A stretch of 64,000 bases of DNA from Bradyrhizobium sp. CCGUVB1N3 (GTDB taxonomy: Bacteria > Pseudomonadota > Alphaproteobacteria > Rhizobiales > Xanthobacteraceae), in assembly GCF_024199925.1 (NCBI RefSeq), contig NZ_JANADR010000001.1, forward strand, positions 1,922,001 to 1,986,000, written 5' to 3'. Made by a program: the position numbers and the translations under genes. The notes beneath the pieces are model-generated. The model saw nothing but the letters and a program-made list of their open reading frames with translations, ran no database searches and was not told the origin of the DNA. This document shows positions 1 to 64,000 of the stretch, in pieces. Within the stretch, counting starts at the first letter, position 1; every line of letters starts with the position of its first letter.

Positions 1-2536
1 GAAGGGCGCCGACCGCCTGATTCTGGCGACCGACCCCGATCGCGAGGGCGAGGCGATCTCCTGGCACGTGCTGGAGGTGTTGAAAGAGAAGCGCGCGCTG
101 AAGGACCAGAAGATCGAGCGCGTGGTGTTCAACGCCATCACCAAGCAGGCGGTCTCGGAAGCCATGAAGCATCCGCGCCAGATCGACGGCGCGCTGGTCG
201 ACGCCTATATGGCGCGCCGCGCGCTGGATTATCTGGTCGGCTTCACCCTCTCCCCCGTGCTGTGGCGAAAGCTGCCGGGCGCCCGCTCGGCCGGCCGCGT
301 GCAGTCGGTGGCGCTGCGCCTCGTCTGCGACCGCGAGCTCGAGATCGAGAAATTCGTCGCGCGCGAATACTGGTCGCTGATCGCGACCCTGCTGACGCCG
401 CGCGGCGACGCCTTCGAGGCGCGCCTCGTCGGCGCCGACGGCAAGAAGATCCAGCGGCTCGACATCGGCACCGGTGCGGAAGCGGAAGACTTCAAGAAGG
501 CGCTGGAACTGGCCACCTACGCGGTGACCGCGGTCGACGCCAAGCCGGCCCGGCGCAATCCGCAGGCGCCGTTCACGACTTCCACCCTCCAGCAGGAAGC
601 CAGCCGCAAATACGGCTTTGCGCCGGCGCATACGATGCGGATCGCGCAGCGGCTCTATGAGGGCATCGACATCGGCGGCGAGACCACCGGACTCATTACT
701 TATATGCGTACCGACGGCGTGCAGATCGCGCCCGAAGCGATCACCCAGGCGCGCAAGGTGATCGGCGAGGATTACGGCAACGCCTACGTGCCGGACAGCC
801 CCCGCCAGTACCAGGCCAAGGCCAAGAACGCGCAGGAAGCGCATGAGGCGATCCGCCCGACCGACCTCTCCCGCCGTCCCGCCAGCATGGCCCGGAAGCT
901 CGATGCCGATCAGGCCAAGCTCTACGAGCTGATCTGGAAGCGCACCATCGCAAGCCAGATGGAATCGGCTGAGCTGGAGCGCACCACCGTCGACATCACG
1001 GCGAAGGCAGGCTCCCGCACGCTGGAGCTGCGCGCCACCGGCCAAGTCATCAAGTTCGACGGTTTCCTGGCGCTCTACCAGGAGGGCCGCGACGACGAGG
1101 AGGACGAGGACTCCCGCCGCCTGCCCGCGATGAGCGAAGGCGACGCGGTGAAGCGTCAGTCGCTTGCCGTCACCCAGCATTTCACCGAGCCACCGCCGCG
1201 CTTCTCGGAAGCCTCGCTCGTCAAGCGCATGGAAGAGCTCGGCATCGGCCGGCCCTCGACCTATGCCTCGATCCTCCAGGTCCTGAAGGACCGCGGCTAC
1301 GTCAAGCTCGAGAAGAAGCGCCTGCATGGCGAGGACAAGGGCCGCGTCGTGGTTGCGTTCCTGGAGAGCTTTTTCAGCCGCTACGTCGAATACGACTTCA
1401 CCGCCGGTCTGGAGGAGCAGCTCGACCGCATCTCCAACAACGAGATTTCCTGGCAGCAGGTGCTGAAGGATTTTTGGCGCGACTTCATCGGCGCCGTCGA
1501 CGAGATCAAGGATCTGCGCGTCGCGCAGGTGCTGGACGTGCTCGACGAGATGCTCGGGCCGCACATCTATCCGCCCCGCGCCGATGGCGGCGACGTCAGG
1601 CAGTGCCCGAGCTGCGGCAGCGGCAAGCTCAACCTGAAGGCCGGCAAGTTCGGCGCCTTCGTCGGATGCTCCAACTATCCGGAATGCCGCTACACCCGCC
1701 AGCTCGCCGCCGACGGTGAAGCGAGCGCCGACCGCTCCCTCGGTCAGGATCCCGACACCGGCTTCGAGGTCTGGGTCAAGGCCGGCCGCTTCGGGCCCTA
1801 CATCCAGCTCGGCGAGCAGAAGGACTATGCGGAAGGCGAGAAGCCGAAGCGCGCCGGCATCCCGAAAGGCACCTCGCCCGGCGATGTCGACCTCGAGCTT
1901 GCGCTAAAATTGCTGTCGCTGCCGCGCGAGATCGGCAAGCATCCGGAAACCGGCCAGCCGATCACCGCCGGTCTCGGCCGCTTCGGGCCGTTCGTGAAGC
2001 ACGAGAAGACGTATGCCAGCCTGGAGGCCGGCGACGAAGTCTTCGACATCGGCCTCAACCGCGCGGTGACGCTGATCGCGGAAAAGGCGGCCAAGGGACC
2101 GAGCCGGCGCTTCGGCGCCGATCCCGGCAAGGCGATCGGCGATCACCCGACGCTTGGTACGGTCACCGTGAAGGCCGGCCGTTACGGCCCCTACGTCACC
2201 GCCGGCGGCGTCAACGCCACGATCCCGAGCGAGATCGAGAAGGACGCGATCACGCTGCCGCAGGCGATCGCGCTGATCGACGAGCGCGCCGCCAAGGGTG
2301 GCGGCAAGGCCAAAGCAAAGAAGGCGAAGGCGAAAAAGACCAAGGCAAAGACCGCCGAGGGCGAGGACGCGCCCAAGCCAGCAAAGAAACCGGCCGCGAA
2401 AAAAGCCGCGGCCAAGACGAAATCTGAATCAACCAGCAAGGCGCGCGCAGCCGTGTCGTCGACGGCCAAGACGTCGCCGACCAAGGGATCTGCCGCGGCC
2501 AAGGCACCGGCCAAGAAGAGTGCCGGCAAGAATTAG
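1..2536 (+). CDS. topA: DNA topoisomerase I, 5' end cut by window edge
   Basis: Type IA topoisomerase that relaxes negatively supercoiled DNA by transient single-strand cleavage. The reading frame is already open at base 2, so the N-terminus lies outside the window. The first visible codons contain the TOPRIM metal-binding motif DPDREGE. The catalytic tyrosine is in LITYMRTDG, with its codon at 701-703. A four-cysteine zinc ribbon (CPSCG...CSNYPEC) starts near 1603, followed by glycine-rich topoisomerase C-terminal repeats (GRFGPY, GRFGPF, GRYGPY). The protein ends in a long Lys/Ala tail, common in rhizobial TopA and probably DNA-binding. The stop is 7 bases from the rnr start, so the two genes are probably co-transcribed. 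Confidence 0.97.
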   Translation, partial: KGADRLILATDPDREGEAISWHVLEVLKEKRALKDQKIERVVFNAITKQAVSEAMKHPRQIDGALVDAYMARRALDYLVGFTLSPVLWRKLPGARSAGRVQSVALRLVCDRELEIEKFVAREYWSLIATLLTPRGDAFEARLVGADGKKIQRLDIGTGAEAEDFKKALELATYAVTAVDAKPARRNPQAPFTTSTLQQEASRKYGFAPAHTMRIAQRLYEGIDIGGETTGLITYMRTDGVQIAPEAITQARKVIGEDYGNAYVPDSPRQYQAKAKNAQEAHEAIRPTDLSRRPASMARKLDADQAKLYELIWKRTIASQMESAELERTTVDITAKAGSRTLELRATGQVIKFDGFLALYQEGRDDEEDEDSRRLPAMSEGDAVKRQSLAVTQHFTEPPPRFSEASLVKRMEELGIGRPSTYASILQVLKDRGYVKLEKKRLHGEDKGRVVVAFLESFFSRYVEYDFTAGLEEQLDRISNNEISWQQVLKDFWRDFIGAVDEIKDLRVAQVLDVLDEMLGPHIYPPRADGGDVRQCPSCGSGKLNLKAGKFGAFVGCSNYPECRYTRQLAADGEASADRSLGQDPDTGFEVWVKAGRFGPYIQLGEQKDYAEGEKPKRAGIPKGTSPGDVDLELALKLLSLPREIGKHPETGQPITAGLGRFGPFVKHEKTYASLEAGDEVFDIGLNRAVTLIAEKAAKGPSRRFGADPGKAIGDHPTLGTVTVKAGRYGPYVTAGGVNATIPSEIEKDAITLPQAIALIDERAAKGGGKAKAKKAKAKKTKAKTAEGEDAPKPAKKPAAKKAAAKTKSESTSKARAAVSSTAKTSPTKGSAAAKAPAKKSAGKN

Positions 2537-2543
2537 AGGTTAA

Positions 2544-4892
2544 GTGAAACGTAAGAATGACCTTGGCTTTCCCGATCGGAACGCCATCGTCGCCTTCATC
2601 AAGGCAAATCCAGGAAATGTCGGCACGCGCGAAATAGCGCGCGAGTTCGGCCTGAAGAACGCCGATCGCGTCGAGCTCAAGCGCATGCTGCGCGAGCTTG
2701 CCGACGACGGAATCATCAAGAAAAAGCGCCACACGGTTTCGGAGCCGGACAGCCTGCCGCCGACGCTGCTCGCCGACATCACCGGCCGCGACAGCGATGG
2801 CGAGTTGATCGCCTCCCCCGCAGAGTGGGACGAGGTCGAAAGCGGCGAACCGCCAAAAATCCTCATCGAGATGCCGCGCCGGCCGAAACCGGGCACGGCG
2901 GCCGGCGTCGGCGACCGCGCTTTGCTTCGCATCGAGCGCTCCGACGAGACCGAAGGTCCCGCCTGGCGGGGCCACATCATCAAGGTCATCGACAAGGCGA
3001 AGAGCCGCATCCTCGGCGTCTTCCGCAGCCTGCCCGAGGGCGGCGGACGGCTCGTGCCGGTCGACAAGAAGTTCGCCGACCGCGAACTCAACATTGCGAA
3101 GACCGAGACGCAAGGCGCGCAGGATGGCGACCTCGTCAGCGTCGACATCGTGCGCTCGCGCGGCTTTGGCCTCGCGTCGGGCCGGGTCAAGGAGAAGCTC
3201 GGCTCGGTCAAGTCGGAGAAGGCAATCAGCCTGATCGCGATCTACGCCCACGATATCCCCCTGCAATTCTCCCCCGCTGCGGAGCGCGAGGCAGAAGCGG
3301 CTGAACCGGCGAACCTGAAAGGGCGCGAGGACTGGCGCGACGTCCCGCTCGTCACCATCGATCCGCCCGACGCCAAGGATCACGACGACGCGGTGCATGC
3401 GGAGGCCGATCCGGATCCGAACAACAAGGGCGGCTTCATCGTCAATGTCGCGATTGCGGATGTGAGCTTCTACGTCCGCCCGGGCACTGCGCTCGACCGC
3501 GACGCGATCGACCGCGGCAACTCCGTCTATTTCCCCGACCGCGTCGTGCCGATGCTGCCTGAGCGGATCTCCAACAATCTGTGCTCGCTGGTGCCGGGCG
3601 AGCCGCGCGGCGCCCTCGCCGTGCGGATGGTGATCGGCCCCGACGGCCGCAAGCGCTCGCACTCGTTCCATCGCATCCTGATGCGCTCGGCCGCAAAACT
3701 GCATTATGCGCAGGCGCAGGCAGCGATCGACGGCCGGCCGGACGACACCACCGGCCCCCTGCTCGATCCGATCCTCAAACCCCTTTATGCCGCCTACGCC
3801 TGCGTCAAGCGCGCCCGCGACGAGCGCGATCCGCTCAATCTCGATCTGCCCGAGCGCAAGATCCTGTTGAAGAGCGACGGCACAGTCGATCGCGTCGTCG
3901 TCCCCGAAAGGTTGGACGCGCACCGGCTGATCGAGGAGTTCATGATCCTCGCCAACGTCGCGGCAGCCGAGATGCTGGAGAAGAAGTCGCTGCCGCTGAT
4001 CTATCGCGTGCACGACGAGCCGACGCTGGAAAAGGTCCACGCGCTCCAGGAGTTTCTGGAGACGCTCGACGTGCCCTTTGCCAAGAGCGGTCCGCTACGC
4101 CCGACCCTGTTCAACCGCGTGCTGGCCCAGCTCGAGGGTCACGACTACTACCCGCTGGTGAGCGAGGTGGTGCTGCGCGCGCAGGCGCAAGCCGAATATT
4201 CCGCCGAGAATTACGGCCATTTCGGCCTGAACCTGCGCCGCTACGCGCATTTCACCTCGCCGATCCGCCGCTACGCCGACCTCGTGGTGCATCGCGCGCT
4301 GGTTCGCGCGCTGGGCCTGGGCGAAGGCGCACTGCCCGACAGCGAGACGCCGGAAACCTTAAGCGAAGTCGCCGCGCATATTTCGGTCACGGAGCGGCGC
4401 GCGATGAAGGCCGAGCGCGAGACCGTCGACCGGCTCATTGCGCATCATCTCGCCGATCGCATCGGCGCGACGTTCCAGGGCCGGGTCTCCGGCGTCACGC
4501 GCGCCGGCCTGTTCGTCAAGCTCGACGACACCGGCGCTGACGGCTTGATCCCGATCCGATCCCTCGGCACGGAATATTTCAACTATGACGAGAGCCGCCA
4601 CGCCCTCGTCGGCTCGCGCAGCGGTGCCATGCACCAGCTGGGTGATGTCGTCGACGTCCGTCTGATAGAAGCTGCTCCCATAGCCGGCGCGCTGCGCTTC
4701 GAGCTGCTGTCGGCGGGCGAGAGCACACCGCGCGGCCGCCGGGACTTTCGTCCGCAGCGCAAATCGGCGAAGGCGCGCCCCGGACGCAGTCCCGAGAAGA
4801 AGCGCAAGCCGGAGCGGCAGAAGAAGTCCGGCAAGGGAAAGAAGGGCAAGGGCGCGAAGGGCAAGGGAAAGAACAAGGCATGGAAGCGATGA
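2544..4892 (+). CDS. rnr: Ribonuclease R
   Basis: 3'-5' exoribonuclease of the RNase II/RNB family that degrades structured RNA. GTG start at 2544, with GAGGT just upstream overlapping the end of topA. The N-terminus (about residues 1-70) is a winged-helix-like domain. The RNB catalytic segment shows the Asp cluster DPPDAKDHDD and the downstream HFTSPIRRYADL signature. An S1 RNA-binding domain follows (GRVSGVTRAGLFVKL). The C-terminus is a basic Lys/Gly-rich tail. At 782 residues it has the usual length. Its stop overlaps the next start (ATGA at 4889), indicating translational coupling with the DUF983 gene. Confidence 0.97.
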   Translation: MKRKNDLGFPDRNAIVAFIKANPGNVGTREIAREFGLKNADRVELKRMLRELADDGIIKKKRHTVSEPDSLPPTLLADITGRDSDGELIASPAEWDEVESGEPPKILIEMPRRPKPGTAAGVGDRALLRIERSDETEGPAWRGHIIKVIDKAKSRILGVFRSLPEGGGRLVPVDKKFADRELNIAKTETQGAQDGDLVSVDIVRSRGFGLASGRVKEKLGSVKSEKAISLIAIYAHDIPLQFSPAAEREAEAAEPANLKGREDWRDVPLVTIDPPDAKDHDDAVHAEADPDPNNKGGFIVNVAIADVSFYVRPGTALDRDAIDRGNSVYFPDRVVPMLPERISNNLCSLVPGEPRGALAVRMVIGPDGRKRSHSFHRILMRSAAKLHYAQAQAAIDGRPDDTTGPLLDPILKPLYAAYACVKRARDERDPLNLDLPERKILLKSDGTVDRVVVPERLDAHRLIEEFMILANVAAAEMLEKKSLPLIYRVHDEPTLEKVHALQEFLETLDVPFAKSGPLRPTLFNRVLAQLEGHDYYPLVSEVVLRAQAQAEYSAENYGHFGLNLRRYAHFTSPIRRYADLVVHRALVRALGLGEGALPDSETPETLSEVAAHISVTERRAMKAERETVDRLIAHHLADRIGATFQGRVSGVTRAGLFVKLDDTGADGLIPIRSLGTEYFNYDESRHALVGSRSGAMHQLGDVVDVRLIEAAPIAGALRFELLSAGESTPRGRRDFRPQRKSAKARPGRSPEKKRKPERQKKSGKGKKGKGAKGKGKNKAWKR

Positions 4893-5320
4893 GCACGGCG
4901 CCAAAGATCTGGACGCGCGAGACCGGCCTCACCGAGAAGCGCGACGTCTGGGATGCGATGAAGCGCGGCTTTCGCGGCCGCTGCCCGCGTTGCGGCCGGG
5001 GCAAGCTGTTCCGCGCGTTCCTGAAAACCGCAGACAACTGCTCGGCCTGCGGGCTCGACTTCACGCCGCATCGCGCCGACGACCTGCCGGCCTATCTCGT
5101 GATCGTCATCGTCGGCCATATCGTGGTGCCAACCATCCTCTGGATCGAGACCAACTACACCACGCCGGTCTGGATCAGCTTCGCCGCCTATCTGCCCTTC
5201 ACCTTCGTCGCATCGCTCGCGCTGCTGCAACCGGTGAAGGGCGCCGTGGTCGGCCTGCAATGGGCCCTGCGCATGCACGGCTTTGACGACAATCCGCCGG
5301 ATGGTATTCCGCCGGTGTAG
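4889..5320 (+). CDS. DUF983 family membrane protein
   Basis: Small conserved alphaproteobacterial protein of unknown function. The N-terminal half has two CxxC pairs (CPRCGRGKLF and CSACGLDF) that should form a zinc ribbon. Two hydrophobic segments follow (about residues 60-85 and 90-115), ending in a short cytoplasmic-looking tail. I place the start at the ATG overlapping the rnr stop (ATGA, 4889-4892); an in-frame ATG at 4880 would add three residues. Position directly behind rnr and before a NUDIX gene is the usual rhizobial arrangement. No function can be assigned from sequence. Confidence 0.88.
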   Translation: MSTAPKIWTRETGLTEKRDVWDAMKRGFRGRCPRCGRGKLFRAFLKTADNCSACGLDFTPHRADDLPAYLVIVIVGHIVVPTILWIETNYTTPVWISFAAYLPFTFVASLALLQPVKGAVVGLQWALRMHGFDDNPPDGIPPV

Positions 5321-5396
5321 AGCATGATCCGGACCCGAAGGGCCGCGTTTGCGCAAAGCGTGCAGCGGTTTTCCGATCAGATCATGCTCAAAAAAC
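5319..5396. repeat. Dispersed imperfect palindromic repeat, copy 1
   Basis: Begins AGAGCATGATCCGGA and ends GATCATGCTCAAA, so the outer arms GAGCATGATC and GATCATGCTC are inverted repeats. An AGCGGTTTTCC core lies inside. A second copy of the same family is at 11438-11518. Such elements are abundant between Bradyrhizobium genes. It fills the gap between the DUF983 stop and the true NUDIX start. Confidence 0.8.
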
Positions 5397-5425
5397 AAAA
5401 TGAAGAAAACAGTTCGGGTGAGGAC

Positions 5426-6175
5426 ATGACGGATACGGCGCAGGCGGAGAAAGAAAGGGTTCACGACGAGAAGGAGCCCGATCACCATCCTTATTTTCGG
5501 CCGAAGGATGCTGCCACCCTGATCCTGGTCGATCGCAGCGGCTCCGTTCCAAAAGTGCTGGTCGGCAAGCGCCACGACAAGGTGGTGTTCATGCCCGGCA
5601 AGTTCGTCTTCCCCGGCGGTCGCGTCGACAAGGCCGACTATCGCGTGCCCTGCGCGGCGCCGATCACGCCGGAGCTTCAGGCCAATCTGTTCAAGGGCAG
5701 CCCGAAGACCGAGGCCTCGCGTGCAAAATCGCTGGCGGTCGCCGCGATCCGCGAGGCCTGCGAGGAAACCGGTCTCTGCCTTGGGCGTCAGCATGAGGGC
5801 AAGGCGCCGAAGCTTGACGGCCCCTGGCAACCGTTTGCCGATGCGAGCCTGCTGCCCGATCCCTCCGGCCTGTTTCTGATCGCGCGCGCGATCACACCAC
5901 CCGGCCGCGTCAAGCGCTTCGACACGCGCTTCTTCACCGCGGATGCCTCGGCCATCACCCATCGCGTCGAGGGCGTGGTGCATGCCGATGCCGAGCTGGT
6001 CGAGTTGGTCTGGGTCGAGCTCGGCTCACAGCCCCTCGCCGACCTGCATCCGATGACGCGGAACGTGCTCAACGAGCTGGACAAGCGGCTCGCCACCGGC
6101 CCGCTCCGCCATGACGCCCCGGTGCCGTTCTTCCATTTTTACGGCGGCAAGATGCAGAAGGACATTTTGAGCTGA
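5426..6175 (+). CDS. NUDIX hydrolase
   Basis: Predicted nucleoside-diphosphate-linked-moiety hydrolase. The Nudix box core REACEETGL is present, with the GKFVFPGGRVD segment upstream that normally precedes it. Substrate cannot be told from sequence; the C-terminal part resembles the CoA-pyrophosphatase/ADP-ribose group only loosely. I chose ATG 5426 (GAGGAC upstream) over an in-frame ATG at 5324, because 5324 lies inside a dispersed intergenic repeat. The predicted protein is 249 residues and cytosolic, without a signal peptide. It lies in the same direction as rnr and DUF983 and may share their transcript. Confidence 0.9.
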   Translation: MTDTAQAEKERVHDEKEPDHHPYFRPKDAATLILVDRSGSVPKVLVGKRHDKVVFMPGKFVFPGGRVDKADYRVPCAAPITPELQANLFKGSPKTEASRAKSLAVAAIREACEETGLCLGRQHEGKAPKLDGPWQPFADASLLPDPSGLFLIARAITPPGRVKRFDTRFFTADASAITHRVEGVVHADAELVELVWVELGSQPLADLHPMTRNVLNELDKRLATGPLRHDAPVPFFHFYGGKMQKDILS

Positions 6176-6186
6176 CCTGAGACGGA

Positions 6187-6729
6187 TCACTCGTCCGCGT
6201 CAGGCTCGGTGCCGACATAGTCGCGTGCCGGAAGCTTGAGCTTGCGACCGAGCTCATTGGCAAGCTCGGTCGCGTCTTCGCGCCTGGTGAAGCTCGACAG
6301 CGTGATCGGCGTGGTGCCCTTGTTGCCGCAGAGGTTGACGTCGTACATCGTCAGCTCCGGATCGCAGTCATCGGTGATGCTGATGAGGTGGTAGTCCGAC
6401 AGACTGCGCGAGCTGCGGATATTCAGCGGTCCGAACTGCCTGGTGATGACGACCTGACGCTGTGTGTCGTTCAGAACGATGAAATAGCGGAATGTCAGCA
6501 GGATGAGGCCGGGAATGCCGACCACAAGGCCGAGACCCGTGAAGACCAGCACAGGCCCCCAGTCATCCGCCAGCCGTCCGAATCCAAGCAGGTCCTGTCG
6601 CAGCCCGAGGCCCACGTTCCAAAGCAAATAGGCGCTCGCCGCAAGCAGCGGCAGCGACAACAGCCGGCCGATCCAGGGCATCGGCCGATCGATGCGGATT
6701 GAGCCGTCCACTGCCATTGCGCTGGCCAT
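6187..6729 (-). CDS. Conserved membrane protein, unknown function
   Basis: 180 residues with two predicted transmembrane helices (WIGRLLSLPLLAASAYLLW and VLVFTGLGLVVGIPGLILLT). A soluble C-terminal half of beta-rich, PH-like character follows (FIVLNDTQRQVVITRQFG). Start chosen at 6729 because GAGGAG lies 7 bases upstream; an in-frame GTG at 6744 is possible. It is convergent with the NUDIX gene, with stops 11 bases apart. Not recognised beyond a general resemblance to bacterial PH-domain membrane proteins. Confidence 0.75.
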   Translation of the reverse strand: MASAMAVDGSIRIDRPMPWIGRLLSLPLLAASAYLLWNVGLGLRQDLLGFGRLADDWGPVLVFTGLGLVVGIPGLILLTFRYFIVLNDTQRQVVITRQFGPLNIRSSRSLSDYHLISITDDCDPELTMYDVNLCGNKGTTPITLSSFTRREDATELANELGRKLKLPARDYVGTEPDADE

Positions 6730-6789
6730 TGCCTGTCTCCTCACGGGTCGAAGTCATGGCTTGGTCGGATCAGGATGCCGATCGGTTCG

Positions 6790-6833
6790 ACGGATTCCGG
6801 GCTCGCCGCTCACGCGGCGCCCCGGAATGACGT
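6790..6833. repeat. Short GC-rich inverted repeat
   Basis: ATTCCGGGCTCGC pairs imperfectly with GCGGCGCCCCGGAAT, giving a hairpin of the type found repeatedly between Bradyrhizobium genes. It lies in the 5' region of the flavin monooxygenase gene. Confidence 0.55.
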
Positions 6834-6939
6834 GCTGAGTGTGCATCAAAAAACGGAAAAATCTTCCAGCCTCCAGCGATGGCGGAGCTTCACGCCGCAC
6901 CTATGTCTCTTGCAACGACACCCAACACGGAACGGGGCG

Positions 6940-8265
6940 ATGGCACAACGGCAACTCAAGCTCGGCGCGTTCATGCGCCCGATCTCAATTCACACCGGCG
7001 CCTGGCGCTATCCGGGCGCCTGGCCCGACGCCAATTTCAACTTCGGCCACATCAAGACGCTGATCAGGAAGCTCGAGGCCGGCAAGTTCGACGCCTTCTT
7101 CATGGCCGATCACCTCGCCGTGCTGAACATGCCGATCAATGCACTCAAGCGCAGCCACACGGTGACGTCGTTCGAGCCGTTCACGCTTTTGTCAGCGCTC
7201 TCCGCCGTGACCGAGCGAATCGGCCTGATCGCGACGGGCTCGACCACGTTTGATGAGCCCTATCACGTCGCGCGGCGCTTTGCCTCGCTCGACCACATCA
7301 GCGGCGGTCGCGCGGGCTGGAATATCGTCACCACCTCGAACCCGGACGCGGCGCTGAATTTCGGTCTCGACGACCACATGGAGCACGCCGAGCGCTACAA
7401 GCGCGCGCGAGAATTCTATGACGTCGTTACCGGTCTCTGGGACTCCTTCGCCGACGACGCCTTCGTGCGCGACGTCGAAGACGGCCTGTTCTTCGATCCC
7501 ACGAAGATGCATGTGCTCGACCACCAGGGCAAATATCTGAAGGTACGTGGTCCTCTCAACATCGCCCGCCCCGTTCAGGGCTGGCCGGTGATCGTGCAGG
7601 CCGGCGCGTCCGAGGACGGCAAGCAGCTCGCAGCCGAAACCGCGGAGGCCGTGTTCACCGGCGGCGGCAGCCTTGCCGACGGGCAGAAGCTCTATGCCGA
7701 CATCAAAGGCCGGATGGAGAAGATCGGGCGCGATCCCGAGCACCTGAAGATTTTGCCGGGCGCCTTCGTGGTGGTCGGCGACAGCGTCGATGAGGCCAAG
7801 GAGAAGCGCGCCCTGCTCGACAGCCGCGTGCATTACGACAGCGCCATCGCCTCGCTCTCGGTCATCCTCGGCACCGACGCGAGCGGCTTCGACCCCGATG
7901 GGCCGTTGCCGCCGATCCCTGAGACCAACGCCAGCAAAAGCGGCCGGCAGCGGATGGTCGATCTCGCGGCGCGCGACAAGCTCACCGTGCGCCAGCTCGC
8001 CCAGCGCGTCGGCGGCTATGGCGGGCTCGCCTTCGTCGGTACCGCCAAAACCATCGCCGACCAGATGGAGGAATGGCTCCTCAGCCGCGGCTCCGACGGC
8101 TTCAACATCATGTTCCCGTTCCTGCCCGCAGGCCTCGACGATTTCGTCGACAAGGTCGTCCCGGAACTGCAGAAGCGCGGGATTTTCCGCAAAGAGTATG
8201 AAGGGGCCACTTTGAGGGAGAATCTGGGCCTGCCGCGGCCGAAAAACCGGTTCTTCGCGGGTTAA
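6940..8265 (+). CDS. LLM-class FMN-dependent monooxygenase (NtaA/SnaA/DszA family)
   Basis: Two-component flavin monooxygenase large subunit that would use reduced FMN from a separate reductase to oxidise an organic substrate (aminopolycarboxylate, sulfonate or similar). Characteristic segments are the N-terminal strand KLGAFMRPIS, FDAFFMADHLAVL near residue 50, and ISGGRAGWNIVTTSNPDAA near residue 120, which is the family hallmark. 441 residues matches the family. Start chosen at ATG 6940, where the conserved N-terminus begins; upstream in-frame codons lie in intergenic DNA. No reductase gene is adjacent, so the substrate is unknown. Confidence 0.9.
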   Translation: MAQRQLKLGAFMRPISIHTGAWRYPGAWPDANFNFGHIKTLIRKLEAGKFDAFFMADHLAVLNMPINALKRSHTVTSFEPFTLLSALSAVTERIGLIATGSTTFDEPYHVARRFASLDHISGGRAGWNIVTTSNPDAALNFGLDDHMEHAERYKRAREFYDVVTGLWDSFADDAFVRDVEDGLFFDPTKMHVLDHQGKYLKVRGPLNIARPVQGWPVIVQAGASEDGKQLAAETAEAVFTGGGSLADGQKLYADIKGRMEKIGRDPEHLKILPGAFVVVGDSVDEAKEKRALLDSRVHYDSAIASLSVILGTDASGFDPDGPLPPIPETNASKSGRQRMVDLAARDKLTVRQLAQRVGGYGGLAFVGTAKTIADQMEEWLLSRGSDGFNIMFPFLPAGLDDFVDKVVPELQKRGIFRKEYEGATLRENLGLPRPKNRFFAG

Positions 8266-8301
8266 TCGGGCCGATTTGGGTGCTTTTCGTCCCCTAAAAC
8301 C

Positions 8302-8329
8302 TTGACATCAGGCGGTTTGTGGCTAGGTT
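8302..8329 (+). promoter_or_regulatory. Predicted sigma70-type promoter of rpmG
   Basis: TTGACA at 8302-8307, a 16-base spacer, then TAGGTT at 8324-8329. It sits about 60 bases upstream of the rpmG start, a fitting distance for a housekeeping promoter. Confidence 0.5.
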
Positions 8330-8389
8330 GCCGGCCAACGCGGGCCGTTTGGCCGGCTCCAGATTCCCTTTATTTCAGAGGTCCTGAAC

Positions 8390-8557
8390 ATGGCCAAAGC
8401 GGTCACCATCAAGGTCAAGCTCGTGTCCTCGGCTGACACTGGCTTCTACTACGTCGCCAAGAAGAATTCGCGCACCATGACCGACAAGCTGGTCAAGAAG
8501 AAGTATGACCCGGTCGCGCGCAAGCACGTCGAATTCCGCGAAGCCAAGATCAAGTAA
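8390..8557 (+). CDS. rpmG: 50S ribosomal protein L33
   Basis: 55-residue ribosomal protein of the large subunit. The start [19 protein letters not shown] and the end [10 protein letters not shown] match alphaproteobacterial L33, and the length is exact. It is the cysteine-free form (no CxxC pairs), so it does not need zinc. It has its own promoter-like sequence upstream and a strong terminator 26 bases past the stop, so it is probably a single-gene transcript. In many alphaproteobacteria rpmG lies next to divK-pleD; here those genes are about 18 kb away. Confidence 0.97.
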
Positions 8558-8583
8558 GATCGCGGAACGCTGAGCGACTTAGG

Positions 8584-8608
8584 CGGGGCCCTTCGCGGCC
8601 CCGTTTTT
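8584..8608 (+). terminator. Rho-independent terminator of rpmG
   Basis: Perfect 7-bp stem CGGGGCC/GGCCCCG (8584-8590 with 8597-8603) with a 6-base loop, followed by TTTTT. Confidence 0.9.
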
Positions 8609-8657
8609 ATTTTGCGGCCGTTTTTATTTGCGGCTGTTGGTCGTAGCCTTCACGTCC

Positions 8658-9188
8658 ATGATCGCAACCCTGGACGAGGGAAACGTTGGTGGCTACTCGG
8701 TCGCCTATGGCCGCGACGACACCTATTTCCCCGTCTACGTGACGGCGGCGCTGGCCGCGATCTTCTGCACAGCCGCCCTCCTCACCGGCGCGCTGTATTG
8801 GCTTGTGCTCGCAGCGCTCGCTGCCGGCTTCACCTACTACAACATTCCGCTGCTCGAGACCGGCCGCCCCACGATCGGTGCCAATCAATACGGCATCTTC
8901 ATCCAGGCCTTCGGCCTAGTCCGGTGGCGCGCAATCGAGCGCATCGATCTCGTCGAGATCGCCGAACGCGCGATGACGGTGCACGAGCTGCAAATCGTCC
9001 TCAACGCGCCTTTGACCAGCGCGCTGGTCGCCGACTGGCGCAAGCAGCCGTCCTGGCGCTGGCTGATGCGCCTGCCCTGGCGGATGAGCCACACCAACAT
9101 GGTGCGGATCAATGTCGAGCCGTTCGACCAGCCGCCCGACATGATCCATCGCACGTTCCTGAGGATGTGGCGCTACTACCGCAGCTAG
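8658..9188 (+). CDS. Membrane protein of unknown function; its 3' end is duplicated downstream
   Basis: 176-residue protein with two hydrophobic helices (about residues 22-60, within VYVTAALAAIFCTAALL and YWLVLAALAAGFTYY). A soluble C-terminal domain with conserved Trp/Arg patches follows (WRKQPSWRW, RMWRYYRS). ATG 8658 is taken as start; a TTG at 8628 in frame is the alternative. Not recognised. Its last 60 codons and about 76 bases of downstream DNA recur almost unchanged at 14965-15214. This marks the gene as the left edge of a duplicated or integrated segment. Confidence 0.75.
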   Translation: MIATLDEGNVGGYSVAYGRDDTYFPVYVTAALAAIFCTAALLTGALYWLVLAALAAGFTYYNIPLLETGRPTIGANQYGIFIQAFGLVRWRAIERIDLVEIAERAMTVHELQIVLNAPLTSALVADWRKQPSWRWLMRLPWRMSHTNMVRINVEPFDQPPDMIHRTFLRMWRYYRS

Positions 9189-9264
9189 GCGCGCACGCAT
9201 GGGTCATGTCCGCTTCGCTCCAATAATGACCACTTTTGTGCAGGAGCAGCAAAACGACGCGATG
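9007..9264 (+). repeat. Direct repeat A, copy 1 (intact gene end)
   Basis: Covers the 3' third of the membrane-protein gene plus about 76 bases beyond its stop. The second copy is 14965-15214. The two copies differ at only a few positions by eye and diverge abruptly after GACGCGATGG. Confidence 0.9.
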
Positions 9265-9301
9265 GCCAGGAGCGGACTCAGTGTCCTCAGGAGCATTATG
9301 C

Positions 9302-10224
9302 TAGGGCGTGTACTCATAAAATGCTTCGAATGCGGAAGCGTCCTCATCGGTCCGCAACCAGAGCGCGCCGTCAAAAGTCTTTTGGTGACCATCGCGCGGG
9401 TATAATATTGTTTGGAGCTGCCGACGGGAAACGCCGAATTCCCGGTGGTGCGACACAGGCAGCCATCGTGCTGTCGGCAGGCAAATACGTCTCAAATTAC
9501 GATTTTTAGTTCTGTCAGCGATTGGGCGCTGTCCCATCGCTTTTGCACCGGGAGGTCACAATGAATCGGAAGACTCTTTTCGCCGGCATTCTAGCCGCTG
9601 GCTTCATGGCAACGTCTGCGATGGCTCCTAGCGTCGGGCACGCTCAGGCAGACCCGAGGGTCACAAAATCCATGGAGACCTTGAAGTCTATGACAGCGAA
9701 ACTGGGAGCGCCAAAGCTCGACGGCAAAGAGGCGGTCGGCGGCAAGGAAGCTCCTGCCCTGTATTTCGGTACGACCAAGGTCAACAACAATTTCGATATT
9801 GTTGACGCAATTGGAAAGGAAGACGGCAAAGGGATGACGGCCACTCTGTTCGCGAAAAGTGGAGACGAATACATCCGCGTCGCCACGAGTGTACCGAAGC
9901 CCGACGGCAGCGGTCGAGCGGTGGGCACCGTACTGGCAGGACCGGCGCTCGAGTCGATCAAAGCAGGCAAAGCGCATTATGGCGAAGTCCCTATTCTGGG
10001 AACACCCTACGTAACGGGCTACGAGCCGATGATGGATAGCTCGGGCGCTCAAATTGGCGTCTACTATGTGGGTTACAAGAAATAACTAGCCCGTTCTCGG
10101 AGTTTTCTTGCTAAAAACCGACGAGCCGAAACGAACTCGACGCGAGGGGGACTATTTTGCGTAGCTGGGGTTCGAAGTGGCCAGTCGCTGACCCGCCTGC
10201 GTTGGTTTATGAGTACACGCCCTA
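9302..10224. mobile_element. IR-bounded, transposase-free element carrying a Cache-domain gene
   Basis: The ends are perfect inverted repeats: CTAGGGCGTGTACTCATAAA at 9301-9320 and its exact reverse complement at 10206-10225. Taking GGGCGTG...CACGCCC (9304-10222) as the element, a TA lies immediately outside each end, and the flanks rebuild CTAG. This is the target and TA duplication expected for IS630/Tc1-mariner-type insertion. No transposase is encoded inside; the only gene is the periplasmic Cache protein. It could be a non-autonomous element, or two solitary IS ends captured around a cargo gene. Family assignment rests on the TA/CTAG pattern only. Confidence 0.75.
9561..10085 (+). CDS. 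Secreted stand-alone Cache-domain protein
   Basis: 174-residue protein with an N-terminal signal peptide (MNRKTLFAGILAAGFMATSA, cleavage likely after the AQA near residue 31). The remainder is one small-ligand-binding domain of the Cache 2/Cache 3 type: DEYIRVATSVPKPDGS, a GPALESIKAGKAHYG stretch and GYEPMMDSSGAQIGVYYVG are typical. Cache domains are usually the sensor part of chemoreceptors or kinases; here the protein ends after the domain, so it would be a free periplasmic binder. GGGAGG lies 5 bases before the ATG. The gene sits alone between the inverted repeats and looks less GC-rich than its neighbours, consistent with transfer. Confidence 0.85.
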   Translation: MNRKTLFAGILAAGFMATSAMAPSVGHAQADPRVTKSMETLKSMTAKLGAPKLDGKEAVGGKEAPALYFGTTKVNNNFDIVDAIGKEDGKGMTATLFAKSGDEYIRVATSVPKPDGSGRAVGTVLAGPALESIKAGKAHYGEVPILGTPYVTGYEPMMDSSGAQIGVYYVGYKK

Positions 10225-10225
10225 G

Positions 10226-10481
10226 CTTTTGGCTGACGGCCGCTCCTTTTGCCATTGCACGAGAAGGATCGCCCTAAGCGTCAGCCCAGCGCCAGCCGAC
10301 ACGTCCGTCAGGCGACGGCCGCCTACCGGCGTTGTTGAGATGATCGTTGCAGCGTTGAAAGAAGGGACCCGCGCGCTAAAACGACACTTCTTCGCTGTGG
10401 TCGTCGAGCCAGGCGGATCAGCAGCTTTGGTGATGCCGGCAACTTGGCATCGACCAAGCGCTGTGTCATGTTGCATGAATA
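10226..10481. other. Gap without recognisable gene
   Basis: About 250 bases between the right inverted repeat of the Cache element and the ankyrin gene. Several short frames are open, but none resembles a known protein. It may be the residue of the locus into which the element inserted. Confidence 0.4.
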
Positions 10482-10502
10482 ATGACGAGGGAGGATTGTC
10501 TC

Positions 10503-11423
10503 TTGTCCCGGCACGTTGGAGCTCCATGCTCGGCCGCAATGCTCGTACTTTGGTCTGCGTCGGCTGGCCTCGCTGGCGACTCAGAAAAATGTCGGGAAAT
10601 CGGCCTTCGGTTTCAAACCGCGCAATCTCAGATCACTGCAATGGAGGTATCGTTACTTCTATTCTCGGTAGCGGACGAGAATTGCACCGAGTTGGCGACC
10701 GAGCTGCTGGACTATGGCGCGTCGGTGGACGCGCGCGACCGGTTTGGAGCCCGCCCGCTCAGCCACGCCGCGCGATCCGGCCACTTGGAAATGGTCGATC
10801 TTTTGCTTGCGCGTGGCGCTCCAATCGATGCGCGCAATCTCGCAGGCGCGACAGCGCTATACTTCGCGGCTGAACGCGGTCAGGTCGCTGTCGCGCAGCG
10901 ACTTGTTGAACGCGGCGCCGACGTCAAACTCACCGGACGCAGTGGAGTTTCACCGGTCGCGGCCGCCGCCTATGCGGGCAGCGACGCAATCATCGAGACG
11001 CTACTCGCGCATGGCGCCGACGAACGCGTCTCCGACGACACCGGAAAGCCACCGATTGTCTACGCGGCGGCCCGCGCCCGGCTTGACATTGTGAAGCGCC
11101 TGCTTTCGCGAAGCATCGATATCAATGCCCGCTATCGGAATGATCTGACGCTGCTGATGTGGGCTGCGGGTCCGGATGAAAAAATTCCGGAGACGGAGGC
11201 CGTCAAGGTCGTGAAGTATCTACTGGAGTCAGGCGCGCACATCGATGATCGCGATGCCCGCGGCCGGACGGCTCTCATGATCGCCGCCGAAGGCGGGCGC
11301 GCTGAGATCGCCGGTCTCCTGCTCGCGCGAGGCGCCGATCCTTCGCTCAAGGACAACGCGGGCAAACGCGCCGCGGATCTCACCTCACTATCGTTGTTGC
11401 GTGATCGACTGGCCACACCGTAG
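10503..11423 (+). CDS. Secreted ankyrin-repeat protein
   Basis: About 306 residues. After a likely signal sequence (AAMLVLWSASAGLAG) the protein consists of roughly seven ankyrin repeats, recognisable by GARPLSHAARSGHLEMVDLL, GATALYFAAERGQVAVAQRL and GRTALMIAAEGGRAEIAGLL. Ankyrin repeats bind other proteins, and periplasmic ones often accompany redox enzymes. The start is uncertain: TTG 10503 has a strong AGGGAGG 8 bases upstream, while ATG 10482 would place that site inside the gene. It is convergent with the cytochrome c and PQQ dehydrogenase genes, and a partnership with them is only an inference. Confidence 0.8.
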   Translation: MSRHVGAPCSAAMLVLWSASAGLAGDSEKCREIGLRFQTAQSQITAMEVSLLLFSVADENCTELATELLDYGASVDARDRFGARPLSHAARSGHLEMVDLLLARGAPIDARNLAGATALYFAAERGQVAVAQRLVERGADVKLTGRSGVSPVAAAAYAGSDAIIETLLAHGADERVSDDTGKPPIVYAAARARLDIVKRLLSRSIDINARYRNDLTLLMWAAGPDEKIPETEAVKVVKYLLESGAHIDDRDARGRTALMIAAEGGRAEIAGLLLARGADPSLKDNAGKRAADLTSLSLLRDRLATP

Positions 11424-11437
11424 CGAGGGCACGTCCT

Positions 11438-11518
11438 AGAGCATGATCCGGAAAAGTGTGAAGCGGTTTTCCCTCGCGACAAACGCGGAACGCGTTTGCG
11501 CGGAGATCATGCTCAAAC
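11438..11518. repeat. Dispersed imperfect palindromic repeat, copy 2
   Basis: Same family as 5319-5396: begins AGAGCATGATCCGGAAAAG, contains AAGCGGTTTTCC and a GCGGAACGCGTTTGCGC core, and ends GATCATGCTCAAA. It lies between the convergent ankyrin and cytochrome c genes. Confidence 0.85.
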
Positions 11519-11568
11519 AAGAAGCTAAAGCGCGATGATGACCCTTCCCAATCTCATCGAGCTTTAGT

Positions 11569-12138
11569 CTAAAGACCAGCGAGATATTGCACGAGCGCTG
11601 CAAGATCGTCGACAGGCGTGGCGAGCATCAGATCGGTCATGCCGGGGTTGTTGCCGCGCGCACGGGTGCGGAAATCGGCGATTGTCTTGGCGAGGTATTC
11701 CCGGCTCTGCCCGGCCAGGCGCGGTGTGGTGCCACTACCTTGAAACTGATCGCGATGACAGCCGGTGCAGCCTACCGAATGCTCGGCGCTGAGCGCCTGC
11801 TGGGCCACATGCTTCGGCGCGCGGGGTTGGCCCAGATCAGGCCACGGCTTTTGTGCGAAATACTCCGCGATCGCCAGCATATCGTCCTTCTCGAAGGACG
11901 ACACGGTCAGCTGCTTAATCTCGTTCTTGCGGTCACCCCGTTTGAAGTCGCGCAGCTGGATGTAGATGTAGCCGGCTTGCTGTCCCCAGATGATGGGAAT
12001 CGACTCGTTGCTCGGCTTGCCGTCCTGGCCGTGGCAGCCGGCGCAGACCTCGACTTTTTCCGCGATGCTTTGTGCAAAGGCGGGGGCTGCGGTCAACAAT
12101 GCCCCGAGGATCGTCCCGATCGAAATCACCCAGTTCAC
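11569..12138 (-). CDS. Diheme c-type cytochrome
   Basis: 189-residue periplasmic electron carrier. It has two CxxCH heme c motifs, CAGCH near the N-terminus and CTGCH near residue 107, each with a later Met as possible axial ligand, in the cytochrome c4/c553-like two-domain layout. The signal peptide is ISIGTILGALLTAAPAFAQ. The start is taken as GTG 12138, because the longer in-frame version would run into the PQQ dehydrogenase gene. It is 79 bases downstream of the PQQ dehydrogenase on the same strand, so it probably takes electrons from that enzyme. Confidence 0.85.
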   Translation of the reverse strand: MNWVISIGTILGALLTAAPAFAQSIAEKVEVCAGCHGQDGKPSNESIPIIWGQQAGYIYIQLRDFKRGDRKNEIKQLTVSSFEKDDMLAIAEYFAQKPWPDLGQPRAPKHVAQQALSAEHSVGCTGCHRDQFQGSGTTPRLAGQSREYLAKTIADFRTRARGNNPGMTDLMLATPVDDLAALVQYLAGL

Positions 12139-12217
12139 ATTGCAGACCGTCGAATTCCGGTGGGGTTTACAGAAGCGGGGCCGACCATGGCCCCGCATCT
12201 GTGATCGCGACGTTCGT

Positions 12218-13930
12218 TCAATCGAGCGTAAAGGCGATGATGTTGTTGCCACGCCTGAAGTTCACCTGAGTGTTACCGCCCGCGCCGACCACGATGTATT
12301 GCTTATCGCCCACCGAATAGCTGGACGGCGGTGCATTGACGCCCGCACCGGCGCGGAAGCTCCACAATTCCTTGCCGGTGGACGAGTTGTAGGCAGCGAA
12401 CTTGCCGTTGCCTTCACCAGTAAAGACCAGACCGCCCGCGGTGGCGAGAATGCCGCCGATCATCGGCTCTGGCGTTTTCACCTGCCATCTGATCTTGCCG
12501 GTGTTGTAGTCGACTGCGGTGATATTTCCCGCCTGCTTCTCACCTGGAATGGCCGTGAAGGCGCCACCAAGCCAGAGCTTGCCGTTCGGATAGGGCGAGT
12601 TCTCGACCCGGTAGTGCATGGGCTGATGCAGATTGATGGCGTAGGCGAGCCCCTGTCCGGGGTCGGTAGCGATCGGCGACCATTCGACGCCGCCGTTTGC
12701 CCCTGGAAGCATGCGCGCGCCTTCCTTGGTCGGCAAGGTCCACATATTCTCCTGCGGCACCATCGCCTCAGAGAACCGGATCAGGCTGCAGTCTTTCCGG
12801 TCGTGAACATAGATGTGACCGGTTTTGCCGGCATGGATCACGCCCGGAATGGTCTTGCCGTCCTTGTCCTGCACATCCACCAGCACCGGCGGGCTCGCGG
12901 CATCGAGATCCCAGACGTCGTGGGCAATATACTGAAGGTGGCAGACGAAGTTTCCGGTATCCAAGTCAAGCGATACCAGCGAGTTGGTGTAGAGATTGTC
13001 GCCGGGGCGCGGCGCACCGTCGAGGTCGGGAGATGGATTGCCGACCACGAAATAGATCCGGTTGGTGGAGAGATCGACAGCGGGATTTTGCCAGACGCCG
13101 CCGCCCAGCTTCTTGTAGGGGTCGCCGATCTTGGCGAGTTGGTCCTTTTCAGCCTGGATATCGCGATGCATGTCGCGCCCAGTAGCGTCCTTGGTTGCCC
13201 AGACGCCGACGGAATTTTCTGGGATGGTGTCGAAATTCCAGACCAGCTTGCCGGTCTTCGCATCATAGGCCCTGACAAAGCCGCGGACGCCGTATTCGCC
13301 GCCGTTGGTGCCGATCAAGACCTTGTCCTTGACGACCGTCGGAGCCATCGTCTCGCTGTAGCCGAACTCGGGATCAGCGATATCGCTGCTCCAGACGACT
13401 TCGCCGGTATTCGCATTCAATGCCACCAGCTTGGAGTCCAGCGTGGCCAGGTAAACCTTGTCACCGAGAACCTGGACACCGCGATTATTGGGACCGCAGC
13501 AGTAGGTCGTTATGGGCCCCATCTTGTGGCTATAGTGCCAGAGCTGTTCGCCCGTCTTAGCGTCGATCGCATAGACATGGCTGAACGATGTCGTCACGTA
13601 CATCACACCATCGATCACAATGGGCGACGTTTCGAGGGATTCCTTGACCTCGGCCTGGAAGATCCAGGCGACGTGCAGGTTTTTCACATTGTCGCGGTTG
13701 ATCTGCTTTGCAGGATGAAAGCGCGTTTGAGCGTAGTTGCCGTTGGTCAGCAGAAAGTTCGTTGCATTCTTGTCCGCTGCATTGAGCTGGTCTTGAGTGA
13801 CCGGAGAAACCTTCGCCTCGCGCGGAGGCGACCATTCATCCTGCAGCTTGACTTCTTGCGCATGACTTGATGCTGCGAGCGTGCAGCCCAGACCGAACAA
13901 CGTGGCGTATGCGACAGAATATCTTTTCAT
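12218..13930 (-). CDS. PQQ-dependent alcohol dehydrogenase, predicted lanthanide type
   Basis: Periplasmic quinoprotein of the eight-bladed propeller family that oxidises alcohols or aldehydes and passes electrons to cytochrome c. Signal peptide: first 24 residues (to SSHAQ). The adjacent-cysteine disulfide that covers PQQ is C144-C145 ([11 protein letters not shown]). Predicted metal ligands by family pattern are E212 (GGEYG), N298 (GNPSP) and the catalytic Asp D341 in HDVWDLD. D343, two residues on, occupies the place of the second Asp of the DYD motif that marks lanthanide-dependent enzymes; calcium-dependent MxaF has Ala there. 570 residues is normal length, and there is no fused heme domain. 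The substrate is unknown. Confidence 0.9.
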
Positions 13931-14246
13931 GGCTCAGCCCCGTAATTATTCGAATTATCGGAACAGGCGCTCATGTACGTCTGCTCTTGAATTCTGATCG
14001 TGCGAAACCTGTTTTACAAGCAGAAAGCCACTAGGGGCGCGAGCCTCGGGGCGCTCAAGCCTTTGACGCAGCGGGCGTTGCAGTGCCTAAATCTCCGCGA
14101 CGCGACCGCTGCAGTGCCGCATGCAATTCAGCAGGTCAGGTCACGGATGCAGACAAGCGTGCGCTGCCATCAGAGAAATGTCGGCAAGTCGCAACAGCTC
14201 TCTAGGTCATAGTCCCTACCATAATGCAGAGACCTATGTCCGAGTC
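13931..14246. other. Upstream region of the PQQ dehydrogenase, no gene seen
   Basis: About 315 bases that should contain the leftward promoter of the PQQ dehydrogenase operon. I find no convincing coding frame, hairpin or known operator. It ends where repeat B copy 1 begins. Confidence 0.4.
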
Positions 14247-14956
14247 GGGTCAGTTTCGACGGATTCAGCGGGCGTCATCGGCTGGTTGAAGTCCGCTTTG
14301 CCCCGAAAGCGCCGAAGCCGGGAGCGTTGCGTTTGGCCGCCTTGCTGCGACCTCCTTGCCTTCGTCCAGTGGCAGCGATCGGCTATGGCTGGCTACGCGC
14401 CAATGACTCACGTCCGCTGCACGAGCTGCGCATAGGCCTCCGCCCGCATGCCGTAGGTCCAGGCGACCGCCTCGCGCGCGGTGCGCAGATTGGCCGGCAC
14501 CTGGACGAAGAAATGCCGGCGCGTGCCGTCGGGCTCGGGCGTGGCGTTGACCACCTCCACCGCGGCCCAGGCGTCCGCGGCGAGCCAGTTCCGCCGCCAC
14601 AGGATTCCGGTCTCGTCTTCGGCGATGCGGGTCGCGCCGCCGAGCGCGACATAACGTTCCGGCGTCATGATCTCGATCATGCAGCGGCGGACCTGGACAT
14701 CGATCTGCTCGTCGATCGCGGCCAGCGTGATCCGGTCCTTGTGCTCGATGATCCAGCGCGGCACCTCCACCCCGCGCCAGGCCCAGATCGACCAGCCGTC
14801 CGGATAGCGCATCGCCGGACCGCTGGCGTGATGCAACCGGTCGCGCGCGTCACCGCACAACAAATTCGGTCGCTCGACGAGCCAGCAGGTACGTTCATGC
14901 GGCTGTAGCCAGCCGACACTGGTGGCGAGCAGCATCAGGCCGCGCAGCGGCTGAAT
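14247..14956 (-). repeat. Direct repeat B, copy 1 (truncated)
   Basis: Copy of 21343-22056: the 3' half of the DUF6745 gene and about 160 bases beyond its stop. The copies differ by scattered substitutions and small indels, for example a GGGGACAGGTC stretch present only in the right copy. The homology stops sharply after GCAGCGGCT at about 14955. Confidence 0.9.
14408..14956 (-). pseudogene. 3' fragment of a DUF6745 gene
   Basis: Encodes about the last 180 residues of the DUF6745 protein (from PLRGLMLLATSVGW to LVQRT), in the same orientation as the intact gene at 21512-22639 and with a few amino-acid changes. The 5' half is missing. Reading upstream, the frame runs into the antisense of a membrane-protein fragment. 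It is therefore a recombination scar and not a functional gene. Confidence 0.9.
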
Positions 14957-15139
14957 GTGCCGCTGACCAGCGCACTGGTCGCAGACTGGCGCAAGCAGCC
15001 GTCCTGGCGCTGGCTGATGCGCCTGCCCTGGCGGATGAGCCACACCAACATGGTGCGGATCAATGTCGAGCCGTTCGACCAGCCGCCCGACATGATCCAT
15101 CGCACGTTCCTGAGGATGTGGCGCTACTACCGCAGCTAG
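14957..15139 (+). pseudogene. 3' fragment of the membrane-protein gene at 8658
   Basis: Encodes the last 58 or so residues (LTSALVADWRKQ through RMWRYYRS and stop), identical to the intact gene apart from the first few codons. It abuts the DUF6745 fragment back to back at about 14957-14965. Confidence 0.9.
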
Positions 15140-15214
15140 GCGCGCACTCATGGGTCATATCCGCTTCGCTCCAATCATGACCACTTTTGTGCAGGAGCAG
15201 CAAAACGACGCGAT
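14965..15214 (+). repeat. Direct repeat A, copy 2
   Basis: Matches 9007-9264, including the sequence after the stop up to GACGCGATGG. Beyond that point the two copies lead into unrelated DNA. Confidence 0.9.
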
Positions 15215-15265
15215 GGGGCAGAATCAGAAGTTGACCGAAGACAAAAAGCTGCCTTGTCAGCCGCC

Positions 15266-16135
15266 TTACTTCGCGCGGATCAACGATTGTAGGGTTACGT
15301 TGAGGCCGGGCCTCAACAGATAGTCTGGGTTCGGAAACTCCACAGCGATCTGGGTCGTCTGCGTTGCTACATCGAACTCGTAGCTCCCTGCGGCGAGACG
15401 TCCCTTGTGTGGATACTTGTCGCTGTTTGGCAGGACGATGCCGAACTCACGCCGCTCGGCAATCTGCTCAATGCTCGGGACCGTTTCGCCGCGCTGAAAA
15501 TACATGGCGGCAGGCGCCTGACCGACCACATGAATTGGATCCAATTGGACGATGGTGGCGAGACGACTCTGATCGCGCGCCTCCTTGGTGATGTACGCTC
15601 CTTCATTGACCAAGGGACGACCGATGATGCCAGATATTGGCGCGTAAAGCTTCGTTTGCTGCAAAGCCAGGTCGGCAAGCTGCACGTTGGCACGTGCTTC
15701 GTCGGCCTTGGCCGCCGCGAGATCGCGCTGTGCTTCCGCCTCCAGCAACTGCATTTGGGAGGTAACGTTGCGGGTCCGGAGGGTCTGCGCGTTCTTTAGC
15801 TTGACCTCGACAAGGCGCAACTGCGCCTCCGCCTCTTTCAGGTGTGCCTGGGCAACTGCGACGGAGAGTTCCTTGTCCTTTGACGCGAACTCGAACAGAA
15901 GATCGCCTTTCTTGACAAGCTGGCCGGCGGTGAAGTTGATCTTGAGCAGAAGTCCATCAAGCCGGGGCGCTACTTCCGCTTCGCGCGCAGCGGCCACCGT
16001 TCCCTTGTATTCAAGGACGTCAGGCGTAGCCGGTTGCTGGGCGGCGGCCGCCTGGATCATCAGGCAAGCCACAGCGAATGTCGGGATGATCCGCAGACGG
16101 AGCGATCTTAGGCTGTCGATCTCAATTGCGCTCAT
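15266..16135 (-). CDS. Membrane-fusion (periplasmic adaptor) protein, HlyD/RND type
   Basis: 289 residues. Signal peptide within residues 16-33 (IPTFAVACLMIQAAAAQ). Biotinyl-lipoyl half-domains flank a coiled-coil hairpin of about 80 residues rich in Ala/Glu/Gln/Leu (AHLKEAEAQLRLVEVKLKNA); the second lipoyl half is KLYAPISGIIGRPLVNEG. A beta-barrel segment closes the protein. It is shorter than the usual 350-400 residues and lacks most of the membrane-proximal domain. No RND, ABC or MFS pump gene is adjacent. AGGAGG lies before the start, 27 bases after the symporter stop, so it is the last gene of the GH1-symporter-adaptor operon. Confidence 0.85.
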   Translation of the reverse strand: MSAIEIDSLRSLRLRIIPTFAVACLMIQAAAAQQPATPDVLEYKGTVAAAREAEVAPRLDGLLLKINFTAGQLVKKGDLLFEFASKDKELSVAVAQAHLKEAEAQLRLVEVKLKNAQTLRTRNVTSQMQLLEAEAQRDLAAAKADEARANVQLADLALQQTKLYAPISGIIGRPLVNEGAYITKEARDQSRLATIVQLDPIHVVGQAPAAMYFQRGETVPSIEQIAERREFGIVLPNSDKYPHKGRLAAGSYEFDVATQTTQIAVEFPNPDYLLRPGLNVTLQSLIRAK

Positions 16136-16162
16136 TGCAGCCTCCTGTGCAGTTACTCGTAT

Positions 16163-17035
16163 TTAGCGTACGCCGTGGGTCGTGGGCCCGGTGGCTCGCA
16201 TCCGCTTGCGCCACAGTTGGTAGGGAGCGACAGCAATCTCGCTCACGATGACGGCGAATAGAACGCCGATTGGGGCCAGCGGTTGATCCATGAGACCCGC
16301 GACGACGATCGCGACGCCGGGATGACGCGATACCGTCGCAAACGCGAGTACGGTGCGGTCGTCCGGGCCGGGCCCGCCGAGAAAATGACCGACGGCGAGC
16401 CCAATCAGCGTCACCATGGTAATTGCCGTCAATGTGCCTTCCTGGATGACCAAGCCCAGGCGAGACCAAACGACAACCAGAAGGGCGACATTGCAGACAG
16501 CGAGCACGACAGAACTCACCGTCTGAATCGCGGAGTTCCACCGCGTCGCTGCGGGCCACCACCGCGCGATCGCAAGGCCGATGCCGAGTGGCAGCAGCAC
16601 GGAACTGACTACCACTTCCGTGACCGACAGCGGATTGACATGCACGTCCCCGCCGAAGATCACTTGCATCAGCTCGACGGCGAGCGGCGTGAGGACCACC
16701 GACAGCACGATGCTCGCGAAAAAAAGCCCTCTCGCGTAGACAGCATTTCCGGGCGCCACAAGTGGCAGCATGCCCTGCGAGAATAGGGATCCCACCGGGG
16801 CGACAGCGAGCGTAACGAGCGCGAGAGTCACCGCGGGATGCAGCGAGAACATTTTGCAGATCAGCACGGCGATGATCGGCGCCAGCACGTTCATGGCGAG
16901 CAGAGACCGCAAGAGAAGCGAAGGCCTGCCGAAGAGATATCGCAAATCCGCGGGCGCGACACGCATGCCAACTGCCAGCACCGCGAGAAAGATGCTGGCC
17001 GTCAATGCAAGCCCTATGAGCGCCAAGACGCTCAC
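16163..17035 (-). CDS. Bile acid:sodium symporter (BASS/SBF-like) family transporter
   Basis: 290-residue integral membrane protein with about nine to ten hydrophobic helices. LALVTLAVAPVGSLFSQGMLPL and the GNAVYARGLFFASIVLS stretch resemble the BASS/ArsB-like fold, including a broken-helix Pro/Gly region. ATVSRHPGVAIVVA near the C-terminus is typical of the family. It presumably couples uptake or export of an organic anion to Na+. GTG start at 17035 with TAGGAGA upstream, 10 bases after the GH1 stop, so it is translationally close to GH1. The actual substrate is unknown. Confidence 0.8.
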   Translation of the reverse strand: MSVLALIGLALTASIFLAVLAVGMRVAPADLRYLFGRPSLLLRSLLAMNVLAPIIAVLICKMFSLHPAVTLALVTLAVAPVGSLFSQGMLPLVAPGNAVYARGLFFASIVLSVVLTPLAVELMQVIFGGDVHVNPLSVTEVVVSSVLLPLGIGLAIARWWPAATRWNSAIQTVSSVVLAVCNVALLVVVWSRLGLVIQEGTLTAITMVTLIGLAVGHFLGGPGPDDRTVLAFATVSRHPGVAIVVAGLMDQPLAPIGVLFAVIVSEIAVAPYQLWRKRMRATGPTTHGVR

Positions 17036-17045
17036 GCCGCTTCTC

Positions 17046-18466
17046 CTACACCACTGCGTTCTGCCGGGCCGCCTCCCGGAACCACTCGGCGCTCAGCTTC
17101 GGGATACGCTCCAACGTGTCGAAGTTGACGTAGATCAGCCCGAACCGGTTGCCGAAGCCGTCAATCCACTCGAAATTGTCCTGCGCGCTCCAGAGGAAGT
17201 ACCCATCGACCGGCACGCCCTCCGAGGTCGCCCGCTGGAGTTGGCCCAAACAAGCGCGCAGGAACATCACCCGGTCCGAGTCGTACACCCTGCCGTCCTC
17301 GGCAACCACGTCGGACGCTGCGCAGCCGTTCTCGGTGATGAAGATGGACCGCGCGCCCCAGATCTTCTGCATATGGCGTGACGCCCAGTACATGACCTCC
17401 GGGTCGAGGACATGCCACGACGACTGCATCTTTGGATGGGAGGCGTTAAGCGGGATGTCCCGGTAGCCCGGCGGCTCGTCGGACGGCTCTACGTACCAAC
17501 GGGGCTTGTAGACGTTGATGCCGACGAAATCGAGCGGCGAGGCGATCGTCTTCAGCTCCTCCTCGGTGAACTTGGGAGCCCCGCCGCCGGGCTCGGCCAG
17601 ATACGCCTCGGTGTACCGCCCCTCGAGCATGACCGTCGTGAAGCCGGCGTTGCGCTCGCGCGTCACCGTCTCCGCGGCCTTTACGTACGCGGGCTCATCG
17701 ATGACCGGGACCGCGACGCTGAGGTTTTCCGCGAAGCCGACCTTTGTGCCGGCCGGCGAGCGGGCCCGGATCGCCTGGACAGCGAGGCCGTGCCCGAGCA
17801 CGGCGTGATGCCGGACCTGCTTCAGTTCGGAATCGGAGAGAGAGAGAGCCCGGGCGCACCGCCAAGGCGGACCTTCTTCCCGCCGCCAACGTCGACGTCG
17901 ATAACCTGGTAGCCGCCCTCTACGAACGAGCGGAACTCGTTGATCGTGAAGTAGTGCTTCACACGGTCGCCAAGCTGCTCGGCCACGTAGCCGGCGTAGT
18001 CAGCGAATACTTTCGCCGTCTGTTTGGACCGCCAGCCGCCGTACTTGTCTTGCAGCGTCTGCGGCAGGTCCCAGTGGTAGAGCGTGGCGAACGGCTCGAT
18101 TCCCGCGCCGAGCAGCTCGTCGACGAGGCGTTTGTAGAAGTCGAGCCCCTTCTGGTTGTGCTGGCCGGTGCCTTCAGGGAAGATCCGCGGCCAGGCGATC
18201 GAGAACCGGTACGCCTTGACGCCGATCGATTTCATCAGCGCTACGTCTTCCTTGTACCGGTGGTAGTGGTCGTTCGCGACGTCGCCGTTGTCGTCGTTCT
18301 TGATGTTGCCGGGCGTGTGCGCAAACGTGTCCCAGATCGACATGCCCTTGCCATCGTCGTTCCATGCTCCCTCGATCTGGTACGACGACGTGGCGACGCC
18401 CCAGTAGAACCCGTCAGGGAAGCGGCGGCCGATGGAAGCGGGCGACTTGGCTGCTATGGCGTTCAT
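17046..18466 (-). pseudogene. GH1 beta-glucosidase, frameshifted at a CT dinucleotide repeat
   Basis: Family 1 glycoside hydrolase (retaining beta-glucosidase or related) in two frames. The 5' part (18466 to 17822) carries [16 protein letters not shown], the YHWDLPQ motif and the acid/base glutamate in FTINEF, where classical enzymes have NEP. The 3' part (from about 17850 to 17046) carries the nucleophile motif ITENG and the SAQDNFEW aglycone-site segment. The break falls in (CT)6 of the coding strand (17837-17848 on the plus strand). Removing one CT joins [10 protein letters not shown] in frame and restores a normal protein of about 470 residues. It may be a decayed gene, a phase-variable gene or a sequencing error. 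Confidence 0.92.
17837..17848. repeat. (AG)6 microsatellite inside GH1
   Basis: Six AG units on the plus strand (CT on the coding strand). The GH1 frame breaks exactly here; five units would give an intact protein. Confidence 0.9.
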
Positions 18467-18834
18467 TGACGGACCCTCCGTTTTTCCAAGCTATCCCGAG
18501 GTGATCAAACGGTTCTCTTACGAATCCAACATCGTGACAGAGCGAGCGCTCCTCGCCTTCGTGACGAGCAGTTTTCCGATTCTGGTGAGCTTGGCACTGG
18601 ACGGTAATGTCGTTCGAACTGCCCGCGCTCATCACTACCGAACGGCTCGATGACGACGTCGCCGGAGAACCCAGTGTGCGGGCCAGCAGGCTCATCTCCT
18701 CGTCGAGGAAGTGCAGCCGCCGCTCCTCGCTCTTTCAATATCCGGCACCGGCCAGCTTCCAAATATGCGTGCGTAGGCGCGAAAGTGCGGGACCAACTTG
18801 CCCGACAGATAAATAGGGTGCCGCACAGCGGTTT
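18467..18834. other. Upstream region of GH1, no identifiable gene
   Basis: About 370 bases 5' of GH1. A minus-strand stretch (roughly 18530-18760) has coding-like composition, but its frames are interrupted and match nothing I recognise. It may hold the promoter of the leftward operon and a gene remnant. Confidence 0.35.
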
Positions 18835-18848
18835 TTGACCTAGATCAA
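18835..18848. promoter_or_regulatory. FNR/FixK-type box
   Basis: TTGACCTAGATCAA, a full match to TTGA-N6-TCAA, the binding site of FNR/FixK2-class regulators that control microaerobic genes in Bradyrhizobium. It lies 216 bases before the apparent original GH3 start (19051) and about 370 bases from GH1. No other oxygen-regulated gene is close. Confidence 0.55.
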
Positions 18849-19050
18849 GGGTAGTCCGCGTCAGGTCTCCATAAGTTCTTCACGGCTGTCGCGGTAACGC
18901 TGTGATGTCATTCAGCATTGAAGCGTGCTTTGGCTGCGCTCCGCACCGTGCCTAACGAAGTGTCGAAAATCTGAAAGGCCGAGGCCTCCGTCGCACGAGC
19001 AGACACTGAGGGCACGCCGGCCGTGTGGGCGATCAAGGGAGGAATGGGCA

Positions 19051-19161
19051 ATGATTGCGCACTTCACCCGGCGCGGGGTTGCAAAGCTAGGCGGCTAAGC
19101 AGCGTTTGCGAATTCCAGCGACGGCCCCGCCGTCGCACAAACAACCTCGCCGAGGCCAGCC
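19051..19161 (+). pseudogene. Interrupted export leader of the GH3 enzyme
   Basis: ATG 19051 is preceded by GGGAGGA and is exactly in frame with the GH3 gene (37 codons upstream of 19162). It encodes MIAHFTRRGVAKLGG, then a TAA stop at 19096-19098, then AAFANSSDGPAVAQ and on into GH3. Without the stop this reads as a twin-arginine (Tat) signal peptide ending near AVAQ. The leader thus appears to be broken by a single nonsense codon. Confidence 0.7.
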
Positions 19162-21291
19162 ATGTCATCACCCGATGAGCGCGCGCGCGAAACGGAACAG
19201 AAGTTGACCGATGACGAGCGGTTCTCGCTCATCGTCAGCCTCGTCGGAGCCGTTCCTTCCATTGGCGTTCCTCGTGACAGGCGCATTCCTGAAGCCGTCA
19301 AGAACATGAGTGCAGGCTATACGCCCGGAGTTCCGCGGCTGGGCATTCCGGCGCTACAGTCGAGCGACGCCAGCATGGGCGTCACCAACCCAGGCTATCG
19401 GCCCGACGACAAGGGCGCGACAGCGTTCCCGGCGTCCATTGTGGTCGGCTCGACCTTCAATCCGCAGCTCGCACGTTATGGCGGCGCCGCAATCGGCCGC
19501 GAGGCGCGGATGCGAGGGTTCAACATCATGCTCGCCGGCGGGATCAACCTCGCTCGCGATGTCCGCAATGGCCGGAACTTCGAATACTACTCCGAGGATC
19601 CGTGGGTGAGCGCAGTATTCGGCGCGGAAGCCGTCAACGGCATTCAGGCTGAGGGTGTCATCTCGACTCTCAAGCACTTCACACTGAACTGCAACGAGAC
19701 CAACCGCCACTGGCTCGATGCCGTTATCGATCCCGTCGCGCATCGCGAGTCCGATCTGCTCGCGTTCCAGATCGCGATCGAGCGCTCGCAGCCTGGCTCG
19801 ATCATGAGCGGGTACAACAAGGTCAATGGCTTTTACCTCAGCGGAAACCATCACTTGCTGAATGAAGTGCTCAAAGGCGCCTGGGGCTACAGGGGCTACG
19901 TGATGTCGGATTGGGGCGCGGTGCCCGAATGGGATTACGCGCTCAACGGACTCGACCAGGAATCCGGGATCCAGATGGATGTCAAGCAGTGGGGCGCCGA
20001 GGCGTTCACCGACCGGCTGAGGAAAGCTTACGCCGAGGGGAAACTGCCGAAGGAGCGCCTCTCCGATATGGTGCGCCGCATCCTGCGCTCAGCCTACGCG
20101 GTGGGCATCGACAAGTGGGGCGCTGCGCCCGCAGTCGACATTGGCAAGCACAACGAAATCGCGCTTGAAATCGCCCGGCAGGGCATCGTCTTGCTGACGA
20201 ACGACGGCGCGCTGCCGCTCGCCACGGACAGGCCGCTAAAGATCGGCGTTGTCGGCGGCTATGCGCAATTGGGTGTGCCGAGTGGCACCGGTTCAGGAGC
20301 CGTTCTTCCGGTAGGCGGCTTTGCAGCAACCGTAAACATCGGAGGCGCACACGGCGTGATGGGAAACATACGCAACCTGTTCCTCCTGCCATCGTCGCCG
20401 CTCGCCGAGCTAAAGAAGCTCTTGCCGCAGGCTCAGATCGAGTTCGACGGAGGGTACACGCCGGCGGAGTCGGCCTTGCTGGCGGGGCGATCCGACGTGG
20501 TCATCGCATTCGGGATTCGGGTTGAGGGCGAAGCGTTCGACCTCCCCGACCTTTCCTTGCCGTGGGGCCAGGACGCGATCATCGATGCGGTCGCGACCGC
20601 CAACCCCAACACCATAGTTGTGCTGGAAACCGGCAACCCGGTGTCCATGCCGTGGCGCGACAAGGTCAAGGCTATAATTCAGGCCTGGTATCCCGGGCAG
20701 GCGGGCGGGCAGGCCATTGCCGAGGTGTTGACCGGCAAGGTCAATCCCTCGGGAAGGCTGCCGATCACCTTTCCGGCGAGCCTTGTCCAAACGCCGCGGC
20801 CGGAGCTATCCGGCATCGCGACTCCCTGGGGAACGCCAACGACGATCCGCTACGACGAGGGCGCGGAGGTTGGCTATCGCTGGTACGCGCACAAAGGCGT
20901 CGCGCCGCTCTACGCTTTCGGCCACGGTCTGAGCTATACGACGTTCTCCTATGGCGATTTGAATGTGAGTGGCGGCGAAACCGTCACCGCCATGTTGACC
21001 GTGACCAATACTGGTCAACATGAAGGCGCCGATGTGCCGCAGGTTTATCTGACCGAAGCTGCGGGCTACAAACGCATGCGGCTCCTCGGGTTCGACCGTG
21101 TCGTCCTGAAGCCAGGCGAATCGAAGCGCGTGACCATCACCGCCGATCCGCGCCTCCTCGCCCGCTTCGATGACAGTGCCGGCCGCTGGCGCATCGCCGC
21201 TGGCACCTATCGTATTGCAGTCGGCAAATCGGCCGAAGATCTGCCGCTGAACGCCGACACCCGATTGGATACGCGGCTGTTTGGGTCGTGA
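19162..21291 (+). CDS. GH3 family beta-glucosidase/glycosidase
   Basis: 709-residue family 3 glycoside hydrolase that removes terminal beta-linked sugars. The (beta/alpha)8 domain carries the nucleophile D250 in YVMSDWGA, the KHF...N substrate-binding segment near 171 and RNGRNFEYYSEDP near 137. The alpha/beta sandwich domain follows (RSDVVIAFGIRVEGE). A C-terminal fibronectin-III-like domain ends the protein (LTVTNTGQHEGADVPQVYL). From ATG 19162 the protein would be leaderless and cytoplasmic. The natural start seems to be 19051, but that frame is stopped at codon 16. ATG 19162 lacks a good ribosome site, so expression is doubtful. Confidence 0.85.
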   Translation: MSSPDERARETEQKLTDDERFSLIVSLVGAVPSIGVPRDRRIPEAVKNMSAGYTPGVPRLGIPALQSSDASMGVTNPGYRPDDKGATAFPASIVVGSTFNPQLARYGGAAIGREARMRGFNIMLAGGINLARDVRNGRNFEYYSEDPWVSAVFGAEAVNGIQAEGVISTLKHFTLNCNETNRHWLDAVIDPVAHRESDLLAFQIAIERSQPGSIMSGYNKVNGFYLSGNHHLLNEVLKGAWGYRGYVMSDWGAVPEWDYALNGLDQESGIQMDVKQWGAEAFTDRLRKAYAEGKLPKERLSDMVRRILRSAYAVGIDKWGAAPAVDIGKHNEIALEIARQGIVLLTNDGALPLATDRPLKIGVVGGYAQLGVPSGTGSGAVLPVGGFAATVNIGGAHGVMGNIRNLFLLPSSPLAELKKLLPQAQIEFDGGYTPAESALLAGRSDVVIAFGIRVEGEAFDLPDLSLPWGQDAIIDAVATANPNTIVVLETGNPVSMPWRDKVKAIIQAWYPGQAGGQAIAEVLTGKVNPSGRLPITFPASLVQTPRPELSGIATPWGTPTTIRYDEGAEVGYRWYAHKGVAPLYAFGHGLSYTTFSYGDLNVSGGETVTAMLTVTNTGQHEGADVPQVYLTEAAGYKRMRLLGFDRVVLKPGESKRVTITADPRLLARFDDSAGRWRIAAGTYRIAVGKSAEDLPLNADTRLDTRLFGS

Positions 21292-21342
21292 CGCGAAACG
21301 GCTCGCGTCTGACTCGGTGAAGGGGCTTGAGTCCGCTCCGGG

Positions 21343-22056
21343 TCATTTTCGACGGATGCAGCGGGCGTCATCGGCTGGTTGAAGTCCGCTTTGCCCCGAA
21401 AGCGCCGAAGCGGGGACAGGTCGGGAGCGTTGCGTTTGGCCGCCTTGTTGCGAACTACCTTGCCTTCGTCCAGTTGCAGCGATCGGCTATGGCTGGCTAC
21501 GCGCCAATGAGTCACGTCCGCTGCACGAGGTGAGCATAGGCCTCCACCCGCATGCCGTAGGTCCAGGCGACCGCTTCGCGCGCGGTGCGCAGATTGGCCG
21601 GCACCTGGAGGAAGAAATGCCGGCGCGTGCCGTCCGGCTCGGGCGTGGCGTTGACGACCTCCACCGCGGCCCAGGCGTCCGCGGCGAGCCAGTTCCGCCG
21701 CCACAGGATTCCGGTCTCGTCCTCGGCGATGCAGGTCGCGCCGCCGAGCGCGACGTAACGTTCCGGCGTCATGATCTCGATCATGCAGCGGCGGACCTGG
21801 ACGTCGATCTGCTCGTCGATCGCGGCCAGCGTGATCCGGTCCTTGTGCTCGATGATCCAGCGCGGCACCTCCACCCCGCGCCAGGCCCAGATCGACCAGC
21901 CGTCCGGATAGCGCAGCGCCGGACCGCTGGCGTGATGCAACCGGTCGCGCGTGTCGCCGCACAACAGATTCGGTCGCTCGACGAGCCAGCAGGTGCGTTC
22001 ATGCGGCTGTAGCCAGCCGACACTGGTGGCGAGCAGCATCAGGCCGCGCAGCGGCT
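21343..22056 (-). repeat. Direct repeat B, copy 2 (intact gene end)
   Basis: Covers the 3' half of the intact DUF6745 gene and about 170 bases beyond its stop. It is homologous to 14247-14956, and the homology ends inside the gene near GCGGCTCGGTCTCGG. Confidence 0.9.
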
Positions 22057-22639
22057 CGGTCTCGGCACGCAAGCCCAGCACCTCGCGGAGATAATCGTAA
22101 GCGCCAAGCCACGAAAGATCATGCGGCCCCGCTGCACAGGACGAAAAACTCCGCGGGGCAAGCATCGCCTGGAGCACGCCGGACCATGACAGGCCATGGC
22201 GGCGGAGATGGCCCAGCACGGACAGCGTCTGCTCAGGCACGCTCTGCGTCACCGCCTCGGCCGCAGCGGCGACCAGCGAGTCAGCGGGATTGACCGCGCT
22301 ATCGATCGCGGCAAGCAGCTTCCGCTGCACACGCGTCTCAACCACTGAATCTACGCGCCGACGAAGACGATCGACGAGACGGAAGCGCACATTGGGGCCA
22401 TCCTCGCGCAACATCCTGTGAGCTGGCTCGGCCAACGCCAGCGGGCCGTCGCACCAGACGATGCGCGCCGGCAGCGCAAGTCCTGCGGCACGATAGGCAA
22501 GCTGCACTGCCTGCTCCGCCGCGCCGCGATCGGCAGGCGCAGTCGATCGGCGAACGGCAGCCCACCGCACACCGTAATCCGCAAGCGCCGCCGTCTGCTC
22601 CGCCGTCAGCGCCTGTCTAGTCGGCAATGACGCGCGCAT
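21512..22639 (-). CDS. DUF6745 protein
   Basis: 375 residues (from ATG 22639; a further in-frame start at 22651 is possible). The C-terminal half has the DUF6745 pattern: a His/Ala-rich start (HHASGPALRYPDGW), then SIWAWRGVEVPRWII, IMTPERYVALGGA and an aspartate/arginine-rich end. No catalytic motif is known for the family. It overlaps the end of the small gene upstream by about 23 bases, so the two are translated together. A 3' copy lies at 14408-14956. The gene is the right border of the duplicated segment. Confidence 0.8.
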   Translation of the reverse strand: MRASLPTRQALTAEQTAALADYGVRWAAVRRSTAPADRGAAEQAVQLAYRAAGLALPARIVWCDGPLALAEPAHRMLREDGPNVRFRLVDRLRRRVDSVVETRVQRKLLAAIDSAVNPADSLVAAAAEAVTQSVPEQTLSVLGHLRRHGLSWSGVLQAMLAPRSFSSCAAGPHDLSWLGAYDYLREVLGLRAETEPLRGLMLLATSVGWLQPHERTCWLVERPNLLCGDTRDRLHHASGPALRYPDGWSIWAWRGVEVPRWIIEHKDRITLAAIDEQIDVQVRRCMIEIMTPERYVALGGATCIAEDETGILWRRNWLAADAWAAVEVVNATPEPDGTRRHFFLQVPANLRTAREAVAWTYGMRVEAYAHLVQRT

Positions 22640-22961
22640 CGCGTGGCCCAAGCTCGCGCTGGCGGCGCACCCGGTAGGTCCCTCGCGGCAGCGTCAGCGG
22701 CGCATGTTCCTCATGCGTCACCCGCGCATAGGCTGCACCGATCAGGAGATGCCCGATATAGAGTCCGGCCGGAATGTCGCGCGCCAGATCATCGTCGCGA
22801 AACAGCGTCACGCGCTCGCGGATCGCATGACAATGTCCGGTCGCCTCGCCCTCCAGCAGGACCAGCGGCATGCCCTCGGCAGTTTCGGCGAGCGTTCCCG
22901 ATGGCGCCACATCGGGTACCCGCTCGATCAGCAGGTCACCTTGCGCAAAGATCTCGGTCAT
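22617..22961 (-). CDS. Small partner protein of the DUF6745 gene
   Basis: 114-residue soluble protein of unknown function, beta-rich, with a conserved His pattern (GEATGHCHAI and THEEHAPLTLPRGTY) that could bind metal or a cofactor. GAGGGAACG precedes the ATG. It is first in a two-gene unit with the overlapping DUF6745 gene; proteins of this type are commonly found next to DUF6745. Role not known. Confidence 0.75.
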   Translation of the reverse strand: MTEIFAQGDLLIERVPDVAPSGTLAETAEGMPLVLLEGEATGHCHAIRERVTLFRDDDLARDIPAGLYIGHLLIGAAYARVTHEEHAPLTLPRGTYRVRRQRELGPRDARVIAD

Positions 22962-23036
22962 CGTTCCCTCTCCCGTGCCGGTGCATCCGCGGCCAGCGCG
23001 GATGCCCGGATTGGCTTCACCATTGGTATCGTTGAT

Positions 23037-24428
23037 CTAGTGCACGACCTCCCCATGCAGTGCGAGGTCGAGACCGTCGCGCTCCATATCCTCCGACACC
23101 CGCAAGCCGACGAACAGCTTGACCACATAGAGGATGATCAGGCTGACGACGGCGTCGTAGACGAACACCGTGGCGACGCCGATGCACTGGTTGATGAACT
23201 GGCCCGGATTGCCTTCCAGCGCGCCCGCGGTGCCGCCATATTGCTCGACAGCGAAGATACCGGTGAGCAGCGCGCCGACGATGCCGCCGACGGCGTGAAC
23301 GCCGAAGCAATCGAGCGCATCGTCGTAGCTGAACATGGCCTTCAGCCCGGTACATCCCCAGTAGCAGAGCACGCCGGCTGCGATGCCGATCACGAAGGCG
23401 CCGATCGGGCCGACGAAGCCGGACGCGGGCGTGATGGCGACGAGGCCTGCGACCGCGCCCGAGCAGATGCCGACGACCGTCGGCTTGCCCTTGAGCGACC
23501 ACTCGACCAGCATCCAGGTGAAGCCTGCGACCGCCGTTGCGATCTGCGTCACCAGCATCGCCATGCCGGCCTGCATGCCCGCCGTCACCGCGGAACCCGC
23601 ATTGAAGCCGAACCAGCCGACCCAGAGCAGCGAGGCGCCGATGAAGGTGAGCACCATGTTATGGGCCGGTCCCGTCTCCTTGCGCTTGCCGAGCATGATG
23701 GCGCACATCAGGCCCGCCACGCCGGCGTTGATATGCACGACGGTCCCGCCGGCGAAATCCAGCACCTTGACCCAGGCGGCGTCGTTGCCGGAGGCGAAGA
23801 TCCCGTCGGGGCCCCACACCCAATGCGCGACCGGCGCGTAGACGAAGATCGCCCACAGGCCGATGAACCAGAGCATCGCGGAGAATTTCATCCGCTCGGC
23901 AAAGGCTCCGGCGATCAGCGCCGGCGTGATGATGGCAAACGTCATCTGGAAGCAGATGTAGACGCTCTCAGGAATCGTTGCCGCGAGCGGATTGGGATTG
24001 CCGATGCCGCCCTTGCCGATGTCGCTCAGGATGTCCTTGAGGAACATGCGGTCCAACCCGCCGATGAACGGCGTGCCGGCGCGGAAGGCCAGGCTGTAGG
24101 TCACGATCGCGAACAGGATCGTGACGAGGCACGTCACCGCAAAGCTCGTCATCACGGTGTCGCCGACGTTCTTCTTGCGCACCATGCCGCCATAGAACAG
24201 CCCAAGCCCCGGGACCGTCATCATCAGCACCAGTGCGACGGAGGTGAGCATCCAGGCGGTGTCGCCAGGATTAGGCGTGCACCTCTCGAGGATCTTGCCG
24301 CCGCAAGCCGGCGGCGCCGCGTCCTCGGCAAGAGCAAAATCGCCGAGGGCGAGGTAGAGCAGCGCAATTCCCAGCAACGCGACCAGCAATGTCACGAGCC
24401 TTTGGCGCGTGGATGTTCTCGATTCCAT
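23037..24428 (-). CDS. amt: Ammonium transporter
   Basis: 463-residue Amt/Rh channel. After a cleavable-looking N-terminus (LLVALLGIALLYLALGDFALAE) and a Cys-containing loop come eleven helices. The twin pore histidines are in GGTVVHINAGVAG and DCFGVHAVGGIVG, and AFAERMKFSAMLWF is the usual signature. ATG 24428 is preferred because GGGAGG lies 6 bases before it; ATG 24434 directly abuts that site. No glnK is adjacent, unlike the common glnK-amtB pair, so regulation must be by an unlinked PII protein. No sigma54 promoter was found upstream by eye. Confidence 0.95.
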   Translation of the reverse strand: MESRTSTRQRLVTLLVALLGIALLYLALGDFALAEDAAPPACGGKILERCTPNPGDTAWMLTSVALVLMMTVPGLGLFYGGMVRKKNVGDTVMTSFAVTCLVTILFAIVTYSLAFRAGTPFIGGLDRMFLKDILSDIGKGGIGNPNPLAATIPESVYICFQMTFAIITPALIAGAFAERMKFSAMLWFIGLWAIFVYAPVAHWVWGPDGIFASGNDAAWVKVLDFAGGTVVHINAGVAGLMCAIMLGKRKETGPAHNMVLTFIGASLLWVGWFGFNAGSAVTAGMQAGMAMLVTQIATAVAGFTWMLVEWSLKGKPTVVGICSGAVAGLVAITPASGFVGPIGAFVIGIAAGVLCYWGCTGLKAMFSYDDALDCFGVHAVGGIVGALLTGIFAVEQYGGTAGALEGNPGQFINQCIGVATVFVYDAVVSLIILYVVKLFVGLRVSEDMERDGLDLALHGEVVH

Positions 24429-24829
24429 CGTCATCCTCCCAAGTCGCAAGAGATGTCTTCCGGCGATTGCCTTGACTGGAACCCGCGACACGAACGTTCG
24501 CGCCGGCGCGATTGGGCCAGCGTGATCAGCTCGGATTTTCGGGACACAATGATCGCGGCTCGGCGCGATGAGGTCGTCGAGTGTCGATGGCTGGAGACTG
24601 GCAACGACCAGCCTCATGGCTTATCGGCCTTTCCCTTGTCGCCAGATCGGAAAGCGTCAGAGACGGTTCCAATTCCTGGTCAAGGAGAAGCAAAATTCAC
24701 GCCATTGACGCTTCTCGCTCAACCCACTGAACGCGCATCGATTCCAATTTGCTGCTGTGCGACAAGCGTCACGCGCGCTGCTTCACGCAGAAGCGCTTCG
24801 CCCAACGAATGAGCAGAGGCCGACGATGC
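24429..24829. other. Gap between amt and the MFS gene
   Basis: About 400 bases containing the leftward promoter of amt. No gene, clear hairpin or regulator box was seen. Confidence 0.4.
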
Positions 24830-26056
24830 CTACGCCGTCTGCAACAGCGGCGGCGCCGTCGGGCGGATCAGCGCGAAGGCGATCTGCACGATACCCGCGG
24901 CAAGTCCCACCGCGACGCCGATCCGCCAGGCCATGTTGTAGGAACCCAGCGCGTCATAGATCAGCCCGCCGCCATAGGCGCCGACGAAGCTGCCGATCTG
25001 GTGGCTCATGAAGGCCAGCCCCTGGATCATCGCCTGCCATTGCAGGCCAAACATCTCGGCCACAGCGCCGGCGACGAGCGGGCCGACGCCGAGCCACAAA
25101 AATCCCATCAGAGCGCCGAACACGAGCGTCGAGGCCTCAGTCGGCGGCAGCATGAAGTACCAGGCGAGCACCAGCGAGCGCGCAACGTAGATGCCGCCCA
25201 GGAGCGCGAGCTTGTTCCAGCGCTGGCCGGCCCAACCGAAGAACAGCGAGCCCAGCACGTTGAAGCCGCCGATCACGCCGAGCGTCTTGGCGCTCAGCAT
25301 CGGGTCCATGCCACAGATCTGAAGGTAGGACGGCAGGTGCGTGGTGATGAAGACGAGTTGCATGCCGCAGACGAAATAGGCGGCGGTCATGACCGAGAAG
25401 GATGCGTTGCTGAACGCGGTCACGGTCGCCGTCGTTGCCGAGACGTCACCGAGGCCCTTCGTCCTGGGCAGCGGGATGCGATCGATGCGCCCGGCGAACC
25501 AGGCCGCCGGCAGCATCAAGAGCGACAGCAGCACGAAACCGGCGAGCCCGATCCGCCAGCCATAGCCTTCTGCGAGCACCTGTCCGATCGGCGCCGACAA
25601 CAGCGCGCCGAGCGAGCCCGCGGCCGAGACCATGCCGAGCACCGTCGAACGCACGCTTTCAGGCGCCGCTCGCGCGGCGACCGACATCGCCATCGCAGCC
25701 GCCGTGCAGGCGAGCGAGGTGCCGATCAGCACCCCTGCCCCCAGCATCACGAAAATCATGCCCTGGGCACTTGCCATCAGCGCAAGGCCGACGATGTAGA
25801 GCAGCGCGCCGGCCATCATGATCACGCGAAAGCCGTGGCGCACGGTGAGCGCGCCGGCGAGCGGTTGCAGGAAGCCCCAGGCGAGGTTTTGCACGGCGAT
25901 CGCGAGGGTGAAGTCGGTGACGGAGATGCCGACGTCGTGGGTCAGGGGCTGAAGGAAGATGCCGAGCGACTGGCGCAGGCCCATGCTCAGCGTCAGCATC
26001 AGCGAGGCGCCGATCAGGATCGGGAGCGTCGGACGGAGCGCTTGCAGCAGCGGCAT
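24830..26056 (-). CDS. MFS transporter
   Basis: 408-residue major facilitator with twelve hydrophobic helices and a short N-terminus. The start MPLLQALRPTLPILIGASLML and the loop GALTVRHGFRVIM (motif-A-like) resemble oxalate/formate-antiporter-like MFS proteins. GGGAGAA precedes ATG 26056. It is divergent from a TetR regulator, with a palindromic operator in the 146-base gap, so it is very likely the efflux or uptake target of that regulator. The ligand cannot be inferred. Confidence 0.88.
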   Translation of the reverse strand: MPLLQALRPTLPILIGASLMLTLSMGLRQSLGIFLQPLTHDVGISVTDFTLAIAVQNLAWGFLQPLAGALTVRHGFRVIMMAGALLYIVGLALMASAQGMIFVMLGAGVLIGTSLACTAAAMAMSVAARAAPESVRSTVLGMVSAAGSLGALLSAPIGQVLAEGYGWRIGLAGFVLLSLLMLPAAWFAGRIDRIPLPRTKGLGDVSATTATVTAFSNASFSVMTAAYFVCGMQLVFITTHLPSYLQICGMDPMLSAKTLGVIGGFNVLGSLFFGWAGQRWNKLALLGGIYVARSLVLAWYFMLPPTEASTLVFGALMGFLWLGVGPLVAGAVAEMFGLQWQAMIQGLAFMSHQIGSFVGAYGGGLIYDALGSYNMAWRIGVAVGLAAGIVQIAFALIRPTAPPLLQTA

Positions 26057-26131
26057 GGTTGTTCTCCCTTTTCTTGTTACGGCCGAAGGATTGCCCCCCG
26101 AAGCCGCGGCCCGTCGCCGCATTCGGCTTGA

Positions 26132-26149
26132 TTACACAGGTCTGTGTAA
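26132..26149. promoter_or_regulatory. TetR operator 1
   Basis: TTACACAGGTCTGTGTAA: two perfect 8-base half-sites (TTACACAG/CTGTGTAA) around a GT centre, in the divergent MFS-TetR intergenic region. Confidence 0.8.
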
Positions 26150-26185
26150 CTAAGATTGGAAGTTGGAATGGCTGTCAAGCGCCAA

Positions 26186-26203
26186 GTAAACAGATCTGTG
26201 TAA
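26186..26203. promoter_or_regulatory. TetR operator 2
   Basis: GTAAACAGATCTGTGTAA, the same palindrome with changes in the outer left half. Its centre is 54 bases from operator 1 and it overlaps the first base of the TetR start codon, so binding would block the regulator's own expression. Confidence 0.75.
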
Positions 26204-26799
26204 TGGCTGCTACCACAAAAACGGATATGGCGGAGCGGATCCTCAAGACCGCCGACCGGCTGTTTTACCTTGAGGGCATCCGCGCCATCGGCGTCGATAC
26301 CATCGCGGCCGAAATCGGCATCTCCAAGCGCACGCTCTACAACCACTTCCCATCCAAGGACGCGCTGATCGCGGCCTATCTCGCGCGACGTTTTGTTCAG
26401 CCTCGTCCCTCGGACAAGCCGCCGGCCGAGCAGATCCTCGCCACCTTCGATTCGCTGGAGCGCCGCTTCGCCGCCAAGGATTTTCGCGGCTGCCCGTTCG
26501 TGAATGCGGTGGCAGAGCTCGGAACCGAAGACCGCGCCGTGAAAAAGATCGCGAAGGCCTTCAAGGAGAGCCGCCGGCTCTGGTTTCGCGACCGGCTCAT
26601 CGAGCTCGGCGTGACTGACGCCGAGGCGCTGGCGACGCAGCTCGTACTGCTGGTCGACGGCTCGATCGCGCAGGACCTCGTGCGCGACGACCCTGCGATG
26701 GCCCGCGCGGCGAAGGAAGCGGCGAAGGTACTGCTGCGGAATGCGGGGGTGGATGTGGGAGATGGTGCGAAGGAGACGGCGGCGAAGCGAGGCAAGTAG
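26203..26799 (+). CDS. TetR/AcrR family repressor
   Basis: 198-residue ligand-responsive repressor. The N-terminal helix-turn-helix is ILKTADRLFYLEGIRAIGVD...ISKRTLYNHFPSKDAL (residues about 12-57). The C-terminal ligand domain contains FRGCPFVNAVAELG, seen in the TetR_C_37-like subgroup. ATG 26203 begins the conserved N-terminus; longer in-frame starts would lie in the operator region and inside the MFS gene. It is likely autorepressing and controls the divergent MFS gene through two near-identical palindromes. Confidence 0.9.
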   Translation: MAATTKTDMAERILKTADRLFYLEGIRAIGVDTIAAEIGISKRTLYNHFPSKDALIAAYLARRFVQPRPSDKPPAEQILATFDSLERRFAAKDFRGCPFVNAVAELGTEDRAVKKIAKAFKESRRLWFRDRLIELGVTDAEALATQLVLLVDGSIAQDLVRDDPAMARAAKEAAKVLLRNAGVDVGDGAKETAAKRGK

Positions 26800-26815
26800 G
26801 CGCAACAATGACAGC

Positions 26816-26951
26816 CGTCGTCCCGGACAAGCGAAGCGCAGATCAGGGACCCATAGCCACAGGAAGTCGTTTTGGCGAAGACTCGTGGTCGGTTGTACGC
26901 ACCACAACCCTCCCTGGGGTAATGGGTCCCGGCTTTCGCCGGGACGACACG
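26816..26951. repeat. Dispersed intergenic repeat with CCCGG palindromes
   Basis: Starts GTCGTCCCGGACAAGCG and ends GGGTCCCGGCTTTCGCCGGGACGAC, whose CCCGGCTTTCGCCGGG is a stable hairpin. Bradyrhizobium-type repeat between convergent tetR and pleD; it may also end transcription. Confidence 0.65.
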
Positions 26952-26989
26952 GGAGTTTGTAGCGCGCCTATTGCGTCCCTGATCCGTCC

Positions 26990-28363
26990 CTACGCCGCCT
27001 GCGACACCACGCGGTTGCGGCCGTCGTGCTTGGCGCGATAGAGCGCGGTGTCGGCACGCTTGAGCACGTCGGCGACGGCCTCGCCCTTCTGCTCCAGCGT
27101 GGTGAGGCCGATCGAGATCGTCACCTCGATGCGCTTGGTACCCTTGTGGACGGAGAACGGCTCGCCCGCGATCGAGCGACGCAGGCGCTCGGCGACCATG
27201 CCGGCAACGTGCAGGTCGGTCTCCGGCATCACGATGACGAACTCCTCGCCGCCATAGCGACAGGCGAGATCGATGCCGCGGATCGACTTGCGCACGCGCA
27301 CCGCGAATTCGCGCAAGACGTCGTCGCCGGCGTCATGCCCGTAATTGTCGTTGATCGACTTGAAATAGTCGATGTCCAGAATCATCAGCGCCAGCGGCTT
27401 GCCGCGCGTCGAGGCCTGTTCGGCGAGCGTCGCCAGATGGCTCTCCATGTAGCGGCGGTTGTGCAGGCCGGTGAGCGCGTCGGTGATCGCCATCTCGATC
27501 GAGTTCTGCACGTTGTCGCGCAAATGATCGGTGTAGCGGCGGCGGCGGATCTGCGTGCGCGCACGCGCGAGCAGCTCATTCTTGTCGACGGGGCGGAGCA
27601 GATAGTCGTTGACGCCGATCTCCAGCCCGCGGAGCAGCCGCGTGCCGCTGTCGGCATCGGCAATGGCAAGGATCGGCACGTGGCGGGTGCGCTCCAGCGA
27701 GCGCGCCTGGCTGCACAGGCGAAGCCCGTCGAAATTGTTGAGGTCGAGCGAGACGATCAAGAGGTCGTAATTGCCCTCGGCGGCGTGGAACAGCGCCTCC
27801 GTCGGGTTGGGCTCGACGTCGACCGTATGCTCGGCGGCAAGCAGGGTCGCCAGCCGTTCATAGGAGGATTGGCGGTCGTCGACCAGGAGGATGCGGCCGC
27901 CCTTGCCGGTGTCGGCCACCGCGCTGCGCTCCGGGGCCTGCACGCCGATCTCGAGCGAGGTGATGGCGCGCATGCGCAGCTCATCCGTCATCATCTTCAG
28001 CCGCGTCAGCGATCGCACGCGCGCGATCAGCACGACGTCGGAGACGGGTTTTGTGAGAAAATCGTCGGCGCCCGCTTCCAGGCCGCGGATGCGGTCGGCG
28101 GGGCTGTCGAGCGCGGTCACCATCACGACGGGGATGTGATGCGTCACCGGATCGGTCTTCAGCCGGCGGCAGACCTCGAACCCGTCGATGTCGGGCATCA
28201 TGACGTCGAGCAGGATGATGTCGCACTCGGCTCTTCGGCAGATCGCCAGCGCCTCGGCGCCGTTCGAGGCCGTCATCACGTCGAAATATTCGGCGGAGAG
28301 GCGGGCTTCCAGCAGCTTGACGTTGGCGGGGACGTCATCGACGACGAGGATACGCGCGGACAC
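26990..28363 (-). CDS. pleD: PleD-type response regulator/diguanylate cyclase
   Basis: Makes cyclic di-GMP on phosphorylation and drives cell-cycle and polar development in alphaproteobacteria. Layout as in Caulobacter PleD: receiver 1 with phospho-acceptor D53 (IILLDVMMPD), a second degenerate receiver (residues about 155-270), then a GGDEF domain with active-site RYGGEEF and the inhibitory RxxD site (RGID) five residues before it. 457 residues. The start is GTG 28363 with GGGAG upstream, 13 bases after the divK stop. Co-transcribed with divK. Confidence 0.95.
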   Translation of the reverse strand: MSARILVVDDVPANVKLLEARLSAEYFDVMTASNGAEALAICRRAECDIILLDVMMPDIDGFEVCRRLKTDPVTHHIPVVMVTALDSPADRIRGLEAGADDFLTKPVSDVVLIARVRSLTRLKMMTDELRMRAITSLEIGVQAPERSAVADTGKGGRILLVDDRQSSYERLATLLAAEHTVDVEPNPTEALFHAAEGNYDLLIVSLDLNNFDGLRLCSQARSLERTRHVPILAIADADSGTRLLRGLEIGVNDYLLRPVDKNELLARARTQIRRRRYTDHLRDNVQNSIEMAITDALTGLHNRRYMESHLATLAEQASTRGKPLALMILDIDYFKSINDNYGHDAGDDVLREFAVRVRKSIRGIDLACRYGGEEFVIVMPETDLHVAGMVAERLRRSIAGEPFSVHKGTKRIEVTISIGLTTLEQKGEAVADVLKRADTALYRAKHDGRNRVVSQAA

Positions 28364-28376
28364 TGAAATTACTCCC

Positions 28377-28742
28377 CTACCCGATAAAACGCCGGACCGT
28401 CTCAATGAACTTGCCGACCGAGATCGGCTTGGAAAGATACGCCTCGCAGCCGCCCTCGCGTATGCGCTCTTCGTCGCCCTTCATCGCGAATGCGGTCACC
28501 GCGACCACGGGAATGTTGCGCAGCTCCGGATCGTCCTTGATCCAGCGCGTCACCTCGAGCCCCGACACCTGCGGCAACTGGATATCCATCAGCACGAGAT
28601 CGGGACGCATCTTGCGAACGAGATCCAGCGCCTCGTAGCCGTTGCTGGTGCCCGAAGTCTGATAGCCGTGCGCCTCCAACAGGTCGCGGAAGAGCTTCAT
28701 GTTGAGCTCGTTGTCCTCCACGATCAGGACGGTCTTAGTCAT
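28377..28742 (-). CDS. divK: Single-domain response regulator DivK
   Basis: 121-residue receiver without output domain. It controls the DivJ/PleC kinases and so CtrA activity and asymmetric division. The acidic pocket E9-D10 and phospho-acceptor D53 (LVLMDIQLP) are present, with the conserved Thr in VVAVTAFAM and Lys in YLSKPIS. ATG 28742 is chosen (GGGAGGGACGGG upstream). It is the first gene of the divK-pleD operon, transcribed divergently from the DUF3572 gene. Confidence 0.96.
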
Positions 28743-28973
28743 CCCGTCCCTCCCCATTGTCAGGAGACCTGTTCGACATGTGACGCCTCAGGCGCCTTCC
28801 GCGGGCGCTTCGAAAACTGGATTCAAACTAGCCTCAGATTCGCTCTAGTTTCGTTAAACCCGAGGGCCAACTTTCCGAGAAGTGGTTTCCAGTTGCTTGT
28901 CTGGGATCACCAGACTCGGGCATGATGATTCCAAATTAGAGACCGAAAGTTAACGGAAAGGCAAACTGTCCGC

Positions 28974-29273
28974 TTGAAAAAGCCTGTTCAAAACCCCCGC
29001 GAAGTAGCTGAAATCGTTGCGATTCAGGCATTGTCCTTCGTCGCCGGCGATCCGGAGCGGCTGGGCCTGTTTCTGGCTGAGACAGGCATCGGCCCGGAGA
29101 CCCTGCGAAACGCGGCCTCAGACCCGAATTTCCTGATCAGCGTGCTCGATTTCGTGCTGCGCGACGACGCAACCGTGAAGGCCTTTGCGAGCGCCTCGGA
29201 ACTCCATCCGACCAACATCGCTGCGGCCCGGCAAGTGCTCGGCGACCCGCACTGGGAGCGCGACGTGCCGTGA
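28974..29273 (+). CDS. DUF3572 family protein
   Basis: 99-residue cytosolic helical protein found throughout Rhizobiales next to dinB or divK. Hallmarks are EIVAIQALSFVAGDPERL and the FLISVLDFVLRDD segment. The start is TTG 28974; no in-frame ATG precedes the conserved region. Its stop overlaps the dinB start (GTGA, 29270-29273), so the two are translationally coupled. Function unknown. Confidence 0.88.
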   Translation: MKKPVQNPREVAEIVAIQALSFVAGDPERLGLFLAETGIGPETLRNAASDPNFLISVLDFVLRDDATVKAFASASELHPTNIAAARQVLGDPHWERDVP

Positions 29274-30562
29274 GCACCCCTGAGGCGGCCGGGCCCCGCT
29301 GCTTCTGCCGGGATTGTCTGGCCGACCAGGGCATGCCGGCGCGGCGCTGTTCCGCCTGCGGTTCCCCGCGCCTCGTCCGCCACCGCGCGCTCGCCGCCCT
29401 GACGATCGCCCATATCGACTGCGACGCCTTCTACGCGACGGTCGAGAAGCGCGACAATCCCGACATCGCCGACAAGCCCGTGATCATCGGCGGGGGAAAG
29501 CGCGGCGTGGTGTCGGCGGCCTGCTACATCGCACGCACCTTCGGCGTGCGCTCGGCCATGCCGATGTTCAAGGCACTGGAAGCCTGCCCGCATGCGACCG
29601 TGATCCGGCCCGACATGGCCAAATATGTGCGCGTCGGCCGCGAGGTGCGCCACGCCATGCAGGCGTTGACGCCGCTGGTCGAGCCGCTCTCGATCGATGA
29701 AGCCTTTCTCGATCTCTCCGGCACCGAGCGCGTTCACGGCATGATCCCGGCAAAGGTGCTGGCGCGCTTTGCCCGCGACGTCGAACGCGACATCGGCATC
29801 ACCGTGTCGGTCGGGCTGTCCTGCAACAAGTTTCTGGCCAAGATCGCCTCCGATCTCGATAAGCCGCGCGGCTTTGCGAGCCTCGATCAGGAGGAAGCGC
29901 GCTCGATGCTTGCTTCGAGGCCGGTCGGCTTCATCTTCGGCGTCGGCCCGGCGACCCAGGAGCGTCTGGTGCAACGCGGTTTCCGCATCATCGCCGATCT
30001 GCAGAAGGCCGACGAGATCGAGCTGATGCGGCAGTTTCCGAGCGATGGCCGCAGGCTGTGGCGGCTCGCCCGCGGCATCGACGATCGCCGCGTCGAGCCG
30101 GATCGCGGCGCCAAGACGATTTCCAGCGAGACCACGTTCGAGACCGACATCCGCGACTTCGCGACGCTGGAGAAGATCTTGTGGCGGCTGTGCGAGAAGA
30201 CGTCGTCGCGGCTCAAGAGCAGCGAGCTTGCGGGCGCGACCATCACGCTGAAGCTGAAGACCGCCGACTTCCGCCAGCGCACCCGCTCGCAGTCGATCAA
30301 CGCGCCGACGCAGCTCGCCGCCAAGATCTTTTCGATCTGCCGGGAGATGCTGGCCAAGGAGATCGATGGCACCGCCTTCCGCCTGATGGGCGCCGGCGTC
30401 AGCGCGCTGCGCACGGGCTCGGCCACCGACGACACCGACATGCTCGACCGCCGCGCCGCCCACGCCGAACGCGCCATCGACGGCTTGCGCAAGAAGTTCG
30501 GCAGCGCCGCCGTGATCCGCGGCATTGCCTATGACGGGCCGGAGAAGACGGAGCCGGAGTGA
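29270..30562 (+). CDS. dinB: DNA polymerase IV with N-terminal zinc ribbon
   Basis: Y-family translesion polymerase, 430 residues. Catalytic carboxylates are in IAHIDCDAFYATVE and LSIDEAFLDLSG. Helix-hairpin-helix thumb (FIFGVGPATQERL) and little-finger domains follow. Ahead of the polymerase core are about 45 residues with a four-cysteine pattern (CFCRDC...CSACG), a probable zinc ribbon absent from E. coli DinB. I see no clear beta-clamp motif at the extreme C-terminus. GTG start overlaps the DUF3572 stop. No LexA box was evident upstream. Confidence 0.94.
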   Translation: MSTPEAAGPRCFCRDCLADQGMPARRCSACGSPRLVRHRALAALTIAHIDCDAFYATVEKRDNPDIADKPVIIGGGKRGVVSAACYIARTFGVRSAMPMFKALEACPHATVIRPDMAKYVRVGREVRHAMQALTPLVEPLSIDEAFLDLSGTERVHGMIPAKVLARFARDVERDIGITVSVGLSCNKFLAKIASDLDKPRGFASLDQEEARSMLASRPVGFIFGVGPATQERLVQRGFRIIADLQKADEIELMRQFPSDGRRLWRLARGIDDRRVEPDRGAKTISSETTFETDIRDFATLEKILWRLCEKTSSRLKSSELAGATITLKLKTADFRQRTRSQSINAPTQLAAKIFSICREMLAKEIDGTAFRLMGAGVSALRTGSATDDTDMLDRRAAHAERAIDGLRKKFGSAAVIRGIAYDGPEKTEPE

Positions 30563-30593
30563 GGGACGGAGCGTAGCGGACGCCTAGGCCAGC

Positions 30594-30730
30594 CCCGTCA
30601 TCCTGAGGCGCTCTCCATGCGGCGCAACGCACCGCATGGAGAGCCTCGAAGGATGGACGGCCCGGCTGCCGCAGAAGGGCCGTCGCCCTTCGAGGCCTCC
30701 GCTTCGCTCCGGCACCTCAGGGTGACGGTG
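30594..30730. repeat. Dispersed intergenic repeat (GTCATCCTGAGG type)
   Basis: Begins CCCGTCATCCTGAGGCGC and ends CACCTCAGGGTGACGG, an inverted pair. Internal hairpin CTCTCCATGCGG/CCGCATGGAGAG. The same family is at 36138-36250. Confidence 0.75.
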
Positions 30731-30750
30731 AGAGATCGAGCGCTGTGGCC

Positions 30751-31152
30751 TCAATCCGCGACTGCCACCGCCTCGATCTCGATCAGCCATTCGGGTGCCG
30801 CGAGCGCGGTGACGCCGACGAGCGTGCTGGCAGGCGGCTCCATGCCTTGGAAGAAAGCGGAGCGGGCCTTGCCGATGATCGGGCGCAGCTCGGGCTTGTA
30901 GCCGACGACGAAGGTGGTGATCTTCACGATGTTCGCGTAGCTCGCACCCGCAGCTTTCAGCGCGAGGCCAAGGTTCTGCATCACCTGCGTCGTCTGCGCG
31001 GCGATATCGCCCTCGCCGACGATCCTGCCCTCCTCATCGGTCGATACCTGCCCCGAGATGTAGATGGTGCGCGCGCCGGAGGCCGTGACGACGTGTGAAT
31101 AGGCCGGATTGTGGTGCAGGCCGCTTGGGCGGAGATGGTCGATCTTCGGCAT
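30751..31152 (-). CDS. RidA family protein (first of two)
   Basis: 133-residue member of the YjgF/RidA family, trimeric enzymes that hydrolyse reactive enamine/imine intermediates of amino-acid metabolism. TIYISGQVSTDEEG, the QTTQVMQNLGLAL helix and the Arg-containing strand near PIIGKARSAFF are typical. The C-terminal LVGVTALAAPEWLIEIEAVA carries the active-site Glu region. GGGAGG before ATG 31152. A second RidA-like gene lies 1.2 kb away on the other side of eipB. Confidence 0.9.
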   Translation of the reverse strand: MPKIDHLRPSGLHHNPAYSHVVTASGARTIYISGQVSTDEEGRIVGEGDIAAQTTQVMQNLGLALKAAGASYANIVKITTFVVGYKPELRPIIGKARSAFFQGMEPPASTLVGVTALAAPEWLIEIEAVAVAD

Positions 31153-31217
31153 GTGCGCCTCCCTGACGTTTATGATTGGGAGGGAGCGTAGCGAGGCTCG
31201 GCGCTCAACGCCAGCTG

Positions 31218-32066
31218 TCAATTACAGGGCTTGCTATCTTTGACGTCGAACTTGCCGAGTGCGCCGGAGATGACGAAATCGTTGTAGTCGAGCACCAGCG
31301 CACGGGAGACGCCGTTTTCGTAGAGCTCGAACGACATCGCGTAGACGGGCGTCTGCTCGCCCTCTTTCTGCTGGGCCTCGCGGTCGAAATAGCTGACGGT
31401 GACCGGCCAGCGCGTCAGCGATTTCATATGCTCGTCCGACGTCGACGGATCGGGCGAGGACGCCGCGCGGTCTGGCGTGATCGGCTGGCCGATCACGGTC
31501 AGCGTGTTGTAGACCTTCTCGCCATTGTCGGAGCCGTCATAGACGGAGAGCTCGAGCAGCGACTTGCCCTCCTTGGCGGCGGCAATGATCCGCTGGATCT
31601 GCTCGGTCGGAAACACCGTCGTGCCGTCGAGCGTGAAATTCTTCGGCACCGGCAGCTTCAATTTGACGTTGATGTGGTCGCCATCGCGCTCGGCCGATCC
31701 GTCGACCTGGCCCGAATCGACCTCGTTCATCCGCGTCTCGATCTTGAAACGATAGCTCTTGCCGGCCGCGTCCTCCCAGGAGTTGGAGCGAAGGTCGCTG
31801 AGCGTGACCTTGCCCTCGCCGCTGTCGAGCTCCGAGACCTGGCGGAATTCCGACGTGTAGCCCTCGCAGGAATTGCCGGCGAAATTATAGAGGATGCGCC
31901 CGCGCGCGCTGTTGATCGAGTTGGAGCGCGACTTGACGAGGCTCAAGTCGTACAGGGCCTGGTGCGAGAGGAACGGACCATTCGCGGCCTCAGCCCCGCC
32001 AGAAACGCCAACAGCGACAGCCGCGAGCGCCATGACACCGAGCGACGTCCGGAAAAGGTGCACCAT
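31218..32066 (-). CDS. eipB: Periplasmic envelope-integrity protein EipB (DUF1849)
   Basis: 282 residues with a signal peptide (MVHLFRTSLGVMALAAVAVG, cleavage near AEA). The mature protein matches DUF1849/EipB, a beta-spiral periplasmic protein needed for cell-envelope integrity in Brucella and conserved in Rhizobiales. The two cysteines, in NSCEGY and in the C-terminal SKPCN, correspond to the family's disulfide. AAGGGA precedes the ATG. It is upstream of ridA on the same strand with 65 bases between. Confidence 0.9.
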   Translation of the reverse strand: MVHLFRTSLGVMALAAVAVGVSGGAEAANGPFLSHQALYDLSLVKSRSNSINSARGRILYNFAGNSCEGYTSEFRQVSELDSGEGKVTLSDLRSNSWEDAAGKSYRFKIETRMNEVDSGQVDGSAERDGDHINVKLKLPVPKNFTLDGTTVFPTEQIQRIIAAAKEGKSLLELSVYDGSDNGEKVYNTLTVIGQPITPDRAASSPDPSTSDEHMKSLTRWPVTVSYFDREAQQKEGEQTPVYAMSFELYENGVSRALVLDYNDFVISGALGKFDVKDSKPCN

Positions 32067-32313
32067 GAATATCCCTTGGGAAATCGAGATTCGTCATTTT
32101 AATGACCGCCGCATTGCGTCGCAACTGCGGCCGCTTCACGGAAAGTTGCGCTTTTTTCTCAGAAATACACTGCCTTGCCTCGGAAAGATGCAACCCTGCC
32201 GGGCGCCCGGGCCACCGCCTCGCCGCCTTGCATGTAACCGCGCAATCGGCGAAACAGGCGCGCCGGCCGACTTGAGGCCGGACAGAATTTCCAGATGACA
32301 TCGAGGTCGGAAC

Positions 32314-32781
32314 ATGGCGGGCACGGTCGAGCAGAAACTGGCGGAACAGGGCATCAAGCTGCACGAGGCCCCCACTCCCGTGGCCAATTACGTGCCGTTC
32401 GTGCGAACCGGCAACCTGCTCTTCGTTTCGGGCCAGGTCTGCTTCGATCCCGCCGGCAAGCTGATCGCCAAGGGCAAGCTGGGCGCCGGCGTCTCCATCG
32501 AAGAGGGTGCGGCGGCGGCGCGCGGCTGCGCCATCAACCTGCTGGCGCAGGTCAAGGCGGCGCTCGGCGACCTCGACAAGGTCGTGCGCGTGGTGCGGCT
32601 CGGCGGCTTCATCAACTCGGCGCCGGATTTCGTCGACGGACCGAAGGTGCTGAACGGCGCCTCCGACCTGATGGTCGCAGCCTTCGGTGACAAGGGCCGC
32701 CACGCCCGCACCACCGTCGGCGTTGCCTCACTGCCGGCAGACGCCGCGGTCGAGGTCGAAGGCCTGTTCGAGGTCGCCTGA
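32314..32781 (+). CDS. RidA family protein (second)
   Basis: 155-residue YjgF/RidA member of the longer subtype. LLFVSGQVCFDPAGK, the AINLLAQVKAALGDLD helix, VVRVVRLGGFINSAPDF and HARTTVGVASLPADAAVEV are characteristic. It differs from the protein at 30751 in length and sequence, so it is not a recent duplicate. GAGGTCGGA precedes the ATG. It is followed 16 bases later by a GDPD gene on the same strand. Confidence 0.9.
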   Translation: MAGTVEQKLAEQGIKLHEAPTPVANYVPFVRTGNLLFVSGQVCFDPAGKLIAKGKLGAGVSIEEGAAAARGCAINLLAQVKAALGDLDKVVRVVRLGGFINSAPDFVDGPKVLNGASDLMVAAFGDKGRHARTTVGVASLPADAAVEVEGLFEVA

Positions 32782-32797
32782 TCCGGGAGCATGAGAC

Positions 32798-33544
32798 GTG
32801 CGTGCTCCGGATTGGCTGACGGCGCGGCCGGTCGCCCATCGCGGCCTGCATGACATTTCACGTGGCATCGTCGAGAACATGGCGGGCGCGGTGCAGGCTG
32901 CGATCGCGGGCAATTTCGCCATCGAGGTCGACATCCAGCTCTCCGCCGACGGCGAGGCCATGGTGCATCATGACCACGCGCTCGGCCGCCTGACCGAGGG
33001 CGACGGCGAGCTGATCGAGAAGACTGCGGCCGAGCTCAGGGCTGTCAAATTCAAGGACACGTCCGAGCGGATGATGTCGCTGTCCGACCTCTGCACCATG
33101 GTCGCCGGGCGGGTGCCGCTGGTGATCGAGGTGAAGAGCCATTTTGGCGGCGACCGCAAGCTCGTCAGGCGCATGGCCGAGGTCTTGGCGACCTACCAGG
33201 GTCCCGCCGTCGGCATGTCCTTCGATCCGGACCAGGTGCTGGCGCTACGCGAGCTGTTGCCTTCGCGCCCACGCGGCATCGTCGCGCAGCGGAGCTACGA
33301 GGACGAGTACTGGGCAAAGCTGACGCAAGCCCAGCGCGACAGCATGCTGTACTTGCGCCACGGCTTTCAAACCCAGCCGCATTTCGTCGCCTTCAGAGTC
33401 GACGATCTGCCGACGCCGGCGCCATGGATCGCGCGCAACGTCTTCGGCTGCGCCCTGCTCGGCTGGACCGTCCGTACCCCCGAGCAGCGGACACGGGCCG
33501 GGCAATTTGCCGACCAGATGATCTTTGAGGGGTTTGTGCCGTAG
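32798..33544 (+). CDS. Glycerophosphodiester phosphodiesterase family protein
   Basis: 248-residue cytosolic GDPD, expected to cleave glycerophosphodiesters to glycerol-3-phosphate and alcohol. The catalytic histidine and glutamates are in VAHRGLHD and AIEVDIQLSADGE, with VHHDHALGRLT following; the lysine/glutamate pair VIEVKSHF is present. GTG start 32798 with GGGAG upstream; the overlapping ATG at 32791 is out of frame. No signal peptide. Likely co-transcribed with the preceding RidA gene. Confidence 0.92.
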   Translation: MRAPDWLTARPVAHRGLHDISRGIVENMAGAVQAAIAGNFAIEVDIQLSADGEAMVHHDHALGRLTEGDGELIEKTAAELRAVKFKDTSERMMSLSDLCTMVAGRVPLVIEVKSHFGGDRKLVRRMAEVLATYQGPAVGMSFDPDQVLALRELLPSRPRGIVAQRSYEDEYWAKLTQAQRDSMLYLRHGFQTQPHFVAFRVDDLPTPAPWIARNVFGCALLGWTVRTPEQRTRAGQFADQMIFEGFVP

Positions 33545-33571
33545 GGTGCCGTCGTCGCATAGCGCAAGCTC

Positions 33572-33707
33572 TCGTGTCCCGGACGCGCTGCAACGCGCCA
33601 GCGTTGCTGCGCAGAGCCGGGACCCAAGCGGCCCACGAATTTATTCGCGGCATGGGCCCTGGCTCTGCAGCGCACCGCCAAGGCGCTGCGCTGCGTCCGG
33701 GGCACGT
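33572..33707. repeat. Dispersed intergenic repeat (CCCGGACGCGC type)
   Basis: Contains TCCCGGACGCGCTGCAACGC, also present at 61021-61040. Inverted GC-rich pairs (CAGAGCCGGGACCC; GCGCTGCGCTGCGTCCGGG). Confidence 0.7.
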
Positions 33708-33776
33708 GTGGTTCCCGCCCCTTGAAGTCGCTGCTGCAATGCACGATCTTCTCTGCAGGGTTCTTCAAGACACGCG

Positions 33777-35018
33777 ATGGCATCATCCGAAATCACGCTC
33801 GAGGCCGTGCCTTCCATTGGCGATGTTTTCGCTGAGGATTGGGACGCTTGCGCCAATCCTGCTCGTGTCTGCAATGGCAAGGACGCGGGAACCTCATCCG
33901 GGCTATCCGGCACCTCCATCGCACTTTCAAAGCCCGCCTATAACCCCTTTGTTTCCCATGCCTTTTTGTCGGCGGCGGAGAATTCAGGTTCGGCGACGGC
34001 GCGCACCGGCTGGGGGCCGTGGCACCTCGTTGCCAAGCTCGATGGCCGCGTCGCGGGCGTCGTGCCCTGCTATCTGAAATCGCATTCGCAGGGCGAGTAC
34101 GTCTTCGACCGCGGTTGGGCGGATGCCTATCAGCGCGCCGGTGGGCGCTACTATCCGAAGCTCCAGGTCTCGGTTCCCTTCACGCCGGCGACCGGCCCGC
34201 GCCTTCTGATCCGCGAGGGCGTCGATCGCGAGCGCATTGCCTCTGCCCTGGCGAGCGGGCTGATCGCGTTGTGCGGGGTGAGCAAGGCCTCCTCGGTGCA
34301 CGTCACCTTCGCGCGCGAGGCCGAATGGAAGCTGCTCGCCGAGCACGGTTTCCTGCAACGGACCGACCAGCAGTTCCACTGGCACAACGAGGGCTTCGCG
34401 ACCTTCGACGACTTCCTCGCCACCCTGAATTCGCGCCACCGCAAATCGATCAAGCGCGAGCGGCGCGATGCGCTTGCCGCCGGCATCAGCATCCACTGGC
34501 TGACCGGCAGCGACATCACCGAGGAGGCCTGGGACGCGTTCTTCGACTTCTACATGGAAACCGGCTCGCGCAAATGGGGCCGGCCCTATCTGACGCGAGA
34601 ATTCTTCTCGCTGATCGGCGAGACCATGAGCAACGACGTGCTCCTGGTGATGGCCCGCCGCAATCACCGCTGGATCGCGGGCGCCATCAACTTCATCGGC
34701 TCGGACACGCTGTTCGGTCGCAACTGGGGCGCGATCGAGCATCATCCGTTCCTGCATTTCGAGGTCTGCTACTATCAGGCGATCGATTTTGCGATCAAAC
34801 ACGGCCTGAAGCATGTCGAGGCCGGCGCACAAGGCGACCACAAGATCGCACGCGGCTACCTTCCGCGAACGACGCATTCGGCGCATTTCATCGCCGATCC
34901 CGGCCTGCGCCGTGCCATCGACGATTACCTCAAGCGCGAACGTGCCTATGTCGCGGAAGCTGGTCGCGAACTTGCCGAATTGGGCCCGTTCCGAAAAGCC
35001 GCCGAAGAGGCGCCTTGA
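33777..35018 (+). CDS. FemAB/GNAT-fold acyltransferase-like protein (COG3146 type)
   Basis: 413 residues related to the peptidoglycan-biosynthesis/FemAB-like N-acyltransferase group conserved in proteobacteria. Signatures are NPFVSHAFLSAAENSGS, YLKSHSQGEYVFDRGWADAYQRAG, the acceptor region LNSRHRKSIKRERR and FEVCYYQAIDFAI...EAGAQGDHKIARG near the end. The substrate is not established. The first 55 residues contain a low-complexity Ser/Gly insert (KDAGTSSGLSGTSIALS) and the start has only a weak ribosome site, so the true N-terminus is uncertain. Confidence 0.85.
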   Translation: MASSEITLEAVPSIGDVFAEDWDACANPARVCNGKDAGTSSGLSGTSIALSKPAYNPFVSHAFLSAAENSGSATARTGWGPWHLVAKLDGRVAGVVPCYLKSHSQGEYVFDRGWADAYQRAGGRYYPKLQVSVPFTPATGPRLLIREGVDRERIASALASGLIALCGVSKASSVHVTFAREAEWKLLAEHGFLQRTDQQFHWHNEGFATFDDFLATLNSRHRKSIKRERRDALAAGISIHWLTGSDITEEAWDAFFDFYMETGSRKWGRPYLTREFFSLIGETMSNDVLLVMARRNHRWIAGAINFIGSDTLFGRNWGAIEHHPFLHFEVCYYQAIDFAIKHGLKHVEAGAQGDHKIARGYLPRTTHSAHFIADPGLRRAIDDYLKRERAYVAEAGRELAELGPFRKAAEEAP

Positions 35019-35068
35019 CGGCTTCTCTTGGGTGATGACAGTAAGGCCGCAACTTCAGGAGCAGCCGC

Positions 35069-35497
35069 ATGAGCGCCTACGATCCCAACAATGTCTTCGC
35101 GAAAATCCTGCGCGGCGAATTCCCCTGCTACAAGGTCTATGAGGACGAGCACGTGCTCGCGTTCCTCGACATCATGCCACGCTCGCCCGGCCATACGCTG
35201 GTCATCCCGAAAGCCCCTGCCCGCAACATCCTCGACATCAGGCCGGACGACTACGCCCATGTCGCGCGCGGCGCGCACAAGATCGCAGCCGCCGCGATGA
35301 AGGCCTTCGACGCCGACGGCATCACCGTGCAGCAGTTCAACGAGCCCGCCGGCGGACAGGTCGTGTTTCACCTGCACATGCATGTGATGCCGCGCCACGA
35401 CGGTGTCGCACTGCTGCCGCCCGCGAGCCGCAAGGAAGACGGCAAGGTGCTGGAAGAGCACGCGGCGAATCTGATCGCGGCGTTGAAGCAAGCCTAA
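35069..35497 (+). CDS. HIT family hydrolase
   Basis: 142-residue histidine-triad protein of the Hint/HinT branch that cleaves nucleoside phosphoramidates or AMP-linked substrates. The active-site triad is HLHMHVMPR, and the N-terminal NVFAKILRGEFPCYKVYEDE and GHTLVIPK motifs are standard. CAGGAG precedes the ATG. It is 50 bases after the acyltransferase gene and in the same direction. Confidence 0.94.
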   Translation: MSAYDPNNVFAKILRGEFPCYKVYEDEHVLAFLDIMPRSPGHTLVIPKAPARNILDIRPDDYAHVARGAHKIAAAAMKAFDADGITVQQFNEPAGGQVVFHLHMHVMPRHDGVALLPPASRKEDGKVLEEHAANLIAALKQA

Positions 35498-35520
35498 CTC
35501 GCTCCGCATTGTCTACCGCC

Positions 35521-35566
35521 CGATGGATGCAGGCTCGCGACTTCGTCGCGCCCCGGAAATGACGAG
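35521..35566. repeat. Short dispersed repeat
   Basis: GGCTCGCGACTTCGTCGCGCC hairpin followed by CCGGAAATGACGAGG, between the convergent HIT and trmO genes; it probably also acts as a terminator. Confidence 0.5.
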
Positions 35567-35584
35567 GTGGAGACAGCGCGCTCC

Positions 35585-36076
35585 CTACTCTGTCTCGAAG
35601 TCCCCCGCCTGCGGTGCGGCGAGTGGCGTGAACTCGCAACGATCCGGCTTGATGTCGATCAGCGGCGTGTTGTCGATGCAGTCGAGGCCGCGCACCAGGA
35701 TCGTGTTGCCCTCGATGCCGACCAGCTTGACGATCGAGGTGCCGATCGGATTGGGCCGCACCGGCGAGCGCAGCGAGAACGTGCCGCGGGTCTTCTCGTT
35801 ATTCTTCGGGCTCTGCAGGATGATGTCGCGACGCGACCGGTCGAGCCAATAGAGCACCTCGAGATTGCTGTAGAAATCGACGCCCTTGATCGCCGGCACG
35901 AAGGGCTCGAAAATCTCCAGCCGGCACACCGGGCCGTCATGCCGTCCCTGCCGCGGCGTCTGAAGCCGCGAGGTCCAGGGCGTGCGGATCCGGCCGATGA
36001 AGACGAGGCCGGCATCCTGCGTCGCCGGCAGCTCGATCGCGACCTCACCTTCGCGGAGCTCATTTTCGCGAACCAT
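35585..36076 (-). CDS. trmO: tRNA m6t6A37 methyltransferase TrmO (TsaA family)
   Basis: 163 residues. Single-domain SAM-dependent methylase that adds a methyl group to t6A37 of certain tRNAs. FIGRIRTPW at the start, the LEVLYWLDRSRRD segment, SVRPNPIGTSIVKLVGIEGN-like core and LIDIKPD are the family's conserved blocks. It lacks the C-terminal extension of E. coli TrmO, as usual for rhizobial members. AAGGGA precedes the ATG. No neighbour suggests an additional role. Confidence 0.9.
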   Translation of the reverse strand: MVRENELREGEVAIELPATQDAGLVFIGRIRTPWTSRLQTPRQGRHDGPVCRLEIFEPFVPAIKGVDFYSNLEVLYWLDRSRRDIILQSPKNNEKTRGTFSLRSPVRPNPIGTSIVKLVGIEGNTILVRGLDCIDNTPLIDIKPDRCEFTPLAAPQAGDFETE

Positions 36077-36137
36077 TATTCATGTCCCTTGCTGTTCGAG
36101 CAGACTCTAGCCGATCAGCACACTGCAGCAAACACGA

Positions 36138-36250
36138 CTCTCTCCCCTCATCCTGAGGAGCGCGGAACGCGCGTCTCGAAGGATGAAGGCCACCAGCCGG
36201 GCCTGCATGGTTCGAGACGGCCGCTCCGCGGCCTCCTCACCATGAGGGGC
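36138..36250. repeat. Dispersed intergenic repeat (CATCCTGAGGAGCGC type)
   Basis: CTCATCCTGAGGAGCGCGG and a later GGCCTCCTCACCATGAGG form outer arms, with internal GTCTCGAAGGATGAAGG. Same family as 30594-30730. Confidence 0.7.
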
Positions 36251-36258
36251 AGCAGCAG

Positions 36259-36603
36259 CTAACCCAGCCACCACTTGCCGGCCAGCATGAACAGCTCGCC
36301 GGTGACGACGCCGGCAAAGGTCGAGCGACGGCTCAGCATGAAGACGATGAAGCCCGCGACCACCGCACCATAGCGCAAGACATCGGGCACGCTGGCGAGC
36401 GCGCCCGGCGGCTGGACCACAATCTGGGCGATAACGCCGGCCAGGATCGCGGTCGCCACCGCCCTCACCCAGACCAGCAGCTCCGAGCCCTCGTCGATAC
36501 CGCCGCCGAACCACAGGCCCAGCATGCGCCATATCTGGTTGGGAATAACGCCGGCCACGAACAGCACGGCAAGTGCATGCCAGTCGCCGATGAAGGCACT
36601 CAT
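36259..36603 (-). CDS. azlD: AzlD family branched-chain amino acid exporter subunit
   Basis: 114-residue membrane protein with four hydrophobic helices, the small partner of AzlC in the AzlCD exporters of branched-chain amino acids or analogues. AVLFVAGVIPNQIWRMLGLWF and the C-terminal GELFMLAGKWWLG are typical. The start overlaps the azlC stop (ATGA, 36600-36603), so the two are coupled. Last gene of the transglycosylase-azlC-azlD run. Confidence 0.88.
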   Translation of the reverse strand: MSAFIGDWHALAVLFVAGVIPNQIWRMLGLWFGGGIDEGSELLVWVRAVATAILAGVIAQIVVQPPGALASVPDVLRYGAVVAGFIVFMLSRRSTFAGVVTGELFMLAGKWWLG

Positions 36604-37427
36604 GCGCGCGCCTCCCGCCAGAAATGGACGCCATAAGCGATGGTGCCCGCCACGACACCGCTGACGAGGATGTCGAGGCCGCTGTTCATCCTCGCGGCCA
36701 GCGGATAGAGCACGAGCCCGAGCACCAGCGCGACGACATCGGCGATCTCCCGGCTGTTGCGCGCCGTCGAGAACAGGAACGACAACGGCGTGAGCAGCAG
36801 GATCGCCGCGCCCAGCGCCTGCGTGAGGTTGGCGGCGAGGACATAGCCGACGGTGTTGGCGGCCAGGCACACCGAGACGAGGCCGCAGCCGAGCCCGTGG
36901 ACGAAGGCAATCCGCCGCTCGCGCGGCACCTGCGGCAGGAAGCGGTGGCATTCGACCCACAGCGTCACGGCGGTGAGGTGCGCCGCGAAGATCAGCTCGC
37001 GCCGTTTTGTCGCCGGCGTGCGCATCAAGGGCAGGACCGACACCACCATCGGAAACAGGCGGATGGCGCTGACGGTGACGGCAATCGCCGACTGGATGAC
37101 GGTCGCCCCGGAGCCGAGCGTCGTGATCAGGATGATCTGCGCCGGCCCCGCCCAGACGAACAGCGTCGAGGCCAGCGCCCAGGCCAGGCTGAAATGCGTG
37201 TCATGCGCCAGCGCCCCGATGCCGAGATAGGTCACGAACAGCACGATGGTGAGGATGGTCTGCGTGATCGAGCGCAGCCCCCACGCAAAGGCGCGCCAAG
37301 GGCTGTGCCAGTCAGGCGAATCGAGCGGAGGAAGCGCCACGGGGAGCCGGGATGGGACGAGGAATCGTGACGGCATAACGGGGGATGCGGCGGCGCGCGT
37401 CAAGGAAGTGCGAGGCTGGGCTGGCAT
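36600..37427 (-). CDS. azlC: AzlC family amino acid permease
   Basis: 275 residues with a cytosolic N-terminal extension of about 45 residues and seven to eight helices. FVWAGPAQIILITTLGSGA, the AIRLFPMVVSVLPLMR loop and FVHGLGCGLVSVC define the family. It forms an exporter with AzlD. ATG 37427 has GGGAGG six bases upstream, and that site includes the stop of the lytic transglycosylase gene, so the genes are tightly linked. An internal start at 37376 is less well supported. Confidence 0.9.
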   Translation of the reverse strand: MPAQPRTSLTRAAASPVMPSRFLVPSRLPVALPPLDSPDWHSPWRAFAWGLRSITQTILTIVLFVTYLGIGALAHDTHFSLAWALASTLFVWAGPAQIILITTLGSGATVIQSAIAVTVSAIRLFPMVVSVLPLMRTPATKRRELIFAAHLTAVTLWVECHRFLPQVPRERRIAFVHGLGCGLVSVCLAANTVGYVLAANLTQALGAAILLLTPLSFLFSTARNSREIADVVALVLGLVLYPLAARMNSGLDILVSGVVAGTIAYGVHFWREARA

Positions 37428-37437
37428 GCGCGCCTCC

Positions 37438-38400
37438 CTACCCCGTCACGCCCCGGTTCTTCAGCACGAAGCAGGCGCCGCCGGCTTTGCGGATACGGTT
37501 GCAGAGATCATCCGCCTCTGGCCGCGTATCAGCGCCGATGCGCACCTGATAGAAGGCGTGGGTGCCGCGGCTGCGCATCACCGAGGAGAGCAAGCTCGGG
37601 TCGCGGTCACCGACCACCGAGCTCAGCCGCGTGACCGCGCGGGAATACATCGCGAGCGCCTTGTTGCGGTCGAAGCCGGCGGCGAGCTGCACGCCCCAGA
37701 TCTTGGCGGCGGCGAGCTCGACGTGCTGCTCCAGCCCTGCGACGAACGGGTTGGGCGCACGCTTGAGCAGCGCCATCAGCTCGCGGCAGCTCGTCGGCGG
37801 TGAGCTTTGCGGCGCCTTGCCACCGCGCCCGGCCGCAGCCCAGGCCTCGACCGTGGACCCTGTGATGGCCACCACGTAATTGCGGGTCTGCTCCGGCATG
37901 CCGCCGGTGCCGGCGAGCCATTCCTGCACCCGGCGCGGACCGGCATTGTAGGCGGCCGCCGCTAGCCCGAGATTGCCGAACTGGTTGCGCAGCTCGTTCA
38001 GGAACTCTGCCGATTTCGGCAACGCCTGCACGGGATTGAAGGGATCAAGCAGCCCGCGCTCGCTGGCGGTGCCGGGCATGAACTGCGCGATGCCCTGCGC
38101 GCGGTCGCCGCTGCGCGTCACCGGGCCCACCGCGTCGCTCTGGAACCGGCTTTCCTGCCAGATCACGCGGGCAAAGAATTCGAGCGGCAGGCTGGCATCG
38201 CGCGCCGCCGCTTCGATGATCAGGCAGATCGATTCCCGTGTGTCGCTCTCGCGCGCCGCCTCCGCGGGCTTTGCCGGCGGCATCGCGAGCTCCTCGACGC
38301 TCGGATGCACGACGGGACTCGGCTCATCCTCGGCCAGCGCCGGCGCGAGCAGAAGCAGCGCGGTGGCGGCCTGGCAGAGCGCATATCGGGCTCGTGTCAT
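37438..38400 (-). CDS. Lytic transglycosylase with C-terminal SPOR-like domain
   Basis: 320-residue exported murein hydrolase. Signal peptide MTRARYALCQAATALLLLAP. The SLT domain carries the catalytic Glu in VIWQESRFQSDAVG, then GIAQFMPGTA and AAAYNAGPRRVQEWL. The last 45 residues (HAFYQVRIGADTRPEADDLC and on) look like a SPOR domain, which would bind denuded septal peptidoglycan. The start is set at 38400, at the signal peptide; an upstream in-frame start at 38472 adds an unlikely extension. It is first in an operon with azlC and azlD, an unexpected pairing. Confidence 0.88.
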   Translation of the reverse strand: MTRARYALCQAATALLLLAPALAEDEPSPVVHPSVEELAMPPAKPAEAARESDTRESICLIIEAAARDASLPLEFFARVIWQESRFQSDAVGPVTRSGDRAQGIAQFMPGTASERGLLDPFNPVQALPKSAEFLNELRNQFGNLGLAAAAYNAGPRRVQEWLAGTGGMPEQTRNYVVAITGSTVEAWAAAGRGGKAPQSSPPTSCRELMALLKRAPNPFVAGLEQHVELAAAKIWGVQLAAGFDRNKALAMYSRAVTRLSSVVGDRDPSLLSSVMRSRGTHAFYQVRIGADTRPEADDLCNRIRKAGGACFVLKNRGVTG

Positions 38401-38435
38401 CGGCAGGGTACCGGCGATATCGGGCAGATCGGCCT

Positions 38436-38466
38436 TGAACTCCAAGGCCCTTGAACTCCAAGGCCA
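38436..38466. repeat. Short tandem direct repeat
   Basis: TTGAACTCCAAGGCC occurs twice back to back with a one-base difference in spacing, just upstream of the transglycosylase gene. Confidence 0.8.
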
Positions 38467-38511
38467 AGCCAACTAGCAACTGGCGGCATAATCAACGCAG
38501 GCCGGGGCGGA

Positions 38512-39150
38512 ATGGCAACAATCTATTTTGATCTCGACGGCACGCTGACCGATCCGAAACCGGGGATCACCCGCTCGATCCAGTACGCGCTGGAACGGCT
38601 CGGACAGCACGTCCCGAGCGAGGACGAATTGACCTGGTGCATCGGGCCGCCGCTGCATGCCAGCCTGAAGAAGCTCACCGGAACCGACGAGCTCGCCGAC
38701 CGGGCGCTGCTGCTGTATCGCGAGCGCTTTTCCGATGTCGGCCTGTTCGAGAACGAGGCGTATGGCGGGATCGCGGAGACCTTGGCTACGATCTCAGCGA
38801 CCGGCGCGCGCATGTTCGTCGCGACCAGCAAGCCGGCCGTCTATGCGAGCCGCATCGTCGATCATTTCGGCCTGCGGCGCTATTTCGAGCAGGTGTTCGG
38901 CTCCGAGCTCGACGGCACCCGCGTCGACAAGGGCGATCTGCTGCGCTACGCGCTCGACACCGCGAAGGTAGACCCGCAAACAGCGGTCATGATCGGCGAC
39001 CGCAGCCACGACGTGGTCGGCGCGCGCAAGAACGGCATGACCGCGATCGGCGTGCTCTATGGCTATGGCAGCGAGACCGAGCTCAGGGACGCCGGCGCGC
39101 ATCACATCTGCGCCGCGCACCCCGAGCTGCTCGCCCATTGCGTGGCATGA
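38512..39150 (+). CDS. HAD-superfamily phosphatase (phosphoglycolate phosphatase-like)
   Basis: 212-residue HAD subfamily IA hydrolase. Motif I is YFDLDGTLTDPK, motif II lies near VATSKPAVYA, motif III Lys in TRVDKGDL and motif IV in MIGDRSHDVVGARKNG. The cap domain is the helical C1 type of Gph. The real substrate may be another small phosphate ester. GGGGCGGA precedes the ATG. It is divergent from the transglycosylase and convergent with the aldoxime dehydratase gene. Confidence 0.9.
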   Translation: MATIYFDLDGTLTDPKPGITRSIQYALERLGQHVPSEDELTWCIGPPLHASLKKLTGTDELADRALLLYRERFSDVGLFENEAYGGIAETLATISATGARMFVATSKPAVYASRIVDHFGLRRYFEQVFGSELDGTRVDKGDLLRYALDTAKVDPQTAVMIGDRSHDVVGARKNGMTAIGVLYGYGSETELRDAGAHHICAAHPELLAHCVA

Positions 39151-39154
39151 GCCC

Positions 39155-40195
39155 TCAGGCGCCGACGGTCTCGACTGCCGCCAGCATGCCCGTCTTGGGA
39201 TGGCAGTTCAGATATTCGAAGAACTGCTCGTCCGCGGCCGCGACCGTGACCTCGTGATACAGCCGCAGCTTCGCTGACGGCCCGAGCGTCGAGAGGTATT
39301 TCATCGCCGCGCCAAAAATCCTGACGTGGGTCGGATGCGATTCCGCCCAGCGTTCCAGCGTGGCCAGACTCTTCCACCAGCTCTGGCCGTAGGATTTTTC
39401 ACTCGGTGTGCCGTCGGCTCCGAGCACGCGCATGTAGCGGTTGGCGTAGCAGCCAATGCTGAGCCCGTCGTCGCGCAAAAAGTCCATGCCCTCCCGCAGG
39501 ACCGGCTCGACGTCGTCGAGATAGAGCTTGCGCTCCGAGGTCTCCGTATCGCTCCAGTCCTGCCCGGAGCGGATCAGGCAGAGATTGTCGTGCGCCTTGA
39601 CCCGCAGCCGCGCGCCATCGCGGATTAGTTCGGGATCACCGCCGGGCGCCATCGCGTCCATCTGCGACAGCGGGATGCGGTCGCGCATCCCGCCCCAATA
39701 GGCGTGCTCCTGCACCTCGCCGCTCATGCCATCGGCAATCACGGCGACGCCTTCGGGCCGGCCGAGCGAGGAGAATAGCGTCTCGTGACGCGCAACCACC
39801 GGCCGCAGCACCTCGATGAAGGTGCCGATGCCCTCGCTCGCCTTCCCGGTCCAGGCCTCGCGCGCCGGTGCGAACCAGGCATCGAATCGCGCGATGTCGT
39901 CCCAATAGGCGACCGTGACGATGTTCGAATAACCGGCTTGATCGACATAGTGCGCCCGATCCCAATGTGAGGGACCGTCGCCTGCGGCAAAGCGCTCCGC
40001 GATGTGCGCCAGCGCCTCGGTCGCAGCCGCGGGGGTGCTGCCGCGATATTGTATGCCGAAATAGGCCATCACGACGCGGTTCACGGCCGGCTTGTAGCGC
40101 GCCACGAACGACGGATATGGCGGCTGATAGTCATCCGGAACGCGCTTGTGACGCGAGCGCACGGTCTCAAGATGCGAAGGAATTGCGGATTCCAT
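39155..40195 (-). CDS. oxd: Aldoxime dehydratase (phenylacetaldoxime dehydratase type)
   Basis: 346-residue heme enzyme that dehydrates aldoximes (R-CH=N-OH) to nitriles. It begins MESAIPSHLETVRSRHKRVP and shows the conserved blocks HWDRAHYVDQAGYSNIVTV and AYWGGMRDRIPLSQ. Near the C-terminus are the histidines expected to bind heme (ESHPTHVRIFG) and to act in catalysis (LRLYHEVTV). ATG 40195 is chosen since GGGAGGG lies 8 bases before it. It follows the nitrilase gene by 31 bases on the same strand, so aldoxime becomes nitrile becomes carboxylate within one operon. Confidence 0.93.
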   Translation of the reverse strand: MESAIPSHLETVRSRHKRVPDDYQPPYPSFVARYKPAVNRVVMAYFGIQYRGSTPAAATEALAHIAERFAAGDGPSHWDRAHYVDQAGYSNIVTVAYWDDIARFDAWFAPAREAWTGKASEGIGTFIEVLRPVVARHETLFSSLGRPEGVAVIADGMSGEVQEHAYWGGMRDRIPLSQMDAMAPGGDPELIRDGARLRVKAHDNLCLIRSGQDWSDTETSERKLYLDDVEPVLREGMDFLRDDGLSIGCYANRYMRVLGADGTPSEKSYGQSWWKSLATLERWAESHPTHVRIFGAAMKYLSTLGPSAKLRLYHEVTVAAADEQFFEYLNCHPKTGMLAAVETVGA

Positions 40196-40226
40196 GATCA
40201 TGCCCTCCCGAGTACGAGCGCGACAA

Positions 40227-41243
40227 TCAGCTCGCTGCCGCCGCGATGTCCGCGGGCTCGACGCTGTCGACCGGCAGCGCGAACTGCTCGACACGCTTGG
40301 AGGGCTTCTTGTTGAGCAGCAGCCGCGTGACGTCGGGCCGCGAATAGTGCCCGGCGGGATCGGCCGCGTTCTTGGCGACGCCGATGGCGCCGAGATCGAT
40401 CTCGGCGATCAGAAGCCCTTCCTGATCCGGCGCCAGCTTGTCGCCGATCTGGCTGCCGTCGGGTCCATAGATCGCGGCAAAGCCGCCGCCGGCATGCAAC
40501 AGCGCATGCTTGTCCGGCCGGTCGCAGAGCTCGTCGATCATCGCCTGCGAGACGGTCGCGCATGGCGCAAGCACGAAGCACGAGCCCTCCACCGCATAGA
40601 CGCGCGAGGCGGCGTTGTTGACTTCTGCTCCGAGGGCGGGCGCGAAGGGATCGTAGAGCGAGAAGCTCGGCCAGGACGCCACATGCACCTGCTCGTTCTG
40701 GGCGTACATCGCGTATTTCGACAGCGGCTGGAGATGCTCCCAGCAGCACAGCGCGCCGAGCCGTCCGATGTCGGCGCGGTCATGGACGGCAAGATCGCTG
40801 CCGTCGCCCTCGCCATAGACGGTGCGCTCGGCATGGGTCGGCCGCAGCTTGCGGCGCTTTGCGATGGTCTCGCCATCGGGCCCGATCAGCCATTGCGCGA
40901 TGTAGAGACTGCCGCCGTCGCGTTCGGAGAGCCCGATGACCGCGGTCAGGCCCGCCTTGCGCACGGCCTGCCGCAGCTTTTCGGCCTGCGGGCTGTCGTA
41001 GGCGAGCGAATTGTCGAAATAGCGCTGCACGAAGCCGCGGCCGATCGACCAGGCCGGCGAATCCAGCCAGATATGCCAGGGGTATCCGGGGATGAACACC
41101 TCCGGGAAGGCGATCAGCTTCGCGCCCTTGCTCGCGGCCTCCTCGATCAGCCCGATCGACTTATCGACCGACGCATCAAGGTCGAGCCAGGCCGGCGCCG
41201 CCTGCACCACCGCAACCCTGTATTTCGGATGTTCGATGCCCAT
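40227..41243 (-). CDS. Nitrilase
   Basis: 338-residue nitrilase-branch enzyme that hydrolyses nitriles to carboxylic acid and ammonia. The Glu-Lys-Cys triad can be placed at E48 (IAFPEVF), K132 (KRRKLRPTHAER) and C167 (LCCWEH). CWEH rather than CNDG-type context supports the nitrilase branch over amidases. ATG 41243 has GGAGGCGGGA upstream; longer in-frame starts reach into the regulatory gap. It is the first gene of the nitrilase-aldoxime dehydratase operon, divergent from an AraC regulator. Aromatic versus aliphatic preference is not readable. Confidence 0.93.
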   Translation of the reverse strand: MGIEHPKYRVAVVQAAPAWLDLDASVDKSIGLIEEAASKGAKLIAFPEVFIPGYPWHIWLDSPAWSIGRGFVQRYFDNSLAYDSPQAEKLRQAVRKAGLTAVIGLSERDGGSLYIAQWLIGPDGETIAKRRKLRPTHAERTVYGEGDGSDLAVHDRADIGRLGALCCWEHLQPLSKYAMYAQNEQVHVASWPSFSLYDPFAPALGAEVNNAASRVYAVEGSCFVLAPCATVSQAMIDELCDRPDKHALLHAGGGFAAIYGPDGSQIGDKLAPDQEGLLIAEIDLGAIGVAKNAADPAGHYSRPDVTRLLLNKKPSKRVEQFALPVDSVEPADIAAAAS

Positions 41244-41299
41244 TCCCGCCTCCATGCTCTCTAGGACGGGGCCGCTTTCCAGTTGATCGAAGGCCCAAG

Positions 41300-41321
41300 T
41301 CCGATGCAATCTTCCGATGCA
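41300..41321. promoter_or_regulatory. Direct-repeat candidate operator for the AraC regulator
   Basis: TCCGATGCA occurs at 41300-41308 and again at 41313-41321, 13 bases apart, in the 212-base gap between the divergent nitrilase and araC-type genes. Outer AGTTGAT copies flank the pair. Tandem half-sites in one orientation are what AraC-family proteins bind. Confidence 0.55.
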
Positions 41322-41455
41322 GTTGATTGGGCCACGGCCGGACGACGCTCGCTCGACCGTCACGGCACGAAAATTCGACCGGGACGGCGGTCCGGGATTT
41401 GCTTCCGGTGGGGCAAGCGCACGCAGCTTTCGGAATGTGAAAGGGAGGCCTGCCG

Positions 41456-42412
41456 ATGACCATCCAGTTCACCACGGACGGCAGCCCCGGATACCGGCGC
41501 CTGGCGCTCTGGCAGGACATCGTCTGCGACGTCTTCGTCGAGCTCGACTGCAAGTCGGATCTCGGCAACGCCTTCCGCGGCTCGGTGACGCAAGCCTCCC
41601 TTGGGCGCGCGGTCTGTTCGGATGTCTGCTCGGACCGTCAGCATGTCTTCCGTACGCCGTCGCGGATTGCGCGCTCGGATCTCGACTTCGTTCTCGTCGC
41701 GCTCGGCAATCAGGGCGTCGGCGGCGTCGTGCAGGACGGCCGCGAGACCGTGATCCATCCCGGCGAGTTCGCGCTCTACGACACCACGCGCCCCTATGAG
41801 CTGAAGTTCGATCACGCCTTCACGCAGACCATCTTCAAGGTGCCGCGCGAGATGCTGCAGCGGCGCCTCGGCGCCACCGAGGCGCTGACCGCGATTTCGT
41901 TCGGCGCGGACGCACCGCTGCAAAAGCTCGCCTACGATTTCATCTTCAAGCTTTGCCACAGCGCCGATCAGATCGATCCGCAGCACGCCGTCGCGCTCTC
42001 CGAGCAGGCGGTCGATCTCGTCGCCATGGTGCTGAGCGAACGGCTCGGCAAGATGTCGCCGCCCTCCTCGACGCATCGCTCGGCCCTGCTCTACCGGCTG
42101 AAGTCGCACATCCGCGGCCATCTCGCCGATCCCGATCTGTCGCTGTCGGACACTGCGGCCGCGCTTGGCATCTCGCCGCGCTATGTCAACGATCTCCTCA
42201 GCCAGGAGCACACCTCGTTCCAGCGTTACGTGCTTGCGGAGCGTCTTGCCCAGTGCCGGCGCGATCTCGCCTCGCCCGCTCTCGCAGGGCGTCAGGTCGG
42301 CGAGATTGCGTTCGCCTGGGGCTTCAACGACCTCTCGCATTTCGGCCGCGTCTTCCGCGAGCATTTCGGGATGTCGCCGCGCGACTTCCGGCAGAGCCAA
42401 TTGCCGCACTAG
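41456..42412 (+). CDS. AraC family transcriptional regulator
   Basis: 318 residues. The N-terminal AraC-binding-like sensing domain (HPGEFALYDTTRPYELKFD) belongs to the group that regulates nitrile/aldoxime or benzoate-type operons. The C-terminal double helix-turn-helix reads LSLSDTAAALGISPRYVNDLL and VGEIAFAWGFNDLSHFGRVF. AAGGGAGG precedes the ATG. Divergent orientation suggests it activates the nitrilase-aldoxime dehydratase operon in response to an aldoxime or nitrile. Confidence 0.92.
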   Translation: MTIQFTTDGSPGYRRLALWQDIVCDVFVELDCKSDLGNAFRGSVTQASLGRAVCSDVCSDRQHVFRTPSRIARSDLDFVLVALGNQGVGGVVQDGRETVIHPGEFALYDTTRPYELKFDHAFTQTIFKVPREMLQRRLGATEALTAISFGADAPLQKLAYDFIFKLCHSADQIDPQHAVALSEQAVDLVAMVLSERLGKMSPPSSTHRSALLYRLKSHIRGHLADPDLSLSDTAAALGISPRYVNDLLSQEHTSFQRYVLAERLAQCRRDLASPALAGRQVGEIAFAWGFNDLSHFGRVFREHFGMSPRDFRQSQLPH

Positions 42413-42484
42413 ACTGGAAATGATTTGATGCTTTGCGCCAATCTCGCGGTCCGTTTTCGTGCAGGGACCGGTCGGCTATTCCTG

Positions 42485-43582
42485 ATGCGCGTGCGCTGCG
42501 CGGCGCTTGACGCAGCCCTTGGGCTGGCGTTGGCGCTATTTGTCTGCATCTCCGGCTCCATGGCCCAGGAAGGGACCACCAAGCTCCGGGTGGCGACCCG
42601 CATCGTGCCTCCCTTGGTCATCGAGAAGAACGGCACCCTGGGTGGCTTCAGCATTGAGCTCTGGAACGGCATTGGGGAGCGACTGCATCGCGAGACCGAG
42701 TACGTCATCACGCCCGATGTCGGCGAATTGCTTGCGGCCGTGGAAAGCGGACGGGCAGATCTCGGGATCGCAGCCATCTCGATCACATCAGATCGCGAGA
42801 ACAGGTTCGACTTCTCCCAGCCGATCCTGAATTCGGGACTACAGATCCTGGTGCGCGGTACCGCTGCGAATGTCGAGCCGAATCCGCTGCTCGAGTTCGT
42901 GGAGTTGTTCTTCTCCCGCACTCTCCTGATCTGGCTAGGCATTGCGCTGCTCCTGATCCTCATTCCGGCGCATCTGATTTTCCTGGTGGAGCGACATCAT
43001 CACAACGGAATCATTCCAACGAGCCGGTATTTTCCGGGAATCTTCCATGCGATGTTTTGGGCCGCAGGCACGCTGGCGACCCAGGCGGATCAAATGCCCC
43101 GGCACTGGATCGCTCGCATCGTCGCCGTGCTCTGGATGTTCACGGGCGTGGTCTTCGTGGCCTTCTATACGGCGCAACTGACGGCATCGCTGACGGTCCA
43201 GCAGATCAGGGGACCGATCAATAGTCCGCAGGATCTCGTCGGCAAACGCGTCGGCACGACACGGGGAAGCACGGCCACACTCTATCTGAATGAGGTCAAG
43301 GCCGAGGTCCGCGAGTTCGATAAAGTCGATGACCTCTACAAGGCCCTGTTGGATCAGGAGGTCGACGCGGTCGTCTTCGATTCACCTGCGCTGCTTTACT
43401 ACACAACCCACGACGGCAGGGGATTGGCACGAACCGTCGGCAGTGTCTTCCATCGGGAAGACTACGGCATCGTCTTTCCGACCGGCAGCCCGCTGCGCAA
43501 GCACGTCAACGAAGCGCTTCTCGCGCTGCGCGAGAGCGATGCGTATCAGCGGATACACGAGGAATGGTTCGGCAAGCGCTAG
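42485..43582 (+). CDS. Ionotropic-glutamate-receptor-like ligand-gated channel protein
   Basis: 365 residues from ATG 42485 (a longer frame from about 42425 is possible). After a signal peptide (ALGLALALFVCISGSMAQ) comes the first lobe of a periplasmic amino-acid-binding fold (LRVATRIVPPLVIEKNGTLG; ADLGIAAISITSDRENRFDF). It is then interrupted by a membrane block: helix LLIWLGIALLLILIPAHLIF, a re-entrant pore-like loop (GIFHAMFWAAGTLATQ) and helix IVAVLWMFTGVVFVAFYTAQ. The ligand-binding lobe resumes after LTASLTVQQIRG. This lobe-pore-lobe plan is that of GluR0-type bacterial glutamate receptor channels. The ligand is unknown, and the selectivity filter is not the K+ type TVGYG. Confidence 0.85.
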   Translation: MRVRCAALDAALGLALALFVCISGSMAQEGTTKLRVATRIVPPLVIEKNGTLGGFSIELWNGIGERLHRETEYVITPDVGELLAAVESGRADLGIAAISITSDRENRFDFSQPILNSGLQILVRGTAANVEPNPLLEFVELFFSRTLLIWLGIALLLILIPAHLIFLVERHHHNGIIPTSRYFPGIFHAMFWAAGTLATQADQMPRHWIARIVAVLWMFTGVVFVAFYTAQLTASLTVQQIRGPINSPQDLVGKRVGTTRGSTATLYLNEVKAEVREFDKVDDLYKALLDQEVDAVVFDSPALLYYTTHDGRGLARTVGSVFHREDYGIVFPTGSPLRKHVNEALLALRESDAYQRIHEEWFGKR

Positions 43583-43708
43583 GCCAGTGACGCCGCAGCG
43601 CCGCGCCCGATGCCGCCGATGTGACTGATCGTGAAGCCGCGAGCGATTGCGGTGCCGCAAGCCGAACCTCACCTAAGGTCGGTATCAGGTTCCATCGGGG
43701 AGAACGCA

Positions 43709-43942
43709 ATGCGTCCCGTCTTGCTCTTGAGCCTTCTGATCGCGCTATCCAGTGCCGCCAACGCCGCTCCGGTGCATCACACGCACCGGCACTATGCCGT
43801 TGACCCTGCCCCTCGCGCGTACAGGGATCCCATGTCGAGTTTTGGCTATGCGCAGCCTCGGGCACCGGCCCCCTATCTGTACGTGCCGAGCGATCAACCC
43901 GATCCGACGGTTGACAGTCCCTACAAGAACTGGGGCGGCTAG
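43709..43942 (+). CDS. Small secreted protein, unknown function
   Basis: 77 residues with a clear signal peptide (MRPVLLLSLLIALSSAANA). The mature part is rich in His, Pro and Tyr (VHHTHRHY; PRAPAPYLYVPS) and ends in NWGG. GGGGAGAA precedes the ATG. Similar short proteins occur in Bradyrhizobium without a known role. Confidence 0.7.
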   Translation: MRPVLLLSLLIALSSAANAAPVHHTHRHYAVDPAPRAYRDPMSSFGYAQPRAPAPYLYVPSDQPDPTVDSPYKNWGG

Positions 43943-44049
43943 CTGATATCGCATGCAGCCCTTTCGCCCGGCTGCATGCCCGTCGCGCATTGACGTGCAT
44001 CAAGCCGACCTTCGCCGGACGTGCCATGGTCTACGCGCGAGGATTGTCG

Positions 44050-44211
44050 ATGCGCCGATTTGCCATGAAGGCATTGTTCACCGCCCTTAGCCTCAACAGA
44101 GAGGAGAGGAAGCGGATCGATTGGGATCGCAACGTCCTGATCTTCTCGACGGTGGTGACTGCAGGCCTGATCGCGCTCTATGTCTTCGGCAAGGCAACGT
44201 CGCGCTGGTAG
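44050..44211 (+). CDS. Small membrane protein, unknown function
   Basis: 53 residues with a basic/amphipathic N-terminus (LSLNREERKRIDWDR) and one transmembrane helix (VLIFSTVVTAGLIALYVFG). GAGGA lies about 6 bases before ATG 44050; an in-frame ATG at 43990 is possible. Coding potential is moderate. Confidence 0.55.
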   Translation: MRRFAMKALFTALSLNREERKRIDWDRNVLIFSTVVTAGLIALYVFGKATSRW

Positions 44212-44354
44212 GACGACGCCGACTTCGTGCAGCGCCTGCAGAAGGGCTACAGCAGCATTCACCGCTTCAGCCGACCTTCCGTTTCGAGCGTGCCGATGCC
44301 GAGGCCGAGGTCAACTACCTCAAGGCGATTCAGAAGCTAGGGAAGCAGAAATAG
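44212..44354 (+). pseudogene. Possible decayed gene tail
   Basis: The stretch ending in the 44352-44354 stop encodes LQPTFRFERADAEAEVNYL and a Lys-rich end. Another frame just before it gives DDADFVQRLQKGYSSIH. Both look protein-like but in different frames, suggesting a small frameshifted gene. Weakly supported. Confidence 0.3.
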
Positions 44355-44488
44355 CGCCGTAACGGCACGCGGGTCGCCGATCGGCCCGCGCGGGGCCCTC
44401 CGCCGGCGCCAGCCGCGAGAAAGCCGCGCCCGCCGCGGGCACCCGACGCCGGGACCTAACGCCGCCGCAATAGACACTCGACAAAAAA

Positions 44489-44513
44489 GGCCGGCTTCGC
44501 AGCCGGCCTTTTT
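44489..44513. terminator. Terminator between clpA and the upstream plus-strand genes
   Basis: GGCCGGC (44489-44495) pairs with GCCGGCC (44502-44508), with a run of A before and T after, so it can work in both directions. It lies 20 bases past the clpA stop. Confidence 0.9.
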
Positions 44514-44532
44514 CAGTTCATGACGCTCCCGA

Positions 44533-46947
<2,415 letters not shown>

Positions 46948-47214
46948 TCGCGTCCTCTGTGGCCCCCACCATCATGATCGCCATCGCCCGGTCAGGCAAC
47001 AACAACCTTTGTCACATATAGTTATACAAGATCGCGGCAAAAGACCGGTTCCGCGACACTGGACTCACGCGCGGTACTTTCGATGCAAAACCCGTTCCGA
47101 TTTGGGCGGGACTGGCGCCAGTACCCCTGCTCCCCGTAGTTCGCCGGCCATCGCGGCCGTGAGGATAACGAGCTGGGTGACACGAATGTCAGAACGCCAG
47201 AAGTCGGGACGCGC
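46948..47214. other. clpS-clpA intergenic region
   Basis: 267 bases between the clpS stop and the clpA start on the minus strand. Long enough for a separate clpA promoter; no gene or obvious hairpin seen. Confidence 0.4.
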
Positions 47215-47547
47215 CTACTTCTTTTCCATCACGCATTGCAGGGGGTGCTGATGCTTGCGGGCAAAATCCATCACCTGAGTGACCTTGGTCTCGGCGATCT
47301 CGTAGGTGAAGACGCCGCATTCGCCGATGCCGTGATGGTGGACATGCAGCATGATCTTGGTCGCGGCCTCGATGTCCTTGTTGAAGAACTTCTCCAGCAC
47401 GAGAACCACGAACTCCATCGGCGTGTAGTCGTCGTTCAGGATCAGCACCCGGTAAAGGTTGGGCCGCTTGGTCTTGGGCTTGACCTTGGTGATGACCGAG
47501 GTGCTCGGGCCGGACGGACCATTGGGACGGTTCTCGTCATTGCTCAT
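47215..47547 (-). CDS. clpS: ClpA adaptor ClpS
   Basis: 110-residue adaptor that delivers N-end-rule substrates to ClpAP. A disordered N-terminal tail of about 27 residues ([16 protein letters not shown]) precedes the core [17 protein letters not shown], where Asn-Asp and Met line the N-degron pocket. [21 protein letters not shown] follows. ATG 47547 begins the conserved tail. The length is normal for the alphaproteobacterial ClpS1 form. Confidence 0.96.
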
Positions 47548-48330
47548 CCGGGGAGCATAGGCGACGGCTGACACTGGCAGATCGAGGCTGGAAGTTAGTT
47601 GCGGCATGGCACAGGCGTTCAAAATCCCCACGGAAGCGTATAGCAGCCCTCCACGCTGCTCCGCATCGGAGCCTCGCATAGGCGCGCCGTCTTGTTCGAT
47701 CGCCGCTCCCGACCGGTCCGGTCCTCACCGGAACGGCATCAGTGAATATGGGCCTGCCCCCGGCCCGCCGCAAGCGTGCAAGGCTCGACCTATGCGGCCG
47801 CGGCGGTCCCGATTCCCGGTTCCTGGCGATCCTGACCAAGGTTAGTCAATCCTGACCAATTTGACAAAAAAATCCGATCGGCAGGTTCTTCTGCCCTCAA
47901 TCAGGAACCCGAGGTCAACCCGCGGCAGCCAGTTCACGGGCCGCCACACCTCCGGCCTTCTACGGTCGAATTAACCAGCCATGCAATTGCGCGCTCTTCA
48001 CCGACAAAGCCTCGCTGCCGACCAAGCGTCACGGTCGACCATACGTTCGCAAGCAGCGGCAGCGCGGCAACCACGGCTGCTCTCCGCGGTCGACGAACAA
48101 CGGCGCGGCGACATCTCGACAACGTCAGAAAATTGCAACGACGCGCAAACGGCAGCCAGGTTCGCAAGAGCGGCGCGACTACAGGCAACAGCGCGACGAT
48201 CTCGATCAACGGCGCAAGCGTTCAAAACTCATCTCGCCTCACGCGCCATGCAACGGCTGCCTGAGCAGCTCAGCCGATCGGCCGCCAGGAGACCTTGTGC
48301 AGCGGCCCCCGCGAACGCGTCCACGAAAAA
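47548..48330. other. Long gap without a supported gene
   Basis: About 780 bases between clpS and the phasin terminator. Several frames are open on both strands, but composition is irregular and nothing resembles a known protein. The right end of the gap should hold the clpS promoter. A non-coding RNA cannot be excluded. Confidence 0.4.
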
Positions 48331-48357
48331 AGCCCGGCTGAATCAGCCGGGCTTTTC
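48331..48357 (-). terminator. Terminator of the phasin gene
   Basis: Perfect 10-bp stem AGCCCGGCTG/CAGCCGGGCT with a 3-base loop. A-run on the plus-strand left side gives the U-run for leftward transcripts; T-run also on the right. Confidence 0.92.
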
Positions 48358-48380
48358 CGATTCCAGGACTTGACGAAGAG

Positions 48381-48722
48381 TTACTGAGCGGCCGGGTTGA
48401 ACTTCGAGACGATGGTCTCGACCGGCTTGAACGCCTGCTTGGCGAGGTCGTTGTAGAGGCCGGCGATCTTCTGCGATTCCGCAACGAAGGTCTCGTAGGC
48501 GGAGCGCGCGAAATCGGTCTGCGCTTCCATTGCCTTGTCCAGCGACTTCACGCCGGAAAGCTTCTCAACGAAGGACTTGGTGTCCTCGAACGACTTCTTG
48601 GTGTAGTCGCCATAGGCGCTGGCGATCGCCTGGATGCCGTGCTGCACCGAGGTCGCGGAGGCGACGCACTGCTCGAACTGCTCTTTGCCGTAGTTCTGAA
48701 AGTCTTCAACCTTGAACATCAT
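48381..48722 (-). CDS. Phasin (polyhydroxyalkanoate granule protein)
   Basis: 113-residue helical phasin that coats PHA granules. Amphipathic segments rich in Phe/Lys/Glu (KVEDFQNYGKEQFEQCVAS; YTKKSFEDTKSFVEKLSG; FVAESQKIAGLYNDLAKQAF) match the phasin_2 family. AAAGGA precedes two adjacent ATGs. Two PhaR-type motifs lie 109 and 139 bases upstream, consistent with repression by PhaR when no PHA is present. Confidence 0.9.
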   Translation of the reverse strand: MMFKVEDFQNYGKEQFEQCVASATSVQHGIQAIASAYGDYTKKSFEDTKSFVEKLSGVKSLDKAMEAQTDFARSAYETFVAESQKIAGLYNDLAKQAFKPVETIVSKFNPAAQ

Positions 48723-48830
48723 GGAATCCTTTTTTTCCCTGGCTCTCGTCCGGAAGCCTTAGATTTTTCAAGCCTTGGATATCAAGCCTTGGAGTTCTCC
48801 TCGGGGCCGCCTGACGCTGCCCATAATTAG

Positions 48831-48842
48831 TGCAACGCACAA
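48831..48842. promoter_or_regulatory. PhaR-type site 1
   Basis: TGCAACGCACAA fits the consensus TGCRNYGCASMA, which I recall for Bradyrhizobium PhaR. It is upstream of the phasin gene. Confidence 0.6.
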
Positions 48843-48860
48843 AAAAGTCAAGAATCTTTG

Positions 48861-48872
48861 TGCGGCGCACAA
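48861..48872. promoter_or_regulatory. PhaR-type site 2
   Basis: TGCGGCGCACAA fits the same consensus and sits in a near-palindrome TTGTGCGGCGCACAA. It is 30 bases from site 1, so both lie on the same helix face. Confidence 0.6.
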
Positions 48873-49155
48873 TAATGCATGCAACTTGAGGTGATTCCGG
48901 GATATCTACGCAAGGGTTCCTTAAGCTTTTGGAAACCGGGCGCCCCTACCCTGATTCCCTGGACGTGTTCAGCTTCCGACAGGCGGTCAAAAGCCGTTTG
49001 CGAACATCGCCTTAGCCAGAACAGCGGCTTGAGCTTCGGTCGCCGGCGATCAGCGCCGGCGGATTGGCGGTTCAAGCAGGTCATGGTCCCGGATCTGGAG
49101 GGCACAATTTTGCCTCACGAGCCGGTGATCAAGTCAGAAACGGGGACGGGGTTTC

Positions 49156-50973
49156 ATGCTTCGTAAGAACTGGTCTTCCTCGCGCTTGGCGCGGGCTGGG
49201 GTCTTCGGGCTTCTTACAGTCACCACCGCGGTCATCTTCACCAGCGATGCTGCCGAAGCGCGTCGCCACCGCGGCCGGCACTACGCACACCATCGCGTGC
49301 ATCGCGACTCCGGCGAGAGCTATAGCCCGCAATTCGCCTCGATCATCGTCGACGGCAATTCCGGCGCGACCCTCCAGTCGACGAGCCCGGACGGGCTGCG
49401 TCATCCCGCCTCCCTCACCAAGATCATGACGCTCTACCTGCTGTTCGAGCGTCTGGAGTCCGGCAAGATGAAGCTCGACACCGAAATGCCGGTGTCCCAG
49501 CATGCCGCCGACCAGGATCCGACCAAGCTGGGCCTTCGCGCCGGTCAGACCATCCGCGTCGAGGACGCGATCAAGGGTCTCGTCACCCGTTCTGCCAACG
49601 ACGCGGCCGTCGTGATCGCGGAAGCGATCGGCGGCGATGAAGACGGTTTCGCCCAGATGATGACGCGCAAGGCGCGCGCGCTCGGCATGTCGAAGACGGT
49701 CTACCGCAACGCGTCCGGTCTGCCCAACGACGAACAGATCACGACAGCGCGCGACCAGGCCACGCTCGGCCGCGCGATCCAGGATCGCTTCCCGCGCTAT
49801 TACCGCTATTTCTCGACCACGGCCTTCAACTTCCGCGGCCACACCATTACCGGCCACAATCGCCTGCTCGGCAGCGTCGAAGGCGTCGACGGCATCAAGA
49901 CCGGCTACACCCGCGCCTCCGGCTTCAATCTCGTGAGCTCGATCCACCGCGGCAACCGCTTCCTGGTTGGCGTGGTCCTGGGCGGCCGCAGCGGCGGCTC
50001 GCGCGACGCCATCATGCGCAACCTGCTCGCGGAGAACCTCGAGAAGGGCGCAGGCACCCGCACCGCGGCAGCCATCACCGAGCGCAATGGCGCCGACACC
50101 AGCGTCGACGTCGCCGACGCTTCCGACACGCCGGCGCGAGCAGCACCGCAGGTTCAGGCGGCAGCAGCCTCCGCTCCCGAAGCGCCGGCGCCGCGCCCCG
50201 CCTCGCGCCTTGCCGCGCTTGCCGCCGCCACCGCGGCGATGCCGCCGGCCGCCAAGCCGGAGCCCAAGGCCGTCGAATCCAAGGTCGAACCCGCGCCGCT
50301 GACCAATGGCGTGATCTCCAGCCAGCCGCTCTCGATCATTCCGGGCTCGTCCGAGCCGATGAAGCCGGTCAAGGTGAAGACGGTTCAGGTCAAGGCCGGC
50401 GCCGTGAAGGTCGCTTCCGCCGTCCCGTCGCAGCCAGCACCGCCGATTACCAACACGATCTCCAGCGCGCGTGCCGAAGTCGCGGAGACCTCCGGCGCCG
50501 TCGTCGCCAAGGCAGATCTCGTCAACAAGCCGGACGTCGTCGCCAAGCCTGAAGTCGCCCGCAGCGAGCTGCCACCGCAGCCGCCCGGCTTTGGCACCGG
50601 CAACGGCATCCTTGGCGTCCTGCCGGCGTCCGGCGCCGCGGCCCCCGCGCCTGCCGCAAAACTCGCCTCGGCCGAACCGGCCCCGCAGCCGATCCAGATG
50701 AGCGCGACGACCAAACCGGTTGTCACGCACAGCGGCTGGATCGTTCAGGTCGGCGCACTTGAAAGCGAGAACGAGGCGCAGCAGCGCATCGAGGCCGCCC
50801 GCAGCTCGGCCCGCGGCCTGCTCAGCAAGGCCGACCCCTTCACCGAAGTCGTTGCCAAGGACAATCGCAAGCTGTTCCGCGCCCGCTTCGCCGGGCTCGA
50901 GCGCGACCAGGCGGAAGCCGTCTGTCGCACGCTGAAGCGCGCCGACATCTCCTGCATCACCGTCCGCAACTGA
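49156..50973 (+). CDS. D-alanyl-D-alanine carboxypeptidase (PBP5/6 family) with SPOR domain
   Basis: 605-residue exported peptidoglycan enzyme that trims the terminal D-Ala of stem peptides. Signal peptide in residues 10-34, then a His/Arg-rich stretch. The penicillin-binding motifs are SLTK (HPASLTKIMTLY), SAN (VTRSANDAAVVIAEA) and KTG (GIKTGYTRASG). After residue 290 comes a long Ala/Pro/Val-rich linker of about 230 residues, then a C-terminal SPOR domain (WIVQVGALESENEAQQRIEA) that targets septal glycan. This replaces the amphipathic membrane anchor of E. coli DacA. Confidence 0.94.
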   Translation: MLRKNWSSSRLARAGVFGLLTVTTAVIFTSDAAEARRHRGRHYAHHRVHRDSGESYSPQFASIIVDGNSGATLQSTSPDGLRHPASLTKIMTLYLLFERLESGKMKLDTEMPVSQHAADQDPTKLGLRAGQTIRVEDAIKGLVTRSANDAAVVIAEAIGGDEDGFAQMMTRKARALGMSKTVYRNASGLPNDEQITTARDQATLGRAIQDRFPRYYRYFSTTAFNFRGHTITGHNRLLGSVEGVDGIKTGYTRASGFNLVSSIHRGNRFLVGVVLGGRSGGSRDAIMRNLLAENLEKGAGTRTAAAITERNGADTSVDVADASDTPARAAPQVQAAAASAPEAPAPRPASRLAALAAATAAMPPAAKPEPKAVESKVEPAPLTNGVISSQPLSIIPGSSEPMKPVKVKTVQVKAGAVKVASAVPSQPAPPITNTISSARAEVAETSGAVVAKADLVNKPDVVAKPEVARSELPPQPPGFGTGNGILGVLPASGAAAPAPAAKLASAEPAPQPIQMSATTKPVVTHSGWIVQVGALESENEAQQRIEAARSSARGLLSKADPFTEVVAKDNRKLFRARFAGLERDQAEAVCRTLKRADISCITVRN

Positions 50974-50997
50974 CGCCGACCAAATCGATCCGATCCC

Positions 50998-51024
50998 AAC
51001 GCCCGCGCCTTCCGCGCGGGCGTT
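50998..51024 (+). terminator. Terminator after the carboxypeptidase gene
   Basis: 11-bp stem AACGCCCGCGC/GCGCGGGCGTT around CTTCC, followed by a T-rich stretch. Confidence 0.85.
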
Positions 51025-51214
51025 GTCGTTTCAGGCGGGGTCGTTACAGGCAGGCGCAAAGACTGCTTCGCAACAACCTCTCGTCAACGATTTACGGTTA
51101 AGTTTTTGCTCAAGGGATCGACCACGCCGACAACGGCGGGCGACATCGGGGCGACGGCAGACAGAGCAATACGGAGCTGACGCGGTACGGGCGTTTGTAG
51201 CGTTGTTGCCGGAG

Positions 51215-51940
51215 TTAGCCGTTATGCGTGCGAAGCAGAGTATCCTTGGCCTCGTTTACCCGGGCAGCGAGATACGTCGAGCCCCCCTGGTCGGGATGCA
51301 GTTTCTTCATCAGGGTCTTGTGGGCCCGGCCGATCTCGTCGCGCCCCGCGCCCGGCTGCAGGCCAAGGATCTGATAGGCTTCCTCCGCCGTCATTTTGCC
51401 GCTCGGCGCCGCGCGGCCCTGCCGCCCTGCCGCATCGCCCTGCGCGTTCTGACGCCAGGCGGGAAACCGGCGGTCCAGATAGCTTTCGAGTAGCGCGACG
51501 CTCTCCGCGTCGAAGGCGGGGCACATCGCAAGCAGCGCGGTGAGATCGAACTCGTCGAGCGAACGCCCGGCGTAAGGCCCTGCGACGATCTCGCCTGCAA
51601 GCTGACCGGAATCGTGGTCCAGCCGCATATCCAGAAATTGCGAGCGGACGCGCGAGGTCTGCCCCGACGAGCGCGTCGCGCCGCCGAACAGCCCGCCGAT
51701 ATTGCCGAAGGTCGAGTTCGCGAGCGGCGTCCAGCCGAGCAGGCCGGCACCGAAAATGCCGAGCGGAATCGCGACCGCCAGCTCGCCCCGCAGGCCCGTG
51801 AAGGCCGCAACCGCCAGCGCCACGACCCCGCCGCCGACCTTGATCGCGCGCGCGAGCACCGCCGGATTGGCGGAACGGAACATCTGCAGCAGCAGGTAAA
51901 GGGTGACGACGGCGACAGCGCCTGCGATCAGGGTCGGCAT
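51215..51940 (-). CDS. Membrane-anchored J-domain protein
   Basis: 241 residues. Two N-terminal hydrophobic helices (LIAGAVAVVTLYLLLQMF; VALAVAAFTGLRGELAVAI) and a middle domain (FLDMRLDHDSGQLAGEIVAG) are followed by a C-terminal DnaJ domain with the invariant HPD (KTLMKKLHPDQGGSTYLAARVNEA). It resembles TIM14/DjlA-like J-proteins that recruit DnaK to the membrane and is conserved in Rhizobiales. Client unknown. It is followed on the plus side by the convergent carboxypeptidase gene. Confidence 0.88.
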   Translation of the reverse strand: MPTLIAGAVAVVTLYLLLQMFRSANPAVLARAIKVGGGVVALAVAAFTGLRGELAVAIPLGIFGAGLLGWTPLANSTFGNIGGLFGGATRSSGQTSRVRSQFLDMRLDHDSGQLAGEIVAGPYAGRSLDEFDLTALLAMCPAFDAESVALLESYLDRRFPAWRQNAQGDAAGRQGRAAPSGKMTAEEAYQILGLQPGAGRDEIGRAHKTLMKKLHPDQGGSTYLAARVNEAKDTLLRTHNG

Positions 51941-52007
51941 GATCGCAATATAGTCGCCTTGGTCACAAAAAGCATGCGGCCCCGTTTCGCTGTGGACGGC
52001 CAGCGCC

Positions 52008-52763
52008 TCACTTCATCTGCCCGATCAGCTTGGCTGCGCCGCTCGTCGTCTTGGCCAGCCTGAGCAGCGCCTCGCGGCCGCCGGCGGCGTAGGCCGCCGC
52101 CGCGCGCAACAGCTCGCGCAGTTGCGCGGCCGCGCCCGGATCGAACCTGCACCAGGCCCCGCCGGTCAGGCGCGCGATCTCGCGGAACGCCTGCTCGGCG
52201 GTTGCATCATGACCTTCCTGAAACATGAAGACGGGCACCTTGAGCATGCCGAGCTCGCCCGCTCTGGCACAGAGCTCGTCGACCTTCTCCTCCATGGCAT
52301 CGCCGACGAAAACCACCGCGCGGACGCCGGAGGATGCCGCTTCGCGCCGCGCCTCGGAAAGCACCCGGCCGATCTGGGTGTCGCCGCCGCGGCAATCGAT
52401 CTTGCTCATCAGGCTCGCGAGCTTGGTGCTGTCGGAGATCCATCCTGTCGCACGGCACTCGTTGAAGCCGCGGTAGTAGACGAGCCGGATATCGAGGCTG
52501 CCGAGCGCCGCCGCCTCGCGGAACATGTCCGCCTGAAGCGCACAGGCCATGTCCCAGGTCGGCTGCCGGCTCATCGTGGCGTCGAGCGCGAAGATCAACC
52601 GGCCCTTCGCGCCCGGCGCATGCGGCGACATCGCGCGCGCCTTGGCGACGAAGGCGGCGATGTCGTCGCTGGTGGAGGTCTTGGCCTGCGGCAGCCTGCC
52701 GTCGGCCTCGGCCCGCGCCGATACCGCATCGCCGCTGCGTGGTTTGGTCGGTTCGCCGGACAT
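52008..52763 (-). CDS. VWA-domain protein
   Basis: 251 residues. A von Willebrand A fold with the start of a MIDAS-like motif (LIFALDATMSRQPTW, i.e. D-A-T-M-S rather than classical DxSxS), a Thr in GGDTQIGRVL and AVVFVGDAMEE. No membrane segment. The role is probably protein or metal binding and is otherwise unknown. The start at 52763 has GAGCAGGG upstream. It is close to and on the same strand as the J-domain gene (67 bases), so both may be expressed together. Confidence 0.85.
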   Translation of the reverse strand: MSGEPTKPRSGDAVSARAEADGRLPQAKTSTSDDIAAFVAKARAMSPHAPGAKGRLIFALDATMSRQPTWDMACALQADMFREAAALGSLDIRLVYYRGFNECRATGWISDSTKLASLMSKIDCRGGDTQIGRVLSEARREAASSGVRAVVFVGDAMEEKVDELCARAGELGMLKVPVFMFQEGHDATAEQAFREIARLTGGAWCRFDPGAAAQLRELLRAAAAYAAGGREALLRLAKTTSGAAKLIGQMK

Positions 52764-52829
52764 CCCTGCTCGCACATTGGACTACACCGCCAATATGTGG
52801 CGAGCGCGCCGTGATCGGTCAATGTGCAA

Positions 52830-52860
52830 AGGCCTCCGCAGCGGTCAGCAGCGGAGGCCT
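52830..52860 (-). terminator. Hairpin after the alpha/beta hydrolase gene
   Basis: 10-bp perfect stem AGGCCTCCGC/GCGGAGGCCT with an 11-base loop, 32 bases past the hydrolase stop. The following T-run on the minus strand is short. Confidence 0.65.
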
Positions 52861-52891
52861 GGCGGGACGAATTCTGGGTCGACGGATGCGG

Positions 52892-53752
52892 TCAGCTCTT
52901 GGACGGCGCCATCAGTGCGACCGGACCGGGTTCGAGCGCGCTGGGCGGCGCCTTCAACGTATCGACGGGCGCAATCTCGCTATCGGTATCGGCGAGGAAT
53001 TTATCGAGCATACCCTGGATCGAGTTCTTCGCGCCGTCCGGACCGGTGTCGCGCATGTCGTTGTGCTGGAAGTCAGTCTTGACCACCGTGATGCCCGCCT
53101 TCTCGCACTCCTCGTCCGTCGGGAGCACGCCCGCATCGGTCTTGAACTGCGGATCCTTCGAGCGGAAGGACAGGATCTTGAACTTGCCGGCGGTGACGAA
53201 CGGGACGCGCAGATTGTCCAGCGTCACGACCTTCTTGACCTCTTCAGGATACTGCTTGGCAAAATACATCGAGATGTCGCCGCCCATGGAATGGCCGACC
53301 ATGGTCACCCTGGCGTAGTCGGCGTTGGGCTGGACGCCCTTCATGTCGTGCAGCGCCAGATGGATGTTGGCCACACCGCGCAGGATCTGCGGCAGACGGC
53401 CGACATAGAGCTCGCCCGGCTTTGTCACCATCGGCGGATCGGTCGGCAGGTCATGCTGCGGGCTGACCACGAGGTAACCACGCATCGCGAACACGTTGGC
53501 GAGGAAGCCGTACTCGGTGTTCTTGACGGTGTTGCCGTGATTGAGGACTGCGACCGGCAACGTGATCAAGCCGGCATCGGCCTGCATCTCGCGATCGCGA
53601 CGGACGGCAATATCGACCGGCACCGGGCGGTTGTCGCGCGAGGCATCATAGAAGGTGATGGTCTCGTGCTTGATCGCCCATTTGCTCATCGTGAAATAAG
53701 CGACGCCTGCAAGGGCGGTGACTGAAACCAGAATGGCAATTCCACGCTTCAT
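52892..53752 (-). CDS. Exported alpha/beta hydrolase
   Basis: 286 residues with a signal or anchor helix at the N-terminus (IAILVSVTALAGVAYFTM). The alpha/beta hydrolase core has an N-terminal oxyanion-like strand (LPVAVLNHGNTV) and the nucleophile elbow GHSMGG. The catalytic Asp and His are probably in TLDNLRV and FQHNDM. It is related to the dienelactone hydrolase/PET-hydrolase-like group only in general terms, and the substrate is unknown. GAGG lies 7 bases before ATG 53752. Confidence 0.82.
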   Translation of the reverse strand: MKRGIAILVSVTALAGVAYFTMSKWAIKHETITFYDASRDNRPVPVDIAVRRDREMQADAGLITLPVAVLNHGNTVKNTEYGFLANVFAMRGYLVVSPQHDLPTDPPMVTKPGELYVGRLPQILRGVANIHLALHDMKGVQPNADYARVTMVGHSMGGDISMYFAKQYPEEVKKVVTLDNLRVPFVTAGKFKILSFRSKDPQFKTDAGVLPTDEECEKAGITVVKTDFQHNDMRDTGPDGAKNSIQGMLDKFLADTDSEIAPVDTLKAPPSALEPGPVALMAPSKS

Positions 53753-54086
53753 TTTCGTCCTCAGCCTCACGCTCAGGCTCTTCTGGCCTGAACTCCCGTT
53801 TGAATTCGTGTTGCTCGAAGGCTCTAGGGCCCCTTGTCGGTTATTCCCTAATATATGTCACAGCGACGTGACAGGAAGACCAAATATTGTGAAGTAGCAG
53901 CCCTTTCGTTGTGCGCTGCACTCGTTTCGTGGGCACGGTATTCCAAGACCACTACGTCAGGTACACTGGTACGCCAGACGCAACCTCTCTGCGCCGGTTC
54001 AATCGCGATGGCCCCGCCCGGTTCCCGTGGAACCGGTGGCTTGATCGAAAAATCTTCGGTGGAAGTAGCTGCCTACCGCGCCCGGG
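53753..54086. other. Gap between mipZ and the hydrolase gene
   Basis: About 330 bases. Contains an 8-bp hairpin CCGGTTCC/GGAACCGG at 54018-54036 that may end mipZ transcripts; no supported gene. The stretch is less GC-rich than its surroundings. Confidence 0.4.
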
Positions 54087-55010
54087 TCAGGCGCCGAGGA
54101 TGTCGTGAACCTCGAGCGGCTTGTCGACCTGGCTGAACCATTCGGCGCGGTTGGCGGCGCGGCGGCGTCCGCGCTCGTCGAGCGGCAGCTTGAGCTGGCG
54201 GAGCAGGCTCGTCACCTCCTCGCGGGCGGTGACGTGGCCGAGATTGGGCCGCATGCCGAGGGTCGCTTCATCGATATCGTCGAGAGCCGTCAGGCCGCGC
54301 GGGAAAAATTCGCGGTAGACGACACGCTCGGCAAAGCCGTCGACATAGCGGAAGCCGAGCCGCAGCGACAATTCCTTCAACCCGTCGGCAACGAGCTGCT
54401 TGTTGCGCGAGCCCAGCATCGACAAGCGGTTGCGCACCACGATCCAGTCGGTGGTCGAGCCGTCGAGCTGGCGGCGCTTGCGGCGGGTGTCGCGGACCAT
54501 CTCGGCATAGTGGCTCTCGCCGATCACCGCATAGTTGGCGGGATCGACGGTGCCGAGCACGTCGAAGTCGAGGAAGCTGTCGTTGATCGGGGTGACCAGC
54601 GTGTCCGCCATCGAGTGGGCGAGCCGCATCAGGTAGCTGTCGGTGCCGGGCGTATCGATGACGATGAAATCGAAGTCGCTCTCGACCGCCGAGACCGCCT
54701 CCATGAATTGCAGGAACTCGGAGTTCTCGTTCTCGGCGATCTGCATGGTCTCGCCGAGCTTGATGCAGCGATGCACCGGCAACTCGAGGGCGAGGCCGGT
54801 GCGGCGTGCCCAGGCGGAACGGTTGCTGATGTAGCGGGTAAAGCTCTGCTGGCGGCAGTCGAGATCGATGGTGGCGACGCGCTGGCCGGCCTTCAGCAGC
54901 GCGACCGCGATGTGCAGGGCCGTGGTGGATTTCCCCGAGCCACCCTTCTCGTTGCCGAGCACGACGACGTGCGCCGAGCCCGATTGGCCTTGGCTAGCCT
55001 GCACAAGCAT
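54087..55010 (-). CDS. mipZ: Division-plane positioning ATPase MipZ
   Basis: 307-residue ParA-like ATPase that forms a bipolar gradient on the nucleoid and inhibits FtsZ near the poles in alphaproteobacteria lacking Min. The deviant Walker A is GNEKGGSGKSTTALH; Walker B/DTPG reads FIVIDTPGTDSYLM. The VTPINDSFLDFDVLG region and RRKRRQLDG are typical of MipZ and not of plasmid ParA. GAGGATTCC precedes ATG 55010. No parB is adjacent, as usual for mipZ. Divergent from panC. Confidence 0.95.
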   Translation of the reverse strand: MLVQASQGQSGSAHVVVLGNEKGGSGKSTTALHIAVALLKAGQRVATIDLDCRQQSFTRYISNRSAWARRTGLALELPVHRCIKLGETMQIAENENSEFLQFMEAVSAVESDFDFIVIDTPGTDSYLMRLAHSMADTLVTPINDSFLDFDVLGTVDPANYAVIGESHYAEMVRDTRRKRRQLDGSTTDWIVVRNRLSMLGSRNKQLVADGLKELSLRLGFRYVDGFAERVVYREFFPRGLTALDDIDEATLGMRPNLGHVTAREEVTSLLRQLKLPLDERGRRRAANRAEWFSQVDKPLEVHDILGA

Positions 55011-55306
55011 TTTAGGAATCCTCGACGCCCCTAACAAATATCTTCAAGTTGACCGGGTCTGCGGTCAAGTGAAATGCGTGACAGGAAATGCAAATCGCAA
55101 CGCGCGGTTCTTAATCATGAATCGCGCGCGTGCTTCGCGGCTGTGATCCAGCCGACACAGCCGACATCGTCGCGCCGCGCGAAACATTCTCTGACGCCTG
55201 CGGATGCATGGCGTCCACCCGTTCCGCTTGTTAAGGTTAGCCTCGGCCCTGCGGACCGCCGCGCCAGCCGCACCTCCAGCCGCCAAGACTTCAACCAAGA
55301 GTCCAG

Positions 55307-56158
55307 ATGCCACGAAGCCCCTTGATCGCCCGCACGGTCCCTGCCCTGCGGCGCAACCTCGACAATCTTCGCAAGCGGAAGGCCACGGTCGCGCTGGTGC
55401 CGACGATGGGCGCGCTCCATGACGGGCATATGTCGCTGGTGCGCCTCGCCAGGCGACGCGCGAACAAGGTCGTCGTCTCGATCTTCGTCAACCCCACGCA
55501 GTTCGCGCCGACCGAGGATTTCGGGGCCTACCCGCGCACCTGGAAGGCCGATATCGCAAAGCTCGCGGCGGAGGACGTCGACCTGGTCTGGCACCCGACG
55601 GTCGAGGCCATGTATCCGGAAGGCTTTGCGACCCGCATCGTGCCGGAGGGACCGGCGCTTGCCGGACTCGAGGACCGCTTCCGGCCGCATTTCTTCGGCG
55701 GCGTCGCCACCGTCGTCGGCAAGCTGTTCACGCAATGCCGACCGGAGGTCGCGATCTTCGGCGAAAAGGACTTTCAGCAATTGCGGGTGGTCACTCAGAT
55801 GGCTGGAGATCTCGACCTCGGCGTCAAGGTGGTCGGCTCGCGCACGGTGCGCGAGCGCGACGGGCTCGCGATGTCCTCGCGCAACGTCTATCTGTCGGCC
55901 GATGAGCGCCAGCGCGCTGCAACCCTCTATCGCGCCATGAAGGAGAGCGCCGGGCGGATCCGCGCCGGCGAGGCGGTCGCGCCGGCGATGGCCGCTGGCG
56001 CGGGGATGATCGAAAAGGCCGGCTTTGCGCTCGACTATTTTGAAGCCCGCCATGCCGAGACGCTGGCGCCGGCCAGTTCGCGCAAGGACGGGCCGCTGCG
56101 CATTCTGGTGGCGGCGCGGCTCGGCACCACCCGCCTGATCGACAATATCGCGGTGTAG
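55307..56158 (+). CDS. panC: Pantothenate synthetase
   Basis: 283 residues. Joins pantoate and beta-alanine with ATP to make pantothenate for coenzyme A. The nucleotide-binding motif is [14 protein letters not shown], followed by [18 protein letters not shown] and the MSSRN(V)YLS loop. Start at ATG 55307 gives the normal length. panB is not next to it. Confidence 0.97.
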
Positions 56159-56234
56159 GACGCCCAGGTTGCGCTTGCGCGGTCCCTCGCCCGCATGGAT
56201 GATTGGCGCGAGACGGAAAGCCTATGGGCAGGGC

Positions 56235-56984
56235 ATGTCATCCATCCGCACGATGGTCGCGAGCTGTGTGCTGGCGCTCGCCGCCGGCAGCGCCGCGCAA
56301 GCGCAGCAGCGGCCGCCGATCGGCGTGTTCGGGTCGCCGCCGAACGCCATGATCTTCTATGTCGCCCATGGTCCGGTCGGCGCCTGCGGACCGGGCTGCG
56401 CGGACTGGATCGCCGCCGAAGGCACCGTGCAATGGGACAGCTACAAGCGGCTGATCGCGATCCTCGACCGCCAGCAAGGCCGCAAGCTGCCGCTCGTGAT
56501 CCATAGCTGGGGCCAGTCCGATCTCAATGTCGCAGCGAGCCTCGGCCGCATCCTGCGCGACCGCGGGATCGACGTCACAGCGGGCGAAACCGATGTCGAG
56601 GCCTGCGCCGGCAAGTCGGAGGCCGATTGCTTTGCGCTGAAGCGTCCGGGCGGATCGCTGGACGCCCAGGTATCGTTACCGGACCCCGCCTGTGACCTTG
56701 CCTGCGTGCTGATCCTGGCAGGCGGTGTGCATCGCAGCCTGCCAACCGGCGCAAAGGTGGTGCTGACCGGCCAGACCATCTACAACCGCCGCGCGCCCAA
56801 CGTCTCGGCCGAGCGGCGCGAGAACCTGACGGTGCTTTTTGGCGAACAGCAACGGAGATACCTGCACGACATGGGCATCGAGCAGGAGTTGACCGATATC
56901 GTGGACAGTCTGCGAGAAGGCGGCGGACGGCTTGAGGTGCCGGCGTCCGATTGGGTGCGGTTGCACCTCGTCACGCCGCCGTAG
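56235..56984 (+). CDS. Periplasmic ClpP-like-fold protein (COG3904 type)
   Basis: 249 residues with signal peptide (MSSIRTMVASCVLALAAGSA, cleavage near AQA). The core IAAEGTVQWDSYKRLIAILD...LPLVIHSWGQSDLNVAASLGRI resembles the crotonase/ClpP-type periplasmic proteins grouped as COG3904. The serine of the usual SWGGS motif is retained in shifted form (SWGQS), so catalysis is uncertain. Six cysteines suggest disulfides. No partner is apparent. Confidence 0.75.
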   Translation: MSSIRTMVASCVLALAAGSAAQAQQRPPIGVFGSPPNAMIFYVAHGPVGACGPGCADWIAAEGTVQWDSYKRLIAILDRQQGRKLPLVIHSWGQSDLNVAASLGRILRDRGIDVTAGETDVEACAGKSEADCFALKRPGGSLDAQVSLPDPACDLACVLILAGGVHRSLPTGAKVVLTGQTIYNRRAPNVSAERRENLTVLFGEQQRRYLHDMGIEQELTDIVDSLREGGGRLEVPASDWVRLHLVTPP

Positions 56985-56986
56985 CG

Positions 56987-57427
56987 TTACAGCAAGCCGA
57001 GATCGCGCAATTCGCGCCGCATCGGCTCGGGCATCGCTGCGATGGTTCCGGCCGCGGCCTTGCCGAGATCGGGCGGCACGGAATCTTCGGTCAGATAGCG
57101 CCAGCCCTGGAACGGCCGCATCGGCCGCGGCGATACCGTGATCACCTTGGGCTGCATCACGATCCGGCAGCGTCCGATGCCGTCCTTGTCGCGGAACGGC
57201 TCGATGCCGATGATCTTTTCGCGCGCGGCGATCTCACCCTTGATCACCCAGTAGAGCGAGCCGCCCGACAGGATCTCGGCGTCGCGCTTGGGGACCATGC
57301 GCGTGACGTGGATGTGATGTTGCGGCAGGCCCTTCTTCTTGGCGGCCTGCATCCGTTCGGCGATCCACTCCTTCAATTCCTTGACGGAGTCGCAGCCGAC
57401 GGCGAGCTTGATCAGATGTAGTGGCAT
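56987..57427 (-). CDS. DUF1489 family protein
   Basis: 146-residue soluble protein conserved in Alphaproteobacteria. MPLHLIKLAVGCDSVKEL at the start, HVTRMVPKRDAEIL and the GSLYWVIKGEIAAREKII segment match DUF1489. Function unknown. Convergent with the preceding gene, with stops 2 bases apart. Confidence 0.88.
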   Translation of the reverse strand: MPLHLIKLAVGCDSVKELKEWIAERMQAAKKKGLPQHHIHVTRMVPKRDAEILSGGSLYWVIKGEIAAREKIIGIEPFRDKDGIGRCRIVMQPKVITVSPRPMRPFQGWRYLTEDSVPPDLGKAAAGTIAAMPEPMRRELRDLGLL

Positions 57428-57469
57428 GCCCCAGCATTAGCGGGCCGGCCGCGCATTTGGAATGCCGAA

Positions 57470-58453
57470 CTAGTTGTTATCCGCAGCCGCGGGGGCCGGC
57501 GCCGGCGCAGGCTGAGCAGCCGGCGCGATTTGAACCGGTGCAGACGCAGGCGCGCGCGCGGCCTTCGGAGCGGGCGGCTTCTTCGCCGCCGGTGGCGGCG
57601 CCGAAGCCTGCGCCGAGGTTGCCGCAGCGGGCGCGCGCGGTGCAGCCGGCGCCGCTGCGGTTCCGGACGGCGCCGAGCGTGCGGGCGGTTCCGGCGCCAT
57701 GATGCTCACGGCCGGCGTCGATGCGGCGCTTGGAAACTCGGCATTGGTCGGCTTGCCGGTCGGAACCGACGGGGACAGCCCGGCAATCGCACCGGGCATC
57801 GGCGTCGCCGGCACATTCCAGGTGGCTGCATAGCGTGCGACCAGCCCGTCATAGATATGCGCATCCATGTTGGCGGCGACATGCTGCTGATCCGTCAGTG
57901 AACGGAACGCGGCGCAGTCGAATTGCGTGCAGCCGTCGCGGGCGGCCAGCACCTGCGCGACGAGGCCATAGCGGTCGCGCTCGATGGCCCGCCGCAACGC
58001 CTTGAGTTCCGGGGTCGGGTTCTTGCCGGCGGCAGCGACATCGCCGAGCGCGGTGAGCCGGCTGATCTGGGCCGCGGTGTAGGAGACGGCGGCGGCGGCC
58101 GCTTCAGGCGAACCAAACAGCGCCTTCTCGCAGGCCGCCAGAACGGTGTCGCCGGCCAGATCGTCGATGCAGGATAGCGCGGGCAGAGCGGCGGTCGTCA
58201 CGGGCTGCGCGCGGGTTTCGCTCGTGGGACCTTCCCTGCCCGGTCCATAAGCGCGCATGGTCGCAGCAACCGCGATGCCGATGGCGAGCAGTGCAATCAC
58301 GGTGAGCGCCCCGTTGGCGACCGAACGCTCGGCGCGCAGCAGCGTGATCAACAGGATCAGACCGAAGAAGCCGGCGGCCGCCAGCGTCAGCCACATCGGA
58401 AAGCCCGGTGAGCGCCAGATTTCGTCGAGCGAATTGGCCCATGCCCAGTTCAT
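57470..58453 (-). CDS. Membrane protein with Ala/Pro-rich C-terminus, unknown function
   Basis: 327 residues. Two N-terminal helices (FPMWLTLAAAGFFGLILLITLL; GALTVIALLAIGIAVAATM), a cysteine-containing helical domain (LSCIDDLAGDTVLAACEKALFG...GCTQFDCAAFRSL), then about 110 residues of Ala/Pro/Ser low complexity ending in DNN. The middle domain is conserved in Bradyrhizobium; no function is known to me. Confidence 0.78.
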   Translation of the reverse strand: MNWAWANSLDEIWRSPGFPMWLTLAAAGFFGLILLITLLRAERSVANGALTVIALLAIGIAVAATMRAYGPGREGPTSETRAQPVTTAALPALSCIDDLAGDTVLAACEKALFGSPEAAAAAVSYTAAQISRLTALGDVAAAGKNPTPELKALRRAIERDRYGLVAQVLAARDGCTQFDCAAFRSLTDQQHVAANMDAHIYDGLVARYAATWNVPATPMPGAIAGLSPSVPTGKPTNAEFPSAASTPAVSIMAPEPPARSAPSGTAAAPAAPRAPAAATSAQASAPPPAAKKPPAPKAARAPASAPVQIAPAAQPAPAPAPAAADNN

Positions 58454-58608
58454 GCGCGATGTCCCCTCACGCGAGCCAAGATCGCATCAAGATCAAATTC
58501 AGTTATGGCAACTGCCCACGAAGCGCGAGCTCGCTCACCATGTTGACTTGAACCGGGCCTTTTGACGGCGTGACGACATTCAATTCGTCATCCCACCCTT
58601 GCTTATCG

Positions 58609-58812
58609 TCAGGACAGGGCGAGCTGGCTTTCCTTGGCAACCCGTTCGAAGGCTTCGGTCGAGCTCTTGATCCGATACTGACAATCGTCACCCTCGGTCG
58701 GCAGCAGGCGGATGACCTCGTAGGTCCCGCTGGCAGCCGGGCGCGCGATATTGCTGGCCGTGAAAAGGACGCGCGCGCCCACGGGGAATTTGTGCTTCAA
58801 CACCCTCTCCAT
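58609..58812 (-). CDS. Small conserved protein, unknown function
   Basis: 67-residue basic protein with a short beta-barrel look (FPVGARVLFTASNIARPAAS; GTYEVIRLLP; CQYRIKS). Found widely in Bradyrhizobium. Start at ATG 58812 (a GTG at 58815 directly precedes it). Confidence 0.7.
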   Translation of the reverse strand: MERVLKHKFPVGARVLFTASNIARPAASGTYEVIRLLPTEGDDCQYRIKSSTEAFERVAKESQLALS

Positions 58813-59014
58813 CACTCAAACAACGCCTGCCGCGCCCACGTGTCCCGCTGCGGCGGCCGGCCGGAAACCCGGCGCGGTGTATAGCACGCGGCCGGCCTTC
58901 TTGGCCAGCGCTATACCACTATGGCAAACGTGTGATTTTGGTAATATTTTCAGCACGATAGCGGTCAGACCGCGCGTCGAAACACCGTCCGGAACCGTAG
59001 AACTACGGCCTATC

Positions 59015-59383
59015 TCAGGCTCCGTGTGGCAGCCTTCCATCAGGGCTCGCATTGTCCACAGCCTTGGGCAGCTCCTGGGCCAGGATCTGGCTGAGCTGGT
59101 CGACCGGAATGTTGTAGCGCGCGGCGAGCTGCCTGACCGTATCGTTGCCAAGCACCTGGCGGAGCTGGTCGGCCGAGATCGGCAGGTTCTGGCCGTTGCC
59201 GAGCCACGACTTCACTTGGTCGCCGAAGCCCGCCTGCTCGAGCTTCGCGACGATGGCACCCAAGCCGCCCTGGTTGTTGCTGCCGAGCACCTCGTTGAGC
59301 ACGGCCGGCAACACGGCTGCGCCAAGCTGGCCGAGCGCGCTGCGGAATGCGGGGTTGTTTTCCAGCGCGTCGAAGATTCCCAT
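59015..59383 (-). CDS. YidB/DUF937 family protein
   Basis: 122 residues. MGIFDALENNPAFRSALGQL, repeated Gly/Asn segments (EVLGSNNQGGLG) and the duplicated helix-loop NLPISADQLRQVLGNDTVRQLAA match DUF937/YidB. AGGGGAGACGGGCC precedes the ATG. It is a cytosolic protein of unknown role; DUF937 proteins are linked to stress or to secreted-protein biology in some bacteria, but nothing here confirms that. Confidence 0.85.
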   Translation of the reverse strand: MGIFDALENNPAFRSALGQLGAAVLPAVLNEVLGSNNQGGLGAIVAKLEQAGFGDQVKSWLGNGQNLPISADQLRQVLGNDTVRQLAARYNIPVDQLSQILAQELPKAVDNASPDGRLPHGA

Positions 59384-59498
59384 GGCCCGTCTCCCCTTGC
59401 GCCTGATGCGCGTTGCCTTCGCCGATTGAGCGCCGCCCGCCGGCCTGCCGTCAAGCCGCGCCCAATCACATTCCTGTCTGCGGCTCGATCCGCCCCGC

Positions 59499-60158
59499 TT
59501 ACGCGGTTTCGAACTTCTCGATGACCAGCGTTTCGGCGAGCCCGTCCCGCGTCCATTCCTGGAATGCCGGCTGCGCCAGCATGGTGTCCATATAGGCGCG
59601 CGTCTGCGGCGTGACCTCGATCGCATAGGTGCGGAAGCGGTGTACCACCGGCGCATACATCGCGTCCGCCGCGCCGAAGCGGCCGAACAGGAACGGTCCG
59701 CCCGCGCTGTAACGCTCGCGGCACTCCTGCCAGATCTCCTGCACGCGCGCGACATTGGCTTGCGCATCCGCCGACAGCGTCACGGGCCGCACCGGCCGGT
59801 GCAGGTTCATGCCGCATTCGCCGCGCAGCGCCATGAATCCGGAATGCATCTCGGCGCACACCGAACGGGCATGCGCACGCGCCGCGGCGCCGTCGGGCCA
59901 CAGCTTCTTCTCCGGAAAGCGCTCGGCGATGTATTCGATGATGCTGAGCGAATCCCACACCGTGACGTCGCCGTCGACCAGCACCGGCACCTTGCCGGCG
60001 CGGCTGAAGGAGATGATGCGCTGCTTGTCCGCGGGATTGTCGGTGTAGAGCGGGATCACGACCTCCTCGAACGGGATGTCGTTGGCGCGCAGCGCGAGCC
60101 AGGGCCGCATCGACCATGACGAGTAGTTCTTGTTGCCGATCGCGAGCTTCAGCGCCAT
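59499..60158 (-). CDS. Glutathione S-transferase family protein
   Basis: 219 residues. Thioredoxin-like N-terminal domain (LKLAIGNKNYSSWSMRPWLAL, with the Ser in SSWS as possible activating residue; VPVLVDGDVTVWDSLSIIEY is the glutathione-binding motif) and a helical C-terminal domain (EIWQECRERY...PFLFGRFGAADAMYAPV). It belongs to the Gtt/YfcF-like or maleylacetoacetate isomerase-like subgroup. Start set at ATG 60158. Confidence 0.93.
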   Translation of the reverse strand: MALKLAIGNKNYSSWSMRPWLALRANDIPFEEVVIPLYTDNPADKQRIISFSRAGKVPVLVDGDVTVWDSLSIIEYIAERFPEKKLWPDGAAARAHARSVCAEMHSGFMALRGECGMNLHRPVRPVTLSADAQANVARVQEIWQECRERYSAGGPFLFGRFGAADAMYAPVVHRFRTYAIEVTPQTRAYMDTMLAQPAFQEWTRDGLAETLVIEKFETA

Positions 60159-60283
60159 GTGACTGGTCCTTCTCAAATGCTGGTCCATCAAGCCGCTGCT
60201 TTTAACGCCATCGCCTGCACGCAATCAATCGTTGCCGCGACGGAACATGCATGGCAATCCTGCGCGCCAACGAGGGGATCACA

Positions 60284-61006
60284 ATGAGCGGATACTGGGT
60301 CGACATCGCCGCGGTCGGCTTTTTCGTGCTGGAATGGTTCGTCTACGCCATGACGCTGGAGCATTCGGCCTATGGCCGCGACAGCCTGTCGGCGCGCATG
60401 AACCGCTACCGCGAGGTCTGGGTCCGCCGGCTGCTCGACCGCGAGGCGCGCATGGTTGACATGCAGATCATGGCCTCGCTCCAGAACGGCACCGCCTTCT
60501 TCGCCTCCACCAGCCTGTTCGCGATCGGCGGCGCGCTGGCGCTCTTGCGGGCGACCAACGACGCGCTCGCGATCCTCTCCAAGCTGCCGGTCGATCTCAG
60601 CCCCTCGCCCGCGCTGTGGGAGCTGAAATGCGTCGGCCTCGTGCTGATCTGCGTCTACGCCTTCTTCAAGTTTGCCTGGGCCTATCGCCTGTTCAACTAT
60701 GTCGCGATCCTGTTCGGCGGCATGCCACCGGCCTCGCAGCGCGACACGCCGGAAGCCGAAGCCCACGTTCTCCGCGCCACCCGCCTGTTCGAATCGGCCG
60801 GCCGTCACTTCAACCGCGGCCAGCGCGCCTTCTTCTTCGCACTCGGCTATCTCGGCTGGTTCGTCAGCCCCTGGGTGCTGTTCGTGACGACGGCGGCGGT
60901 CGTCATCGTGACGTGGCGGAGACAGTTTGCATCGAGCGCGTGGGCGGCGATGGCGCCGGAGCCTTTGGCCGCGGATGGCGATGAGGCGCGAAAGCGCAGG
61001 CACTGA
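60284..61006 (+). CDS. DUF599 family membrane protein
   Basis: 240 residues with four to five helices. YWVDIAAVGFFVLEWFVYAM, FASTSLFAIGGALALLRATN and the ELKCVGLVLICVYAFFKFAWAYRLFNYVAIL stretch match DUF599. GAGGGGATCACA precedes the ATG. Function unknown. Confidence 0.88.
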   Translation: MSGYWVDIAAVGFFVLEWFVYAMTLEHSAYGRDSLSARMNRYREVWVRRLLDREARMVDMQIMASLQNGTAFFASTSLFAIGGALALLRATNDALAILSKLPVDLSPSPALWELKCVGLVLICVYAFFKFAWAYRLFNYVAILFGGMPPASQRDTPEAEAHVLRATRLFESAGRHFNRGQRAFFFALGYLGWFVSPWVLFVTTAAVVIVTWRRQFASSAWAAMAPEPLAADGDEARKRRH

Positions 61007-61013
61007 CTTCAAC

Positions 61014-61069
61014 TCTCGCGTCCCGGACGCGCTGCAACGCGCGGTAAGCGAAGGGCGGGCGCAAGCCGC
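61014..61069. repeat. Dispersed intergenic repeat (CCCGGACGCGC type)
   Basis: Contains TCCCGGACGCGCTGCAACGC, shared with 33572-33707, just after the DUF599 gene. Confidence 0.65.
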
Positions 61070-61213
61070 TCAGTCAGGGACACATGTCTTTCGAGCTGCG
61101 TCCCAAACTCCATCCTGACATGGGATATCCACAAAATCGGCGAGAAGGTTGGCCGCAAGCAGCGCAAGACCGGTGACCAGCAGGATAGCCAGAGCGACAA
61201 GCCATTTTCTCAT
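61070..61213 (-). CDS. Small single-helix membrane protein
   Basis: 47 residues: MRKWLVALAILLVTGLALLA as an N-terminal helix, then a short periplasmic end with two cysteines (DIPCQDGVWDAARKTCVPD). The ribosome site is weak (AGGATTCCTGGA). The C-terminal pattern is that of small Bradyrhizobium exported proteins. Convergent with the DUF599 gene. Confidence 0.6.
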   Translation of the reverse strand: MRKWLVALAILLVTGLALLAANLLADFVDIPCQDGVWDAARKTCVPD

Positions 61214-61346
61214 TCCAGGAATCCTACTTCCGCACCACCAGCCAAGCGCGGACCGCAGCCGCAGAGCCGGGACGATGGCGACGAGTAATTTTGTGCACTG
61301 GACTGCACCCCTTGCGGCTGAAGGCACTCTAGGAAAGACTGGCGGC

Positions 61347-61856
61347 ATGATCAAAGCTCATGCGGTGCCCGTGCCGTCCGACTGCGTGCTGGCGCCGCGT
61401 TATGTGGGCGCGGACCTGCTGGATGCGTTTGCGATTCAGCTGCCGGCGGGGGCGAACGACGATCTCGAAGTGCTGGCGCGCGCTGGGTTCGAGCGGCCGG
61501 CGGGGTGGATTCGCGCGCTGACGTGGGTGCGTGATGCGATGATGGCGACGGTCGGCGTCAAATCGTCTCGCGCGATCGGTGCTGCTGCCGCGGCGCGGGG
61601 GCCGGTGATCGGCTACTTTCCGCTGCTGTCGAAGAGTGCGGGGGAGTTGGTGGTGGGCGAGGACGACCGGCATCTCGACTTCCGCGTCGCGATCCTGCTG
61701 CGCACGGGCGCGGCGGGCGGCCGGGAGCTCGTCGTGGTGACGGTGGTGCATTGCCATAACCAGCTGGGGCGGACCTACCTGGCGGTGATCGCGCCGTTTC
61801 ACCGCGCGATCGCGCGGGCAAATTTGGAACAGGCGGCAAGGGTGACGCAAGGGTGA
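61347..61856 (+). CDS. DUF2867 family protein
   Basis: 169 residues without signal or membrane segments. WIRALTWVRDAMM, FPLLSKSAGELVVGEDDRHLDFR, the valine-rich strand LVVVTVVHCHNQLG and the end TYLAVIAPFHRAIARANL match DUF2867. AGGAAAG precedes ATG 61347. Function unknown. Confidence 0.82.
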   Translation: MIKAHAVPVPSDCVLAPRYVGADLLDAFAIQLPAGANDDLEVLARAGFERPAGWIRALTWVRDAMMATVGVKSSRAIGAAAAARGPVIGYFPLLSKSAGELVVGEDDRHLDFRVAILLRTGAAGGRELVVVTVVHCHNQLGRTYLAVIAPFHRAIARANLEQAARVTQG

Positions 61857-61918
61857 TCGAGCGCTAGATCAGTTCGACGGGGATGCCGAGGATTGGCGCG
61901 GGAAGAGTTACGGTGACG

Positions 61919-62041
61919 GTGCTGGACTGCATCGACAATGTCGCTCTCAAGGTCGGCTTTGACGACCCGGGCTATTTCACTCGCTTGTTTCGCCGTAATG
62001 CATTGTTTGCACCGCCCCCTCACCCATCACGGGTCGATTGA
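61919..62041 (+). pseudogene. Remnant of an AraC-family regulator gene
   Basis: About 40 codons that read IDNVALKVGFDDPGYFTRLF, the second helix-turn-helix of a GlxA/AraC-type regulator, running into unrelated codons and a stop at 62039-62041. The rest of the gene is absent. Confidence 0.75.
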
Positions 62042-62111
62042 ACCGGCTGACGGTATCCTGCGACGAACAGCGCGGGAAGCGGCCGTCCCTCATGCACGGC
62101 CGGGTTTATTC

Positions 62112-63053
62112 ATGAGGGCGCTCTTGAAAATCTCGTCTACGATCTTCGCCGCCGCGGTTATCCTGCATTGTGCAACCGCCATGGCACAGCAACAACAATC
62201 CCCGTCTCCCGATCTTGGCCTGCACGAGATCGCGGATTCGGACATGGATCGTTACATCGCGAAGTCCAACGGCGTCGTCGGCCTCCTGAACGCCTCGCTG
62301 CGCGGCAAAGATTCCTGGAACAGGTATCTGAGCTGGGTCGATGTGAAGCGCGGCCCGACCGGCAAGGAGCGCATCATCTATGGCCTGTATTCGGTCGGAT
62401 CGTCGGCCAAGGACGCGATAGAGAAGGCGCGCAAGACAGCGGGCGACAAGCCGGCGATCCCTGCGCTCGACGACGCAGCGAAGCAGCTCGCCTCAGCCTT
62501 TGAAACGCTGATTCCGATCCTGAACGAAGCGGAAGCCTACTACGATCGAAAGGACTATCTTTCCGACAACATGACCGGCGGCAAGGAGCTGCATGAAAGG
62601 CTGCTGCCGGCGGCAACGGCGTTTCTCGCTGCGCGCGCCACGACCGAGGCACTGCAGAACCAATTCAAGGACATGCTCGACCGTCAGCAATTGGCGAAGA
62701 TCGAAAAGGCCGAAGGCAGAAGCGTGCGCTGGCACGTGCTCAACACCATGACACTGGCGAAGAAGGCGGTCGACCTGATGCCGTCGAACCCGAAGGGCGG
62801 TGCAGACCTCCAGCAGTTCGATGCAGCGCTTGCGGCTTTCGGCAGCGCCGCGCGTGACTTCGATACGGCGATCCGCGAGTCCGGAAAATCCACCTCGATC
62901 GATTCGTCTCCGCGAGAGATTCTGGGCAAATTGCGCGAGATGCGCGACAACATCGCCAAGGGCCACGCCGACAACATGACGTACTCGATGGACTATAACG
63001 GCGTTATCCAACGGTATAACATGATGGTGACGATGTCGAACGCGTTCCGTTGA
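62112..63053 (+). CDS. DUF3829 (YiiG-like) exported protein
   Basis: 313 residues with a signal peptide (MRALLKISSTIFAAAVILHC, cleavage near AMAQ). The mature protein is mostly helical: KSNGVVGLLNASLRGKDSWNRYL at the start and YSMDYNGVIQRYNMMVTMSN at the end are typical of DUF3829. It has a cysteine near the cleavage site, but no convincing lipobox. ATG 62112 begins the signal peptide. Function unknown. Confidence 0.85.
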   Translation: MRALLKISSTIFAAAVILHCATAMAQQQQSPSPDLGLHEIADSDMDRYIAKSNGVVGLLNASLRGKDSWNRYLSWVDVKRGPTGKERIIYGLYSVGSSAKDAIEKARKTAGDKPAIPALDDAAKQLASAFETLIPILNEAEAYYDRKDYLSDNMTGGKELHERLLPAATAFLAARATTEALQNQFKDMLDRQQLAKIEKAEGRSVRWHVLNTMTLAKKAVDLMPSNPKGGADLQQFDAALAAFGSAARDFDTAIRESGKSTSIDSSPREILGKLREMRDNIAKGHADNMTYSMDYNGVIQRYNMMVTMSNAFR

Positions 63054-63211
63054 ACTGACGGTCGACGGACTTTCCTGACGCCCCACGGCCAAATCGAGTC
63101 CGCTCGCGTGCTTCGCTCAAAGCGCTATGGCAGTCGCTTTCGCTCCTCGAACTACGGTGCCAGTCCAGCACTGTCACCGGAATTAAAGAACTCGCATGCA
63201 GGAACATGATA

Positions 63212-63523
63212 ATGAGCGACGAACAAGAAGTGCCGCAGGCACTCGTTAGTCTGCGTCAGAGCATCGACAACATTGATGCTGCATTGGTTTACATGTTGGC
63301 CGAACGCTTCAAATGCACGCGGCTGGTTGGCGAGCTCAAAGCTGCTTCGGGATTGCCGGCGGCCGATCGCAGCCGGGAGGAGGTGCAAATTTCACGGTTG
63401 AGACGGCTCGCCGACGCAGCGAACTTGGATCCTGTTTTTGCAGAGAAGTTTCTCAAGTTTATTATCAACGAAGTCATACGACATCATAACGAAGTTGCCG
63501 CCACCGGATCTTCGGATCAATGA
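63212..63523 (+). CDS. Chorismate mutase (AroQ fold)
   Basis: 103 residues. Converts chorismate to prephenate at the branch to Phe and Tyr. The first helix ALVSLRQSIDNIDAALVYML carries the catalytic Arg and the Asp; ERFKCTRLVGELKA the Lys; DRSREEVQISRLRRLA the second Arg; KFLKFIINEVIRHHN closes the three-helix fold. ATG 63212 fits AGGA 8 bases upstream better than ATG 63206. No prephenate dehydratase is adjacent. Confidence 0.93.
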   Translation: MSDEQEVPQALVSLRQSIDNIDAALVYMLAERFKCTRLVGELKAASGLPAADRSREEVQISRLRRLADAANLDPVFAEKFLKFIINEVIRHHNEVAATGSSDQ

Positions 63524-63719
63524 GGTCGCCGCAGGTTCTTTCCCGTGACTCACTACTTTAATTGGCGGCACACGCCCTCGCCTTCGCTCAACTGGGCCAC
63601 AATATCTTGTGCTGCCAGTCGAGGCGGCGATGGGGTTGATTTCGAGGAATCAGATTTGGCATCGGGCAAAAGTCGCTCCGCACCGCCAACCTCGACCGCT
63701 GCGCTCGCAATGACGGGAG

Positions 63720-64000
63720 CTACGGCGCCCCGAAGTCCCTTGGCGTGAAGGTGAGGTCCAGCACCTTCCACTCCTCGTACTTGTCGGCCGGCAGCATGGT
63801 GTAGGGCTGGCAGGCCTGCAGCGCGGCCTTGGCGGCCTGCATCAGGGCGAGGCCCTTGGCGGGCGATGCGCTGGCCTCGATCAGCGCGGGGACGGTGGCG
63901 AGCTGGCCGTCGCTTGTCATGAATGTGCGCATCTTGATGTGCACCTTGTCGGACGGCGCGATCGTCTCCGGCAGCTTGGCGCAGTTTCGCAAGTGACGGC
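63720..64000 (-). CDS. TolA/TonB C-terminus-like protein, 5' end beyond the window
   Basis: The frame is open to the right edge, so only about 93 C-terminal residues are visible. RNCAKLPETIAPSDKVHIK, LMQAAKAALQACQPYTMLP, KYEEWKVLDLTFTPRDF form a TolA-C/TonB-like alpha-beta domain as in Bradyrhizobium TolA-related proteins, with the usual Cys pair. No tolB or pal gene follows it, so it is unlikely to be the tol-pal tolA. Confidence 0.65.
   Translation of the reverse strand, partial: RHLRNCAKLPETIAPSDKVHIKMRTFMTSDGQLATVPALIEASASPAKGLALMQAAKAALQACQPYTMLPADKYEEWKVLDLTFTPRDFGAP

Follow-up and report, generated by a model that had tools for sequence, protein, structure and literature searches.

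In tandem gene duplication a segment is repeated directly, and the copies meet at a unique novel joint with microhomology. The locus described here lies in a 64,000-nt window (the whole stretch of DNA analysed) of Bradyrhizobium sp. CCGUVB1N3; it resembles a tandem duplication in its directly repeated segment and unique microhomology joint, but differs in that its two units carry different genes. No microhomology wording was found in the part of PMC3240628 available to us. Transporter insertion sequences (tIS) are IS derivatives that carry passenger genes (PMC9330008, PMC3129680, PMC7986276). Like tIS, the elements considered here combine an IS-family transposase gene and terminal inverted repeats around unrelated passenger genes with a short target repeat (CTAG); unlike tIS, the window copies are fossils, with the transposase deleted and the right end lost. 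Within the group formed by the window and its relatives, passengers vary between elements, while many of these elements resemble one another in their sub-terminal modules, LE and RE1. The excerpts of the three tIS papers that we drew on describe no IS5-family case in Bradyrhizobium.

A second comparison is offered by the T6SS immunity arrays of V. cholerae and by rhs loci, where displaced 3' gene modules occur and homology-facilitated illegitimate recombination has been proposed, according to the sections of PMC5361080 consulted. As in those arrays, an incoming allele may have found its anchor in homology at one edge and been illegitimately joined at the other, with the older module displaced alongside. 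In contrast to the arrays, the units here are full passenger sets of a dead transposon between convergent genes, and the scar consists of truncated copies of both border genes, the outer border genes being intact.

Repeats and the joint between the border-gene copies

The locus reads gene A, cargo 1, 3' part of gene B, 3' part of gene A, cargo 2, gene B, with the outer A and B intact (Table 1). Self-comparison of the window (seed 12, minimum 40 nt) found positions 9000-9265 repeated directly at 14951-15216 (96% over 266 nt), together with the direct pairs 14354-14653/21458-21757 (96%) and 14225-14323/21318-21416 (88%); the entire right repeat, 14246-14952 against 21339-22056, is 95% identical. 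Besides these, no repeat was detected between the two intervals. Chance falls far short of explaining repeats that extend over several hundred bp and are 95-96% identical.

Identity to the right gene ends at 14952 (corresponding to 22056), and identity to the left gene begins at 14951 (corresponding to 9000), or at 14950 if the usual left-gene sequence of other species is taken. The joint is illegitimate with a short homology, and it occurs once in the genome. The initial annotation, which had copies of both border genes meeting back to back near 14.96 kb and two intervals alike only at their ends with different genes within, is borne out by the 96% (left) and 95% (right) identities and by the self-comparison. 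Its joint is real, but was placed at 14957-14965, whereas alignment puts it 5-15 nt further left, at 14950-14952. The geometry that it proposed, a unit that starts within the left gene, ends within the right one and is repeated in series with another cargo, also stands; a simple tandem duplication as the sole cause does not. Because the two units carry different genes, the intervals being alike only at their ends, plain duplication alone cannot yield this locus. A tRNA-targeted integrative island was rejected (the window has no tRNA, and the cargo proteins scanned against Pfam matched no integrase family), as was an RNA-based explanation (no Rfam match at the gathering threshold).

Table 1. 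Positions of the border genes, transposon ends, cargo genes and joint within the window.
Feature	Position	Strand	Basis or remark
Gene A (left border gene)	8628..9188	+	186 aa; no Pfam or NCBIfam match
Insertion target CTAG, gene A stop codon	9185..9188	.	Identical CTAG in 8/12 displayed empty or nearly empty sites
Left end, copy 1: degenerate terminal inverted repeat and LE module	9186..9265	+	Alignment of 22 LE places
Nested mobile unit around sCache gene, no transposase	9301..10225	.	CTAG and perfect 20-bp inverted repeats CTAGGGCGTGTACTCATAAA (CTAG included)
sCache_3-domain protein gene, passenger of nested unit	9522..10085	+	Pfam
Cargo 1 ankyrin-repeat protein gene	10482..11423	+	Pfam
Dispersed repeat of ~130 bp	11438..11566	.	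Missing from G007 and G055 versions of cargo 1
Cargo 1 PQQ-dependent methanol/ethanol-type dehydrogenase gene	12218..13930	-	Pfam; TIGR03075 at 475.8 bits, slightly below the 480.05 cut-off
Right end, copy 1	14248..14407	+	RE1 (transposase leader) fused to transposase 3' end, ~700-bp deletion
Truncated DUF6745 gene, 3' copy of right border gene	14408..14952	-	Alignment, tree
Chimeric junction	14950..14952	.	3-nt microhomology GCT; alignment
Truncated gene A, 3' copy of left border gene	14951..15139	+	Alignment
Left end (LE), copy 2	15140..15216	+	Alignment
Cargo 2 RND-type periplasmic adaptor gene	15266..16135	-	Profile match
Cargo 2 bile-acid/sodium-symporter-family (SBF) gene	16163..17035	-	Profile match
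Cargo 2 GH1 beta-glucosidase gene	17046..18466	-	Split into two frames, 17046-17801 and 17822-18466
Cargo 2 GH3 glycosidase gene	19162..21291	+	Pfam
Right end, copy 2	21341..21511	+	RE1, with copy 1's deletion joint and copy 1's right-edge loss
Gene B (right border gene, DUF6745)	21512..22651	-	379 aa, open throughout

The border site and the transposon ends

Gene A was found (E <= 1e-20) in 64 of 265 Bradyrhizobium genomes, own genome counted. The A-B distance was taken from 17 of the 63 others, a close gene B being absent from the remaining 46; matches to B in G032 and G149, at 34-35% identity, do not enter this count. In 15 of the 17 the two genes are convergent and 9-204 bp apart, and different inserts occupy the A-B site in G121 and G040. 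An identical CTAG is present at the gene A stop in 8 of the 12 empty sites displayed, as expected of a duplicated target. Judged by these sites, what separates A from B was inserted at the CTAG in gene A's stop codon. The initial annotation had overlooked both the empty sites and the nature of the shared ends, a decayed IS5-family passenger transposon.

Of the terminal inverted repeats, the left is degenerate in the window but recognisable by alignment, and the right is lost. A scan located a TAGGGCGCGTACTCATAAA-like repeat (at most 5 substitutions) adjoining LE at 14 of 22 places, a one-base gap keeping both window LE copies out of its matches. Of the transposase, the window retains the leader plus about 75 nt from the 3' terminus; the deletion, from query position 147 to about 850, is common to both copies, and both lack 12 bp at the right end that B. 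centrolobii retains. The G040 insert at the A-B site has a distinct, smaller deletion (213 to 859), retains the right repeat and so has both inverted repeats, with CTAG on its left flank and CTGG on its right. On the structure of their ends, the window copies are fossils rather than members capable of movement. Since they have the deletion joint and the right-edge loss in common, the two copies descend from one already decayed insertion, and the element was dead before the scar formed; its own transposition therefore cannot account for the differing cargoes.

Elsewhere, LE and RE occur as same-orientation pairs with differing genes between them, and inverted repeats and a transposase of IS5 type lie next to them. 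At L145, in another species (G200), both inverted repeats are present with CTAG on either side, and the full 253-aa transposase (P0001) matches DUF4096 (IS4/5) and DDE_Tnp_1. LE occurs together with RE1 or RE2 in the window, G040, L089, L090, L132, L133, L137, L138, L142 and L144; L145, with its full transposase, has RE1 and RE2, an LE match being absent. CTAG flanks both sides at L138, L144 and L145; of these three, L145 was searched for an empty site, and none was found for its flank, which is not conserved, in 145 genomes. Passengers of differing Pfam families were present at eight places (the two in the window, G040, L137, L138, L142, L144 and L145), and a 268-aa frame in L132 has no match. 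Random intergenic repeats were rejected as an account of LE and RE: among 20 loci taken from LE-like and RE1-like places, the partner lay no more than about 10 kb away, with order and orientation unchanged, at 4 of 12 LE-centred and 2 of 8 RE1-centred loci, and another order was seen at 0 of 20. On this evidence from ends, flanks and transposase, the shared ends LE and RE belong to IS5-family passenger transposons. No description of an IS5-family passenger element in Bradyrhizobium was found in the partial texts covered by our literature search, and the analysis points to a directly surveyable group of such elements in this genus. Two further loci of the CCGUVB1N3 genome, L089 and L090, agree with this pairing of LE and RE, L090 having in addition a weak RE2 match (73%) in opposite orientation.

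The single-cargo relatives predicted by the initial annotation did not appear: neither cargo 1 alone nor cargo 2 alone was found at the A-B site among the 265 genomes (one per species), in genus-wide DNA searches that scored one or two candidate places per genome and may have missed further copies. The sole full-length match to the glycosidase cargo among the matches listed was in G121, on a different contig from its A-B site. That match ends at the window's LE and RE edges; at the edges of the G121 copy itself, BLAST detected no LE and only a weak RE1 match (E 0.03). G121 also has the GH1 beta-glucosidase in single-frame copies.

Divergence of the copies and proposed history

The two B copies are sisters in the tree (98/97 support) and are 97.1% identical, with dN 0.015, dS 0.079 and a ratio of 0.19; values for B against ten other species range from 0.07 to 0.17, all slightly under that of the copies. 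When changes were polarised with 12 species by majority rule, 8 of the 11 assigned to the junction copy were silent, versus about 25-28% expected without selection (P 0.001-0.003). Three of the five assigned to the intact right-hand copy alter the protein, so its preservation looks no better. As its changes are mainly silent, the junction copy seems to have diverged mostly while it was still an intact gene. Between the gene A copies, all 7 differences lie within 31 nt adjoining the joint, 6 of them silent, followed by 156 identical nt, the pattern expected after a crossover or from a conversion tract. Differences numbered 6/160 plus 11 gap columns in RE, 4/78 in LE and 16/545 in B, so that the clearly greater divergence expected of the non-coding ends, relative to B, was not observed (Fisher P 0.61, RE versus B). 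The initial annotation had derived a source in another strain from a greater divergence of the B copies than of the A copies. Per coding position this argument falls (16/545 against 7/189), while the second-strain source itself gains from the mainly silent divergence.

The empty sites and end structures show, at the level of sequence comparison, an insertion at CTAG followed by decay of the transposase and right repeat. We further propose, with moderate confidence, that two strain alleles of this decayed insertion were stacked by one-sided recombination or by integration of a circle. A and B are an ancestral convergent pair. As the empty sites and end structure show, an IS5-family transposon with passenger genes entered between them, at the CTAG in A's stop codon, in the line from which this genome and B. 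centrolobii descend. The transposase and right inverted repeat then decayed in this genome's lineage, with loss of self-movement, and strains may have come to carry differing passengers within one and the same pair of dead ends. Two alleles of this kind, differing by about 3% in B, would finally have been placed in series. DNA of allele 2, entering the cell and starting inside A, may have been illegitimately joined into the resident B at the 3-nt microhomology and, on its other side, have recombined with the resident B region. Alternatively, a circle of one allele, closed by the joint, may have integrated through one crossover. B offers at least 545 bp of homology for a crossover on the other side, and a circle would yield the same product. 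Points against the joining of alleles are that no single-cargo genome was found, that dN/dS is slightly high, that the intact right-hand B copy looks no better preserved and that the ends are no more diverged than B.

The main rival to allele joining, which we regard as possible but on balance doubtful, places a tandem duplication first: a segment that begins within A, ends within B and holds one cargo would have been duplicated by illegitimate exchange between sister chromosomes, one cargo later being swapped through LE/RE recombination and the copies drifting to 97%. An identical joint is expected on this account, which also fits the B copies being mutual closest relatives and the derived deletions common to both; the dispersed LE/RE modules could act as short homologies, and the G121 match to cargo 2 stops at just these edges. 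Having lost its start at the duplication, however, the junction copy should have gathered mostly protein-altering changes, yet 8 of 11 are silent. Duplication first also requires an additional cargo replacement across short homologies, and an unstable tandem repeat persisting long enough for a dS of 0.08. That the LE/RE1 frames are exchangeable in general, with passengers moving between frames, even dead ones, by recombination across LE and RE, we think unlikely; the missing LE and weak RE1 at the edges of cargo 2 in G121 lower its probability. On that reading, a fossil transposon between convergent genes would offer a permanent site at which gene sets come and go and can be stacked in series.

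An assembly artefact merging two alleles or strains is improbable: a mixed culture or mis-joined repeat could yield such an arrangement, but the assembly has 3 contigs with a main contig of 9.88 Mb, the 266- and 709-bp repeats are 4-5% different, and what connects the two halves is a non-homologous 3-nt junction rather than a crossover within a repeat. Two independent mobile-element insertions into a tandemly duplicated empty site would suit the empty site in relatives and the transposon ends of the intervals, but need the same transposase deletion joint and right-edge loss to have arisen twice, which makes them very improbable.

The stacking of two alleles of a single site would account for an otherwise puzzling scar, and would place the events in sequence: insertion first, then decay, cargo change and finally joining. 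The individual steps are known kinds of event; the layout suggests that passengers can change once an element no longer jumps. Cargo turnover inside a non-transposing element is thereby suggested, and such fossils could serve as homology platforms for gene exchange.

Cargo may also have been brought in by other mobile elements, as it was by one nested unit, a further point against the joining of alleles. The sCache unit of cargo 1 is also present in G220 and G204, with other outer flanks and with CTAG on both sides each time.

Border genes and the joint between their 3' parts

Both border genes were searched for at the protein level in 265 Bradyrhizobium genomes, one per species (E <= 1e-20). 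Together with a DNA search and alignment, this showed that gene A and gene B (DUF6745) are neighbours in the genus. Gene A was present in 64 of the 265 genomes and was accompanied by a close B in 18, the own genome counted in both cases; the weak B matches of G032 and G149 were left out. In 15 of the 17 other genomes with both genes, A and B are convergent and 9-204 bp apart, as taken between protein-match edges with stop codons included. A and B were each matched once in all 17 genomes, apart from G031, where a single B gene is split in two. In Bradyrhizobium sp. Ec3.3 (G121), A and B are separated by 8.7 kb containing the families ABC_sub_bind, PDZ/alpha-beta-hydrolase, DUF2867 and sulfatase, and in B. 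centrolobii BR 10245 (G040) they lie on two contigs, both of which break off within the reverse transcriptase of a group II intron. Some species are losing B or have lost it: in G223 (L087) no more than ~72 bp from the 3' end of B stand next to A, and one internal stop occurs in B of both G096 (L079) and G031 (L077).

Repeat finding at 7-24 kb recovered the two direct repeats described in the initial annotation as well as a third, and no inverted repeats of at least 40 nt. When the own genome (10.4 Mb, 3 contigs) was searched, the junction stretch matched, besides itself, the right gene (95%) and the left one (96%), and seven further matches were short dispersed repeats. The back-to-back joint was likewise borne out, but not its proposed position, 14957-14965: alignment puts it at 14950-14952, where right-gene sequence runs up to GCGGCT and left-gene sequence starts at CTGAATGTG. 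Given that the left gene has GCT at this point in 14 of the 16 printed relatives (GCTGAA in 10, GCTCAA in four; the exceptions are ACTGAA in G106 and CTTGAA in G041), the joint probably formed at a 3-nt microhomology, GCT, common to both partners. The window's own left copy has CCTCAA. A predicted open frame is kept across the joint.

Features of the window and identity of direct-repeat copies
Feature	Position	Strand	Remark
Gene A	8628-9188	+	left border gene
Direct repeat, A side	9000-9265 and 14951-15216		96%
Nested mobile unit	9301-10225		0.92 kb
Dispersed repeat	11438-11566		~130 bp, AGAGCATGATCCGGAAAAGTG...
Direct repeat, third	14225-14323 and 21318-21416		88%
Direct repeat, B side	14354-14653 and 21458-21757		96%
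Predicted open frame	14408-15151	-	247 aa; antisense A fragment fused to DUF6745 C-terminal part
GH1 beta-glucosidase	17046-18466	-	two frames
Gene B	21512-22651	-	right border gene

A decayed IS5-family transposon

The two window intervals have in common their first ~75 bp, which follow A's stop (left-end module, LE), and their last ~165 bp, which precede B's stop (right-end modules, RE1 and RE2). In G040 the same LE and RE enclose a different cargo, a metallo-beta-lactamase-fold gene and the intron, with CTAG at the left edge and CTGG at the right. The draft contigs of this species (C23 end, C2 start; L070, L071) break at the group II intron, which lies inside this third cargo at the A-B site, and their ends have ~70 bp in common.

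The comparison of LE- and RE-like copies covered the own genome and 20 loci fetched from other species. Four of 12 LE-centred and two of eight RE1-centred loci have the partner module within ~10 kb, with LE leading and both modules oriented alike; no other order or orientation was seen at any of the 20. L089 and L090, both in the own genome, agree in LE-RE order and orientation, L090 adding a weak RE2 match in opposite orientation. A terminal repeat like TAGGGCGCGTACTCATAAA stands beside 14 of 22 aligned LE places; to see it at either window copy, a one-base gap must be allowed. RE1 corresponds to the leader of a transposase gene of IS5 type; the 3' end of that gene, together with the right inverted repeat, makes up RE2.

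An apparently complete IS5-family transposon with three passenger genes was found in G200 (L145, 8653-12664, ~4.0 kb). Its order is CTAG, inverted repeat, passengers (BKACE-family enzyme, PNPOx-type protein, HTH/MLTR regulator), RE1, full-length transposase (253 aa; DUF4096, DDE_Tnp_1), inverted repeat and CTAG, with no LE match. CTAG also stands at each edge of L138 (G006; LE, GNAT gene, partial transposase) and L144 (G102; LE, two sulfatases, RE1, deleted transposase). Between LE and RE1, L137 carries a KaiC-like ATPase and a histidine kinase, and L142 SIR2-like, DLH and other genes; no passenger was recognised in L132 and L133, which are short. Because the modules go with inverted repeats, CTAG and IS5-type transposase elsewhere, we read the A-B insert as an IS5-family transposon with passenger genes, sitting at the stop-codon CTAG of A.

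When aligned to the transposase of L145, the copy belonging to cargo 2 skips from query position 147 to ~850; in the copy of cargo 1, BLAST gave only the first part of the transposase, and the same joint was read from the sequence. G040 jumps from 213 to 859. Both window copies also lack the 12 nt that hold the right inverted repeat in G040. As transposase joint and 12-nt loss are common to both copies, these stem from one decayed insertion, an element dead before the joint arose, whose own transposition therefore cannot account for the wholesale cargo difference. Recombination is the simplest alternative, and pieces can also be added by other mobile elements, the nested unit being an example.

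Contents of the two intervals

Cargo 1 comprises, in order, the nested mobile unit and genes for an ankyrin-repeat protein and a PQQ dehydrogenase. The nested unit has perfect IS5-type inverted repeats, CTAG on both sides and an sCache gene, and no transposase inside it. It also occurs in G220 and G204 (L124, L125), with CTAG on both sides and outer flanks that differ across the three genomes; presumably it is a small passenger unit moved in trans. Relatives of the ankyrin-repeat/PQQ pair sit together elsewhere in many genomes listed. In G007 an LE module lies 44 bp ahead of the pair (75%, E 6e-5), and RE is absent from the opposite flank. The ~130-bp dispersed repeat between the two genes is missing there in G007 and G055, and occurs at 93-95% in several Bradyrhizobium genomes. 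By eye, the gap between A and B in G217 is occupied by sequence resembling this repeat.

Cargo 2 carries genes for an RND adaptor, an SBF symporter, a GH1 enzyme in two broken frames and a GH3 enzyme. Its sole full-length match among those listed lies on a different contig of G121 (94% over 6.1 kb) and ends within LE and at the RE1 start. Past these edges G121 looks LE-like and RE-like in alignment; there BLAST gave no LE and just a weak RE1 match (E 0.03). G121 has two single-frame versions of GH1.

Divergence of the copies and origin of the arrangement

The best-supported reading is that two alleles of the A-B site, each holding its own cargo inside the same dead element, were linked one after the other. 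Tandem duplication with later cargo replacement, the main rival, needs that replacement as an extra event and accounts more poorly for the silent changes. Over 545 nt the B copies share 97.1% identity, and they pair in a 19-row tree (support 98/97). Polarisation by majority against 12 relatives assigns 11 changes (eight silent) to the junction copy and five (two silent) to the right copy, substitution counts that are small. The silent share expected without selection is ~25-28% (P 0.001-0.003 for eight of 11). The dN/dS of the pair is 0.015/0.079 = 0.19, slightly above the 0.07-0.17 against ten other species. Since the junction copy lacks a start, free drift would be expected from the time the joint arose; its record suggests divergence mainly as a working gene. 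Against this, LE and RE are no more different than B, and most of the few changes on the right copy alter the protein.

Both of two routes would yield the observed order. Incoming linear DNA could recombine by homology on the B side, with the other side joined illegitimately inside B, or a circle closed by the B/A joint could integrate by one crossover. We infer a donor, one of these routes and a cargo swap inside the fossil element. A similar mechanism has been proposed for V. cholerae immunity-gene arrays (PMC5361080). Single-cargo strains, the decisive test named in the initial annotation, were not found in the set of one genome per species. The A copies show seven differences, six of them silent, all within 31 nt beside the joint, and the next 156 nt are identical. 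Such clustering (within 33 nt) arose in ~1 of 10,000 trials under random spread and is compatible with a crossover or a conversion tract.
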